From contig NZ_JAIHOM010000018.1 in the NCBI RefSeq assembly GCF_026130165.1, positions 1-47,209 of the forward strand: 47,209 bases of DNA. The letters are read 5' to 3'. The notes beneath the pieces are model-generated. The model had not been told where the DNA came from. It made no database searches and saw nothing but the letters and a program-made list of their open reading frames with translations. A program made the position numbers and the translations under genes. Numbering within the stretch: position 1 is the stretch's first letter; each line of letters begins with the position of its first letter. This document shows, in pieces, positions 1-47,209 of the stretch. The DNA is from Spirulina subsalsa FACHB-351. Its GTDB lineage: Bacteria > Cyanobacteriota > Cyanobacteriia > Cyanobacteriales > Spirulinaceae.

Positions 1-96
1 GGGTGGGGCGCGCCCGAATTCACGCATCGGGAGAGATTCCCTCTTGGTTGGTTGGAGAAATCCTGTCAGCTAACGGAGACTCGTAGAACGATGAAT

Positions 97-117
97 CCCC
101 CTGCCTTCAGGCGGGGG
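97..117. mobile_element. Hairpin resembling the right end of an IS200/IS605 element
   Basis: The two arms (97-106 and 109-117) pair over nine positions with one T.G wobble and a tiny loop, and are followed by agaacgtcaa. Subterminal hairpins of this kind mark the 3' ends of IS200/IS605-family elements, and this sequence style is common after tnpB genes in cyanobacteria. The upstream 1-96 stretch could be the 3' end of such a gene, but none of its frames gave me a recognisable TnpB motif and the window cuts it off. The call is therefore an inference from the hairpin. Confidence 0.4.
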
Positions 118-143
118 AGAACGTCAAACCCTGCACATAATGA

Positions 144-260
144 CTAATCCATACGCGAGGCAAACCAGAATGCCCAGATCACAGTCATGGCAAACAAGAG
201 GGTACAGAACATATCTACCCAAGTGTGCCAACTGTGAGAGTTGATAAGAGTGATGGTCAT
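144..260 (-). CDS. Small single-pass membrane peptide, 38 aa, unknown
   Basis: A short reading frame starts at ATG (258-260) and ends at TAG (144-146). It encodes a 38-residue peptide with a polar N-terminus, then a continuous hydrophobic segment (about residues 15-33) rich in W, F, L, A, V and M, ending R-M-D. This looks like a one-helix membrane peptide, as often attached to photosynthetic or respiratory complexes in cyanobacteria. I do not recognise it as a named subunit. It is divergent from the 388-606 gene across an AT-rich spacer that could hold both promoters. Support is only the ORF and its composition. Confidence 0.45.
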   Translation of the reverse strand: MTITLINSHSWHTWVDMFCTLLFAMTVIWAFWFASRMD

Positions 261-387
261 GAGTTCTAATTTTTTGTATTAAATTTTACAGTTTATTAAG
301 GAATTGGTAACTTTCACTACCATTTTAAAAAAAATATGCCAGATTAAAAAAAGATAAAACTTTGATAAATTCTTAAGGCAGACCCCT

Positions 388-606
388 ATGAGTACCCAAG
401 AAGAAGCTCGCAAATTAATGGTTCAGGAGCGCAAACACCAACACCATGTACAGGAGGCCATGTTAGAACGGGCTACGGAAGAGTCGGTCAATGATGGGTT
501 AACGGAAGAACAAGCGCGAGTCCACATGGCGCAGGAACGCCAACAGGAGGGACTTCGCCATGAAGCCATGTTAGAACGGTCTGCCGAAGAAATTGGCGCT
601 CACTAG
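388..606 (+). CDS. Small charged protein with internal duplication, unknown
   Basis: The 72-residue product is highly charged, rich in E, R, Q and H, with no membrane segment. It consists of two similar halves of about 36 residues: each has an EEAR/EEQAR start, an M(V/A)QER core, and an (H)EAMLER(A/S)xEE end. This suggests two copies of a helical hairpin. ATG follows a weak purine tract (aaggcag). A hairpin at 655-681 follows the stop. I know no function; it resembles small conserved cyanobacterial hypothetical proteins. Confidence 0.7.
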   Translation: MSTQEEARKLMVQERKHQHHVQEAMLERATEESVNDGLTEEQARVHMAQERQQEGLRHEAMLERSAEEIGAH

Positions 607-654
607 AGCATAACTTTTTTAATTCAAAGGTGGGGTTTTCTGCCCCGATGCGAT

Positions 655-681
655 CGCTCACTCTTAACCCAGTAGTGAGCG
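655..681 (+). terminator. Hairpin after the 72-aa gene
   Basis: Perfect 8-bp stem (cgctcact / agtgagcg) with an 11-nt loop, followed by tttgtgt. It lies 48 bases after the stop at 606 and is a reasonable terminator, though the following T-tract is interrupted. Confidence 0.5.
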
Positions 682-691
682 TTTGTGTATT

Positions 692-806
692 CTAGGGCTT
701 ACTGAATAAGTCGGAGAGCAGGGGAGCAGGGGAGCAGGGGAGCAGGGGAGCAGGGGGGCAGGGGAGAAATTCCCTATTCCCTATTCCCTATTCCCTGTTC
801 CCCATT
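692..806. repeat. Partial MITE-like end plus gggagcag and attccct tandem tracts
   Basis: The segment starts with TAGGGCTTACTGAATAAG (692-709), matching the terminal repeat of the complete element at 23262-23467. Then come five to six copies of an 8-mer of gggagcag type (about 716-764) and three to four copies of a 7-mer of attccct type. No matching second terminal repeat is present, so this looks like a one-ended or decayed copy. It abuts the stop codon of the minus-strand FHA-PrsW gene. Confidence 0.6.
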
Positions 807-2054
807 CTAATCTTCGGACAGGCGTGTAGCAAAATTATACTGACGAGTGGGGGAAAGTTGCCGCGCCTTCAGGATGGCCGCCGCCAAGAACGCATAGGAA
901 AGCGTCCCCACCACCGCTAAGAGAAAAGGACTAAAAAATCCCGCCGTATTCCAGAGTGTGTGCAGAATTGAGGCCGTGAGGTAGCCTGTGAGGAGAATTG
1001 AGGCGCGTTTGCTGGGCTTCAGAACACTTAAACCGATGGAATAACCGAAATAACCACTATAGGCCACATGACCCGCAATCAGCCCTAAAATCCGGGGAAT
1101 GAGTAGTTGTAAGCTCAGGAGTTGTCCGGCCGCTTCTCCCGCTTGCAGGGTGGTACTCTGCATAAGGTCGGGGATATATTGACCCAAGGTTTCAATCAAA
1201 GTGAAACCGATGGCCGAGGATGTCCCTAATAGAATCCCGTCGAGAGGTTCAATTATGCCGACACGGTGATTCCAAGGGGCTTTAAGCCGTTGACCCAGCC
1301 AAAGTGCCAAAAAGATGGGAACCGCTTTCAGGAGTTCTTCCATCAGGCCGGCTCCGAAGAACATTCGCACGAATAAATCTAAGGGGGGAATACTGGTGGG
1401 GTCCGGGGGGATGCTGCCAGGAAGGACGACGCGGAAGACGAAGGAGAAAAGTTTGAGTGCTGGACTGATAATCAGGAGGATGGTGATGAGGGAGGAAGAG
1501 AGGAGAACCCAACCGGGTTTAGGTTTGCCACAGAGTTGGTAAATGTAGTAAAAAGCAATACCTGCGAGGTAGGTGGAGAGGAGTAGATTAAAGGCAATGG
1601 GATAACCAATGGTCAGGAACATCAACACCACACAGCTAATAGTGAGGATGGCGGGGAGGAGATAGGCCTTGTGGGGGAGGTCTTTGGCTGTGGAGAAAAT
1701 GGGAAAGAGTTGGGAGAGGGTGAGAATCTCTGGAGGGGGCGGGGGGGGCAGTTCAAAGACAAATTCAACTAGGTCTTTAGCGAGGGAAATGCGATCGCCC
1801 GGTTGCAAAATAGCAGCCGATTTGAGGCGTTTTCCATTGAGATAAGTCCCATTAGCGCTCCCCAGATCATGAACTTCCCAATGGTTGTTCACATAGCGTA
1901 GGGCAAAGTGACGGCGAGACACACCAATATAAAAATCTGAGTCTAAAATAATCTGACAGGTGGGATCTCGACCTAAAACGACCTCTTGAGCAGGAGTCAG
2001 AGGATAGGCAGTAAAGGGACTATGACCCGAAACTTGGCGCAAAATGGCTTGCAC
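807..2054 (-). CDS. FHA domain - PrsW-family intramembrane protease fusion
   Basis: The 415-residue protein starts with GTG. Residues about 25-98 form an FHA phosphothreonine-binding domain, with GRDPTC, SRRH and LGSANGTYLNG motifs. A six-proline linker leads into about eight hydrophobic segments from residue 130 on. The membrane part carries PrsW-type motifs: MEELLKAVP, a GIIEPLDGILLGTSSAIGF stretch followed by an E at the usual EN position, an H in LIAGHVAYSG, and HTLWN near the end. PrsW proteases cleave membrane substrates such as anti-sigma factors. Here phosphopeptide binding could recruit or gate the protease (inference). One oddity is that the usual E-N pair reads E-T. Perfect 13-bp repeats lie just upstream. 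Confidence 0.8.
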   Translation of the reverse strand: MQAILRQVSGHSPFTAYPLTPAQEVVLGRDPTCQIILDSDFYIGVSRRHFALRYVNNHWEVHDLGSANGTYLNGKRLKSAAILQPGDRISLAKDLVEFVFELPPPPPPEILTLSQLFPIFSTAKDLPHKAYLLPAILTISCVVLMFLTIGYPIAFNLLLSTYLAGIAFYYIYQLCGKPKPGWVLLSSSLITILLIISPALKLFSFVFRVVLPGSIPPDPTSIPPLDLFVRMFFGAGLMEELLKAVPIFLALWLGQRLKAPWNHRVGIIEPLDGILLGTSSAIGFTLIETLGQYIPDLMQSTTLQAGEAAGQLLSLQLLIPRILGLIAGHVAYSGYFGYSIGLSVLKPSKRASILLTGYLTASILHTLWNTAGFFSPFLLAVVGTLSYAFLAAAILKARQLSPTRQYNFATRLSED

Positions 2055-2069
2055 TATGGTTAACCTTTG

Positions 2070-2119
2070 ACTCGAAACAGTAACTCGAAACAGTAACTCG
2101 AAACAGTAACTCGAAACGG
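2070..2119. repeat. 13-bp tandem repeat in the FHA-PrsW promoter region
   Basis: Three perfect direct copies of actcgaaacagta (2070-2082, 2083-2095, 2096-2108) are followed by a partial fourth (2109-2119). They lie 16-65 bases upstream of the minus-strand GTG start at 2054. They could be repeated binding sites or a slippage-prone tract. Confidence 0.85.
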
Positions 2120-2201
2120 AAAAGCTGATGCAATTTTACCAGAAATTTTGGCAGAAGTCCCCTAAATTTGAGAGGGCTTAAGCCCGAAAATCAAGCCCAT
2201 C

Positions 2202-3179
2202 TCATTCCTCTAAATCAATTCTAGGGGGTTTTCGTCCAACATTGCGAACATTAATAAACTTGTTCAAGACATCAAACCAAAAGGGCGCGCCCATTGCTAA
2301 GGCCAATGCTGTCACCGCCCAGCCTAACATCATTCTGAACCAAGCCAAAACTTTTTGATGAAATAGCTGGTTATTCTTCTGAACATTCGGGGGAGGAAAG
2401 GACGACCAGCCGATGGGCAAAATTAAGCTATCTTCTAAGGAAAGCTGCTCAACACAACTGACATCCCGACAATTTTGTTCTTCAATTAGTTTGGTGCTTA
2501 AAGCATTAACAGCAATCCGTAATTCTTGGTCACTACTGAGACGATGGATCATATAAAATGTGTCAGCATTGAAGATAACAGAAACCCCAAATCCTAAAAC
2601 AAAAGCCCATAATTTAGCCTGACGTTTATAGACTCCAGAAGCTCGTTCCATAGATTGATCAAACCAATTAGATATTTCTTGATGTAGGTGTCTCACCTTT
2701 AAGTCTGTAGTAGTCAGTCTCGATTCAGCTTGTCTGGCTAAAGCCGCAATATTATTAATCAGATACCGTTTCCGAGGGGAAGGTTCAGATTGTTTATGTT
2801 GGTCTAATTTATCAATCAAAGATTGAATATTGTCTGAGTAATTAAAATCAATATTGTATTCTCGTTTTAAAACTTCTAACAAAGCCGTAGAAAATACATC
2901 TGACGGAATATAAGACGGAGAAGGTAGCATTTGCTGTAACTTGTTTTTAATCCGCCCTTGGCTCAAAGAACGGATCAAGGGATGATGATATAATTTCCCC
3001 ATCATCTCTCCTTCTGCCCCCTTGCCTTCTAAAAGATTAATAATGCCATCTCGTAAATTTTTAGCCCTAGCTTTCAATAAGCCTGCTAGAAACTCTTCTA
3101 AAGCCGAGACAAATAAACTGAGGGTTAAATAGATAAAAACTAAACCAATCGCAACATTTAATAAGGTTGGTAAGTTCAT
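2202..3179 (-). CDS. Membrane protein of unknown function, 325 aa
   Basis: The N-terminus is a hydrophobic helix (about residues 5-28, NVAIGLVFIYLTLSLFVSAL). A long polar region rich in K, Q and E follows (30-185). A second hydrophobic segment lies near 190-212 and a third near 278-300, and the C-terminus is basic. Bacterial proteins with the same N-terminal helix followed by a cytoplasmic domain are common but uncharacterised. It uses an ATG start. It is co-directional with the FHA-PrsW gene about 150 bases downstream, so joint transcription is possible. I cannot assign a function. Confidence 0.7.
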   Translation of the reverse strand: MNLPTLLNVAIGLVFIYLTLSLFVSALEEFLAGLLKARAKNLRDGIINLLEGKGAEGEMMGKLYHHPLIRSLSQGRIKNKLQQMLPSPSYIPSDVFSTALLEVLKREYNIDFNYSDNIQSLIDKLDQHKQSEPSPRKRYLINNIAALARQAESRLTTTDLKVRHLHQEISNWFDQSMERASGVYKRQAKLWAFVLGFGVSVIFNADTFYMIHRLSSDQELRIAVNALSTKLIEEQNCRDVSCVEQLSLEDSLILPIGWSSFPPPNVQKNNQLFHQKVLAWFRMMLGWAVTALALAMGAPFWFDVLNKFINVRNVGRKPPRIDLEE

Positions 3180-3267
3180 GAGAATGCTCTGTGTGTTTTA
3201 CCGGATTTTGTCTCTGTTAGTATACCCACTTCTCCCGTTTGCCGTCTGACTTTTGATCCATGGCGGG

Positions 3268-3288
3268 CTGGGGGGTGAAGTCCCCCAG
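3268..3288. other. Hairpin upstream of gltX
   Basis: Perfect 7-bp stem (ctggggg / cccccag) with a 7-nt loop, 77 bases upstream of the gltX start. It has no T-tract. It may be a leader structure or end signal of unknown use. Confidence 0.4.
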
Positions 3289-3364
3289 AGAAGGGAATCT
3301 AAGGGCTAACTGTTTACAACCTAAGCTATAATTAAGGGTTCTCCATAATTTGAGGATTTTGATT

Positions 3365-4813
3365 GTGACGGTTAGAGTACGCATTGCTCCGAGTCCAACG
3401 GGGAATTTTCATATTGGAACAGCCCGTACAGCCGTTTTTAACTGGTTGTTTGCCCGTCGTGAGGGCGGAAAGTTTATTGTCCGGATTGAAGATACAGATA
3501 CAGAACGCTCGAAGGCGGAATTTACGGAAAATATCCTAGAGGGTTTGAAATGGTTAGGTTTAAGTTGGGATGAGGGGCCTTTTTATCAGTCTCAACGCAT
3601 TGAACGCTATCGGGAGGCGGTGCAAAGGTTATTAGATCGGGGGTTGGCCTATCGTTGTTATTGTACAACGGAGGAGTTGGAGGCGATGCGGGAGGCGCAA
3701 AAAGCCCGCCAAGAGGCCCCGCGCTATGATAACCGCCATCGTAACTTAACGGCCGAACAAGAGGCGGCTTTTGTTGCCGAGGGACGTAAACCTGTGATCC
3801 GCTTTAAGATTGAGGATGAGCGGGAGATCATTTGGTCAGATCATGTACGGGGCCAGGTGGTTTGGAAGGGGCGCGATTTGGGGGGCGACATGGTGGTTGC
3901 TCGCACTCCGGAGGGGGATGAGGTGTTTGGTCAACCGCTCTATAATTTGGCGGTGGTGGTGGATGATATCGATATGCAGATTTCCCATGTGATTCGAGGG
4001 GAAGATCATATCGCGAACACGGCCAAGCAGATTTTACTCTATGAGGCGTTAGGGGGGACGGTGCCGGAGTTTGCCCATACGCCTTTGATTTTGAATCAGG
4101 AGGGGCGGAAACTATCCAAACGGGATGGGGTGACTTCGATTTCAGATTTTCAGGCGTTGGGTTTTTTACCGGAGGCGATCGCTAATTACATGACACTCCT
4201 TGGTTGGACTCCCCCCGAAGGCAGCCCGGAAATTTTCTCCCTAAGCGAAGCAGCCCAACAGTTTGAGCTAGATCGGGTCAGCAAGGCGGGGGCTAAGTTT
4301 GACTGGCAAAAACTGGACTGGATTAATAGTCAGTATCTGCACAATATGCCCCCCGAGCAGTTAGTAGATTTACTCATTCCCCAATGGCAAGGGGCAGGTT
4401 ATGATTTCGATCCCGTGGCAGATCGGGATTGGTTGGTCGAATTAGCAGCCCTAGTCGCCCACAGTTTAACCCGTTTAACTGATGCCGTAGCCGAAGCGCG
4501 CTTATTATTCGGCGACTCCATCACCTTCAATGAGGCCGCCCAAGAGCAGTTACAACTTGAAGGGGTGAGGGAGATTCTTCAAGGGGTTTTAACCGGGCTG
4601 GAGTCGGTGGAAAACTTGACCCCAGAGACGGCAAAATCCTTGATTAATCAGGTGACAAAGGCACAAAAGGTCAAAAAAGGTCTGGTGATGAAGTCCCTGC
4701 GGGCTGGCCTCACAGGTGAAGTCCAAGGCCCTGATTTAATTCAAGCTTGGATCTTATTGCATCAAAAAGGCTGGGATACCAGCCGTTTAACTCAAGCCCT
4801 CAAGTCCGTATAA
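3365..4813 (+). CDS. gltX: Glutamate--tRNA ligase
   Basis: Class I synthetase that charges tRNA-Glu; in cyanobacteria it also feeds tetrapyrrole synthesis and usually misacylates tRNA-Gln for the amidotransferase route. The Rossmann motif HIGTA (HIGH class) is at residues 16-20 and KLSKRDG is near residue 255. Rossmann and anticodon-binding regions give 482 residues, the usual length. I chose GTG at 3365 because the protein then begins [13 protein letters not shown], as in homologues, and gagga lies about 8 bases upstream; a TTG at 3350 would add five residues. Synonymous codon choice shifts from G/T-ending to C-ending around 4185. Confidence 0.95.
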
Positions 4814-5266
4814 GTCCTGATTTGCATATCACATTTTGGGTGATAAGACAAGGGAGTTTTGCGGTAGTTTTTTTGGAAATTCTGAGCAACTTTCACAAAA
4901 TCTTCACAATAATAGATTATAGTTCAAGGAAGATTACAAAAAAATACTGACTCTAGACAAGCACCGAAGAGAACCACTTTGAACGGAATCCCCTAGGATA
5001 CTATTTGACTCACTGGGATTTCCTGTTGCTCCTCTCTAATCTGTTAGAGATGCAACCAAAGGCGTTCTCTGCTTTTTTGTTTAAAAAAAATAATTCTTTT
5101 GCCATTTTAACCCTTTCTAATCACCTGTCACCAATGTTATATTGTATCGGGTGCAACTGCGGCTGATATCCAGATTTCTGTTAAAAGTAACATTATTTCC
5201 TCTGGTGAGATAATAGCTAACCATCATTAGGCTATCCTCTTTGTGATTAAGTAGTAGTAGAATAAT
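4814..5266. other. Intergenic region, about 450 bases
   Basis: AT-rich with short A and T runs and no convincing gene. Near its 3' end lies an imperfect hairpin (5213-5220 with 5227-5235, arms atagctaa / ttaggctat, one bulge). This sits about 30 bases before the next start codon and could be part of its promoter or leader. Confidence 0.4.
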
Positions 5267-5860
5267 ATGTCAAAAGTTTTCGGTCACTTTCTCAATACAT
5301 TCCCTCCGGATCATGATTCTTTGGAGTTAAACTTTAGACCGAGTTCTAAAAGTATCAAAGAACGCTGGCGGAATAATCGCCTTTCTGCTTATTTTGTGGC
5401 AAACTATTTTTCAACTTTTGTCGGAAGTAAAAAGGAGGATAAAGATCATGAACGGCAACTAAAAGAGGGTAAAGCGGCTGTGAGCTATATTGCTAATGAA
5501 CTGTTAGAAAATGCCGTAAAATTTCATGATGAACCGGAAAGTAGCACTCATACAATTCGCTTTGGGATTCATTTTATTGAAAATCAGTTGATTACAGCCG
5601 TAATTTTCGCCACGAATGTTATTAAGACAGATAAGATGAAACCGTTTGAGGATTGGATTCAGGAGTTGCTTTCTGTCGATACGGAGGAGCTTTATATTAA
5701 GAAAGTAGAAGAAAGCTTAGAAAATGATGAACAATCTGGAGTAGGGTTGCTAACTATTATTAATGACTATGATGCACGATTGGGGTGGTATTTTGAAGAA
5801 GTTCCCGAAGACCCTACTATCTGTTTTGTAACAACAATGGCACAAGTTACTATAGAATAG
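5267..5860 (+). CDS. slr1658-type regulator, ATPase-like (DUF6272-like)
   Basis: This 197-residue protein resembles the cyanobacterial slr1658-type family, related to GHKL anti-sigma ATPases. An N-box-like NELLENAVKF lies at about residues 78-87 and a glycine motif GVGLLTIINDYDARLGW at about 161-177. The STAS protein that follows 33 bases later is the expected partner, so the pair resembles a partner-switching module in which a kinase-like protein binds or phosphorylates a STAS antagonist. The ATP-lid glycines are reduced compared with RsbW, so kinase activity is uncertain. The family assignment is from memory of motif order. Confidence 0.75.
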   Translation: MSKVFGHFLNTFPPDHDSLELNFRPSSKSIKERWRNNRLSAYFVANYFSTFVGSKKEDKDHERQLKEGKAAVSYIANELLENAVKFHDEPESSTHTIRFGIHFIENQLITAVIFATNVIKTDKMKPFEDWIQELLSVDTEELYIKKVEESLENDEQSGVGLLTIINDYDARLGWYFEEVPEDPTICFVTTMAQVTIE

Positions 5861-5893
5861 TTGTGGGAATTAGGTTGCTGAGGAGGGACGGAG

Positions 5894-6259
5894 ATGAAGT
5901 CAGATATTGTCGGTGAGGATTACCGAATTTTATATGATGAACAGGGCAATACAGTTGCTTTTTATGGTGAACTGAGTTTAAGTGGCTCAAAGGATTATGA
6001 GCCAATTAAGCAGTTGTTAGAAGAGGCAACGAGTGAAGAGCTAGAGCAGTTTACTTTAGATTTGAAAGAGTTATATTTTCTCAATAGTTCAGGAATTAGT
6101 ATGTTGTCTAAGTTTGTGATTGGGATGAGAAAGTCGGATACTCAATTGATTGTAATTGGTTCGGAGGAGATTCCTTGGCAGAAAAAATCTCTCTCCAATT
6201 TACAGAAGTTTTTACCTAGTTTGCAGTTAGTGATGGAGGCATCTGAGGAAACGAGTTGA
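5894..6259 (+). CDS. STAS-domain regulator, slr1659 type
   Basis: A 121-residue STAS (anti-sigma antagonist) domain. The conserved loop reads FLNSSGISML (residues 62-71); Ser65 corresponds to the serine phosphorylated in SpoIIAA-like proteins. It follows the ATPase-like gene by 33 bases, and gaggaggg lies just upstream of ATG, so they form one operon. The predicted role is to bind its upstream partner and release a target by phosphorylation-controlled partner switching. No sigma factor or PP2C phosphatase is present nearby, so the output is unknown. Confidence 0.82.
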   Translation: MKSDIVGEDYRILYDEQGNTVAFYGELSLSGSKDYEPIKQLLEEATSEELEQFTLDLKELYFLNSSGISMLSKFVIGMRKSDTQLIVIGSEEIPWQKKSLSNLQKFLPSLQLVMEASEETS

Positions 6260-6273
6260 GGGGGAATTAATAA

Positions 6274-7236
6274 TTAAGTAAAGGCCCAGAGGACTCGCTC
6301 TTGTCGGAAGGGGGCGGCGACTGTCTCGCCGATGTCGCTAATGGTGACTAAATCGGCTGGGGAAAGTTCAATCGTTGCGGCTTGGGCATTATCGAGGACT
6401 TGGCTGGCATAACGCGCTCCGGCGATCGCACAAGTTTGAGGTTGAGCGATTAACCAAGCGAGCGCCAACTGGGCTAGACTACAATCATAACGAGCGGCAA
6501 TGGGTCGCAATTGGTCTAAAGCGTCCTGCACTCGCCCATAGTGTTCGGGCTGAAAGAGTTTGTTCTGGTAACGATGATCTCCCTCCACAAATTGATGATC
6601 TCGTCCAAATTTCCCGGTTAAAAAGCCTTGAGCTAAGGAAGAATAGGCGAGAATTGTGATCTGATTTTCTACACAATAGGGCATTTGTTCTCCTTCAATT
6701 TGTCGCCAAAAGAGAGAATAGGGGGGCTGTAAACTCTCAATGGTGCCGTATTGTGCGGCTTCTTGGAGTTGGGGGAGGGAGAAGTTAGAGACTCCAATGG
6801 CGCGAATTTTACCCTGTTCTTTAAGGGTATTGAGGGCGTTCATGGTTTCTGCGATGGGAACAAGGGGAGTGTTCCATGTTCCGGCGGGCCAGTGGATTTG
6901 GTACAAATCGATATAGTCGGTTTGTAGGTTTTTGAGAGATCCTTCACAGGCGGCGATGACCTGATCATAGGCCAGATGGGTGGAGAAGACTTTGGAGGCA
7001 TAGACGGCGCGATCGCGCACATCCCCCAGCGCTTGGGCTACCATGCGCTCAGAATGCCCCTCTCCGTAGATTTCTGCGGTGTCAATGGTGGTGATTCCGG
7101 CCTCAAAGGCGGCTCGAATGGCTTTGATCGTTTCTTGATCTTCAATGCCCGCCCACATCCGTTTCCCAGCTTGCCACGTTCCCATGAGAATGGGGGTAAT
7201 TTGAAGGTCTGATGTTCCGAGTTGGCGTGTTTTCAT
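6274..7236 (-). CDS. Aldo/keto reductase
   Basis: A 320-residue NAD(P)H-dependent oxidoreductase with a TIM-barrel fold. The catalytic tetrad is visible: Asp52 and Tyr57 in IDTAEIYGEG, Lys82 in YASKV, and His115 in YQIHWP. The length and the GVSNFS motif fit the AKR family. The substrate cannot be inferred. ATG start at 7236. The gene is convergent with the STAS gene, whose stop is only 14 bases away, and lies downstream of the glycosyltransferase on the same strand. Confidence 0.9.
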   Translation of the reverse strand: MKTRQLGTSDLQITPILMGTWQAGKRMWAGIEDQETIKAIRAAFEAGITTIDTAEIYGEGHSERMVAQALGDVRDRAVYASKVFSTHLAYDQVIAACEGSLKNLQTDYIDLYQIHWPAGTWNTPLVPIAETMNALNTLKEQGKIRAIGVSNFSLPQLQEAAQYGTIESLQPPYSLFWRQIEGEQMPYCVENQITILAYSSLAQGFLTGKFGRDHQFVEGDHRYQNKLFQPEHYGRVQDALDQLRPIAARYDCSLAQLALAWLIAQPQTCAIAGARYASQVLDNAQAATIELSPADLVTISDIGETVAAPFRQERVLWAFT

Positions 7237-7273
7237 GAGTTATCCCTGATCCATAATCCGTTATTCAACGAGC

Positions 7274-8059
7274 TTAACCGACCTGAGTCAAGCGCAACAG
7301 GTGTTTTAAATAAATCCAGAAATGCTGGGCGTTGACTTTGCTCCATCCCGCGTGGCGTTTGCGAAAAATATACCCCACTTCACAGATGTTCTGGGGGGTG
7401 GTGCGGCTGAGAATTTCGAGGAGGATTTTGTAGCCAACGGGTTGAAAAGCAATGTTTAAGAGGGTGTGACGACGGATGAGAAAGTAACCACTCAGAGGAT
7501 CGGTAACGGACTGTTTGAGTTGAGGTAAGACGGAGAAACTGAGCCATTTTGCCCCCCTAGAGAGGATCCGTCGGATCAGACTCCAATCTTGACAGCCTCC
7601 GTTAGGAAGGTGACGACTGGCGATCGCTAAATCATGATGATGCTCCATGGCGGCAAGCAGAGTCAGCAAGGTTTCCGGGGGGTGTTGAAAGTCCCCATCC
7701 ATTACGCCTAACACTTGCCCCCGGGCGACTTGCCAGCCCCGCAGCACAGCCGAGGCTAGTCCTCGTTCCCCCAAACGACGCAAGACGCGCAGTTGAGGAT
7801 AATGGACTGTCAATTCTAAGGCGATCGCCCAGGTTTGATCCGGACTATCATCATCCACCACAATCAGTTCATAGTTTTGGGGAAGTGCCTGATCCAAAAC
7901 TCGCACTAATTCTGAGATTAAGAGACGAATATTCGGGCGTTCGTTGTAGGTGGGAATCACCAGCGAGAGGAAGAGGTTTGACCTCGGGGAGTCAGGAATT
8001 ATCCATGCTCCGGTGGGGACGGTTTCTAATACACCCGTGGCTAGAATACATTCGGTCAT
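7274..8059 (-). CDS. Family 2 glycosyltransferase, dolichol/polyprenyl-phosphate mannosyltransferase-like
   Basis: 261 residues from the preferred ATG at 8059. The GT-A core starts at about residue 30 with LSLVIPTYNE. VVDDDSPDQT (about 68-77) and MDGDFQHPPE carry the nucleotide-sugar and metal-binding aspartates, and SRHLPNGG and GYK motifs match DPM1-like enzymes. There is no C-terminal membrane domain, so this is the soluble short form. A frame opening at GTG 8134 would run into the 8137-8173 hairpin, which favours the internal ATG. It probably transfers a hexose to a polyprenyl phosphate; donor and acceptor are unknown. Confidence 0.85.
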   Translation of the reverse strand: MTECILATGVLETVPTGAWIIPDSPRSNLFLSLVIPTYNERPNIRLLISELVRVLDQALPQNYELIVVDDDSPDQTWAIALELTVHYPQLRVLRRLGERGLASAVLRGWQVARGQVLGVMDGDFQHPPETLLTLLAAMEHHHDLAIASRHLPNGGCQDWSLIRRILSRGAKWLSFSVLPQLKQSVTDPLSGYFLIRRHTLLNIAFQPVGYKILLEILSRTTPQNICEVGYIFRKRHAGWSKVNAQHFWIYLKHLLRLTQVG

Positions 8060-8136
8060 AGAGTATGGCAACGATTGGCAAGAATTCCTTGAATATCTTA
8101 ATCGTTTACGACCATGACAACCCATTCCTTCCACAA

Positions 8137-8173
8137 CTCATCACCCTTGGGGATTCATGCCAAGGGTGATGAG
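8137..8173 (-). terminator. Strong hairpin after the ArsR-type gene
   Basis: Perfect 14-bp stem (8137-8150 with 8160-8173) and a 9-nt loop, 18 bases beyond the repressor stop codon on the minus strand. The downstream minus-strand sequence is only mildly T-rich, so termination strength is uncertain. Confidence 0.65.
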
Positions 8174-8191
8174 TGGGTGAGGGTGAATTGA

Positions 8192-8542
8192 CTACAACCG
8201 TTTAAAGGCATCTAAATGTTCAAGATGCTGGGATTGTTGTTCTAAATTCACGGAAAGGCGATCGCATACAATCTCACACAACTTGAAAACACTCACATCG
8301 GTGATCTCGTAATAAACACTTACCCCTTGAGGTTGGCGCTTGACAATCCCTACCTGAGTCAGAATTTTTAGGTGTTTGGACACATTCGCTTGTCCGAGTC
8401 CTGTGACTTCAATAATCTCCGTTACGTTCTTTGCGCCAGATTTTAAACTACAAAGGATGTGCAAACGACTCACTTCAGACAAAACCTTGAAGTATTCCGC
8501 AATCCGGTTGAGTGCTTCTGGCGAAACCTGTGTTGTCAGCAT
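8192..8542 (-). CDS. ArsR-family transcriptional repressor, possibly sulfide/persulfide responsive
   Basis: 116 residues with a winged helix-turn-helix (GLGQANVSKHLKILTQVGIVKRQPQGVSVYYEI, residues 48-80). Three cysteines are present: Cys31 in LHILCSL and Cys89 and Cys93 in the C-terminal helix. SqrR/BigR-type sulfide sensors use one cysteine in the second helix and one in the fifth, and the spacing here is compatible. The gene is divergent from a persulfide dioxygenase operon, with a near-perfect palindrome between them. A role as repressor of that operon, relieved by persulfide, is a well-supported inference; a metal-sensing ArsR is the alternative. Confidence 0.85.
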   Translation of the reverse strand: MLTTQVSPEALNRIAEYFKVLSEVSRLHILCSLKSGAKNVTEIIEVTGLGQANVSKHLKILTQVGIVKRQPQGVSVYYEITDVSVFKLCEIVCDRLSVNLEQQSQHLEHLDAFKRL

Positions 8543-8576
8543 TTTGCAATAATGTGCAGCTATTTTGATTTTCCTC

Positions 8577-8607
8577 TTGACACCATATTACCATATGGTA
8601 GTATGAT
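8577..8607 (+). promoter_or_regulatory. Promoter with ArsR-type operator for the persulfide operon
   Basis: A consensus -35 (ttgaca, 8577-8582) and a -10-like tatgat (8602-8607) are separated by 19 bases. Between and overlapping them lies an inverted repeat with one mismatch at 8584-8605, whose core taccatatggta (8589-8600) is a perfect 12-bp palindrome. A repressor bound there would block RNA polymerase. This fits control by the adjacent ArsR-family protein. Confidence 0.65.
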
Positions 8608-8669
8608 AAATATGAAAAACATAGATATCATTTAAGTGTACCTTGTTTTAACCCAGAGGAGGCCGCCAA

Positions 8670-9368
8670 ATGCTGTTCCGTCAACTCTTTGACCCAGAAA
8701 CCAGTACCTATACTTATCTCATTGCAGATTTAGAGACGAAAGAAGCGATCTTAGTGGATCCCGTGTTGGAGCAAGTGGATCGGGATTTATCATTGATTCA
8801 GGAGTTGGGGTTAACCCTGCGTTATTGCCTTGAAACCCATATTCACGCCGATCACATTACCGGAACCGGGAAATTGCGGGATTTAACAGGATGTCAGGGG
8901 ATTGTTCCAGAACACGCCATTGCCGCTTGTGCTAACCGTCATATTAAAGATGGGGAAGTCATTACAATGGGGTCCATTGAGGTGAAAGCCCTTTTTACCC
9001 CAGGCCATACGAACTGTCACATGACCTATGCCGTCAATGGCACCCACTTATTAACCGGGGATGCCTTGTTTATTCGCGGATGTGGTCGCACCGACTTCCA
9101 AAGCGGAGATCCCGGTCAACTGTACGATTCCATCACCGGGTGCTTGTTTACCTACCCCGATGAAACCCTGATTTATCCCGGCCATGACTACCGAGGACAA
9201 ACAGTTTCAACGGTGGGGGAAGAGAAGAAATTTAATCCTCGTTTAGCGGGACGCGATCGCACTTCATTCATTGAACTGATGAATAGTTTAAACCTCCCCG
9301 ACCCCCAAAAGATTATGGAAGCGGTTCCGGCTAATCAAAAATGTGGCAAAGTCCCCGCATTATCCTAG
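8670..9368 (+). CDS. Persulfide dioxygenase, ETHE1-like metallo-beta-lactamase fold
   Basis: 232 residues. The metal-binding motif THIHADH covers residues 56-62; His57, His113 (PGHT) and Asp131 (TGDALF) match the iron ligands of ETHE1. GRTDFQSGDP (139-148) and the IYPGHDY motif are typical of the persulfide dioxygenase branch rather than glyoxalase II. The enzyme oxidises glutathione persulfide to sulfite. It heads an operon with a haem protein, DUF3122 and rhodanese. aggagg lies close upstream of ATG. No sulfide:quinone oxidoreductase is present in the window. Confidence 0.92.
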   Translation: MLFRQLFDPETSTYTYLIADLETKEAILVDPVLEQVDRDLSLIQELGLTLRYCLETHIHADHITGTGKLRDLTGCQGIVPEHAIAACANRHIKDGEVITMGSIEVKALFTPGHTNCHMTYAVNGTHLLTGDALFIRGCGRTDFQSGDPGQLYDSITGCLFTYPDETLIYPGHDYRGQTVSTVGEEKKFNPRLAGRDRTSFIELMNSLNLPDPQKIMEAVPANQKCGKVPALS

Positions 9369-9411
9369 TCTGAATCTTTCCTTTGTCCACACTCTATATG
9401 AGGTTCGTTTT

Positions 9412-10017
9412 ATGCGCTTTCTCCCTTCTGCCTTCATCTTAGGCGTGAGTTTATGCCTTGTGTTCTTATTCAGTTTCCCCAAGATGGCACGGGCCGATAT
9501 TCCCCCCGAAAACTTAGCCCAAGTTGTCCAAGAAATTGAATATTTAGATCAAATGCGTTCCGGACTCGCCTCCACCCTCGAAGGTCGTAGCGAGGAACCC
9601 ACCCCCCAAACCATGCAGGAAGTATGTAAACCTGTGGGGATGCGGGCCAAGCAGTTGAGTCAGGAAAACGGCTGGCAAGTGAAGCAAATAGCCAGTAAAT
9701 ACCGCAATCAGGAGCATAAACCCGACTCCCCCCAAGCGGTGCAAGCCTTAAACCGTTTTAGTGAAGACCCCGAGTTATTGGCCTTTTGGCAAAAAGACAC
9801 CCTACAGGGTCAGGAGGGACTGCACTATTTCCGACGGATTAATGTAGAGGCCAGTTGTTTAGCCTGTCACGGGGCTAAAGATAGCCGACCCAAATTTGTC
9901 AAGGAGAAGTACCCCCAAGACTTAGCCTTTGATTTCCAAGTTGGCGACCTGCGCGGGATGTATTCCGTATTTGTGCCGGACGTGCAACAGGCCTTACAAC
10001 AAGCTTTAACGGAGTAA
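9412..10017 (+). CDS. Exported c-type haem protein, Tll0287-like (DUF3365)
   Basis: I chose ATG at 9412, which gives 201 residues with a signal peptide (hydrophobic 6-22, likely cleavage after ARA at about 28). A single haem-attachment site CLACH is at residues 149-153. The sequence around it matches the DUF3365 family, whose structural example, Tll0287, is a cyanobacterial haem-c protein with a PAS-like fold proposed to be a redox sensor. Residue content suggests a periplasmic or lumenal location. It lies 43 bases after the dioxygenase and 4 bases before the DUF3122 gene, so it is operonic. It might carry electrons from, or sense, sulfur chemistry (inference). Confidence 0.85.
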   Translation: MRFLPSAFILGVSLCLVFLFSFPKMARADIPPENLAQVVQEIEYLDQMRSGLASTLEGRSEEPTPQTMQEVCKPVGMRAKQLSQENGWQVKQIASKYRNQEHKPDSPQAVQALNRFSEDPELLAFWQKDTLQGQEGLHYFRRINVEASCLACHGAKDSRPKFVKEKYPQDLAFDFQVGDLRGMYSVFVPDVQQALQQALTE

Positions 10018-10021
10018 AACG

Positions 10022-10549
10022 ATGTGTAAGGGGTTTCTAGCTCTTAATTCTCTATTGAGCGCGATAAAAGGTCAATTGAAACGGCTTTTTTGGGTGGGGT
10101 GCATCCTGTTGTTAAGTCTGATGATGGTCGGGCAACCTGCGATCGCCGAGATCCGCCAACTGCCCGAACGTGCCGACCAGATGCTCTACCAATCCCGGCA
10201 AACCTTGCAAGATCAAAACGGCAAAACATGGCAAGTGGTGCTGTTTAAACGAGTTAAACCAGATCAGCCCAGCCTAACTCACTTGCGCTTAGTGGGATTC
10301 CCCGGCATCACCGTCACCCATCCCCATCCCCTACTCTTGGCTGCTGGGTCCCTAGAATTGAGTGCCAGTGATGATTTTGCCGAACAATCACCCTCCCCCA
10401 ACGTTGGACAGTATGACTTAACCGAAATTATCCCCCAACTGCCCGGGGTGAACTTTCTCCGTCTTAATGTTCCCACCCTTGAACAACCCGTAGAATTGCG
10501 CGTTCCCTTCTTTGTATTGCAAGAGTGGAAAGAACTCAACCAACGCTAA
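10022..10549 (+). CDS. DUF3122 exported protein
   Basis: 175 residues. The first 42 form an export signal: basic start, hydrophobic VGCILLLSLMMVG, and AIA as a likely cleavage site. The remainder is a compact beta-rich domain containing WQVVLFKRV, HLRLVGFPG and LRLNVP. This fits DUF3122, a family of unknown function found mainly in cyanobacteria. It begins 4 bases after the haem gene stop, which strongly implies co-translation. A function in the sulfur operon is only suggested by context. Confidence 0.8.
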   Translation: MCKGFLALNSLLSAIKGQLKRLFWVGCILLLSLMMVGQPAIAEIRQLPERADQMLYQSRQTLQDQNGKTWQVVLFKRVKPDQPSLTHLRLVGFPGITVTHPHPLLLAAGSLELSASDDFAEQSPSPNVGQYDLTEIIPQLPGVNFLRLNVPTLEQPVELRVPFFVLQEWKELNQR

Positions 10550-10602
10550 CCCATTCCGTCTTTTTGTTCTTCCTTTTCGACACTTTTAGGAGTTTATAAA
10601 CT

Positions 10603-11136
10603 ATGACTAACGTACAAAATCGTCTAAAAAACCTCGATCCCGCTACCTTATACGCCGCTTTAGAACAGGATAAAGTCTATCTCATTGACGTGCGTGAACC
10701 TTCCGAATTTGCCGGGGAACGGATTCACGGAGCAACACGAGTGTCTTTATCCAGTTTTGAGGCTGATCGCATCCCCCAAGATGCCCAAAAACAATTAGTT
10801 CTCTACTGTCAACATGGCAACCGTTCCAGTCAAGCTGCCCAAAAACTCTTTATGGCCGGATTTGAAAAAGTCAGCCATCTTGAAGGAGGACTCAACAACT
10901 GGAAACAACAAGGTTATCCCACCTTTGTTAACAAAAAAGCCCCCATTAGTATTATGCGGCAAGTGCAAATTATCGCCGGATCTCTCATGTTAACTGGGAC
11001 AATTTTAGGCGCATTTGTTTCCCCCTGGTTTCTGTTGCTCAGTGGTTTTGTTGGTGCCGGATTAACCTTTGCCGGAGTTACCGGAACTTGTGCAATGGCG
11101 CGGATACTCTCTAAACTTCCTTATAATCAAGTTTGA
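10603..11136 (+). CDS. Rhodanese with C-terminal DUF2892 membrane domain
   Basis: 177 residues. The rhodanese domain (about 8-108) carries DVREPSEFAGERIHGA and the active loop CQHGNRS with Cys69, which would hold a persulfide. The C-terminal 60 residues contain two hydrophobic hairpin segments (about 115-165) of DUF2892, as in E. coli YgaP. It is the last gene of the persulfide operon, 53 bases after DUF3122, with taggag before ATG. It may transfer sulfane sulfur at the membrane, complementing the dioxygenase. Confidence 0.9.
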   Translation: MTNVQNRLKNLDPATLYAALEQDKVYLIDVREPSEFAGERIHGATRVSLSSFEADRIPQDAQKQLVLYCQHGNRSSQAAQKLFMAGFEKVSHLEGGLNNWKQQGYPTFVNKKAPISIMRQVQIIAGSLMLTGTILGAFVSPWFLLLSGFVGAGLTFAGVTGTCAMARILSKLPYNQV

Positions 11137-11192
11137 CCTCTCCCTTGCTTAAAACTCGGGGGATTATAGCTGATATTGCTATGGGGTAGTTA

Positions 11193-11230
11193 ACCTTGAC
11201 AAGTTAAGTCTTTTCTCCTCTTGTCAAGGT
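11193..11230. terminator. Hairpin between convergent operons
   Basis: Perfect 11-bp stem (accttgacaag / cttgtcaaggt) around a 16-nt loop containing cttttctcct. It lies between the rhodanese gene (+) and the Hsp70 gene (-) and could serve both. An inverted and diverged relative of the same sequence occurs twice near 18895 and 19015, so it is a repeat family of the genome. Confidence 0.6.
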
Positions 11231-11236
11231 CAGGGA

Positions 11237-11412
11237 GTCGGGTGTCGGGTGTCGGGAATCGGGAATCGGAAACAATTGATAATTGATAATTGTCAATTGT
11301 CAATTATCAATTCCCTATTACTTCTCCCCTGCCCCCCTGCTCCCCTGCTCCCCTGCCCCCCTGCTCCCCTGCTCCCCCATTCCCGACTCCCCGAGTAATT
11401 CACCAAGCCCTA
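11237..11412. repeat. Composite repeat tract ending in a MITE-type terminal repeat
   Basis: From left to right: short tandem gtcggg(t/a)(g/a)-type units (11237-11270), attgataatt and caattgtcaatt units (about 11272-11310), then ctcccctg-type 8-mers (about 11322-11377). The right edge (11395-11412) is the inverse of agggcttggtgaattact, two mismatches from the terminal repeat at 23264. The last three bases (11410-11412) form the TAG stop of the minus-strand Hsp70 gene. No left terminal repeat is seen. Confidence 0.6.
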
Positions 11413-12987
11413 TTGTAGTTTGGCGATCGCACCTTTTTCGACTAACACCTGTTCGGTTAACAAATCCTTGACTGTGGCTAATAATACCCGTTGCTCGTTG
11501 ACTTCAAATTCTACCGAAATCCGATCCATGCCCACCTGTCCACAGGGATTCAAATGGGCGACACAAACCTCCGCATGATGACTGTCAAGGGAGCGATACT
11601 GAGATTGACGATGGAGTTTACTACTCGACATTCGCCCCAATTCATCATAGGTGACTTCAGCTTGGCTCACTTCTGCCACTTCCCCAATATCGAGGCGAAT
11701 TTCCCTCTGTCCTTCCCGGGCTACTTGTAAGGTTAAGGGATCGTCCCGTTTACAAGGATATTGACTACCCCGATTAAACAGGGTGAAGTAGGAGTAAGTG
11801 CGGGTGGTGGGCTCCCACAGACGGAGGGCGTAACTGTGGCGTAAATAATCTTCTATGGCCTCGATTTGGGTGAGGGCTAAAGCCCCGTGACAGACGGCTT
11901 CAAAAGGTTTGCCCAGTTGAACTCGCGATCGCCCAAAATAGGAAACAATCAACTGTTGCACCGCCGGAATCAAACAACTCCCCCCCACCAGTAACACCTG
12001 TTCAATATCACTTTTTTGGACTCCTTTCCCCAAGGCCGTCATCACCACTTCATCGAGGGCTTCCCGCAACTGCTCTAAAAACTGGTGTCGTTCGAGAATT
12101 TCCTCCAACTGGTACCGCTCTAAACTCAAATCGTAGGACATAAAATTTTCTTCATCGAGCCAACTTTCCGCCGCATTTTCTTCCCGAGATAGGCGAATTT
12201 TTAAGCGTTCTGCTAACTCTAGTAAATTCTGCCAACTCACTCCATCCACACTATCCCGAGCGGTTCCCTGTTGTCTGAGATAGTCTTCCACAATCCAAAT
12301 ATCAATATCTTCCCCCCCCACATAAGCATCGGATTTCGCGATCACTTGAGCAGAAACCGCTTGTTGGTTGCCCATTGCTCCCTCGGTGCGGACTAAACTC
12401 AAATCGAGGGTACCGCCCCCAAAATCAATCACCAATACTAACGCGCCGGGTTGTTGCACGGCATAACCGAGGGCGGCGGCGGTAGATTCATCAATAAAGC
12501 GTCGTTCTTTTACTCCTAATTGATCGGCAAAATCATTAAACCAGTCCAGATACCGTTCAAATGCGCCCACAGGCACCGTAAAAATGAGTTCTGAGGGGGT
12601 TATATCTTGGTTTTGAATATTTTGCCAGATTTGCTGTAAAAACCGTTCTGAGACAGTCTGAGCATCGTAGGTGAAGCCGTCGAGTTGACGGGGGGGCATT
12701 TGGAAATCGGCGGCTAACTCCCGTTTGAAGCTTTTAAACAGGCGTTCAGGTTCAGTGAAACCGAAACGTTGCGATCGCACTTGCTCGCCAATTAAAATCT
12801 TGTCAGAGGCCTGCACATAGAGCAAACTGGGGATTACAGGCACATCTACCCAACTCCCCTCTTTACTCTTGCTGCGAAACAAACGGGACATTTCCCCGAA
12901 GCGCAGAGTTTTCGGGGCTTGGGTATCAGGTTCTAAAAAACTAACGATGGTGTTGCTGGTGCCGAAATCAATAGCAACGGTGGTCAT
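11410..12987 (-). CDS. Hsp70-family protein
   Basis: 525 residues. The N-terminal phosphate-1 loop VAIDFGTSNTIVSF (4-17), VIDFGGGTLDLSLV (about 185-198) and VLLVGGSCLIPAV (about 328-340) are the actin/Hsp70 ATPase signatures. The C-terminal substrate region is shorter than in DnaK, so it is a divergent Hsp70 rather than DnaK itself. ATG start. It is the last gene of a minus-strand operon with a GrpE-like protein and DUF2997. Its TAG stop codon overlaps a repeat-element end. Client proteins are unknown. Confidence 0.9.
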   Translation of the reverse strand: MTTVAIDFGTSNTIVSFLEPDTQAPKTLRFGEMSRLFRSKSKEGSWVDVPVIPSLLYVQASDKILIGEQVRSQRFGFTEPERLFKSFKRELAADFQMPPRQLDGFTYDAQTVSERFLQQIWQNIQNQDITPSELIFTVPVGAFERYLDWFNDFADQLGVKERRFIDESTAAALGYAVQQPGALVLVIDFGGGTLDLSLVRTEGAMGNQQAVSAQVIAKSDAYVGGEDIDIWIVEDYLRQQGTARDSVDGVSWQNLLELAERLKIRLSREENAAESWLDEENFMSYDLSLERYQLEEILERHQFLEQLREALDEVVMTALGKGVQKSDIEQVLLVGGSCLIPAVQQLIVSYFGRSRVQLGKPFEAVCHGALALTQIEAIEDYLRHSYALRLWEPTTRTYSYFTLFNRGSQYPCKRDDPLTLQVAREGQREIRLDIGEVAEVSQAEVTYDELGRMSSSKLHRQSQYRSLDSHHAEVCVAHLNPCGQVGMDRISVEFEVNEQRVLLATVKDLLTEQVLVEKGAIAKLQ

Positions 12988-13064
12988 TGCCTTAAACTAG
13001 GTAATAGGGAATGGGGACTCGGGAATAGTTAATGCACACAGAGTTAAGGGATCAAGATGGGGGG

Positions 13065-13985
13065 TTAGGTTTTGGGCAAGGTGCGACTGACCTTCGCAGG
13101 GCAGAGAATGCGATCGCCCTCTCGGTAGCCAACAAAGCGAATATACACCAAATCCCCCGCTTGAATATCATTGCGATCGGCTTGATGAATTTGGGGGTCA
13201 AAAATCACCTGTTCCCAAGCAGAACCAATCGGTTCATACCCCCAAGCATTGAGTAAATTTTTCAGAGGGGTGAACAAAGCAATTAAATTTTTAGCGGGTA
13301 AATTGGGTTTAGCCTCCGCCATAGTGCAAGCCGTGGGGAAATTCATCAACAGGGTTTGTAACTGCTCAAAAACCTCAGTCTTAATATCCCCGCGAGTTTG
13401 CTCGCTCCCCTTTTGTAATTCTGCCCGCATCCGACGACATTGTTGTTGCAGTTGTTGCACCTGATAGTTTGCCTCATCCAAGGTCTGATCCTGTGCGGTG
13501 GTCTGTTCTTCCAATTGGGCTACCTTAGCTTGAGCCGTTGCTAAACCCTCTTCGGCTGCCGCTAATTGCTGTTTGAGCATCACGGTTTCATCATACAAAC
13601 TTTGGCATTTTTGATGTAACTTGCCAATTTCTTGGAAAGCTGCCCCCAAGGACGGGAAGGAAATACCAAACTGTTGGAGCAACTCTTCTAGGGTCCAGTT
13701 GAGCGTCGTTGCTAAACGTTGCAATTGTTGCAACTCTAGTTTTTCAATCGACCCTTGACGCAATTGTTGTAACTCCCGAGGAGTAAGACCCGACTTGCGT
13801 TGTAGAGCCGTCCAACTGGTAAGACTCGCCTGCAAAAGGCGATCGCGCAACAATTCATCTCCCGGATAGGTACAATCTAGATTCTCCTCTCGCGCCATCC
13901 GTGAACCCACCACCGTCAACAGCGCCAGAGTCCCCCCGAACCAAAGAACGACACCGAACCAAAAAAGATTGGGGTCATCAACCAT
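13065..13985 (-). CDS. Membrane-anchored GrpE-like protein with HTH-like segment
   Basis: 306 residues with an unusual architecture. A transmembrane helix occupies about residues 5-27. A helix-turn-helix-like region follows (about 45-108, with SGLTPRELQQLRQG and LQRLATTLNWTLEELLQQFG). A coiled coil spans about 115-200. The C-terminal half resembles GrpE: a helical part, then EPIGSAWEQVIFDPQIHQAD and GDLVYIRFVGYREGDRILCPAKV, like the beta-wing of GrpE. GrpE proteins release ADP from Hsp70, and the next gene 77 bases downstream is an Hsp70, so a dedicated membrane-bound exchange factor is likely. An agagga motif precedes ATG by about 9 bases. Confidence 0.72.
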   Translation of the reverse strand: MVDDPNLFWFGVVLWFGGTLALLTVVGSRMAREENLDCTYPGDELLRDRLLQASLTSWTALQRKSGLTPRELQQLRQGSIEKLELQQLQRLATTLNWTLEELLQQFGISFPSLGAAFQEIGKLHQKCQSLYDETVMLKQQLAAAEEGLATAQAKVAQLEEQTTAQDQTLDEANYQVQQLQQQCRRMRAELQKGSEQTRGDIKTEVFEQLQTLLMNFPTACTMAEAKPNLPAKNLIALFTPLKNLLNAWGYEPIGSAWEQVIFDPQIHQADRNDIQAGDLVYIRFVGYREGDRILCPAKVSRTLPKT

Positions 13986-13999
13986 GATGCTATCCTCTA

Positions 14000-14224
14000 C
14001 TATCCCTGCTGTTCCAGCGATTGCGATTGGGTTTCCGTTTGAGTGAGGATATTCGATTCTCGGTAATAGTCCGGGAGAAATTCTTGGCTTTCAACTTCAC
14101 CCATTGCCTGTTCAATCTCCTCCGTCACCTTTGTACAGTGGGCGCCGGCAATCCCATCAACAACCGTTTCAACAATTTTGCCATCTTTGCCGATCCGGTA
14201 TTCAATTTTCTGGTATTCTGCCAT
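14000..14224 (-). CDS. DUF2997 protein
   Basis: 74 residues from ATG at 14224, preceded by ggag. The sequence IEYRIGKDGKIVETVVDGIAGAHCTKVTEEIE is the DUF2997 core, including the conserved cysteine and G-x-x-C-T motif. DUF2997 proteins in cyanobacteria often sit near DUF1257 (Ycf35) and ferredoxin genes; neither is in this operon. It is first in the operon, 14 bases before the GrpE-like gene. The function is unknown. Confidence 0.8.
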   Translation of the reverse strand: MAEYQKIEYRIGKDGKIVETVVDGIAGAHCTKVTEEIEQAMGEVESQEFLPDYYRESNILTQTETQSQSLEQQG

Positions 14225-14621
14225 CTTGACTCCAATAAAAATCAGGGTATTCGGAAAAACACTCCAGAGCAGCCACTCTAGTTTCCGATTGTATCTCGAC
14301 ATCTTCCTCAATGTATCAGGGGGTGAAACATTCAGGCTGATCTTTTAGCGGAAGATTCCATCTTTCTCCTGTTCTGCCCCCCACTTTGGCAGGATGTGAT
14401 TACAATATGGCTATAAAACTCATCCCAACCGCACTCTGGCCTCAGAAAAATCATCAATTAAGCGGCGCACCGCTTAGGAGTTTTCTCCCTCCAGAGTCCA
14501 AGTCCAGAAATCCCCCCTACCCTACAACGTGGGTTAGCGGTGGGATGATGCAACCTCAAGAAACTAAATCTTGCTAAAGTCTTCAAATGTGATTGCCGAA
14601 CTCAGTTAAGTTAAACAGTCT
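14225..14621. other. Divergent intergenic region with several hairpins
   Basis: About 400 bases between DUF2997 (-) and the CAP gene (+). It contains small stems: aagcgg/ccgctt around a 4-nt loop near 14459-14474, and ctgcc/ggcag near 14375. A third, accc/tgggt, lies near 14530. A 63-codon frame at 14386-14577 has no recognisable features. It may carry a structured leader or small RNA, but I match no known family. Confidence 0.3.
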
Positions 14622-15746
14622 ATGCACCGGATCCAACTTTATGCGATCGCCCTCCTAAGTGGTTTAACCGTGGTCATACCCCTGACCACCCCCCTCTTAG
14701 CGGCATCTAACAGTTCTTCCCTAGAACCTCAAACCCCCGTCCGAGTCAGTCAAACTCCCCCCGGAGTGGCTGCCCCAGAATTGTCCCCCTTTGAAACCCG
14801 CGTATGGCGCGAAATTAACAGTCTTCGCACTAATCCTTCCGCCTATGCCGACTGGTTAGAATCCCAGCGCGTCCACTTTAACGGCAACCTCCTAGAAATT
14901 CCCGGAGAACCGACCATTACAACCCAAGAAGGAGTCGATGCCCTCGATGAAGCCATTCGCTTCCTGAGAGAAGCCCGTCCCCTCTTGCCCTTACAATTGT
15001 CCCCCGGAATGTCTAAAGCCGCCCAAGACCACGTTGAGGACCAAGGGCAAACCGGACAAACTGGCCATACAGGCAGTGATGGCAGTGCCTTTTTTGAGCG
15101 CTTGAGTCGCTATGGTCTAGTCAACGGCCCGGCCGCAGAAAATATTACCTACGGGGAAGAGTCCGCCCGTATCATGGTGATGCGCTTGATTTTAGACGAT
15201 GGTCTACCCCAACGAACCCAGCGCAATAATCTATTCAATATTGATTTTAAATTCATGGGGTTAGCTTGTGGTTCACACCCAACCCTAACGAATATGTGTA
15301 CCATCAATTTGGCGGGGGCCTATCAAGAACAAACCGTTGCCACACCCCCCCAAACTCCTCCCGAAACGCCCCCGACAACTCCCTCTGACCCTGACACAAC
15401 GCCGACTCCTCCTACTAGCACCTCGGCCGGGGTAATTTTAATTCAAGAAGGAGTGCTACAGGATGGAGACCCGATGTACGAGGATGGCAGTCTTTATCAT
15501 GAACATCGTTTTCGAGGAGAAGAAGGCCAAGCGGTCACCATTCGTCTAGAAAGTGATGAGTTTGACACCTTCTTAGCGGTTTTGAATGAAGATGGCACCG
15601 AAGTTCTGGCGCAAAATGATGACATCAGTGAAGATGATACCAACTCCTTAATTCAAATGACCCTGCCCTACAATGGCATCTATCGGGTGTTTGTCAATGG
15701 TTATCACCCAACCGATCGGGGACGTTATCGGTTAGTGATTTACTAA
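14622..15746 (+). CDS. Exported CAP-domain protein with C-terminal PPC-like domain
   Basis: 374 residues. A signal peptide (hydrophobic 6-27, LLAA near the end) precedes a CAP/SCP domain (about 58-235) with the bacterial motif REINSLRTNPSAYADWL, the histidine-containing HVEDQGQTGQTGH and PAAENITYG. A Pro/Thr-rich linker (about 240-268) leads to a beta-sandwich resembling the pre-peptidase C-terminal domain, with acidic repeats (DEFDTFLAVLNEDG). CAP proteins are extracellular and of varied function; the acidic loops suggest calcium binding. The gene is divergent from the DUF2997 operon. Confidence 0.88.
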   Translation: MHRIQLYAIALLSGLTVVIPLTTPLLAASNSSSLEPQTPVRVSQTPPGVAAPELSPFETRVWREINSLRTNPSAYADWLESQRVHFNGNLLEIPGEPTITTQEGVDALDEAIRFLREARPLLPLQLSPGMSKAAQDHVEDQGQTGQTGHTGSDGSAFFERLSRYGLVNGPAAENITYGEESARIMVMRLILDDGLPQRTQRNNLFNIDFKFMGLACGSHPTLTNMCTINLAGAYQEQTVATPPQTPPETPPTTPSDPDTTPTPPTSTSAGVILIQEGVLQDGDPMYEDGSLYHEHRFRGEEGQAVTIRLESDEFDTFLAVLNEDGTEVLAQNDDISEDDTNSLIQMTLPYNGIYRVFVNGYHPTDRGRYRLVIY

Positions 15747-15919
15747 AGAGCAGGTGCTATTCTGGTCTGACCGGAAGCAGTACAACAGGGGCTAGGTGGG
15801 ATAGCAGAATCCCCCTAGTCCCTTTTTAACAGTGAACAGTTTAATACAAGTGTAATACGATATGTGTTACACTTGGCAAAGTGGATGTTCACAGGAGAAA
15901 AAGCCATGAGGGTGAACTA

Positions 15920-15947
15920 CCCCACCCTGCCGTTGGCGAGGATGGGG
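15920..15947. mobile_element. Subterminal hairpin of a decayed IS200/IS605 element
   Basis: Arms 15920-15931 and 15935-15947 form an imperfect stem of 12-13 bases around a 3-nt loop. It lies just beyond the 3' end of the tnpB remnant on the minus strand, in the position of an IS605-type right end. Confidence 0.55.
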
Positions 15948-16002
15948 CTTCCTGATTCAACGGGAACTGCATCTAACAAAACCGATGTTTTGCCAGGTTG
16001 TC

Positions 16003-16218
16003 TTACACTCCCTCCCCAGGCAGTATCGCTGGTTCCCAACGACAAGATCCGCAAGTCTTCATTTCTGATATTTTGTGCTTGGCTAGCTTGTGGTTTCGTA
16101 ACATCCCTTTTACCTTCAGATTCTCTACAGCAATAACTTGGTTTTCGTTGACTATCTTGCGGGATAGTTTGTGTAGAAAGTCCTCACGGCAACGGGCAGT
16201 CTTGCCATAAACCGCCGA
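16003..16218 (-). pseudogene. tnpB remnant (IS200/IS605 OrfB)
   Basis: Read on the minus strand, an open stretch encodes YGKTARCREDFLHKLSRK, then VNENQVIAVENLKVKGMLRN and HKLAK. This is the characteristic central part of cyanobacterial TnpB (helix with RRxFLHKLS, then the IxxENLxVKGxxRN motif with its catalytic glutamate). After HKLAK it jumps to KTCGSC and stops at 16003-16005, so the region between, including most of the zinc ribbon, is deleted. An in-frame stop (16219-16221) lies upstream and no N-terminal half remains. It is a dead element. Confidence 0.8.
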
Positions 16219-16311
16219 TCACATTGTACCTGATCATCCGAGGATTCGCGATCGCTCAGTTGGTTTATTGGTTGCTATTCATCCCCTCCCTGCAAGCGAG
16301 GAAGCAACATT

Positions 16312-16446
16312 TTGTTAAAACGCTGGGAGTCGCCCCGTCGTGTAGGTCGCAATGACAAGGGACGGGGGGGAACCGCCCGACAGCGCCAGTTGCGCAAACA
16401 GCAGCAAACCTTGCGACGGAAGCTAAAATCCTACCCTTCGACCTGA
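16312..16446 (+). other. Possible small basic ORF, 44 aa
   Basis: A frame starting at TTG encodes a very basic, R/Q/K-rich peptide (for example QRQLRKQQQTLRRKLKSYP). It has no ATG and no clear ribosome binding site, and I recognise no family. A small hairpin (tcgacc/ggtcga) overlaps its stop. It may be a fragment, a small nucleic-acid-binding peptide or chance. Confidence 0.25.
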
Positions 16447-16588
16447 ATAACGGTCGATCTATCGCGCTGGCAGAGCAGCCATTTCTCTCTTAATCACAAA
16501 GTTGGTCAAAACCCAAAAAGGGGACTATAATGAAATTAAGTTGATTTTTTGTTCAACGTTTTTTAGTCGTTCCACCCCCATAATAGCC

Positions 16589-16846
16589 ATGACCAAGCAC
16601 TACATCCTCCATTTAGACCCGAACGCCGAACACCCTTGGGATCAGTGTGTGTTGCGTAATCCCATGACAGGGGAACGACCGGATTTACAAAATGCGATCG
16701 CCCAGGCCGTTGGATCTGCTTCTGGGGAATACTTGATTGCCGTCAACATTGAAGTCGAAGTCTTAGAATCCACCACCCTCCCCCAGTCTAAACCCGAAAC
16801 TCGTCCCTTGGCTCTCTGGAAAACCCCCGTCCCCCTCGCCAACTAA
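16589..16846 (+). CDS. Conserved small protein, 85 aa, unknown
   Basis: The ATG at 16589 is preferred over an upstream frame opening at 16502, because the protein then begins with MTKHYILHLDPNAEHPWDQC. It is soluble and acidic with a proline-rich C-terminus (PLALWKTPVPLAN). It looks like a cyanobacteria-specific protein; no domain is recognised. A hairpin (16936-16988) separates it from smpB. Confidence 0.6.
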   Translation: MTKHYILHLDPNAEHPWDQCVLRNPMTGERPDLQNAIAQAVGSASGEYLIAVNIEVEVLESTTLPQSKPETRPLALWKTPVPLAN

Positions 16847-16935
16847 TCCCTTGAGACTCAGCAAAATATTGTAGGATCTCAACATAGGCGAACAACGCAG
16901 GATCGAGTCCAGTTCAACCGTTATGCGCTCATCAT

Positions 16936-16988
16936 CCGGTTTCTGAGTCCAATCGCGCTTAAACCTCCGAAAGTCACTCAGAAACCGG
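16936..16988. terminator. Inverted repeat between the 85-aa gene and smpB
   Basis: Perfect 13-bp inverted repeat (ccggtttctgagt / actcagaaaccgg) with a 27-nt loop. It belongs to the gaaaccgggtttc repeat family also seen at 41236-41294. It could end transcription of the 85-aa gene or lie in the smpB leader. Confidence 0.5.
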
Positions 16989-17066
16989 GTTTTCTGCTCC
17001 AATCTTTTGGGTTCAAACCCCCATTCTTTAAGGCGTGTAGTTCACTCATCACTTCAGGAAAAAACC

Positions 17067-17534
17067 ATGGGAGAAGAGAAAAGCGGCGTGAAAATCATTA
17101 CAGATAATCGTAAAGCGAGATATCTGTATGAAATCGTAGAAACCTACGAAGCCGGAATTCAATTAGTCGGCACAGAAGTTAAATCCATCCGCGCCGGACG
17201 GGTTAATATGCAGGATGGCTATGGACTGATCCGCAACGGAGAAGCCTGGTTAATTAACGTTCATATTTCCCCTTACCAAGAGAGTAGCGATTACTTCAAT
17301 CATGATCCTCGTCGGACGCGCAAGTTATTAATGAAGCGTAAGGAAATCAACAAATTAGTGGGCAAATTAGAACAAAAAGGCTTAACTTTAGTGCCGTTAA
17401 AAATGTATTTTAAGCGAGGTTGGGTGAAAGTCGTTCTCGGTTTAGGACGCGGGAAGAAACTCCACGACAAACGGGAAACAACGAAACAACGCCAAGATCA
17501 AAGGGATATGCAGCGTGCCTTGAAACGATTTTAA
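17067..17534 (+). CDS. smpB: SsrA-binding protein SmpB
   Basis: 155 residues from ATG at 17067 (ggaaaaaacc upstream); the longer frame from 17007 adds an unrelated N-terminus. SmpB binds tmRNA and delivers it to stalled ribosomes for trans-translation. The OB-fold core is evident: YEIVETYEAGIQLVGTEVKSIRAG, then LINVHISPYQ, and HDPRRTRKLLMKRKEI. The C-terminal tail is basic (GKKLHDKRETTKQR) and enters the ribosomal mRNA path. No ssrA gene was seen in the window. Confidence 0.95.
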   Translation: MGEEKSGVKIITDNRKARYLYEIVETYEAGIQLVGTEVKSIRAGRVNMQDGYGLIRNGEAWLINVHISPYQESSDYFNHDPRRTRKLLMKRKEINKLVGKLEQKGLTLVPLKMYFKRGWVKVVLGLGRGKKLHDKRETTKQRQDQRDMQRALKRF

Positions 17535-17931
17535 ACTCTAAAACCTCCCTAGGGTGCGTCAGACCGAATCAAGATCAACTTAAATTAAAATAGTCACAAC
17601 TGACGCACTATCTCAAGTCACTGACGCACCACCTGACCGAAAAAAGATAAGAATATCCCCGTTGACCTTTCATTGAAAAACCCTAAATTCAGTGAAAACT
17701 CGGTTGTGGAAATTATAAAAATAGTTTACTAACTACATTCTTCTCTGAATAAACTTCTTCTAAAAAATCACGCATCTACTTTACACAGGCTTTAAATAGA
17801 CCACAAAAAAACCAAGGTTTCGTAAAAAGACCTTGTTTGGCCTTGTCTTGGCTTAGAGCAGATTGTTATAAAGGGAACAACAGGGTCTCTAAAGAGTATT
17901 GAGTAAAACTAGAAAATAAGGTAAACGACTA
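17535..17931. other. Intergenic region with tgacgcac repeats
   Basis: About 400 bases, AT-rich towards the next gene. It contains ggtgcgtcag (17553-17562), ctgacgcac (17600-17608) and ctgacgcacc (17621-17630), that is one inverted and two direct copies of one motif. Outer copies can form a 10-bp stem. The 3' part holds the promoter of the PEP-CTERM gene but I see no clear -10/-35 pair. Confidence 0.45.
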
Positions 17932-18801
17932 ATGAACACTAAACTCAGCTTATCTATCTTCGCAGGAATTTTAGCCAGCAGCCTCGGATTAAGTAGTGCA
18001 GCCCAAGCGGCAGGTTTTTATTTCCAGACTAATTATTCAACCAACCCGAGCTTAAGCGGAGATAACCGTTGGCGCGGTGATATCATGCTGGATTCTGTCA
18101 CCTTTGATGATCAGACATTTAGCAATTTCTCCTTAGTGAATAATGTGAACATCCTCTACAATGATGCCTTCACGGGGGGAAATACTGGTGCAGCCAGTGC
18201 AGATATGGGGCGCTTGGCAACTATTGGTTTATCTCAAGAGGATCTCACCAATGATGGTGCTGTGGCAGCGTTAGGAAATCAGAACCTGGGCAGCATTATT
18301 GATGGGGAAGATAGAGGAACCGTCTCGATGGATCTGTTCTTTGAAACGGCTGTGAATAACCTGTTACTCTGGGAACGGGGCCGGAATAGTGGGATGTCTA
18401 TTCAAGCCATTGACAAACAAGGGAACTTATTAGGAAATCTCCTCAATCTGGACGCTCGTCAGTGGGCTGATGCCGGATTCCGGATGGGTACAATGGAAAT
18501 TGGCAATAGTGTTCAAAACGTGGGTTCTATTGGGATATCTCTTGAGGATTTAGGGCTTTCGTCTTTGATTCATGGGGTTCGGGTGGTAGCGAAAGGTAAC
18601 AGTTTCTTCAATAATAATGTCTCTTTAGATGATTTAGGATTGCTGGAAAGTACGGGTAAAAATGCCGCTTTCTACAATGGCCCTGACTTTAAGGTAGTAG
18701 GTTTAAAAACATCTGTTCCCGAACCTACAATGGTGATTGGTTTAGGTGCTGTCGCGTTTGGTGTGTTAACCACTCGTCGCAAACGGGCGAATAATGCCTA
18801 A
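17932..18801 (+). CDS. PEP-CTERM exosortase-dependent surface protein
   Basis: 289 residues. An N-terminal signal peptide ends near AAQAA (residue 26). The C-terminus has the sorting signal VPEPTMVIGLGAVAFGVL followed by TTRRKR, the PEP motif, membrane helix and basic tail recognised by exosortase. The body is asparagine-, glycine- and serine-rich with repeated beta-type segments and no enzyme motif. It resembles the cyanobacterial XDP2-type exosortase-dependent proteins (tentative). The product is presumably secreted or surface-exposed; the exosortase is not in the window. Confidence 0.85.
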   Translation: MNTKLSLSIFAGILASSLGLSSAAQAAGFYFQTNYSTNPSLSGDNRWRGDIMLDSVTFDDQTFSNFSLVNNVNILYNDAFTGGNTGAASADMGRLATIGLSQEDLTNDGAVAALGNQNLGSIIDGEDRGTVSMDLFFETAVNNLLLWERGRNSGMSIQAIDKQGNLLGNLLNLDARQWADAGFRMGTMEIGNSVQNVGSIGISLEDLGLSSLIHGVRVVAKGNSFFNNNVSLDDLGLLESTGKNAAFYNGPDFKVVGLKTSVPEPTMVIGLGAVAFGVLTTRRKRANNA

Positions 18802-18831
18802 GTGTAACCGCGTTCTAGGTTAGACGCAATG

Positions 18832-18862
18832 AACCCAACACTTAACCAGAAAGTGTTGGGTT
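18832..18862 (+). terminator. Terminator hairpin after the PEP-CTERM gene
   Basis: Perfect 12-bp stem (aacccaacactt / aagtgttgggtt) around a 7-nt loop, 31 bases after the stop. It merges into the tandem repeat that follows. Confidence 0.6.
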
Positions 18863-19112
18863 TCGCTGTTGCTTTCCCTATTACTTGACTTTAACAAGAG
18901 GAGAAAAGCCTTAACTTGTCAAGGTTGGGTGTTGGGTTTCGCTGTCGCTACACCCAACCTACGGGGAGTTTTCTAGGGGTGGAAATATTCGCTGTCGCTT
19001 TCCCTATTACCTGACTTTAACAAGAGGAGAAAAGCCTTAACTTGTCAAGGTTGGGTGTTGGGTTTCGCTGTCGCTACACCCAACCTACGGGGAGTTTTTT
19101 AGGGGTGGAAAT
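18862..19112. repeat. 126-bp tandem duplication reaching into the uvrC 3' end
   Basis: Two near-identical direct copies (18862-18987 and 18988-19112) differ at a few positions. Each contains ttcgct...ctttccctatta, a ttaacaag...cttgtcaagg hairpin sequence, the gttgggtttcgct...acccaacctac hairpin, and ggggagtttt(c/t)taggggtggaaata. The last part of the right copy is the coding end of uvrC (Phe-His-Pro-stop on the minus strand), so the left copy carries a duplicate of those codons. Confidence 0.9.
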
Positions 19113-20979
19113 AATTGTAAATTTCTTGGGCTAATTTGGGACCAATGCCGGGGACTTGTTGTAATTGCTCTGGGGTGGCTTCTCGGATATAGTCAATGGA
19201 ATGAAAATGAGCTAGTAATTGCTTTTGTCGCTCAAACCCTAATCCGGGGATTTCTTCTAAGCGCGATCGCCTACTTTGTTGTAAGCGCTGTTGACGGTGG
19301 AAGGTGACGGCAAAACGATGGGCTTCATCTCGCAGGCGGCGTAACAATTGTACCCCCGGTTGGTCTGGATCTGTGGCTAAGGGTTGAGACTGTCCGGGTA
19401 AAAAGATTTCCTCTCGTTGTTTCGCTAAACTCACGACAGGCAACTCTGCTAAGAGGGAGGATTCTGGGTGAGATTGTAAAACAGCCACCACCGCAGACAG
19501 TTGTCCTTTCCCTCCGTCAATCATCACTAAATCGGGAAAGTCAGGATCATCTTGGGGAGAGAGTTGGGGATTTTCTAAATACTGGCGAAAACGGCGGCCG
19601 ATGACTTCGGCTAAACTGGCGAAATCGTCGGAATGACCGATGGTAATTTCTGGGTTTTTAATCTTGTAGTGACGGTAATGTTGTTGGGCGGGGATGCCAT
19701 CAATAAATACGACTTGAGAGGCTACAGCATTAGATCCCTGAATGTGGGAAATATCATAACCTTCGATGCGTTTGGGCAGGGCGGGTAAATCTAGGAATTG
19801 GGCGAGGTCTTGTAAGGCTTGTAGGTTGCGATCGCATTTTTTCTGAGTCCAGTCTAACTCGTACTGGGCATTGCGTTCCACCAGTTCCACTAATTCGGCT
19901 TTGGTCTGGCGCTGGGGGGTTAGCAGATGGACTTTTCGCCCCCGTTTTTCCGTCAGCCACTGGGTTAATAAATCCCCGTGAGGTAAGTCATACTGCACTA
20001 AGATTTCATGGGGAATTTCTACGGGGTCAACTTGCCAATAGTGTTCTTCTAGCACTCGTTGTAAAATCGCTCCCGGGGTCCCACTTTGAGCCTCGGCAAA
20101 AAAGCCTAAACGTCCCACTAATTTCCCAGCGCGAATCTGGAAGAGTTGGATACAACAATGTTGTTCATTGGCGGCTAAAGCAATGGCATCTCGGGAGATG
20201 GTGTCATCGGGTAAGGATACTTTTTGCTCCCCCTGTAGTTGATTTAAACCCTGAATTTGATCCCGCAATTTGGCCGCTAGTTCAAAGTTTAATTGTGCGG
20301 CGGCCTCCTGCATTTGTTGGCTGAGTAAGTCCATTAATTCTCTAGTTCGACCTTGGAAAATCATGGCGACTTTCTGGACAATTTTCTGATAGTCCTGGGG
20401 GGTGATTAAGCTTTGACAGACTCCCGGACAACGCCCGATGTCATAGTTGAGGCAAGGACGGTCTTTAAATAGGGGTTTAGGACGCTGACGCAGGGGAAAA
20501 ATGCGCTTAATCAGGTGGAGGGTATTCCGTAATACTCTGGTGTCTACATAGGGGCCATAGTAGCGATCTTTTTCTTGGGTGAGTCGTCGTTTTCGGGTGA
20601 TAAAAATGCGGGGATAATCTTCTGACCAAGTAATACAAATATAGGGGTATTTTTTATCGTCTTTTAATAGAACATTAAAATAGGGTTGATGTTGCTTGAC
20701 TAAATTCGCTTCTAATGCTAGAGCTTCGGCTTCAGTATCGGTGACGATGAATTCAATCTCAGCCACTTGACGCACCATCATAGCAATGCGATCGCTTAAA
20801 GGTTGGGAAGAGCGAAAATAGGAACGAACTCGCGATCGCAATTTTTTGGATTTGCCAATATAGAGAATCTGCGCGCTACTATCTCGCATCAAATACACCC
20901 CCGCTTCTAGGGGGATTTCCTTCAGTCGTTGTTCGAGACGTTCAGGATTTTGGAGGAGGCTGGGGGTAGAGTTTAGCAA
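19099..20979 (-). CDS. uvrC: Excinuclease ABC subunit C
   Basis: 626 residues, the normal length. UvrC makes both incisions in nucleotide excision repair. The GIY-YIG nuclease is at about 22-100 ([20 protein letters not shown]), the CxxC-type [16 protein letters not shown] near 160, the UVR motif near 203-238, the RNase H-like nuclease in the middle ([19 protein letters not shown]), and two helix-hairpin-helix motifs at the end ([25 protein letters not shown]). The start appears to be TTG. The stop lies in a tandem duplication. Confidence 0.95.
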
Positions 20980-21153
20980 GGCTCAATACCAGTATAGGAA
21001 TTACGATAACAAAATCTAGGTCTTGCCCCTTGCCCATAGATCCATCGGGATGGGATGATAGATGTCAGCCTTGGGGCAATCCCAGTCTTGGTGCTTTAAT
21101 CCCCAACGCATTTGCCCTTAACCGTAGTTCTCATAATAATAGCCTAAGAAAAT

Positions 21154-23181
21154 ATGGTCGTTGCTAGCCAATCACTCGAAGAACTTTGCATCAATTCCAT
21201 CCGCTTTTTAGCCATTGACGCGGTGCAAAAAGCCAATTCAGGCCACCCCGGACTGCCCATGGGGGCGGCTCCGATGGCTTTTGTGTTGTGGGATCGTTTC
21301 ATGCGCTACAATCCCAAAAACCCCAACTGGTTTAACCGCGATCGCTTTGTATTATCTGCTGGTCATGGCTGTATGTTGCAGTATGCTCTGTTACATTTAA
21401 CAGGCTACGACAGCGTTTCGATGGAGGATATCAAGCAGTTCCGTCAGTGGGAATCCAAAACCCCCGGACACCCGGAAAACTTTGTCACATCAGGTGTTGA
21501 AGTAACCACCGGCCCCCTCGGACAAGGGATTGCCAATGGAGTTGGACTAGCAATGGCAGAAGCGCACCTCGCGGCCATGTTCAATAAACCGGATTGCACC
21601 CTCGTAGACCATTACACCTATGTGATTTTAGGGGATGGTTGTAACATGGAAGGGATTTCTGGAGAAGCTTGTTCTTTAGCAGGTCACTTAGGACTAGGTA
21701 AATTAATCGCCCTCTACGATGATAACCACATCTCTATTGATGGTTCTACCGACTTATCCTTTACGGAAGATGTAGGCAAACGGTTTGAAGCCTATGGCTG
21801 GCACGTTGTGAGCGTTCCCGAAGGCAACACCAACCTAGAAGCCATTGCCAAAGCCCTTGAAGAGGCCAAATCTGTCACCGACAAACCCTCTTTAATTAAA
21901 GTCACCACCACCATCGGTTATGGCTCCCCCAACAAAGCGAACACCCACGACGTTCACGGGGCCGCTTTAGGAGATGCAGAAGTAGCCGCCACTCGTGAAC
22001 ACTTAGGCTGGAACTATGAACCCTTTGTGGTGCCAGAAGATGCCTTAAGCCACTTCCGCAAGGCCGTAGAACGGGGTGCCAGCTATGAGGCCGAATGGAA
22101 CGAAACCTTTGCCCAATACAAAACCAAGTATGGCGAAGATGCGGCTCTGTTTGAGCGGATGGTGAGCGGGAAACTGCCGGAAAATTGGGATCAGTGCCTC
22201 CCCACCTACACCCCCGACACCAAGGCAGATGCGACTCGGAATCAATCCGGTGCCACCTTAAACGCGATCGCTGGAACGTTACCCGAACTGTTTGGCGGTT
22301 CTGCGGACTTAGCTCCCTCCAATAAAACCCTGATTAAAGGGGCGGGGGATTTCCAAAAAGGCAACTATGGCGGGAAAAACCTGCGCTTTGGAGTCCGGGA
22401 ACACGGCATGGGAGCAATTTGTAACGGGATTGCCCTCCATAACTCCGGTTTACTGCCCTACGGTGCGACCTTCTTGGTGTTTACAGACTATATGCGCAAT
22501 GCTATCCGTCTGTCTGCACTCTCCCATGCGGGGGTGATTTGGGTGATGACTCACGACTCCATCGCCCTCGGGGAAGATGGCCCGACTCACCAACCTGTTG
22601 AGCATATTGCCTCTCTGCGCGCTATTCCCGATTTAATCGTCCTCCGTCCTGCGGATGGCAATGAAACCTCTGGGGCCTATAAAGTGGCCGTTGAACGGGC
22701 GAAAGGCATTGGTAGCGCGAAGAAACAAGCTAGTTTGTTGGCCTTGTCTCGTCAAAACCTGCCCAACTTGGCCGGGACTTCTATTGAAAACACCCTGAAA
22801 GGGGCTTATGTTCTCTCGGATAGTGAAGGCACTCCCGATATTATCCTGATTGGCACGGGTGGAGAACTGTACCTCTGTGCGGAAGCGGCTGATAAGTTAC
22901 GGGCCGAAGGGAAGAAGGTTCGGGTGGTTTCTATGCCCAGTTGGGAACTGTTCGAGGAACAGGATGCGGCTTATAAGGAATCGGTTTTACCCCAAGGTGT
23001 CACAACCCGTCTCGCGGTGGAAGCCGGGATTAGCATGGGTTGGGGTCGTTATGTGGGTAACGAAGATAACACAATTGGGGTGAATACCTTTGGGGTATCT
23101 TCTCCCGGTAATGTGGCGTTAGAGAAGTTTGGTTACACGGTGGAAAATATCGTCAACCGAGCTAAAGCGCTGTTAGGTTAA
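21154..23181 (+). CDS. tkt: Transketolase
   Basis: 675 residues. Transketolase transfers two-carbon units in the Calvin-Benson cycle and pentose phosphate pathway using thiamine diphosphate. Seen motifs include [18 protein letters not shown], the ThDP-binding [22 protein letters not shown] with NHISIDGST, the [10 protein letters not shown] motif with its catalytic glutamate, and [18 protein letters not shown]. The start at ATG 21154 gives the common N-terminus with [18 protein letters not shown]. It is monocistronic, between uvrC (-) and the holB-like gene (-), with a terminator-like hairpin after it. Confidence 0.95.
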
Positions 23182-23207
23182 GCCGGGGTTTACCCCATTA
23201 TTCTAGA

Positions 23208-23250
23208 TTGACCCCTCATTCCCCACGCCTTGTGCTGGGGGATGGGGGGT
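23208..23250 (+). terminator. Terminator-like hairpin after tkt
   Basis: A C-rich arm (23211-23224) pairs imperfectly with a G-rich arm (23237-23250) around the loop acgccttgtgct. A smaller ggggtttacccc stem (about 23185-23196) precedes it. These lie just after the tkt stop. Confidence 0.5.
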
Positions 23251-23261
23251 TAATTGATTAA

Positions 23262-23467
23262 TTAGGGCTTGCTGAATAACTCTACTCGTGGGGCTAGGGA
23301 ATTGATAATTAATAATTGATAATTGTCAATTGATAATTGATAATTTCTCCCCCTGCTCCCCTGCTCCCCCGCTCCCCTGAGAATTGATAATTAATAATTA
23401 ATAATTGTCAATTGTCAATTGTCAATTCCCCACTCCCCTGCTCCCCAAGTTATTCAGCAGACCCTAA
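23262..23467. mobile_element. MITE-like element with 19-bp terminal inverted repeats
   Basis: The left end (23262-23280, ttagggcttgctgaataac) and right end (23449-23467, reverse complement ttagggtctgctgaataac) match at 17 of 19 positions. The roughly 200-base interior has no gene and consists of attgataatt/caattgtc and ctcccctgct repeats. Ends read TA-GGG and CCC-TA, as expected for an element duplicating a TA target (IS630/Tc1-mariner style; inference). The right end supplies the TAG stop of the minus-strand holB-like gene. Related ends occur at 692 and 11412. Confidence 0.7.
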
Positions 23468-24447
23468 CGAGAGGCGAGGGCTGTGGGATGGGAACAGAAT
23501 TGTAGGAGAGTACATTCCCAAACGAGACGGGGCTGAACATAGCCTAAGAGGGCCTGACGGGCTTTTTCGAGGGCTTCGAGGGGGGGGGAGTGACGGGGGT
23601 TTTTAAGATACTTTTGCCAGTAGGTGTATTGTAGATAATTTAAAAGCCAGAGTTGAGTTTCTGCTTCTAAGGTTTGGTCAATTTCTTTGGCTAAGAAAAT
23701 GGCTTGTTGGGGGCTGGTGGGCGGGGTGGCTAACTTGTGTAGGAGTTCTGGGGGGATGGCGGCCAGTTGTTCGGCGGCGAGGAGGGCTTCTCCCGGACTG
23801 CCTTGGGCGATCGCACACAAAACCCTATTGTCGGCAATTTCCCCGTAGCCCTTAGCGCGCAAAATCTCCCCCATCTCCTTGTGAGCGAGACGATAGAAGG
23901 GAATCCGTTGGCAGCGCGACACCAAAGTAGAGAGCAAGGAGTCCCCACTGGGAGCGATTAAAATTAAGGTAGCCCTCCCCGGTTCTTCAAGGGTTTTGAG
24001 GAGGGCATTGGCGGCCCCTTCTGCCATGGTGTGGGCATCTTCAATCACCACCACCGCACGAATAGCATTGAGGGGCGGACGGGCTAAAAAGTGGCTAATT
24101 TCGCGAATCTGTTCAATGCGAATCTGGGGAGGGGCTTTCCGTTTCAGACCCGCCGCCTCTGCTTCCGTTGCCGTGAGTCGTTGGCCTTGGTGTTGATAAG
24201 TCGGTTCGACCCAGAGAAAATCGGGGTGATTTTTGGCCTCGACCTTTTTATAGATTAAGGCCTGTTTGTCAGGAGGTTGATGGTGGGCGAGGAGGAGTTG
24301 AGCAAAAGCTCGGGCGGCGATTTTGCGCCCAATCCCCGGAGAGCCGACAAACAGATAAGCTGGGGCAATTTTATCTTTGAGTAGGGCTTGTTGGAGGAGT
24401 TCAACCGCTTGGGGTTGTCCTCTCAGGGCGAGAAAAGGATTCATCAA
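23464..24447 (-). CDS. holB: DNA polymerase III delta' subunit-like clamp-loader protein
   Basis: 327 residues. The AAA+ core shows GSPGIGRKIAARAFAQ (about 36-51) in the Walker A position with R-K-I in place of GK(T/S), so ATP hydrolysis is doubtful, as expected for delta'. The Walker B region reads AVVVIEDAHTM and the SRC motif VSRCQRIPF is present. A predicted role is as a stator of the sliding-clamp loader. No zinc-binding cysteine cluster is visible. ATG start. The TAG stop is the edge of a MITE-like element. Confidence 0.82.
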   Translation of the reverse strand: MMNPFLALRGQPQAVELLQQALLKDKIAPAYLFVGSPGIGRKIAARAFAQLLLAHHQPPDKQALIYKKVEAKNHPDFLWVEPTYQHQGQRLTATEAEAAGLKRKAPPQIRIEQIREISHFLARPPLNAIRAVVVIEDAHTMAEGAANALLKTLEEPGRATLILIAPSGDSLLSTLVSRCQRIPFYRLAHKEMGEILRAKGYGEIADNRVLCAIAQGSPGEALLAAEQLAAIPPELLHKLATPPTSPQQAIFLAKEIDQTLEAETQLWLLNYLQYTYWQKYLKNPRHSPPLEALEKARQALLGYVQPRLVWECTLLQFCSHPTALASR

Positions 24448-24542
24448 TCAATTGGCCATAGGACAAAGCGCTTAACTGGTCATCAAGGGGCGTACTCTTG
24501 CCGATAAGATGGAAAAAAAGCAGTATTACCAAACTTGATTTT

Positions 24543-25295
24543 ATGTCATCTATTCCTCAATCTTTAGAAGAAACCGTTAGTCAAGCCAAAGCCGCTACCC
24601 AGAGAGCATTAGAGGCTGGGTGTCAACGGGTACAGGTGGAGATTGTTCTTCCCGAAATTGCTTTAGAAGCTCAATCTCTCGCCCTTCAGTTTGCCGAACT
24701 GTTCGAGTCTTACGGTTCCGGGTTAAAAATTCTGTTTCCCGATACGGGGGCAGCCGCTTTAGCGCGACGGGATTGGGGAGAGACGGTGTTTAAGGTGACG
24801 GATCTCGGCAGCAGTCGGACTCCGGTTGAAATGAAACTCTCCGAGGATGATGAGGTGTTTCTGGTGGTGGCGGCTTCGGCGGTAGAGGTGGCCCAGGTGG
24901 AAAAATTGTGTAATTGGGCCCAAGAGCGCGATCGCCCGGTGATTCTCATTATCCCTCAACTGGAGAACGTGGCTACTATTGGCATTGGTTACGCTGCCCG
25001 GCAACTGCGGGAACGTTTCCTCAGTACCTTAGAAACGGCCTACTATCTTCGTCCCTTTGAAGGGGGGACTATTCTCCGCGCCTATCCCTCCCGTTGGCAG
25101 GTTTGGTTAGAGAAGGAGGAGGGGTACGAAAAGATCGCCGAAGAAGCCACCAAGCCCATCGGAGAGCGCTTAGAACGCATTATCATGGGTGCGATCGCCA
25201 ACAACCCCGATCAAGAGAATCCGGCGGTAGCTGTACCCAAGAAAACCGGGGTTTTGGGCAGTCTTCAACAGTTTTTAAAAGCCTTGAGTAGTTAG
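24543..25295 (+). CDS. DUF1995 protein (LPA3-like)
   Basis: 250 residues from ATG at 24543, chosen over an upstream frame start at 24498 because SSIPQSLEETVSQAKAAT is the conserved beginning. The DUF1995 family occurs in cyanobacteria and plastids; the plant member LPA3 assists photosystem II assembly. Motifs include VQVEIVLPE, a central FKVTDLGSS and an FEGGTILRAYPSRWQVW segment near the end. No membrane segment is present. It is divergent from the holB-like gene, with about 95 bases between the two start codons. Confidence 0.85.
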   Translation: MSSIPQSLEETVSQAKAATQRALEAGCQRVQVEIVLPEIALEAQSLALQFAELFESYGSGLKILFPDTGAAALARRDWGETVFKVTDLGSSRTPVEMKLSEDDEVFLVVAASAVEVAQVEKLCNWAQERDRPVILIIPQLENVATIGIGYAARQLRERFLSTLETAYYLRPFEGGTILRAYPSRWQVWLEKEEGYEKIAEEATKPIGERLERIIMGAIANNPDQENPAVAVPKKTGVLGSLQQFLKALSS

Positions 25296-25299
25296 GAAA

Positions 25300-25376
25300 T
25301 TGATAATTAATGATTAATGATTGATAATTGATAATGATTAATTGTTAATTATTAATTGTTCCCTATTCCCTATTTC
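25300..25376. repeat. attgataatt / attccct low-complexity tract
   Basis: Short units of ttgataatt, ttaatgatt and ttaattgtta are followed by ccctattccctatttcc. This is the same composition as the interior of the MITE-like elements, but without terminal repeats. It separates DUF1995 from the cyclase gene. Confidence 0.7.
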
Positions 25377-25483
25377 CTCTTGCCTTAACAATTAACTCAA
25401 GGATTCTCCTCTGTCGATTAAGATAGGTTTAGGGGCATCTCCGATTCTCATCCTTATTTTTTCTCCCCCTCTTCCTAAAGCCT

Positions 25484-28400
25484 GTGCAAATTGTCCTTGT
25501 TTCTGAGTCCCATCAATCCATCCCAGAAGCCTTGGCGGTTGTTCGCGAAGCGTCTCGAAGAGAAGGAATGCTCATGGCGATCGCAGAAATTAATCAACAA
25601 GGGGGCGTATTTGGGCAACCCCTTGAGTTGCGCTGTCTTCCCCTCCCCCCTTGGGACGAAAGAAACCACGTTGAGGCCTGGTATCGCGGCCTAGAAACCC
25701 TACTGGCTGGGGGGGAAGTGGGAGCCTTATTCGGGGGGTGGACAGCCCAAGGGGAACAGGCCCTAGTGCATTTAGTGGAATCTACCCAGACCCTGTTATT
25801 TTCCCCCCTGTGTCCCCACAATGTAGCCAGTTCTCGTCAAGTGTTTTACACCGGAAGTTGTGCCAATCAACACCTTGAAACTGCTTTAGATTGGTTACAA
25901 GCAACAGGGCGACAACGCTGCTATTTACTCACCAGTAACCATCCCGACTCCCAAAACCAAGGCCGTTTAACCGCTCACCTTTGGCAGGAACGGGGGGGAG
26001 AAATCATGGCATCCCGCTGTGTCCCTGTCACCCAGCCTGATTTTTCGGGCATTTTAGCGGACATTGAGCAGCACCAGCCCGATATGGTTCTAAATCTGCT
26101 CATGGGCCAGCCTTGTTCTGTAGGGGACAGCCCCACCTCCCCATATGCCCCCTTTTATCGAGACTATCACCGGGCTGGACTGGGGGAAACCTGCCCCCTC
26201 TTGACCCTCTTTCCCTCAGAGTTAGAAGAGTCCCACCCCGAGCTAGACTATCCCCCCCACTACCGCGTCACACCCTATAGTCGCCATTTTGACCATCCCA
26301 TCAATCAGGCCTTTCTCGCCCACTGTGCCGCCAGTCAACGCACCCCCAGCGCGCCTTTGCTCAAGGGATATAGTGAAGTTTACCTGTGGAAACAGGGGGT
26401 AGAACTCGCCGGAACCGTGGGAGCTAACCGCGTGAGTGCCGCCTTGTATGGGCTAGGGTGGACCGGACCCCAGGGGTTAGTTTATCTGGAAACCAATCAG
26501 GCGATCGCACAACCGATATATATAGAGCAGTACCTGAACCCCCAAACCACCCAACTGGTTTATCAAACCCTCGGCCCCGTGCGTCCCTTGCCCCATTTAG
26601 ACACCCTAGCCACTTGGGGCAAAACCCAAGACCCCTCAGCCATTGCCCCACCCAGTTTATGGGAACAACTCCAAGGAGAACGGCAAAAACGAGCGCAAAT
26701 CGAGGCCGCCCTCCAAGACTACGCCATTGAACTGCGCACCATCTTTTCCGCCCTCACCGATGCCATTTTAGTCACCGATGCTCAAGGCTGTTACCTGCGC
26801 ATTGCCCCCACCAATCCCGCTCATAAACCCTCCGCCGAGTTAATTGGCAAAACCCTTTATGATGTCTTCCCCCCCCAACAGGCCCAAGACCTGTTAAATA
26901 AAGTGCAAGAAGCCCTCACCACAGGTCAAAGTGTCACCTGTGAATATGCCCTCGCCCCCAACCAAGCCCAACAATGGGGCTTAAACCTAGACCGCAATCA
27001 CAAGGAAAATTTCTGGTTCACCGCCACCCTTGCCCCCATTACCCCTCAATCCGTCCTCTGGGTCATTCGCAACATTACCCAAGAAAAACAAATTGAACTC
27101 GAAAAAAGTCGCATCCTCGCTGACCTAGAACAACAGTTCGCCGAACGCACCACCGCCCTGATGGCCGCCAACGATGAACTAATTGGGGAAATCGTCGATC
27201 GTCGTCTTGCCGAAAGCGCCCTGCGTAACGCCAAAGATCAACTAGAAGCCGTCTTAGATGCCGTGCCGGGGATTGTCTCCTGGATTGGGGCTGACCTTTG
27301 TTATTTGGGCGTAAATCGGCATTTAGCGAAGGTCTTTAACCGCCCCCCAGAGTATTTCGTCGGGCAACATATCGGTTTCTTAGATGCTAGTTCCGAATTT
27401 GTCCGATTTGTCGAAGAATTTTTTGAGAGCGATCGCGAAGACGACTTTCGGGAAATCACCAACGTGATCAAAGGCAGCCCCCGCAACTACCTAATCGTCG
27501 CCCAAAAATACAACCAAGGTCAAGCCGCCTTTACCGTCGGCATCGACATCACCGAACGTCAGCAGGCCATCGAAGACCTCGCCCGCTCCAAAGACCAATT
27601 ACAAGCCGTCCTCGATGCCGTCCCCGGTATTGTCTCCTGGATTAGTTGCGACCTGCGTTATTTAGGCGTAAACCGTCAACTGGCCCAAACCTTTAACCTC
27701 CGTCCCGAAGACTTCGCCGGAAAAAATATCGGCTTTTTACAAGCCAGCACCGACTTTAACCACTTCGTCTCCGCCTTCTTTGCCAGTCCCGAAACCGACA
27801 GTTTCCGCGAAGTCGAAGCCATCGTTAAAGGAGACACCCGCAACTACTTAATCGCCGCCCAAAAATACGACCAAGGTCAAGCCGCCTTCACCGTCGGGAT
27901 TGACATCACCGACCGTCAACGGGCCCTCGATGACCTCGCCCGCTCTAAAGACCAACTGCAAGCCATTTTAGAAGCCGTGCCGGGGATTGTCTCCTGGATT
28001 AGTTCCGACCTGCGTTATTTAGGCGTAAATCGTCATTTAGCCGAAACCTTCAACCTCAAGGCCGAGGACTTTGTGGGTCAAGATATCGGCTTTTTGCAAA
28101 GTAGCTCAGAATTTAATACCTTTGTGCGGGAATTTTTCGCCAGTCCTCAATCCGATGCCTTCCGGGAAGTGCGGACCCTTGTCCGAGGCGAAAGGCGCAA
28201 TTTCCTAATTGCCGCTCAAAAATACGATCAAGGCCGGGCAGCTTTTACCGTCGGCATTGATATCACCGAACGACAAAAAGCCCTCGATGCCCTCAAAGAA
28301 GCCGAAAACAAATATCGCACCATCTTTGAAAACGCCGTCGAGGGGATTTTCCAATCTTCCCCCCAAGGTCGTTATCTCAGCGCCAATCCGGCCCTAGCGC

Positions 28401-30196
28401 GCATCTATGGCTATGACTCCCCCGAGGCCTTAATTGAGCAAGTCACTGACCTCAGCCAAGAAATTTATGTCGATGCCAACAGCCGCCAACATTTCCGCAA
28501 TATCTTAAATCAAGACGGGTCTGTGGTGGCCTATGAGTCCCAGATTCGCCGTCGGGATGGTACCGTGCGCTGGATTTCCGAAAATGCTCGGGCTGTCCAT
28601 GATGAGACAGGGAGGCTCTTGTATTATGAGGGCACCGTTGAAGATATTACGGAACGCAAGCAAGCTGAGGAAGATTTACGGCGCTTTAGTGAGGAGTTAG
28701 AACAACGAGTTCATGAACGGACGCTAGAGTTACAAGACCTCAATTTACAGCTATTGATGGAAATTGGGGAACGGGAACGAGTAGAGTCAGCCCTACGCAC
28801 CTCGGAGGCGGAATTACGGGCTTTATTTGCGGCCATGACGGATGTGATTACGGTGTTTGATGGGTCGGGCTGTTATGCCAAAATTGTCACTACTAATTCT
28901 GAGTTGTTGTATAGTCCCCAGATGGAATTATTGGGGCGCTCGGTGGATGAGGTACACCCCCCTGAACAGGCAGATATGTTTAAAACCCATATTCAGGAGG
29001 CTTTGAACACGGGTCAAACGGTGAGCGCCGATTACAGTTTATTGATTCCCAATAGTCAAGGGGAGATGGAGGAAACTTGGTTTGCGGCGAGTGTTTCTCC
29101 TTTGCCTAATCATAGTGTGATTTGGGTGGCGCGCAATGTGACGGAACGCCGTCGGGTGTTAAATGCTCTGCAAGAGGCTGAGGAGAAGTATCGCAGTATT
29201 TTTGAGAATGCGGCCGAGGGGATTTTCCAAATTACGCCAGACGGTGGCTATATTAGCGCCAATCCGGCTTTAGTAAAAATGTATGGGTTTAAGGATTTTG
29301 CCGAGTTGGCGGTCGAGGTGCAGAATATTGGAGAACAGCTTTATGTGTGTCCCGAGGAACGGGAGGAGTTGATTGAACGACTGGAGGAATTGGGATCGGT
29401 TTCCGGTTTTAAAGCGCAGGTGCGACGGAAGGATGGCGGTTTAATCTGGACTTCGGAAAATGTGCGGGTGGTGCGAGATGAGGAGGGGGGGACGCTGTAC
29501 TATGAGGGGACGGTGGCGGATATTACCCAACAGAAGGCGGCGGAGGATGCCCTACACCTAGAACGGGAAAAGTCGGAACGGTTACTGTTGAATATTTTGC
29601 CTCGGTCGATTGCGGAACGGTTGAAGCAGGAGGAACAGTCCATTGCGGAACGGTTTGATAATGTGTCGATTTTGTTCGCGGATATTGTGGATTTTACCTC
29701 GCTGTCGGCTTCGATTTCTCCGACGGAGTTGGTGGATTTGTTGAATCAGATTTTCTCGGCTTTTGACCAGTTGGCGGATTGGTACAATTTGGAGAAGATT
29801 AAGACGATTGGGGATTCTTATATGGTGGCTGGGGGCTTCCCGGAAACGGAAATGCAGCATCATATTGAGGCGATCGCAGATATGGGGCTAGATATGCAGC
29901 GAGCTATCCGCCGTTTTGATCGTATGGATGGCAAACCGTTCCGTCTACGCATCGGGATTCATACTGGGCCGGTGGTGGCTGGGGTGATTGGGATTAAGAA
30001 GTTTATTTATGATCTCTGGGGGGATACGGTGAATGTGGCCTCGCGGATGGAATCTCAAGGCATGGGCGATCGCATTCAAGTCACCGCAGAGGTCTATGAG
30101 GTGTTAAAACACAATTATTGGCTGGAGGAACGGGGCGAGATTGAAGTCAAAGGCCGAGGGATTATGACCACTTATTGGTTAATGGGGCGTAATTGA
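25484..30196 (+). CDS. Multi-PAS class III adenylate cyclase with ligand-binding domain
   Basis: 1570 residues, GTG start. Residues 1-385 resemble AmiC/urea-type substrate-binding domains (EGMLMAIAEINQQGGVFGQPLEL), without signal peptide or membrane helix, so the protein looks cytosolic. Seven PAS domains follow: type A at 417-533, three tandem type B repeats from 584 to 940, type C at 941-1065, a coiled coil, type A again from 1111 and type C from 1229. The cyclase domain (about 1385-1570) has both metal aspartates, Asp1400 (FADIVDF) and Asp1444 (IGDSYMV), and adenine-specifying Lys1440 and Asp1510. It should make cAMP in response to a soluble ligand. Transcription is convergent with lepB, 6 bases away. 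Confidence 0.9.
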   Translation: MQIVLVSESHQSIPEALAVVREASRREGMLMAIAEINQQGGVFGQPLELRCLPLPPWDERNHVEAWYRGLETLLAGGEVGALFGGWTAQGEQALVHLVESTQTLLFSPLCPHNVASSRQVFYTGSCANQHLETALDWLQATGRQRCYLLTSNHPDSQNQGRLTAHLWQERGGEIMASRCVPVTQPDFSGILADIEQHQPDMVLNLLMGQPCSVGDSPTSPYAPFYRDYHRAGLGETCPLLTLFPSELEESHPELDYPPHYRVTPYSRHFDHPINQAFLAHCAASQRTPSAPLLKGYSEVYLWKQGVELAGTVGANRVSAALYGLGWTGPQGLVYLETNQAIAQPIYIEQYLNPQTTQLVYQTLGPVRPLPHLDTLATWGKTQDPSAIAPPSLWEQLQGERQKRAQIEAALQDYAIELRTIFSALTDAILVTDAQGCYLRIAPTNPAHKPSAELIGKTLYDVFPPQQAQDLLNKVQEALTTGQSVTCEYALAPNQAQQWGLNLDRNHKENFWFTATLAPITPQSVLWVIRNITQEKQIELEKSRILADLEQQFAERTTALMAANDELIGEIVDRRLAESALRNAKDQLEAVLDAVPGIVSWIGADLCYLGVNRHLAKVFNRPPEYFVGQHIGFLDASSEFVRFVEEFFESDREDDFREITNVIKGSPRNYLIVAQKYNQGQAAFTVGIDITERQQAIEDLARSKDQLQAVLDAVPGIVSWISCDLRYLGVNRQLAQTFNLRPEDFAGKNIGFLQASTDFNHFVSAFFASPETDSFREVEAIVKGDTRNYLIAAQKYDQGQAAFTVGIDITDRQRALDDLARSKDQLQAILEAVPGIVSWISSDLRYLGVNRHLAETFNLKAEDFVGQDIGFLQSSSEFNTFVREFFASPQSDAFREVRTLVRGERRNFLIAAQKYDQGRAAFTVGIDITERQKALDALKEAENKYRTIFENAVEGIFQSSPQGRYLSANPALARIYGYDSPEALIEQVTDLSQEIYVDANSRQHFRNILNQDGSVVAYESQIRRRDGTVRWISENARAVHDETGRLLYYEGTVEDITERKQAEEDLRRFSEELEQRVHERTLELQDLNLQLLMEIGERERVESALRTSEAELRALFAAMTDVITVFDGSGCYAKIVTTNSELLYSPQMELLGRSVDEVHPPEQADMFKTHIQEALNTGQTVSADYSLLIPNSQGEMEETWFAASVSPLPNHSVIWVARNVTERRRVLNALQEAEEKYRSIFENAAEGIFQITPDGGYISANPALVKMYGFKDFAELAVEVQNIGEQLYVCPEEREELIERLEELGSVSGFKAQVRRKDGGLIWTSENVRVVRDEEGGTLYYEGTVADITQQKAAEDALHLEREKSERLLLNILPRSIAERLKQEEQSIAERFDNVSILFADIVDFTSLSASISPTELVDLLNQIFSAFDQLADWYNLEKIKTIGDSYMVAGGFPETEMQHHIEAIADMGLDMQRAIRRFDRMDGKPFRLRIGIHTGPVVAGVIGIKKFIYDLWGDTVNVASRMESQGMGDRIQVTAEVYEVLKHNYWLEERGEIEVKGRGIMTTYWLMGRN
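27233..28303 (+). repeat. Three tandem 357-bp PAS-encoding repeats
   Basis: Units 27233-27589, 27590-27946 and 27947-28303 each encode exactly 119 residues beginning KDQL(E/Q)A and ending before the next KDQL. They share VPGIVSWI, YLGVNR, QKY(N/D)QG and FTVGIDIT. Exact unit length without gaps indicates internal duplication within the cyclase gene. Confidence 0.92.
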
Positions 30197-30202
30197 CTTG
30201 AT

Positions 30203-30802
30203 CTAAATCCCACCTACGCGAGGGAAGGGCCAAAAGCGAAAAATCGCACGACCAATGACTTGATTTTGGGGCAAGAAGCCCCAAATATGAGAATCATTGC
30301 TGTTATTGCGATTATCTCCCATGACAAAGAGGGCATGGGCTGGTACTTGGAAGGGTGGGAGTTGATACTGGGGGGGAGCGGCAATATAGGGTTCTGTGAG
30401 GGGGATATGATTCACATAAACCCGGTTATCGTGGATTTCAATCTCTTGGCCGGGGATGCCGATGACGCGCTTAATAAAGGCCTGATCCGCTTGGTAGCCT
30501 TGGGCTTGCAGTTGGGGCGGGGGGCTAAACACAATAATATCGCCGGGCTGGGGGGGATGGAAACGATAGGAGACTTTTTCCACCACTACGCGATCGCCTG
30601 TTTCCAAAGTCGGTAACATCGAATCTGAGGGGATAAACCGGGGTTCTGCGATATAGGTCCGAATGATCAAAACTAGCACAAGTGCGATCGCCACCACTTG
30701 CACATTTTCCCAGACCCACCTGCGCCAATTCTGGGGGGTTTCAGCACCAGATTGAGCCGTTTCCGAAGCTTGAGCCGAAAGATCCTTATCCTGAGAGGTC
30801 AT
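30203..30802 (-). CDS. lepB: Signal peptidase I
   Basis: 199 residues from ATG at 30802; an upstream frame extension from 30874 lacks support. One transmembrane anchor lies at about 33-49 (VQVVAIALVLVLIIRTY). The catalytic serine is Ser61 in PSDSMLPTL, the general-base lysine Lys111 in AFIKRVIGIPG, and box E is GDNRNNSNDSH. It removes signal peptides from exported proteins on the outer face of the cytoplasmic or thylakoid membrane. Its 3' end nearly touches the cyclase gene. Confidence 0.93.
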   Translation of the reverse strand: MTSQDKDLSAQASETAQSGAETPQNWRRWVWENVQVVAIALVLVLIIRTYIAEPRFIPSDSMLPTLETGDRVVVEKVSYRFHPPQPGDIIVFSPPPQLQAQGYQADQAFIKRVIGIPGQEIEIHDNRVYVNHIPLTEPYIAAPPQYQLPPFQVPAHALFVMGDNRNNSNDSHIWGFLPQNQVIGRAIFRFWPFPRVGGI

Positions 30803-30887
30803 GAAACTTGCGCCACACTGAATAGAGTACCATTCTGCACTATACCCTGTTTCCGTCCGCCCATCCTCGGTCAAGCCCCCCGAAACC

Positions 30888-31664
30888 TTAAAATAACGAC
30901 AACGCCCGCAGCAACACAGAACTCAAACCCCCCAGCATATTCAATAAATCAATCCCCACACCACTCCCCCCCCTTCCCGGATTATTCATCGCCTCCATCT
31001 GGGCTAAAAAATACTGGGCCGCCTGCTTCCCTTGCTCATTCTCCTGCTCTTCAAATAACCCTTGAGCAATTTTGGCATCTTGCATCGCCCCCACTTCATC
31101 CAACAAGCGATAGCGGGCAACACTCCGGGCTAAATACACCTCCCCATAGCGGGGATTTCGTTCCAGGGCCTGATTATAATACTCAATCGCCCGGATAAAA
31201 TTCCGTCGATTACTTTCCAACACCCCTCGGGCATAAAAATGATCCGCCGTGAAAAACTGCCCCGGTATGCCCATTGCCCCATCTACCACCGCTTGATTGA
31301 GATTCGTCGCCTCTAGATTAGCTTGCATAAAATAGGCATTCCGCAAATCCGCCCCGGCCACATTGGCCCCGGTTAAATCAGCCCCCGTCAAGTTAGCCCC
31401 ATTGAGGGAAGCCCCCCCTAAGTTCGCAAACCGTAAATCAGCCCCGGCTAAATTCGCCCGACTCAAATTAGCAAACCGTAAATCAGCCCCCACCAAATTC
31501 GCCCCACTTAAATCAGCCATCACTAAACCCGCCCGAGTTAAGTCACATTGGGGACATTCGCGCTGGGAAAGCAGTTGATGGAGATGCTGGAGGTTTTCTG
31601 CACGCACCGATAAACTGAGGGGCATTAAGAGCAAGACAGTTGTTGCAGCTAAGGTCTTTTTCAT
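30888..31664 (-). CDS. Exported pentapeptide-repeat protein with TPR-like segment
   Basis: 258 residues from ATG at 31664, giving a clean signal peptide (KKTLAATTVLLLMPLSLSVRA). Residues about 35-130 contain some twenty A(D/N)LXX pentapeptides forming a right-handed beta-helix, with a CPQC pair just before. A tetratricopeptide-like region follows (about 140-200, ARGVLESNRRNFIRAIEYYNQALERNP), then a hydrophobic glycine-rich C-terminus. It is probably periplasmic or lumenal; function unknown. The start at 31691 would place extra basic residues before the signal. Confidence 0.85.
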   Translation of the reverse strand: MKKTLAATTVLLLMPLSLSVRAENLQHLHQLLSQRECPQCDLTRAGLVMADLSGANLVGADLRFANLSRANLAGADLRFANLGGASLNGANLTGADLTGANVAGADLRNAYFMQANLEATNLNQAVVDGAMGIPGQFFTADHFYARGVLESNRRNFIRAIEYYNQALERNPRYGEVYLARSVARYRLLDEVGAMQDAKIAQGLFEEQENEQGKQAAQYFLAQMEAMNNPGRGGSGVGIDLLNMLGGLSSVLLRALSLF

Positions 31665-32013
31665 GGTTCTGCTGGGCGGAATTTTTCTCATTTTAGCTTA
31701 ACTTAAGGTTTTATCTCTGGGTTGGGTGAGTTTGGAATGTTAAAACCCTATCCACTCCAAAAGACTTAAAATCTTCTCTTTTTAGGCGTTCCTGATCAAG
31801 ATTTTTGTGAGAGAATAGAGAAATACTGTAGGGTGATTAACGCTAAATTCGACTAAGTTAAGAGGTTTCCTAAGCGACAAAATGTAGGCTACGCCGGATG
31901 AAAACTGAAGGTCGTCAACCTAGATAGGTTGTCTAGGAGTAGGGTCATTCTTTTCGGATCATTAGTTCTTAACTGAGTCTTCCACTTTACAACTCTTAAA
32001 AAACACTGAGATT
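31665..32013. other. Long leader region with alternative hairpins before the chemoreceptor
   Basis: About 350 bases between divergent genes. At 31916-31931 caaccta pairs with taggttg around a 2-nt loop, while the overlapping cctaga (31919-31924) pairs with tctagg (31932-31937). The two stems exclude each other. The region otherwise lacks an ORF. It resembles a structured 5' leader, but I match no known riboswitch consensus. Confidence 0.35.
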
Positions 32014-33513
32014 ATGTTTGGAAAACTGCGACTCCGCCAAAGAATTTTACTGGGCTATTTTTTGCCCATTGTTGCCTTTTTATTAACGACGTTGTGGGTG
32101 ACTTCCAGCACTCAAACGATTATGTTGAACTTTAACCGCGTCAGTTTCATTGCAGATGTTATCGATAAGGTTCATCACCTCGAACTGGCTCACTTAAGGA
32201 TGTCCAATGGGACAAGGGGCTATCTTTTAGAACCTGAACCCAATTTTTTGGATCGGAAAGTTCAAGGTCGCAATTTTTTTCAGGAAACGGTTAATTTACT
32301 GAACGAAAATCAATATAGCGTTAATTATGCTCAACAATATTTTTCCGGTCGTGATTTCGATGAATTGGTGGCCTTACGGCAACAATCTGAACAGGTGATG
32401 AGTTTAATCACCCAACAGGAGCAAAGGCGAGATGAAATGATTGCCTTAAGGCGGCAGGGAAATATTGAGTTGGCGAATCAGGCCTTTATTAAAAATACTG
32501 GGGAAGAGATTAACCAAGAGTTTCAAGGTATTAATGATCGCCTCCATGAAATGTATCAACGCATGGTGCTGGAAGAGCAACGGGTAGTTCAACAAGCTTT
32601 GGGAACTTTATTCATAGGATTTGTATTCTTGGCCATTATTATTGGGGGAGGGGCTGGTATGGCGCTATGGTGGATTGCTACCCAATTAACGCGCACGATT
32701 TACCGGGCAGCCCGGCAAATTCTCGCCTCTACGGAGGAAATTGCCACGACATTGGAGCAACAAGCGTCTACGGCTAGCACTCAGGCGGCTTCGGTGAATG
32801 AGACAACAACGACGATGGATGAGTTAACCAACTCAGCCCAAACGTCAGCCGCCCAAGCTAAAGCGGCGACTCATGCCGCCCAAGAGGCTTTAGCCTTAAC
32901 GGAACAGGGAAATCAGGCTGTAATCGCTACTCTGGCTAATATGCAGCATTTACAGGGTAAAGTGCAGGCGATCGCACAGCAAATTCAACGCCTGAGTGAA
33001 CAAAATCAACAAATCGGCACTATTGCCCAACTGGTGAGCAATTTGTCCTATCAAACTAATATGTTGGCTTTAAATGCTTCGGTGGAGGCGGTGAGAGCAG
33101 GAGAATATGGCAAAGGCTTTTCCGTTGTGGCCACAGAAATCCGCAAGTTAGCCGATAGTAGCAAACAGTCGGCTGAACAAATTCATCGTTTAGTGGGAGA
33201 TATTCAGAGCGCTATTCATTCCACGGTGACGGCAACGGAAGAGGGAACAAACACGGCGGAAAGTGGAATTGAACGGGTGGAAGAAACGGCGAAAGTGTTT
33301 GTGGGGGTTCAGAAGGCGGTGAGTCATGTGGTGGAAAGCAATCAACAAATTGCTTTAAATATTCAACAGCAAGTACGAGCAGTTCAGCAGGTTTTTGATG
33401 CCATGAGTTTGTTAAATCGCAGTTCTCAAGAAACGGCGAAAGGTATTGAACAAACTCATGGGGAAATGTCGCACTTAAATGAGGCGGCCACGGCTTTAGA
33501 GGCCTTGCTTTAA
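32014..33513 (+). CDS. Methyl-accepting chemotaxis protein with CHASE3-like sensor
   Basis: 499 residues. Transmembrane helices at about 10-31 and 198-222 bracket a helical periplasmic domain similar to CHASE3 (HLELAHLRMSNGTRGYLL). A short linker leads to the MCP signalling domain, with the conserved tip [38 protein letters not shown] around residue 345-385. In cyanobacteria such receptors usually govern phototaxis or pilus motility. No che genes are in the window. The 3' end overlaps the convergent DUF2301 gene by 18 bases. Confidence 0.9.
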   Translation: MFGKLRLRQRILLGYFLPIVAFLLTTLWVTSSTQTIMLNFNRVSFIADVIDKVHHLELAHLRMSNGTRGYLLEPEPNFLDRKVQGRNFFQETVNLLNENQYSVNYAQQYFSGRDFDELVALRQQSEQVMSLITQQEQRRDEMIALRRQGNIELANQAFIKNTGEEINQEFQGINDRLHEMYQRMVLEEQRVVQQALGTLFIGFVFLAIIIGGGAGMALWWIATQLTRTIYRAARQILASTEEIATTLEQQASTASTQAASVNETTTTMDELTNSAQTSAAQAKAATHAAQEALALTEQGNQAVIATLANMQHLQGKVQAIAQQIQRLSEQNQQIGTIAQLVSNLSYQTNMLALNASVEAVRAGEYGKGFSVVATEIRKLADSSKQSAEQIHRLVGDIQSAIHSTVTATEEGTNTAESGIERVEETAKVFVGVQKAVSHVVESNQQIALNIQQQVRAVQQVFDAMSLLNRSSQETAKGIEQTHGEMSHLNEAATALEALL

Positions 33514-34146
33514 ATGCTCAAACACTGACTTATCCCCAATATCTGGGGGAATGGGTTGCACCAGTTTCCGCACTACGAAAATCACGAATAAGGCCGCCCA
33601 ACTGCCCAGTAAGGTGCGTTCCATGTTTAAGGGTAACAGCCCGACTAAATGCCCTAAAAGTAGGAGGGGAACGAGGGGGGTGAGGATTTTGGTTTCTAAG
33701 CGGTTAAAACAAAAGGCTTCTTTGAAATAAATCCCTGTGAGGGCGGCAAAGGTGAAACCAACTCCCAACAAACTGGCTGGGGTGTAGTAGAGGGTCAGGG
33801 CAAAGGGGGCAGAATCGGCGTAGGCGAAAATGAAGGAGGCAACGGTGCCAATAATCCAGAAGAGTTTGAGGAGACGGTGAAGGGGGGCAAGGTAGATGTG
33901 GATTTTGAGCAAACTTAGGCCTAAACCCAAGGAAAAGAGGGTATAGAAAAGGCTGAGAAAGGGCAAGAGATCGGGGTTTGCCCCGAGGAATAAAAGTAAG
34001 GTGGTGGCGAGAAAAAAGCTGAGTCCGGCAATGGCTAAACCAGCGCGATACAGTCTTACGTCTCGTCGATCTTCGGGGTTAATGGTAAACGGGCCAAATT
34101 TTCCGTCATAAACTGGGAGGTTAGAGGTTGGAGTTGTGGTAGTCAT
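33496..34146 (-). CDS. DUF2301 integral membrane protein
   Basis: 216 residues from ATG at 34146, preferred over an upstream frame start at 34188. After a short polar N-terminus (VYDGKFGPFTINPEDRRDVRLYRAG, a family hallmark) there are about six hydrophobic segments. DUF2301 is a cyanobacterial and plastid family of unknown function. It follows the solute-binding protein gene by 31 bases on the same strand, so the two are probably co-transcribed. Its last codons overlap the chemoreceptor gene. Confidence 0.8.
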   Translation of the reverse strand: MTTTTPTSNLPVYDGKFGPFTINPEDRRDVRLYRAGLAIAGLSFFLATTLLLFLGANPDLLPFLSLFYTLFSLGLGLSLLKIHIYLAPLHRLLKLFWIIGTVASFIFAYADSAPFALTLYYTPASLLGVGFTFAALTGIYFKEAFCFNRLETKILTPLVPLLLLGHLVGLLPLNMERTLLGSWAALFVIFVVRKLVQPIPPDIGDKSVFEHLKQGL

Positions 34147-34177
34147 AGGAGGATAAAGATTAAGACTTGAATCTAGA

Positions 34178-34975
34178 TCAATTATCACCCAATCCCCAAT
34201 AATCTAAACGTTCTTGTAGCCAACCGGAACGATGCCAGCGTGTGAGGGCATTGTTGACGGCAATATAGAGATCGCTGTGTTGTAAGCCTTTGGGGAGGGC
34301 TACGGCTAAGGGTTCACCGGATAGACGTACTCCTAAAATATGGTACTGGGGATGTTCTTGTACCCAACCGATGAGGATGGTGCGATCGCCTGCAAAGGCA
34401 TCCACTTCCCCCAACTCTAGCAGGTGCAAGGCTTCCACATAAGATGACACTCCCACCAATTCCACCGGATGGAGAACATGACGCACTACGGCGATGGTAC
34501 TCGACTGTTCTAATACGGCGATTTTAGCCCCCACTAAGTCCCCCAAACGCTGAATCTGGGGGTTACGGGTGATAAAAGTCGTGCCATCGAGATAGTAATG
34601 ACGGCTAAAATTAACCAAGCGGGAACGGGAGGGAGTCGCCGTGAGTCGGGCAATGGTGAGATCCACCTCACCCGCTAATAATACAGGTAGGCGATCGCGA
34701 TTATTCACCGCCTTAAACACTACCGCCTCCCGACTCCCTAATAACTCTTGGGCTAACTGACGAGCGAGATCAATTTCTAAGCCTTGCAATTCCCCATTTT
34801 CATCGCGAAACGCCAAAGGGCGGACATTTTCATTCACCCCCACCACTAACCGCCCTCGTTGGCGAATTTCCCCCAATCCCGCCGCCCCGATGGGGAGTGG
34901 AATCAACACCGGAGACGTGAGGAGGGCAATAACCCCCCCCCAAGCGATAATGTTCTGTTGCCACTGTCTAGTCAT
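34178..34975 (-). CDS. Extracellular solute-binding protein family 3 (amino-acid type)
   Basis: 265 residues. A hydrophobic N-terminus (about 8-33) acts as signal or anchor. The SBP_bac_3 fold follows: IRQRGRLVVGVNENVRPLAFRDENGELQGLEIDLARQLAQEL, then the hinge motif VDLTIARLTATPSRSRLVNFSRHYY and VDAFAGDRTIL. It should bind a polar amino acid or similar small ligand in the periplasm. No permease or ATPase is adjacent; instead a DUF2301 membrane protein follows, so it may feed a transporter encoded elsewhere or act as a sensor. Confidence 0.87.
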   Translation of the reverse strand: MTRQWQQNIIAWGGVIALLTSPVLIPLPIGAAGLGEIRQRGRLVVGVNENVRPLAFRDENGELQGLEIDLARQLAQELLGSREAVVFKAVNNRDRLPVLLAGEVDLTIARLTATPSRSRLVNFSRHYYLDGTTFITRNPQIQRLGDLVGAKIAVLEQSSTIAVVRHVLHPVELVGVSSYVEALHLLELGEVDAFAGDRTILIGWVQEHPQYHILGVRLSGEPLAVALPKGLQHSDLYIAVNNALTRWHRSGWLQERLDYWGLGDN

Positions 34976-34984
34976 GAACGATTA

Positions 34985-35494
34985 ATGAAAAAAAGCGCCA
35001 TCCGGGAGATGCTAAACCCAACCACTTATGAACGCCATCTGTATTGGATGCGTCGCGCTCTTATCTTAGCGCAGGAGGCAGGAGCGGCCGGGGAGATTCC
35101 TGTGGGGGCGGTAGTCGTGAATGCTCAAGGAGACTGTCTGGCCCAAGCTGGGAATCGCAAAGAACGAGATCAAGATCCTACGGCCCACGCGGAAATTTTA
35201 GCCCTTCGTCAGGCCAGCGCCACCTTGAAGGATTGGCGTTTATCCGACTGTACCCTCTATGTCACCCTAGAACCCTGCATCATGTGTACTGGGGCAATTA
35301 TTCTCGCTCGACTGGGGTTATTAGTTTATGGAGTAGATGATCCTAAAACTGGCACCGTGCGCACAGTGCTTAATTTGCCCGACAGTCCGGCCTCTAATCA
35401 TCGGTTACAAGTCCTAGGGGGCATTCTCGCTGAAGACAGTCGCCATCTGTTACAGGATTGGTTTCAGCAACGGAGACATCCACCTAGGGCTTGA
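34985..35494 (+). CDS. tadA: tRNA-specific adenosine deaminase
   Basis: 169 residues. TadA converts the wobble A34 of tRNA-Arg to inosine. Zinc ligands and the proton shuttle are visible: His68 and Glu70 (PTAHAEI), Cys98 and Cys101 (EPCIMC). The start is uncertain: ATG 34985 lies only 9 bases from the divergent start of the solute-binding gene; ATG 35009 is an alternative, shorter by eight residues. Any promoter must therefore lie within the neighbouring coding region. Confidence 0.92.
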   Translation: MKKSAIREMLNPTTYERHLYWMRRALILAQEAGAAGEIPVGAVVVNAQGDCLAQAGNRKERDQDPTAHAEILALRQASATLKDWRLSDCTLYVTLEPCIMCTGAIILARLGLLVYGVDDPKTGTVRTVLNLPDSPASNHRLQVLGGILAEDSRHLLQDWFQQRRHPPRA

Positions 35495-35510
35495 CACCAG
35501 GCCCACAAGC

Positions 35511-37064
35511 TTAAATTGTCAGCCTTGCCGGAATCCTATCGGGAATCACAGTATCCCGGATAGGGGAACTCGGGAGATCAACTCGGAAAAAGGCGATCGC
35601 TTTTTGTAACTCCACCGCTTGAGTTGCCAAATTCTGCGCCATCATCGATAAATCCGTAGATACCGCGCTATTTTGTTGAGTGGCTTGTTCTAACTGCCGA
35701 ATCGCCTGATTAATTTGGGTCGTATTTTGCGCTTGTTCTGAACTCGCAGCACTAATCTGTTGGATGAATACCGCCGTTTCCTGAATATCAGGAATTAGCT
35801 GCATTAACATCATCCCCGCCTTCTCAGAAATCGCCACACTAGAAGCCGCCAACTGATTAATTTCCACCGCCGCCACCCGGCTTAATTCCGCCAATTTCCG
35901 CACTTCCGCCGCCACAATCCCAAATCCGCCCCCCGCTTCCTGCGCCCTCGTCGCCTCAATGGCCGCATTCAACGCTAACATATTGGTTTGCAAGGCAATA
36001 TCTTCAATCACCTTAATTTTCTGCACAATGGCTTTCATCGCGATGGCCGTTTCTTCTACGGTTTTGCCTGTTCCTTGGGCATCCTGTACCACTTTCCCCA
36101 CAATGGCATTGGTTTGATTGGCATTTTGGGAATTTTGGTTGATTTTTAGGGTTATATCTTGAATGGAATTAGCCGCTTGTTCTGTTGCTGTCGCTTGCTC
36201 AATGGCTCCCCGAGATAATTCTAAGGCAGAATTACTCAAATTTTGACTCCCCAATGTCACCCCATCGGAAGATTTTCGGACCAGCAAGACCACCTGTTTC
36301 AGTTGCATTACCATATCCTGCATCGACCCTAACAACTGCCCAATTTCATCGTTACTATCCGGGTGAATCTCTACAGATAACTCCCCTTCAGCGATTTTTT
36401 GGTTGAGTGCGATCGCCTCCCGTAACGGAATCGTAATCGAACGAGTTAAAACAACCGCTAAATAAATCATCACAATTAACGTCACACTCATCACCACTAA
36501 CGTACTCGCGAACGCATTTTGTCGAGCCTGTTCCGCATTGGTCACAAATTCTACAGCCTTATTCTCCGCAAAACTCCGAATACTAACCACTTCTCCCATC
36601 ACTTCATTAACCTGTTGTAACGCTTGGTTTTTCACTAAATTAAGGGCAGCCTCTTGTTGATTTTGTTCCATCAAACGAATCGCTTGATCCCGAATCGGCT
36701 TCCACTTCGCAAACTCATCCCTTGCCCGATACACTTGATTAACATCCCCTAAAAAACGTTCCGCTAGCAGATCAAAAGCCGCATAAACTTCCCGTTCATA
36801 TTGATCAATTACTTGCACCGCACTATTTAATTCAGTCGCATTACGGGATAAAATAACATCCCGCATTGAGCGATGAATTTTAACCACCCCCACCTCCACC
36901 TCTAAGACCGATGTGCTAACCGTAAAAGGATGTTTATACAAACGATTTGTTAGTGCGGCAAGACGATTCATGGTACTCACCAAATACACATTTGTCCCCA
37001 ACAACGCCAACAGCATAATACTAAAACCCAAATTTAAACGAGTTCCAATCTTTAAGCTCTTCAT
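35511..37064 (-). CDS. Methyl-accepting chemotaxis protein with HAMP domain
   Basis: 517 residues from ATG at 37064, which has aggag 8 bases upstream. Transmembrane helix 1 is at about 11-30, a four-helix-bundle sensor follows, then helix 2 near 186-210 and a HAMP domain ([22 protein letters not shown]). The signalling tip reads [36 protein letters not shown]. It differs from the 32014 receptor in its sensor and in having HAMP. The end is convergent with tadA. The ligand is unknown. Confidence 0.92.
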
Positions 37065-37751
37065 GACAATCTCCTGAGTGGATGCCCACGATTCGGTCAA
37101 ATTTTGGGTCAATCTGAACAAGCTAATTCAACCAACATAAAACGCTAAAAACATCAATTTTTAGTTCATCATTTTAGGTTGGATATATTACACAGTTCTT
37201 CAACTGAAAACTAGAACATTTTTCGTTCAGATTTTCACCTCAGATTCCCTCACAATCTTACTCAACAAAGCAAAACAAGAAAGCAAAACAAGGTCGAGCG
37301 AAACGGTAACTAAAGTCTAAGCACTGTCCCTCAACTTGATAGTTTAATTAACTTGACCAATTGAGTTCATTGGTCTACCCCATAGGTTAGGAAAACAAAT
37401 CATTAAAGTTTTAGGTATTGTATGAGAAAAACAAGGGATTCGATCCCATTGAAGCTTAAAATAATATTAAGCTATGTATCTTCAACTTTCCTTGTTTAGT
37501 CAGCGTATAAATTTCCCCATAAAACAATTATAAAACCAATCACCAATAGTAACCACCAATCAATTTAAAATATTTACCAATGGAAATGATCTGAAGCCTC
37601 AACTTTTTATCTTTTCAAAAAGAGAAATATTAAGCCGTCAACCCACACAATCTCCTTCTTGTCAACCCCAAAGTCTGTAATGCAGCACTCAGCGATTCCA
37701 AAGGGTAAACTTTCGGACTATCATGGGAGAGGTTAAGCATAGGAACAGAGG
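37065..37751. other. Long intergenic region before the parA pair
   Basis: About 690 bases, AT-rich. It holds a perfect tandem 13-bp repeat aaagcaaaacaag (37267-37279 and 37280-37292) and a perfect 7-bp hairpin gaccaat/attggtc (37355-37375). A minus-strand frame (37630-37740, 36 aa) starts with ATG, but I recognise nothing in it. No clear parS-like site is seen. Confidence 0.4.
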
Positions 37752-38630
37752 ATGGGTTATATAGTCTCCGTAGTGAATATGAAAGGAGGAGTCGGCAAAA
37801 CCACCGTCACCGTCAATCTAGGGACGTGCATTGCTCGCGACTTCAAGAAACGGGTCTTAATTGTGGACCTCGACACCCAAATCAACGCCACTCTCAGCCT
37901 GATGGCTCCTCTTTACTTTGCCACCTTGAAGAAAGAAAGACGCACCCTGCGCACCCTGATTAATCAAACTATTCAAACGGAAGAACACCCCCCCATCACC
38001 ATCCAACAGGTCATTTATCCAGATATTTGTCAAGTGAAAGGACTCGATATCCTCGCGGGAGATGTAGAATTGTGTGATGATTTTCTCCTCTCCGCTCTGA
38101 TTCACAATAAGTCCCAGTTCCATCAACAAACCTTTGAGAAAACATGGAGTAACGTTGAATTTAACCTCATTCGTTCCATCCTGAAACCCATTATCAAACA
38201 ATATGATTTTATTTTGCTTGACTTCCCCCCAGCCGATAATTTAATCACTCGCAGTGCATTATTAGCCAGTCACTTTTATATTGTTCCCGCTAAAGCAGAA
38301 CCCCTCTCCGTGGTCGGGATTGGGTTACTCCACAGTCGAATTAAACACCTGCAACAGGAAAACCGAAGTAAAATTAAACTGGTGGGCATTATTTACACCG
38401 CTAGAGGCCCTGTCACTACGATGGAACAAAAAGTGAAAAAACGGTTAGGGCAAGAATTCGGAGAAGACAAAATATTTCAAGTCGAAATTCCTCTTAATGT
38501 TGCCGTTGCTCAAGCCGTAGATGATTTTCAGCCTGTGGTGATTAATAACCCGAAAGCATCCGGTGCAATTGCCTATAAACGCTTTGCCCGAGAATTTTTA
38601 CAGAAGCTGAGTAAAACCCTTAAAAGCTAA
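37752..38630 (+). CDS. ParA-family ATPase, first of a tandem pair
   Basis: 292 residues. Deviant Walker A KGGVGKTT (about 11-18) includes the signature lysine of ParA/MinD ATPases. The A' motif LDTQINATLS and Walker B ILLDFPPADN are present, and the C-terminal PKASGAIAYKRFAREFL matches ParA folds. ATG is preceded by cagagg. No ParB follows; instead a paralogue starts 114 bases later. Such orphan ParA proteins position cargo (plasmids, carboxysomes, chemoreceptor clusters) on the nucleoid; the cargo here is unknown. Confidence 0.9.
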   Translation: MGYIVSVVNMKGGVGKTTVTVNLGTCIARDFKKRVLIVDLDTQINATLSLMAPLYFATLKKERRTLRTLINQTIQTEEHPPITIQQVIYPDICQVKGLDILAGDVELCDDFLLSALIHNKSQFHQQTFEKTWSNVEFNLIRSILKPIIKQYDFILLDFPPADNLITRSALLASHFYIVPAKAEPLSVVGIGLLHSRIKHLQQENRSKIKLVGIIYTARGPVTTMEQKVKKRLGQEFGEDKIFQVEIPLNVAVAQAVDDFQPVVINNPKASGAIAYKRFAREFLQKLSKTLKS

Positions 38631-38744
38631 GGGTGTAAATTTCATCATTTCTTTAAAAAATCTTTGTAAAATTATCTCACAAAATTTGTTGATTTTGCGA
38701 TAAAATGAGCAAGCAGTGAATCAAAACCTACGAGGACGTTTTAC

Positions 38745-39638
38745 ATGGGCTTAGTCTTAACGACCATTAACATGAAAGGTGGTGTGGGCAAAACAACCTT
38801 AACCATTAATTTAGCCACTTGTTTAGCGAGAGACTACCAAAAACGGGTATTAGTTCTTGATTTAGACTCTCAAATCAGTGCTACTTTAAGCGTTATTCCT
38901 CCCCATGAGTTCGCCCGTCTTCGTAAAGCGAGACGAACGTTAAGCTATTTAATTGACAAAGTAATTCGTCCCTATATTTCCCGCAAATTTTCCGCAGAAG
39001 ACATGATTTTAGAGTCTGTTTGTGGAATTTCAGGCTTAGATTTATTGCCGGGAGATATTGAACTTTATGATGAATATACAGTGGCAGAAACTTTAGCAAA
39101 ACAAGCAGAAAAAGAGGGGAAAAAATTTAGTGATATTTGGTTTCATTTTGAGCAAGTTTTAATTAAAAATATTATTGAATCTGTGCAGGAACGTTATGAT
39201 TTTATTTTATTAGACTGCGCACCGGGTTATAATTTGCTGACCCGCAGTGGAATTGTGAGTAGTCAGTTTTATCTGTTACCTGCCCGTCCTGAACCTTTAT
39301 CGTTAGTGGGGATTCAGTTATTAGAAAGACGGATTAGAAAATTAAAGGAACAGTTTAATCCCCCTTTGAATTTAAATCTATTGGGGATTGTATTTATTCT
39401 CTCTGGGGGGTTGTTTAGTGGCCGTTATTATGGGCAAGTTATTCAACGCATTGAACAGGATTTTTCTAGTGATAAAGTGTTCAAAAACCGGATTCCTTTA
39501 GATGTCAATGTGGCTAAAGCGGTGGATACGTTCACCCCTGCTGTGGTGGCTATGCCTAATACGGCAGGTTCTAAAGCGTTTAATCGTTTAACTCAGGAAT
39601 TTTTAGATAAAATTGCTGCTCACAGTAATTCGGTGTAA
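38745..39638 (+). CDS. ParA-family ATPase, second of a tandem pair
   Basis: 297 residues, paralogous to the preceding gene over its whole length. KGGVGKTT (about 11-18), LDLDSQISATLS and ILLDCAPGYN correspond to Walker A, A' and B. Both proteins share an unusual LR(T/S)LI-containing insert after the A' motif and a long segment before Walker B. The separate promoter-like AT-rich gap of 114 bases allows independent expression. It may form heterodimers with the first ParA or serve a separate cargo. Confidence 0.9.
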   Translation: MGLVLTTINMKGGVGKTTLTINLATCLARDYQKRVLVLDLDSQISATLSVIPPHEFARLRKARRTLSYLIDKVIRPYISRKFSAEDMILESVCGISGLDLLPGDIELYDEYTVAETLAKQAEKEGKKFSDIWFHFEQVLIKNIIESVQERYDFILLDCAPGYNLLTRSGIVSSQFYLLPARPEPLSLVGIQLLERRIRKLKEQFNPPLNLNLLGIVFILSGGLFSGRYYGQVIQRIEQDFSSDKVFKNRIPLDVNVAKAVDTFTPAVVAMPNTAGSKAFNRLTQEFLDKIAAHSNSV

Positions 39639-39664
39639 GGTGGGTTAGAAGGAATAGCTGTTTT

Positions 39665-39761
39665 GTTGGGTTTCGCTGTGGCTGCACCCAACCTACAAAT
39701 TGTTCAAATTGTTGGGTTTCGCGCTCCGCTGCACCCAACCTACAACCAACCTACAAATTGT
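39665..39761. repeat. Cyanobacterial gttgggtttcgct hairpin repeats
   Basis: Two copies (39665-39703 and 39711-39746), each with gttgggt and acccaac arms forming a 7-bp stem, are followed by a partial third. They are repeated intergenic elements, also present near 18935 and 19060, and here sit after the second parA. Confidence 0.75.
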
Positions 39762-39855
39762 CTGATTGAAGAAATAATGATCTCCCTTGCGCTAGAAGTT
39801 AGCCCCCGGACAATTTGCTATGATTGGCCAACAAAGCCATTATTGTCTCCTAAGA

Positions 39856-41214
39856 ATGCCCAGTTCAGACACTTTTTTAAAAACTCCGTTAGAAACTCCA
39901 CCCGTTCAAGGGTTTGACTCTAAAGACGCTCCGAAACCGGACTTGATTGATAGTTGCGTTCACTGTGGCTTTTGCCTCTCTACCTGTCCCAGTTATCGCG
40001 TTCTGGGTACGGAAACAGACTCCCCCCGGGGGCGTATCTACCTGATGGATGCGATTAATGAGGGGGAAGCTGCTCTGAGTCCTGTAACCAGTCAACATTT
40101 TGACAGTTGTTTGGGCTGTTTGGCTTGTGTTAGCACTTGTCCGTCTGGGGTGAAGTATGATCAACTGATTAGTGCTACTCGTCCCCAAGTGGAGCGCAAT
40201 GTTCCCCGGAGTTGGGGCGATCGCATTTTTCGCAGTATTATCTTTAATCTATTCCCCTATCCCAATCGTTTACGCCCTTTACTCCTTTTCCTGTGGCTTT
40301 ATCAGTCCCTCGGATTACAAAAACTCATCCGTCGCACAGGACTCCTACAAAAAATCCTCCCCCGATGGGCGGCAATGGAATCTATTCTCCCCCACATTAC
40401 CTTACAAAATATCTGGGGGAATAATCTACCTGATATTATTCCCGCTCAAGGAGAAAAACGCTATCGTGTGGGGATGATTTTAGGCTGTGTGCAACGGCTC
40501 TTTTTCTCCCCCGTAAATGAGGCGACGGTACGGGTTTTAACGGCTAATGGTTGTGAGGTGGTGATTCCCCAAACTCAGGGCTGTTGTGCAGCCTTACCTG
40601 CTCATCAAGGTCAAGAAGAACAAGCTCAAGCGCTAGCCCGGCAAATGATTGATAGCTTTGCAGAAACCGGGGTTGATGCCATTATTATTAATGCGGCAGG
40701 TTGTGGTCATACGTTGAAGGAATACGGGCATATTTTAAAGGATGACCCTAACTATCGAGATAAGGCTAAAGCCTTTTCAGCACAAGTTAAAGATGTCAAT
40801 GAATTTTTAGCGGAAGTGGGGCTAACGGCTCCCCTTTCTCCCTTGAGTGACCGAGAATTAGTGCTGGTTTATCAAGATGCTTGCCATCTTTTACATGGGC
40901 AAAAGATTAGTCTACAACCCCGTCAATTGTTGCAACAAATCCCCCAAGTTACATTAAGAGAACCCTTAGACGCGGCGCTCTGTTGTGGCAGTGCAGGGGT
41001 TTATAATATTTTGCAGCCGGAGGTGGGGGATGAGTTGGGACAGCAAAAGGTGGAGAATTTAGTTAATACGGGGGCGGAATTAATTGCGTCTTCTAATCCC
41101 GGTTGTTCGTTACAAATTCTCAAACATTTGGGGTTAAGAGGGCATAATATTCCGGTGTTCCATCCTATGCAGTTGTTAGATTTGGCTACAAGGGGGCTTA
41201 AGGTGGAGGTTTAG
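39856..41214 (+). CDS. glcF: Glycolate oxidase/dehydrogenase iron-sulfur subunit
   Basis: 452 residues from ATG at 39856. The N-terminus has two 4Fe-4S motifs: CVHCGFCLSTCP near residue 35 and CLGCLACVSTCP near 85. Two cysteine-rich CCG-type domains follow: CCAALPAHQ with AAGCGH, and DACHLLHGQ with CCGSAGVY and NPGCS. It transfers electrons from the flavin subunit of glycolate dehydrogenase in photorespiration. GlcD/GlcE are not in the window. The homologous lactate-oxidising LutA-type proteins are shorter. Confidence 0.9.
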   Translation: MPSSDTFLKTPLETPPVQGFDSKDAPKPDLIDSCVHCGFCLSTCPSYRVLGTETDSPRGRIYLMDAINEGEAALSPVTSQHFDSCLGCLACVSTCPSGVKYDQLISATRPQVERNVPRSWGDRIFRSIIFNLFPYPNRLRPLLLFLWLYQSLGLQKLIRRTGLLQKILPRWAAMESILPHITLQNIWGNNLPDIIPAQGEKRYRVGMILGCVQRLFFSPVNEATVRVLTANGCEVVIPQTQGCCAALPAHQGQEEQAQALARQMIDSFAETGVDAIIINAAGCGHTLKEYGHILKDDPNYRDKAKAFSAQVKDVNEFLAEVGLTAPLSPLSDRELVLVYQDACHLLHGQKISLQPRQLLQQIPQVTLREPLDAALCCGSAGVYNILQPEVGDELGQQKVENLVNTGAELIASSNPGCSLQILKHLGLRGHNIPVFHPMQLLDLATRGLKVEV

Positions 41215-41235
41215 GGAATTTTTAGAAAGGGGAAA

Positions 41236-41294
41236 GAAACCGGGTTTCAGGGAGGCTGTAGTCGGAAACAAGTGGGTGCAAGAAACCCGGTTTC
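41236..41294. terminator. gaaaccgggtttc inverted repeat after glcF
   Basis: gaaaccgggtttc (41236-41248) and gaaacccggtttc (41282-41294) form a perfect 13-bp stem with a 33-nt loop, and each arm is nearly self-complementary. It lies between two convergent genes and is a dispersed repeat family also at 16936-16988. Confidence 0.55.
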
Positions 41295-41302
41295 AAGCTG
41301 AT

Positions 41303-42196
41303 CTATAGGTTTTTAATGTTTTTAATGAAGTCACCTACGACCTCAACAAAAACGGCGGTTGATTCGTAGGGGAGAACGTTGCGACCGGGGATTTTGCGGC
41401 CTTGGCCTTGGGGGAGGTGGTCTAAGTAAGCGGCAAGGCGTTGGTCGGCATTTTCTACATAGCCTCGGGTGACGCTGGAGGCTTCTTCCCCAAATAAGAC
41501 AAGGGTGGGACAGGGGATGGAGGCGATCGCTTTTCCGTAGTCCTGCCGCCAAAACCCAGACAGGAAGGAGAACACGGCGTGACGACTGTTGAGATCCCGT
41601 GACCCTTGATGGAGTTGCTCTAACCATTCTTGATCAATATCGGCCTCTTGAGCGAAGAGTTGCCGTTGAGAAAAGGAGCGTAAAAAGGCCTCTCGGCGAG
41701 CATAACGATAAAAGGCCGCTCCCAAGGGGGTATCAAAGAGATTCCAAGCGATGTTCTGCTGACGGGATGGGGTGGGGGTGGTGATTAAGCGCCAAGCGGG
41801 GGGGCCAGACCAAACCATCCCCCGGATCAGGTCGGGAAAGCGGGCTACACAGGCAAGGGCGACGGGGGCTAGGGCGCCTTGGGCGACTATGACCACGGGT
41901 TCTTGAATGACGGTCTTGACAAAATACTCTAGTTGTGCTGCCCAATCGTCGGGGTGGTAGGCGAGGCGAGGCATGGCACTTTCTCCGCAGCCGAGGAGGT
42001 CGGGGTTATATATTGTTTGGCGGTGGCCTTGTTGATACCAAGTGTTGAGGAAGCGTTGCCAAAACTGGCGAGAGAGTCCGACACCGATGGGGTGGATGAG
42101 CAGGAGGGGGGATCCTTGAGGGGGGGCGGTGGGGGGATGGTGGCAATCGTAGGCGCAGGGGTAGGATTGCCAAGTGTAGAATTGGGTGGTGGTCAT
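41303..42196 (-). CDS. Alpha/beta-hydrolase-fold protein lacking the nucleophile serine
   Basis: 297 residues. The fold is indicated by LLLIHPIGVG (oxyanion-hole region), NPDLLGCGES and the later CPTLVLFGEE, plus a C-terminal helix. The nucleophile elbow reads VVIVAQGALAPVAL: Gln106 stands where Ser, Cys or Asp is normally found, so classic esterase activity is doubtful. Its ATG overlaps the TetR stop codon (ATGA), so translation is coupled with the repressor gene. The function is unknown; a binding or non-canonical role is possible. Confidence 0.8.
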   Translation of the reverse strand: MTTTQFYTWQSYPCAYDCHHPPTAPPQGSPLLLIHPIGVGLSRQFWQRFLNTWYQQGHRQTIYNPDLLGCGESAMPRLAYHPDDWAAQLEYFVKTVIQEPVVIVAQGALAPVALACVARFPDLIRGMVWSGPPAWRLITTPTPSRQQNIAWNLFDTPLGAAFYRYARREAFLRSFSQRQLFAQEADIDQEWLEQLHQGSRDLNSRHAVFSFLSGFWRQDYGKAIASIPCPTLVLFGEEASSVTRGYVENADQRLAAYLDHLPQGQGRKIPGRNVLPYESTAVFVEVVGDFIKNIKNL

Positions 42197-42813
42197 AATG
42201 GTTTTGCCCCCGATGCGGTGATCATGGCAATGAGCGTATCAATTAGCCGGGTTTCGGTCAAGGGGAGGATGTCGGCTCCATAGAGGACGTACTGGGTGAT
42301 GATGTAGTGGGCGATCGCACCTAGAAAAATCCGGGCGGTGGCTTCGGGGTCCGGGAGAGCGAGATGGGGACAGTGGGTGAAGTAGTGGCTGAGGGATTCT
42401 AGGGCAATGGCGGGTAATTCCCGTAAGAAGGTTTGAGCGAGGTCGGGAAAGCGTTCGGATTCGGCGATCACTATGCGGATAAACCCTACATATTCCGGGT
42501 CTTGGCGGGGAACTTGTAACATGGTGCTGGCTAGATGACGCAGCAGTTGTTCTGGGGGATCGTTCAAGTGTTGGGTCACTTGTTCCGGGGCTAAAAGGTC
42601 GGCGAATTTGCTCAAAACTAAGCGATCGACTATGGCAATAAAAAGGCGGTCTTTACTTTGAAAATGGCTGTAGATTGTGGCTTTGGACACTCCGGCTGTG
42701 CTGGCTATCCGATCCATACTAGCGGCCGCATAGCCTTGTTTTAAAAATTCGGCGATCGCACCCTCTAAAATCGCATCCCGTTTATCACTTGAGCAGGAGG
42801 AAGCAGCTGTCAT
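42193..42813 (-). CDS. TetR-family transcriptional regulator
   Basis: 206 residues. The N-terminal DNA-binding domain shows ILEGAIAEFLKQGYAAASMDRIASTAGVSKATIYSHFQSKDRLF, the canonical TetR helix-turn-helix. The C-terminal ligand domain is similar in length to AcrR/AefR-type regulators. ATG is preceded by aggag. It is co-transcribed with the hydrolase and divergent from a membrane fusion protein, with two palindromic operators between them, so it likely represses both directions until an effector binds. Confidence 0.9.
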   Translation of the reverse strand: MTAASSCSSDKRDAILEGAIAEFLKQGYAAASMDRIASTAGVSKATIYSHFQSKDRLFIAIVDRLVLSKFADLLAPEQVTQHLNDPPEQLLRHLASTMLQVPRQDPEYVGFIRIVIAESERFPDLAQTFLRELPAIALESLSHYFTHCPHLALPDPEATARIFLGAIAHYIITQYVLYGADILPLTETRLIDTLIAMITASGAKPL

Positions 42814-42846
42814 GGGTAAAAGCTCCTAAAAACTTGACAATACTAT

Positions 42847-42888
42847 ACTAAACCGTTTAGTTTAAAAGTAAGAACTAAACCGTTTAGT
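42847..42888. promoter_or_regulatory. Two palindromic operators for the TetR-type repressor
   Basis: Two identical 15-bp palindromes actaaaccgtttagt at 42847-42861 and 42874-42888, 27 bases centre to centre. They lie in the gap between tetR and the membrane fusion protein gene. A ttgaca (42834-42839) just before the first could be a -35 for the rightward gene. Confidence 0.8.
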
Positions 42889-42921
42889 TTTTTGGCTTCC
42901 CCCTTCCTTGGAGATTGCCCG

Positions 42922-44115
42922 ATGAAATCCCCCACCCTTCCCCTCCTCACCCTAGTCTCTCCTCAAGCCTTACCCTGGCAATATGGGCTATTTGTGGTTC
43001 TCCTACTGGTCCTAGGGGGTGGGGTGCTATATTGGCGACAACCTTGGCAAACCGCCGATAGTAACGCCCTCCCCGTGTCAACCGTCGAACGAACCACGGT
43101 GACAGCCTTGGGACGATTAGAACCGGAAGGCTCGGCCATTCAAATTCACGCCCCCACAGCGAGCCAAGAACGTCGCCTAGCCGAGTTGCGGGTAGGTCTA
43201 GGAGATTCCATCATCCCCGGTCAAATTATTGCCGTCTTAGATGGTCGAGAGCGCTTAGAAGCGGCCTTAGAACAAGCCCAAAGCGAGGTTAAGATTGCCC
43301 AGGCCCAACTCGCCCAAATTCAAGCCGGGGCGAAAGCAGGCACCCTCACCGCCCAAGAGGCCGAAATTGAGCGCATCACGGCGGAACGGCAAGCCCAAAT
43401 CACCGCCCAGCAGTCCATTGTGGCGGAACGACAGGCCGAGTTAGACAACGCCGAGGCAGAATTAAGCCGTTATCGGACTTTGTATGACGATGGGGCCATT
43501 GCCGCCCTTGACCAAGAACGGAAACAACTCGCCCGAGACACCGCCCAGCGTCGCCTCGAAACCGCTCGGGCTGAACTGTCTCGCCTACAAACCACCCAAG
43601 CCCCCGAACTGCAACGGGCTAGGGCAACTCTAGAGCAACTGGCGGAGGTGCGCACGGTGGATGTTCAACTAGCCCAGGCCCAAATCCAACGCGCTCAAGC
43701 CCTTGTGCAGCAAGCCCAAGCCAACTTAGATCAGATTTATGTGCGATCGCCTCGGGGGGGAGTTGTGTTAGATATTTACACCCACGCCGGGGAAGTAGTC
43801 GCTCCCGAGGGAATTATTGAACTGGGGCAAACCGCCCAAATGGTCGCCATTGCCGAAGTGTATCAAAGCGACATTCAAGCCATCCGCGTCGGGCAAAAGG
43901 CCACCATTACCAGCCCAGCCCTGCCAGAAAGTCTCACCGGAAGCGTGACCCAAATTGGGGCAAAAATCCAAGCTCAAAACGTAGTCAACACTGACCCTAG
44001 TAGTAACATTGACGCTCGGGTAGTGGAGGTCACAATTCGTCTGGATGGTTCTGCCAGTGAGCAAGCGAGCCGTTTTACCAATTTACAAGTTGAGGTTCAA
44101 TTGTCCGTGAAGTGA
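42922..44115 (+). CDS. HlyD/DevB-type membrane fusion protein
   Basis: 397 residues from ATG at 42922 (ggag upstream; the TTG at 42892 is less likely). One N-terminal transmembrane helix (about 23-42) is followed by lipoyl-like halves (TALGRLEPEG, AGEVVAPEGIIELG) enclosing a long coiled coil (about 110-260, rich in Q, A, E, R). This is the DevB family of periplasmic adaptors of ABC exporters. The usual devC and devA partners are not downstream; instead a large secreted protein follows. Regulation is presumably by the adjacent TetR protein. Confidence 0.87.
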   Translation: MKSPTLPLLTLVSPQALPWQYGLFVVLLLVLGGGVLYWRQPWQTADSNALPVSTVERTTVTALGRLEPEGSAIQIHAPTASQERRLAELRVGLGDSIIPGQIIAVLDGRERLEAALEQAQSEVKIAQAQLAQIQAGAKAGTLTAQEAEIERITAERQAQITAQQSIVAERQAELDNAEAELSRYRTLYDDGAIAALDQERKQLARDTAQRRLETARAELSRLQTTQAPELQRARATLEQLAEVRTVDVQLAQAQIQRAQALVQQAQANLDQIYVRSPRGGVVLDIYTHAGEVVAPEGIIELGQTAQMVAIAEVYQSDIQAIRVGQKATITSPALPESLTGSVTQIGAKIQAQNVVNTDPSSNIDARVVEVTIRLDGSASEQASRFTNLQVEVQLSVK

Positions 44116-44138
44116 TAGCTGAGGGGCTAACTTTTGTA

Positions 44139-44175
44139 AAAATGCGATCGCCTTTGCATCAAAATCCCGCATTTT
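44139..44175 (+). terminator. Weak hairpin after the DevB-type gene
   Basis: Stem aaaatgcg / cgcatttt (8 bp) with a 21-nt loop containing a HIP1-like gcgatcgc. It lies 24 bases after the stop and before the exoprotein start. Confidence 0.35.
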
Positions 44176-44215
44176 GTCAGAGAGTTAAAGCAAAGCATCA
44201 CCCCCAGAAAAGATC

Positions 44216-47209
44216 ATGTCCCCTCTCAAACCCCTAGTCAGCTTAGGCACAACTCTCTGTCTACTCACCCTCACCCCCCCCAGTCTGGCGCAAATCATCC
44301 CAGACACCACCCTAGGAGAAGAAAACACCACCCTCACCCCCCCAACTCCCATCAACGGACAACTCGCCGAGCAAATTGACGGAGGAGCCATCCGAGGAGT
44401 CAACCTCTTTCATAGTTTCCTCGAATTCAACATCAACGACAGCCAGCGCGTTTATTTCCACAACCCCACCGGAATCACCAACATTTTCAGCCGCGTCACC
44501 GGAACCAATCCCAGCAACATATTAGGCACCCTTGGCGTAGACGGCAACGCCAACCTTTTCCTCCTCAATCCCAACGGTATTATCTTTGGTCCCAACGCTC
44601 AACTCGACATTAACGGCTCATTTTTAGCCACCACCGCCCATCGTTTATCCTTCGGCAATGGATTAGAATTCAGTGCCACTAATCCTCAACCCGCACCCCT
44701 TTTAACCGTCAATCTTCAACCCGGATTACAGTATGGAGATAACCCCCAAGGCATCATCACCAGTCGCGGCATTTTATCCGTCGGCGAAAACCTCACCCTT
44801 GCCGCCCCAAAACTCGATATTCAAGGACAACTCCATGCCGGTCAAGATTTAACTCTAAAAGCCCTCAATACCCTTAAAATTAGAGACACTTTAACCCACC
44901 CTTTCATCGCCATTGCCGACGGCAAATTAACCCTTCAAGGAAACGAAAACTTAGATATTTTTGCCCTCAACCATCCCGACAGTGGTTTATTTTCAGGTCA
45001 GGATATGATCTTACGCAGTGCCAACCCCGTCCTAGGAGATGCACACTACTGGAGTGGGGGCAGTTTTCGCGTCGAAAACCTAGATCAAACCCCCGGAGAT
45101 TTACACAGTCCCAATGATCCTATTGTCTACTCATTAGGCGATGTTTTAATCAACGAATATATCGGAACATCCCTCCATATTTTAGCCGGAGGTCGGGTTA
45201 ATATTGCCAGCGTGACCATCACCGGACCCGATGCCACGGGCAACACCATTAATCCCATCACCACCCCCAACTTAAGCACCATTACCCTCTCAGATGGGAC
45301 AACGGTTCAAGTCGATGGAACAAATCGCGCCACCTTAGATATTCGGGCAGGAATGGATACCCAATTTATCGGAATTCCGGGCCTTACAGGAGCTAATTGG
45401 ATAACACTTGATGGCTTTGCTTTTCCCACAGCAACCAACGCAGAAATTAATATCGGTGAAATTACCATTAATACTCCCGATAGTTTAGTGCTACTCACGA
45501 ATGATTATCGACCTAACCCTAACTTACAAGGAGACATCACCCTGTTAAATGGAGGGACAATTAACACCAGTAGCGCAGTGGGCAATGGGGGAGATGTTTT
45601 TATCAACTCTCGCCAAAACATTAACCTCAATGGACTCATTAATACAGCTTCCACAGTTGGCAATGCTGGAATCGTCCATGCCGTCGCTAAAAACTTGCTC
45701 CAAGTAACTCAACCCATTAATACAAACTCCATCAATGGGAATGGAGGATTGATTAACTTAGAAGGAGCAGAACTGAATATTAGCAACTCCTTTAATTCCA
45801 GTTCACTGCAAGAAAATGCAGGTAGTATTAACTTAAAAAGTCAGGGTAATCTATCAGTCCAGGGAACGTTAAGCACCACCTCCCAAGCTGGACGAGGGGG
45901 TGATATTAACATTAGAGCCAATAATAATTTAACCGTCAATCAGAATCTGCAATCTTCCTCCACAGGACTTAACTCAGGCAACATCACCCTTGAAGCAATT
46001 TTAGGGAATATTACCCTCAATAATGCCCTAGTGAATAGCAACACCTTTGGAGCAGGTAATGCCGGAAATTTGACCGTTAAAGCGGGTCAGGATGTCATCC
46101 TAAATAACCAATCAGAACTCTTAGCTGGGACTCGTAGTTCTGGTCGGGGTGCTATTTTAAACATAGACGCTCAAAATTTGAGAATAGTTAATGGTTCAGG
46201 TTTGTATAATAATACCAACAATTCAGGTCATGCTGGGACAATTTTACTTAACATTGCCAATACTATCGATTTAGACCGAGGTTTTATCTTTGTCAATACT
46301 TTTGGCGGAACAGGCAACGCGGGAAATTTAGTCATCAATAGTCAAAATTTTAACGCAAAAAATGGCTCATTAGTTTCAGCCTTTAGTCAAGGGACGGGCA
46401 GGGGGGGAGATATGGTCATTAATGCCGCTAATGGACTCCAGTTAACCGGAAATAATGAGAGTTTTAGTGGTTTATTTTTAGGAGCAACTAATTCAGGAAA
46501 TGCAGGTAACTTATCAGTGTTCACTCGTCGCTTAACTATTGAAGAAGGGGCGAGTATCTATGCTTCTACATCAGGTTTAGGACAGGCAGGAAATGTTACG
46601 ATTAACGCATTAGAATTCCTGCGCGTCATCGGAACATCACCCGATGGATTAAGTCGTAGTTCCTTATCGGCCGATACCTTTGGCGGTGGGAATGCGGGTA
46701 ATTTTACCATCCAATCTCCTTTAATTGAAATCTTAAATGGCGGCGAAATTTCAGCCTCAACCATTAGTCAAGGTAATGCAGGTTCATTGAATGTCAATAG
46801 TCAAAATTTAACGGTTTCTGGACAGAGTAATAATGGGTTAGCCAGTCGGTTAATTTTTGAATCTCAGCAAGCAGGGAATGCGGGTCAGTTAAATATTAAT
46901 GTCTCTAATGTACAGGTCAAAAATAGCGGGATTATTTCAGCCATTACCACTGATACGGGGGATGGAGGACGTTTAACGGTAAATGCTAATAATTTCCAAG
47001 TTTTTAATAATGGTGCCGTCCGTTTTGATAGTCGTGGAACGCGAGATGCAGGTCAGTTAGGGATTAATACGCGGCAGTTTACTTTAGATACAGGAGGACA
47101 GGTTTCTGCTACGACTTCTGGCAGTGGTCAAGGGGGAATTTTAAGCGTTAATGCTCAGGATTTTGTGCAGGTTTTCAATAATGCTCGTTTAAGTTTTGAT
47201 AGTAGTGGA
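44216..47209 (+). CDS. Haemagglutinin-type two-partner-secretion exoprotein (partial)
   Basis: The frame is open from ATG 44216 to the window end (998 codons), so the C-terminus is missing. A signal peptide (LVSLGTTLCLLTLTPPSLAQ) is followed by the TPS domain, with FHSFLEFNINDSQRVYF, NILGTLGVDGNANLFLLNPN and GIIFGPNAQLDINGSF. This is the filamentous haemagglutinin N-terminal fold. The rest is a long series of G-N-A-G and N-rich beta-helix repeats. It should be secreted by a TpsB/CdiB-type outer-membrane protein, which is not in the window, and probably acts as an adhesin or sheath component. Confidence 0.92.
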   Translation, partial: MSPLKPLVSLGTTLCLLTLTPPSLAQIIPDTTLGEENTTLTPPTPINGQLAEQIDGGAIRGVNLFHSFLEFNINDSQRVYFHNPTGITNIFSRVTGTNPSNILGTLGVDGNANLFLLNPNGIIFGPNAQLDINGSFLATTAHRLSFGNGLEFSATNPQPAPLLTVNLQPGLQYGDNPQGIITSRGILSVGENLTLAAPKLDIQGQLHAGQDLTLKALNTLKIRDTLTHPFIAIADGKLTLQGNENLDIFALNHPDSGLFSGQDMILRSANPVLGDAHYWSGGSFRVENLDQTPGDLHSPNDPIVYSLGDVLINEYIGTSLHILAGGRVNIASVTITGPDATGNTINPITTPNLSTITLSDGTTVQVDGTNRATLDIRAGMDTQFIGIPGLTGANWITLDGFAFPTATNAEINIGEITINTPDSLVLLTNDYRPNPNLQGDITLLNGGTINTSSAVGNGGDVFINSRQNINLNGLINTASTVGNAGIVHAVAKNLLQVTQPINTNSINGNGGLINLEGAELNISNSFNSSSLQENAGSINLKSQGNLSVQGTLSTTSQAGRGGDINIRANNNLTVNQNLQSSSTGLNSGNITLEAILGNITLNNALVNSNTFGAGNAGNLTVKAGQDVILNNQSELLAGTRSSGRGAILNIDAQNLRIVNGSGLYNNTNNSGHAGTILLNIANTIDLDRGFIFVNTFGGTGNAGNLVINSQNFNAKNGSLVSAFSQGTGRGGDMVINAANGLQLTGNNESFSGLFLGATNSGNAGNLSVFTRRLTIEEGASIYASTSGLGQAGNVTINALEFLRVIGTSPDGLSRSSLSADTFGGGNAGNFTIQSPLIEILNGGEISASTISQGNAGSLNVNSQNLTVSGQSNNGLASRLIFESQQAGNAGQLNINVSNVQVKNSGIISAITTDTGDGGRLTVNANNFQVFNNGAVRFDSRGTRDAGQLGINTRQFTLDTGGQVSATTSGSGQGGILSVNAQDFVQVFNNARLSFDSSG

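Follow-up and report, generated by a model that had tools for sequence, protein, structure and literature searches.

Prokaryotic Hsp70s are grouped into three types, DnaK, HscA and HscC, in the sections of a 2021 review on which we draw here, where the specialised members are suggested to have become independent of exchange factors (PMC8215388). The same sections give as marks of HscC a shortened lid helix, a deletion in the nucleotide-binding domain (NBD) and the neighbours DjlB/DjlC, and describe for DnaK the cleft salt bridge K55-E267, one of two slowing ADP release, and R167, a J-domain contact (PMC8215388). HSP70 and GrpE genes also occur in about 14% of GAP1-N2 neighbourhoods, chiefly in actinobacteria and firmicutes, as stated in the relevant part of that survey (PMC7159879), and the gene cluster DUF2997-ycf35-fed7 of Synechocystis is mentioned in the portion cited of PMC4284462.

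The locus and its conservation

The locus described here belongs to Spirulina subsalsa FACHB-351 (contig NZ_JAIHOM010000018.1; the window, that is the whole stretch of DNA analysed, has 47,209 nucleotides). Genes for a DUF2997 protein, a GrpE-like protein and a lidless Hsp70 (Hsp70-A) follow one another head-to-tail on the minus strand, with 14 bp between the first two and 77 bp between the last two (Table 1). The three reading frames and their order are those given in the initial annotation, which had proposed a membrane-localised chaperone cycle separate from DnaK/GrpE; in agreement with this separateness, the canonical grpE-dnaK2-dnaJ cluster lies elsewhere in the same genome. A promoter scan came out at chance level (4 against 3.2 expected), and terminators numbered 7 against 3.9 expected (sd 2.4), nothing usable. 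The open-access literature yielded no described role or test of the trio and no role for DUF2997, and a paper in a subscription journal could exist.

Table 1. Features of the three-gene unit, in positions of the window
Feature	Positions	Strand	Evidence
DUF2997 protein, first gene of the unit, 74 aa (ATG start)	14000..14224	-	PF11211, 63.1 bits
GrpE-like protein, 306 aa: TM - HTH - coiled coil - GrpE stalk and head	13065..13985	-	PF01025, PF13443, AlphaFold2 model
N-terminal membrane helix, residues 5-31, predicted N-out/C-in	13893..13973	-	Model, hydropathy, K/R bias over the family
Cro/C1-type HTH, residues 41-108	13662..13865	-	PF13443; VIA-align to 434 repressor
Coiled coil and GrpE stalk helix, residues 111-225	13311..13655	-	Model; GrpE alignment begins at residue 160
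GrpE short-helix element and beta head, residues 231-302	13080..13295	-	Model, Foldseek, VIA-align
Lidless Hsp70 (Hsp70-A), 525 aa	11410..12987	-	PF00012, 104 bits; model; PDB matches
Hsp70-A NBD, residues 1-374	11866..12987	-	Model, fold matches
Hsp70-A beta substrate-binding domain, residues 375-523, no alpha lid after it	11419..11865	-	All-beta in model; aligned with DnaK SBD-beta

Neighbouring genes were counted by tblastn around the 80 best of 125 named relatives of the GrpE-like gene, within 900 bp downstream and 2600 bp upstream. Among these 80, an Hsp70 gene follows in 64 of the 77 loci with at least 900 bp of downstream sequence, and DUF2997 precedes in 63 of the 69 with at least 2600 bp upstream, which bears out the neighbourhood that the initial annotation had put forward for checking. 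A count by eye finds the succession of GrpE-like gene and Hsp70 in over 20 named genera, far beyond chance. The other 13 of the 77 loci have no Hsp70 within 900 bp, with one further on in L135 and L168; a search of 13 genomes with such loci, or with loci at contig ends, found Hsp70-A elsewhere in 10 and only the other Hsp70 kind in 3 (G292, G299, G302). No J-domain gene forms part of the unit, the J protein of L159 matching, as a query against the best 80 loci, L159 alone.

Co-occurrence points in the same direction as adjacency. Among 292 sampled genomes of the phylum, 102 have both a GrpE-like protein and a related Hsp70, 6 and 6 have one alone and 178 have neither, where the two lists were drawn at different thresholds (E 1e-3 and 1e-40) and the 108 genomes with a GrpE-like protein include three weak matches (G228, G252 and G241, with E between 4e-4 and 8e-4) that are possibly canonical GrpE. 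Narrowing the sets to family A by cuts of our own (Hsp70-A, at least 44% identity, with that of G245 a fragment; DUF2997-A, at least 49 bits), Hsp70-A is found in 26 genomes, accompanied by GrpE-like-A in 22, hence missing it in four, and by DUF2997-A in 23. GrpE-like-A occurs without Hsp70-A in 7 genomes including four of the long-coil type and two with fragments (G123, G157), and in 1 without those six; the Hsp70-A copies of four genomes (G245, G121, G125, G187) appear broken or divided. The pair also occurs outside the class: G026 and G044, neither with a match to PsaA/B, carry a GrpE-like gene just downstream of such an Hsp70 (family HMM scores of 81 and 96 bits), and G036 carries it just upstream. 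This adjacency in two relatives without a PsaA/B match makes it probable that the pairing is old.

Concerning the DUF2997 protein, PF11211 was scored on a longer ORF, 14000-14311 (cut-off 24.1 bits), and 144 of the 292 sampled genomes have a match to DUF2997; neither DUF2997 nor Ycf35 has a significant PDB sequence match. The initial annotation had taken it for a possible cofactor or client. Its regular position upstream, and four of the 23 genomes with both in which DUF2997-A does not adjoin Hsp70, make it a likely partner of the GrpE-like protein and Hsp70-A.

Predicted structures of the GrpE-like protein and Hsp70-A

The GrpE-like protein passes the cut-offs of both PF01025 (GrpE, 37.1 bits against 25.8) and PF13443 (HTH_26, 25.9 against 22), and its AlphaFold2 model (mean pLDDT 81, pTM 0.38) consists of one long helix (residues 5-31), the HTH (41-105), the coil (111-225) and a beta head (251-300). 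With this model as query, GrpE structures or models occupy each of Foldseek ranks 1 to 12 (E from 8e-4 to 1.1e-2, one below 1e-3), and VIA-align, which by its own caveat covers parts of the model unevenly, matches residues 160-302 to 1dkg_B and 8gb3_E (Z 9.4) and residues 41-107 to the 434 repressor (Z 8.2). In the model, then, the GrpE stalk and head fold is present, fold matching having been done for the Spirulina protein; the candidate description of its C-terminus as only vaguely GrpE-like was rejected, since stalk and head both match GrpE. The structural comparison called for in the initial annotation (of 13065-13985 with GrpE) therefore speaks for its claim, with one amendment: membrane helix, HTH, coiled coil and GrpE part are all there, and the last comprises the whole stalk and head, not merely the C-terminus.

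The best hit to the NCBIfam GrpE equivalogs (28.5 bits) is far below the cut-off of 176; three relatives (L043, L064, L088) fall below the PF01025 cut-off, and in two (L061, L202) GrpE is not matched at E 0.01. Searching the PDB sequences with the single sequence retrieved no GrpE; the family profile placed 1dkg_A (E 0.11) second, behind an unrelated coiled coil, a match that is weak alone. Eight head residues (H267, Q268, R283, F284, G286, Y287, A297 and S300) are unchanged in 72 of 72 operon members. A mapping by sequence onto the head of the M. tuberculosis contact residues listed in part of PMC10803776 was dropped because loop lengths differ.

Membrane helices were called by hydropathy (mean of at least 1.6 over 19 residues) and the HTH by an HMM built for this analysis. 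In the Spirulina protein hydropathy reaches its maximum, 1.99, at residue 8; among the best 80 of 125 relatives, 75 of the 79 family-A members have the helix, and Lys and Arg are more numerous after than before it in 57 of the 80, equal in 23 and fewer in none. The bulk of the protein is thus predicted on the cytosolic side (N-out/C-in), and the near-constant helix agrees with the membrane localisation proposed earlier. The HTH is far from constant, being detected in 44 of the same 79 members and absent from 35, most of which keep the operon; to judge from these sequences it is dispensable in family A, so that its earlier assignment holds for the Spirulina protein (PF13443, VIA-align) and not across the family.

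Hsp70-A passes PF00012 over residues 104-373 (cut-off 20.6 bits), and its model (pLDDT 84.6, pTM 0.78) has DnaK as top PDB matches (E 5e-34), while it stays far below the NCBIfam equivalogs of DnaK (109.9 bits against 648) and HscA (83.5 against 708.55 and 88.1 against 620). Its description in the initial annotation as dedicated and divergent is supported. Residues D7, K88, E167, D188 and T193, present in 72 of 72, correspond to ATPase-site residues of DnaK that we take to be catalytic. In the model the C-terminal domain, which closes the protein at residue 525, is all-beta, and no alpha-helical lid follows the SBD-beta. A second Hsp70 of the same kind is widespread and, by length and alignment, appears lidless as well.

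The surfaces by which DnaK meets its co-chaperones are altered. In nine family-A sequences the GrpE-signature segment (DnaK 290-295; TGPKH-type in DnaK2) is replaced at unchanged length and preceded by a four-residue deletion, and the equivalent of R167 is Arg in only 8 of 72; the interfaces, if real, would hence be rebuilt. The lower cleft salt bridge is kept, with a basic residue 71 (64 of 72) and E260 (72 of 72) as equivalents of K55 and E267, which would leave an exchange factor with a task. As for the second bridge, R56 aligns with S72, Ser or Ala in 64 of 72, and E264 with E257, kept in 65 of 72.

Covariation was computed from 72 of 82 operon pairs (below 97% identity). At the effective number of 24 sequences, head-to-NBD pairs take 4 and 0 places in the top 100 against 4.4 and 4.9 expected. 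In a tree-aware test, 267 of 4406 other blocks do as well as a stalk-to-lobe-IA block, and on a second measure 1096 do. The top covarying pairs join stalk residues 182-187 with Hsp70-A residues 18-21. For the DnaK side of the R73-E20 contact we in part assume the residue numbering. Seen post hoc, and not singled out by the tree-aware test, these pairs align near that contact as given in part of PMC10803776.

Proposed mechanism and rival explanations

We favour, with moderate confidence, a dedicated Hsp70 that works on the cytosolic side of a membrane with a GrpE-type exchange factor of its own. The GrpE-like protein would dimerise via its stalk, its single N-terminal helix (N-out, C-in) would hold it in the membrane, and its beta head would be offered to the NBD of the adjacent Hsp70-A, opening it for ADP release. 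With the exchange factor tethered, ADP/ATP exchange and hence client release would occur beside the membrane. As Hsp70-A has no lid, it should hold clients weakly and briefly, which would fit a narrow client set (membrane proteins or their cytosolic domains) rather than general refolding; DUF2997 would probably be an adaptor or an obligate client of Hsp70-A. Of the membrane chaperone cycle in the initial annotation, the parts stand (GrpE fold, membrane helix, dedicated Hsp70, separate canonical cluster, DUF2997 partner), and the cycle itself is what they suggest.

The same parts could also serve a membrane scaffold that recruits the lidless Hsp70, with exchange catalysis lost and the fold kept for docking. 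The replaced GrpE signature, the altered upper salt bridge, head-to-NBD covariation that is not enriched and head residues differing from the canonical GrpE of the same genome would all suit this, but the head is strongly conserved and the lower bridge, which slows ADP release, is kept; we regard it as rather unlikely. The Cro-type HTH raises a different idea, namely an Hsp70-sensing regulator whose GrpE part reads free or ADP-bound Hsp70 and whose HTH binds DNA, so that expression tracks chaperone load, family A being its membrane-bound version. A soluble HTH-GrpE sister family is indeed widespread, usually not adjoining an Hsp70 gene, as a regulator could be, and it shows tighter constraint in the recognition-helix region (at one position 17 of 23 have Q). 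In family A, however, three recognition-helix positions are variable (entropy 2.6-3.1 bits over 29 non-redundant sequences), the HTH of either family carries an equal net charge of about +3.5, and the HTH-less members mostly keep the operon, which leaves this idea improbable. In the GrpE-like tree (L052, L066, L087 and exact duplicates left out) the long-coil type (G056, G109, G119, G145) nests within family A and the fork with family B alone is valued at 86/59; canonical GrpE sits on a very long branch there, and the root is for drawing only.

A link to photosynthesis, in which the unit would assemble or repair thylakoid complexes together with an AAA+ ATPase and Ycf35, both joining it in some lineages, draws on an AAA+ ATPase and DUF1257/Ycf35 gene upstream on the same strand in 14 of the best 80 of 125 loci and on the Synechocystis cluster already described. 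This AAA-Ycf35 link is not general, and the GrpE-like/Hsp70 pair also occurs in genomes without a PsaA/B match; the proposal, which could still hold for family A alone, has in our view little chance of being right. Least credible by far is a conflict or defence system with Hsp70 and GrpE as a switch, after the GAP1-N2 GTPase systems: that theme exists, and relatives of Hsp70-A are fused to WD40 repeats in three inspected loci, but Pfam found no GTPase among seven neighbours and the gene set is stable across genera.

Comparison with known systems

If the exchange-factor reading is true, anchoring the exchange factor is a way to position an Hsp70 cycle, and DUF2997 gains a first handle. More tentatively, and with doubt prevailing, Cyanobacteriota may hold a further, unrecognised kind of Hsp70 machine, older than oxygenic photosynthesis, in which lidless Hsp70s have their own GrpE-type factors; these would carry at their N-termini a Cro-type HTH, with a membrane helix added in one branch, which would pin the exchange step to a membrane or to DNA; the soluble HTH-GrpE may then be a transcription factor reading the Hsp70 state directly.

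RodZ and MreB likewise pair a protein with HTH and membrane helix with an actin-fold ATPase, but RodZ has no GrpE part, in its sequence HTH and membrane helix come in the opposite order, and MreB forms filaments. With DnaK-GrpE (E. coli 1DKG, Geobacillus 4ANI, M. tuberculosis 8GB3) the unit shares GrpE stalk, short-helix element and beta head, an Hsp70 NBD with intact ATPase residues, the SBD-beta and, as we infer, a two-protein partnership. It differs in the membrane helix and HTH that replace the disordered GrpE N-terminus, in an Hsp70 without alpha lid, with another interdomain linker and with the GrpE signature replaced, and in the added DUF2997.

The GAP1-N2 theme, in the part of PMC7159879 cited, is likewise a dedicated HSP70-GrpE gene pair, one subset having an HSP70 without peptide-binding domain; it is mainly actinobacterial and firmicute, whereas the present unit is cyanobacterial and has no GTPase among the seven scanned neighbours. 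Mitochondrial PAM with GrpEL1/Mge1 also places Hsp70 and GrpE at a membrane, but there, in the passages cited of PMC12987570, the Tim44 scaffold anchors Hsp70-GrpEL1, whereas here the GrpE-like protein has its own membrane helix. HscC with tail-anchored DjlB/DjlC is likewise a specialised bacterial Hsp70 that an anchored co-chaperone probably recruits to the plasma membrane; according to the sections used of PMC8215388, that system anchors a J-domain protein and GrpE is thought unused, whereas here it is a relative of the exchange factor that is anchored. Set against the published marks of HscC, Hsp70-A has no lid at all, which argues against HscC. In contrast to the 2021 review, a specialised lidless Hsp70 is here accompanied by a GrpE relative that has a membrane helix in almost every member of family A.

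The unit in the window and across the phylum

The window belongs to the 5.26 Mb cyanobacterial genome G000 (279 contigs, here contig C272) and, judged on the GrpE-like protein, most of its nearest named relatives are Spirulina. The unit consists of three genes in the order DUF2997, GrpE-like and Hsp70, with gaps of 14 bp and then 77 bp.

Genes of the unit, with Pfam families matched above curated cut-offs
Gene	Position	Strand	Pfam match
DUF2997	14000-14224	minus	PF11211
GrpE-like	13065-13985	minus	PF01025, PF13443
Hsp70	11410-12987	minus	PF00012

The initial annotation took the set to be separate from DnaK/GrpE, which agrees with the canonical grpE-dnaK2-dnaJ cluster of G000 lying elsewhere, on contig C143. 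The genome also has two more full-length DnaK-like matches, a second Hsp70 at C143:82563-84149 (39% identity to that of the window), a soluble HTH-GrpE protein (contig C76, locus L088) and a second DUF2997 adjoining Ycf35 on contig C188. An additional short Hsp70 match (C78:17136-17360, 38 bits) falls in an open frame of 349 aa.

The neighbourhood analysis proposed in the same annotation, made on the 80 best of 125 named relatives of the GrpE-like protein, bears out the association: tblastn finds an Hsp70 on the same strand no more than 900 bp downstream in 64 of the 77 loci that have enough sequence, and DUF2997 no more than 2600 bp upstream in 63/69. Farther upstream, an AAA+ ATPase and DUF1257/Ycf35 (assigned by Pfam) share the strand in 14/80 loci, and Ycf35 lies on the opposite strand in 9/80. 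The 13 loci with no adjacent Hsp70 include two (L135, L168) where it is present farther along, and true separations of the two genes, among them L102 and L103. A search of 13 genomes with non-adjacent or contig-end loci yielded Hsp70-A, the Hsp70 of the window type, elsewhere in 10, and only the other kind in 3. In one locus (L159:3363-6579) a J-domain protein, an AAA+ ATPase whose best PDB matches are CDC48/VCP, Ycf35 and DUF2997 precede the GrpE-like gene in series.

Over the 292 sampled genomes of the phylum, the GrpE-like protein (E 1e-3) and a related Hsp70 (E 1e-40) occur together in 102, singly in 6 and 6, and neither in 178, a co-occurrence confounded by phylogeny since many absences fall in the small-genome family f25 and outside the class. 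Among the 26 genomes with Hsp70-A, 22 have the GrpE-like and 23 the DUF2997 protein of the same type; the latter occurs alone in 2 genomes and the former in 1 (7 on a wider definition). In four genomes (G172, G177, G193, G282) this DUF2997 is present away from Hsp70, hence their association exceeds linkage. Hsp70-A is apparently broken or split in G245, G121, G125 and G187, so the unit can be lost. The unit is real and conserved, and probably functional.

Two neighbours in the window deserve mention. At 8192-11136 four genes assigned by Pfam, for a metallo-beta-lactamase hydrolase, a Tll0287-like protein, DUF3122 and a rhodanese whose membrane helices are of the YgaP type, are divergent to an ArsR-type regulator (by eye); the whole looks like a sulfide/persulfide handling cluster. 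At 14622-15746, divergent from the unit, lies a CAP-domain protein, which also matches the pre-peptidase C-terminal domain below threshold; a cluster of ORFs that seem related when judged by eye stands upstream of the GrpE-like gene in 8/80 named loci, including L102.

Architecture of the GrpE-like protein and of Hsp70-A

The GrpE-like model (pLDDT 81, pTM 0.38, from 18 aligned sequences) predicts a helix at residues 5-31 and an HTH at 41-105, then a long coil and, at 251-300, a beta head; block pLDDT is above 90 for HTH and head. GrpE makes up all twelve best PDB matches in Foldseek (E 8e-4 to 1.1e-2). In VIA-align 1dkg_B and 8gb3_E cover residues 160-302 (Z 9.4) and the 434 repressor covers 41-107 (Z 8.2). 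These matches confirm both the GrpE-type C-terminus and the HTH-like segment initially read from the sequence. Head residues H267, Q268, R283, F284, G286, Y287, A297 and S300 are invariant in all 72 non-redundant operon members.

In the 80 named loci 79 ORFs were called; a membrane helix occurs with an HTH in 43 of them and without it in 32. The other four, one with an HTH, narrowly miss the hydropathy threshold (1.45-1.59 vs 1.6). With the window protein added, flanking K/R counts favour N-out/C-in in 57/80, tie in 23 and are never reversed. In the phylum sample, two members of family A, the window-type GrpE-like proteins, have the HTH and no membrane helix (L061, L063). The helix-plus-HTH state requires 8 changes on the tree, at least 5 forced by well-supported branches, so the HTH was gained or lost repeatedly. 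Three recognition-helix positions vary in family A; the soluble sister family B has Q at one of them in 17/23. We conclude that the membrane helix, unlike the HTH, belongs to the core of family A. The tree nests five further loci (L059, L060, L062, L064, L065) within this family; their GrpE-like proteins combine a membrane helix with a long coiled coil, and none of the genes adjoins an Hsp70 of this kind. The protein at L087:5743-6357 has membrane helix, HTH and then coil, and no GrpE head was seen in it.

The Hsp70 model (pLDDT 84.6, pTM 0.78) has two domains, an NBD that ends near residue 374 and an all-beta one at 375-523. The chain then stops, with no lid. Hsp70s make up the PDB matches shown, DnaK first. 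Equivalents of the ATPase site are unchanged (72/72). Compared with the genome's own DnaK2, the GrpE-signature segment is replaced by a different sequence and the hydrophobic interdomain linker becomes a D-Y/F-L-R-H-S-Y-type motif, with D380, L382, H384 and Y386 in 70/72 (the other two are gapped). A passage of PMC8215388 names two salt bridges of the cleft: K55-E267 aligns with a basic residue 71 in 64/72 and E260 in 72/72, and R56-E264 keeps glutamate 257 in 65/72, R56 being replaced by S72 (S or A in 64/72). According to the same passage HscA and most HscCs have neither bridge, and both are thought independent of GrpE. This half-kept state, read from sequence, fits an Hsp70 still profiting from an exchange factor through an interface of its own.

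The equivalent of the J-domain contact R167 is R in only 8/72, so this contact is not kept. The second G000 Hsp70 of this kind stands opposite a J-domain plus TPR protein (L090:4496-5794 and 6030-7697), possibly its J partner. Three loci, L197:6001-8550, L198:4951-7548 and L199:6001-8607, encode Hsp70-A-like proteins (849-868 aa) that carry WD40 repeats at the C-terminus (by Pfam in L198, by eye in the others). Synechocystis slr0086, "similar to DnaK" and ethanol-induced in the portion of PMC3564720 concerned, belongs, at a guess, to the Hsp70 kind of the window.

Age of the partnership

Family B (soluble HTH-coil-GrpE) is separated from family A with 95/87 support, and among the family-B loci read only that of G036 has an Hsp70 of this kind near the GrpE-like gene, following it directly. 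In G026 and G044, of the same phylum and a different class, with no PsaA/B match, an Hsp70 of this kind has immediately downstream of it a GrpE-like gene that scores 81 and 96 bits, respectively, against the family HMM and has no HTH match; the G026 gene, taken as its longest open frame, overlaps the Hsp70 end. The G044 assembly is 95% complete with 7% contamination, so the case for pairing without PsaA/B leans mainly on G026. This linkage suggests that the partnership is old and did not begin with thylakoids.

Proposed cycle and known systems

The outline of the membrane-localised cycle initially put forward holds; its centre, the GrpE-like/Hsp70 contact and nucleotide exchange, we infer. Covariation between the two proteins was analysed twice and singled out no contact: 4 and 0 of the top 100 pairs joined head and NBD (4.4 and 4.9 expected), and a stalk-to-lobe-IA block was equalled by 267 of 4406 other blocks in a tree-aware test. 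In the DnaK-GrpE cycle, as outlined in part of PMC10803776, a client is held after ATP hydrolysis until the NBD is opened by the GrpE head; ATP then takes the place of ADP and the client is released. Taking this as a template, a tethered exchange factor would have clients released at the membrane, and an Hsp70 without a lid would hold them briefly. The stalk also touches lobe IA and the SBD in known structures (same source), so an altered head need not keep a GrpE from working. DUF2997 is tied to the unit by association only.

The unit shares its overall likeness with DnaK-GrpE, and its proteins widely miss the NCBIfam cut-offs for canonical GrpE, DnaK and HscA. It is a variant form of the Hsp70-GrpE kind of which we found no previous description in the open-access literature searched; by term counts, the main text of a 2025 review of GrpE-like factors gives zero hits for cyanobacteri-, transmembrane and helix-turn-helix (PMC12987570). 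Among the systems compared, the nearest functional parallel is HscC with its tail-anchored J-proteins, as presented in part of PMC8215388; there the anchored part is the J-protein, whereas in the unit it would be, by its predicted helix, the exchange factor.
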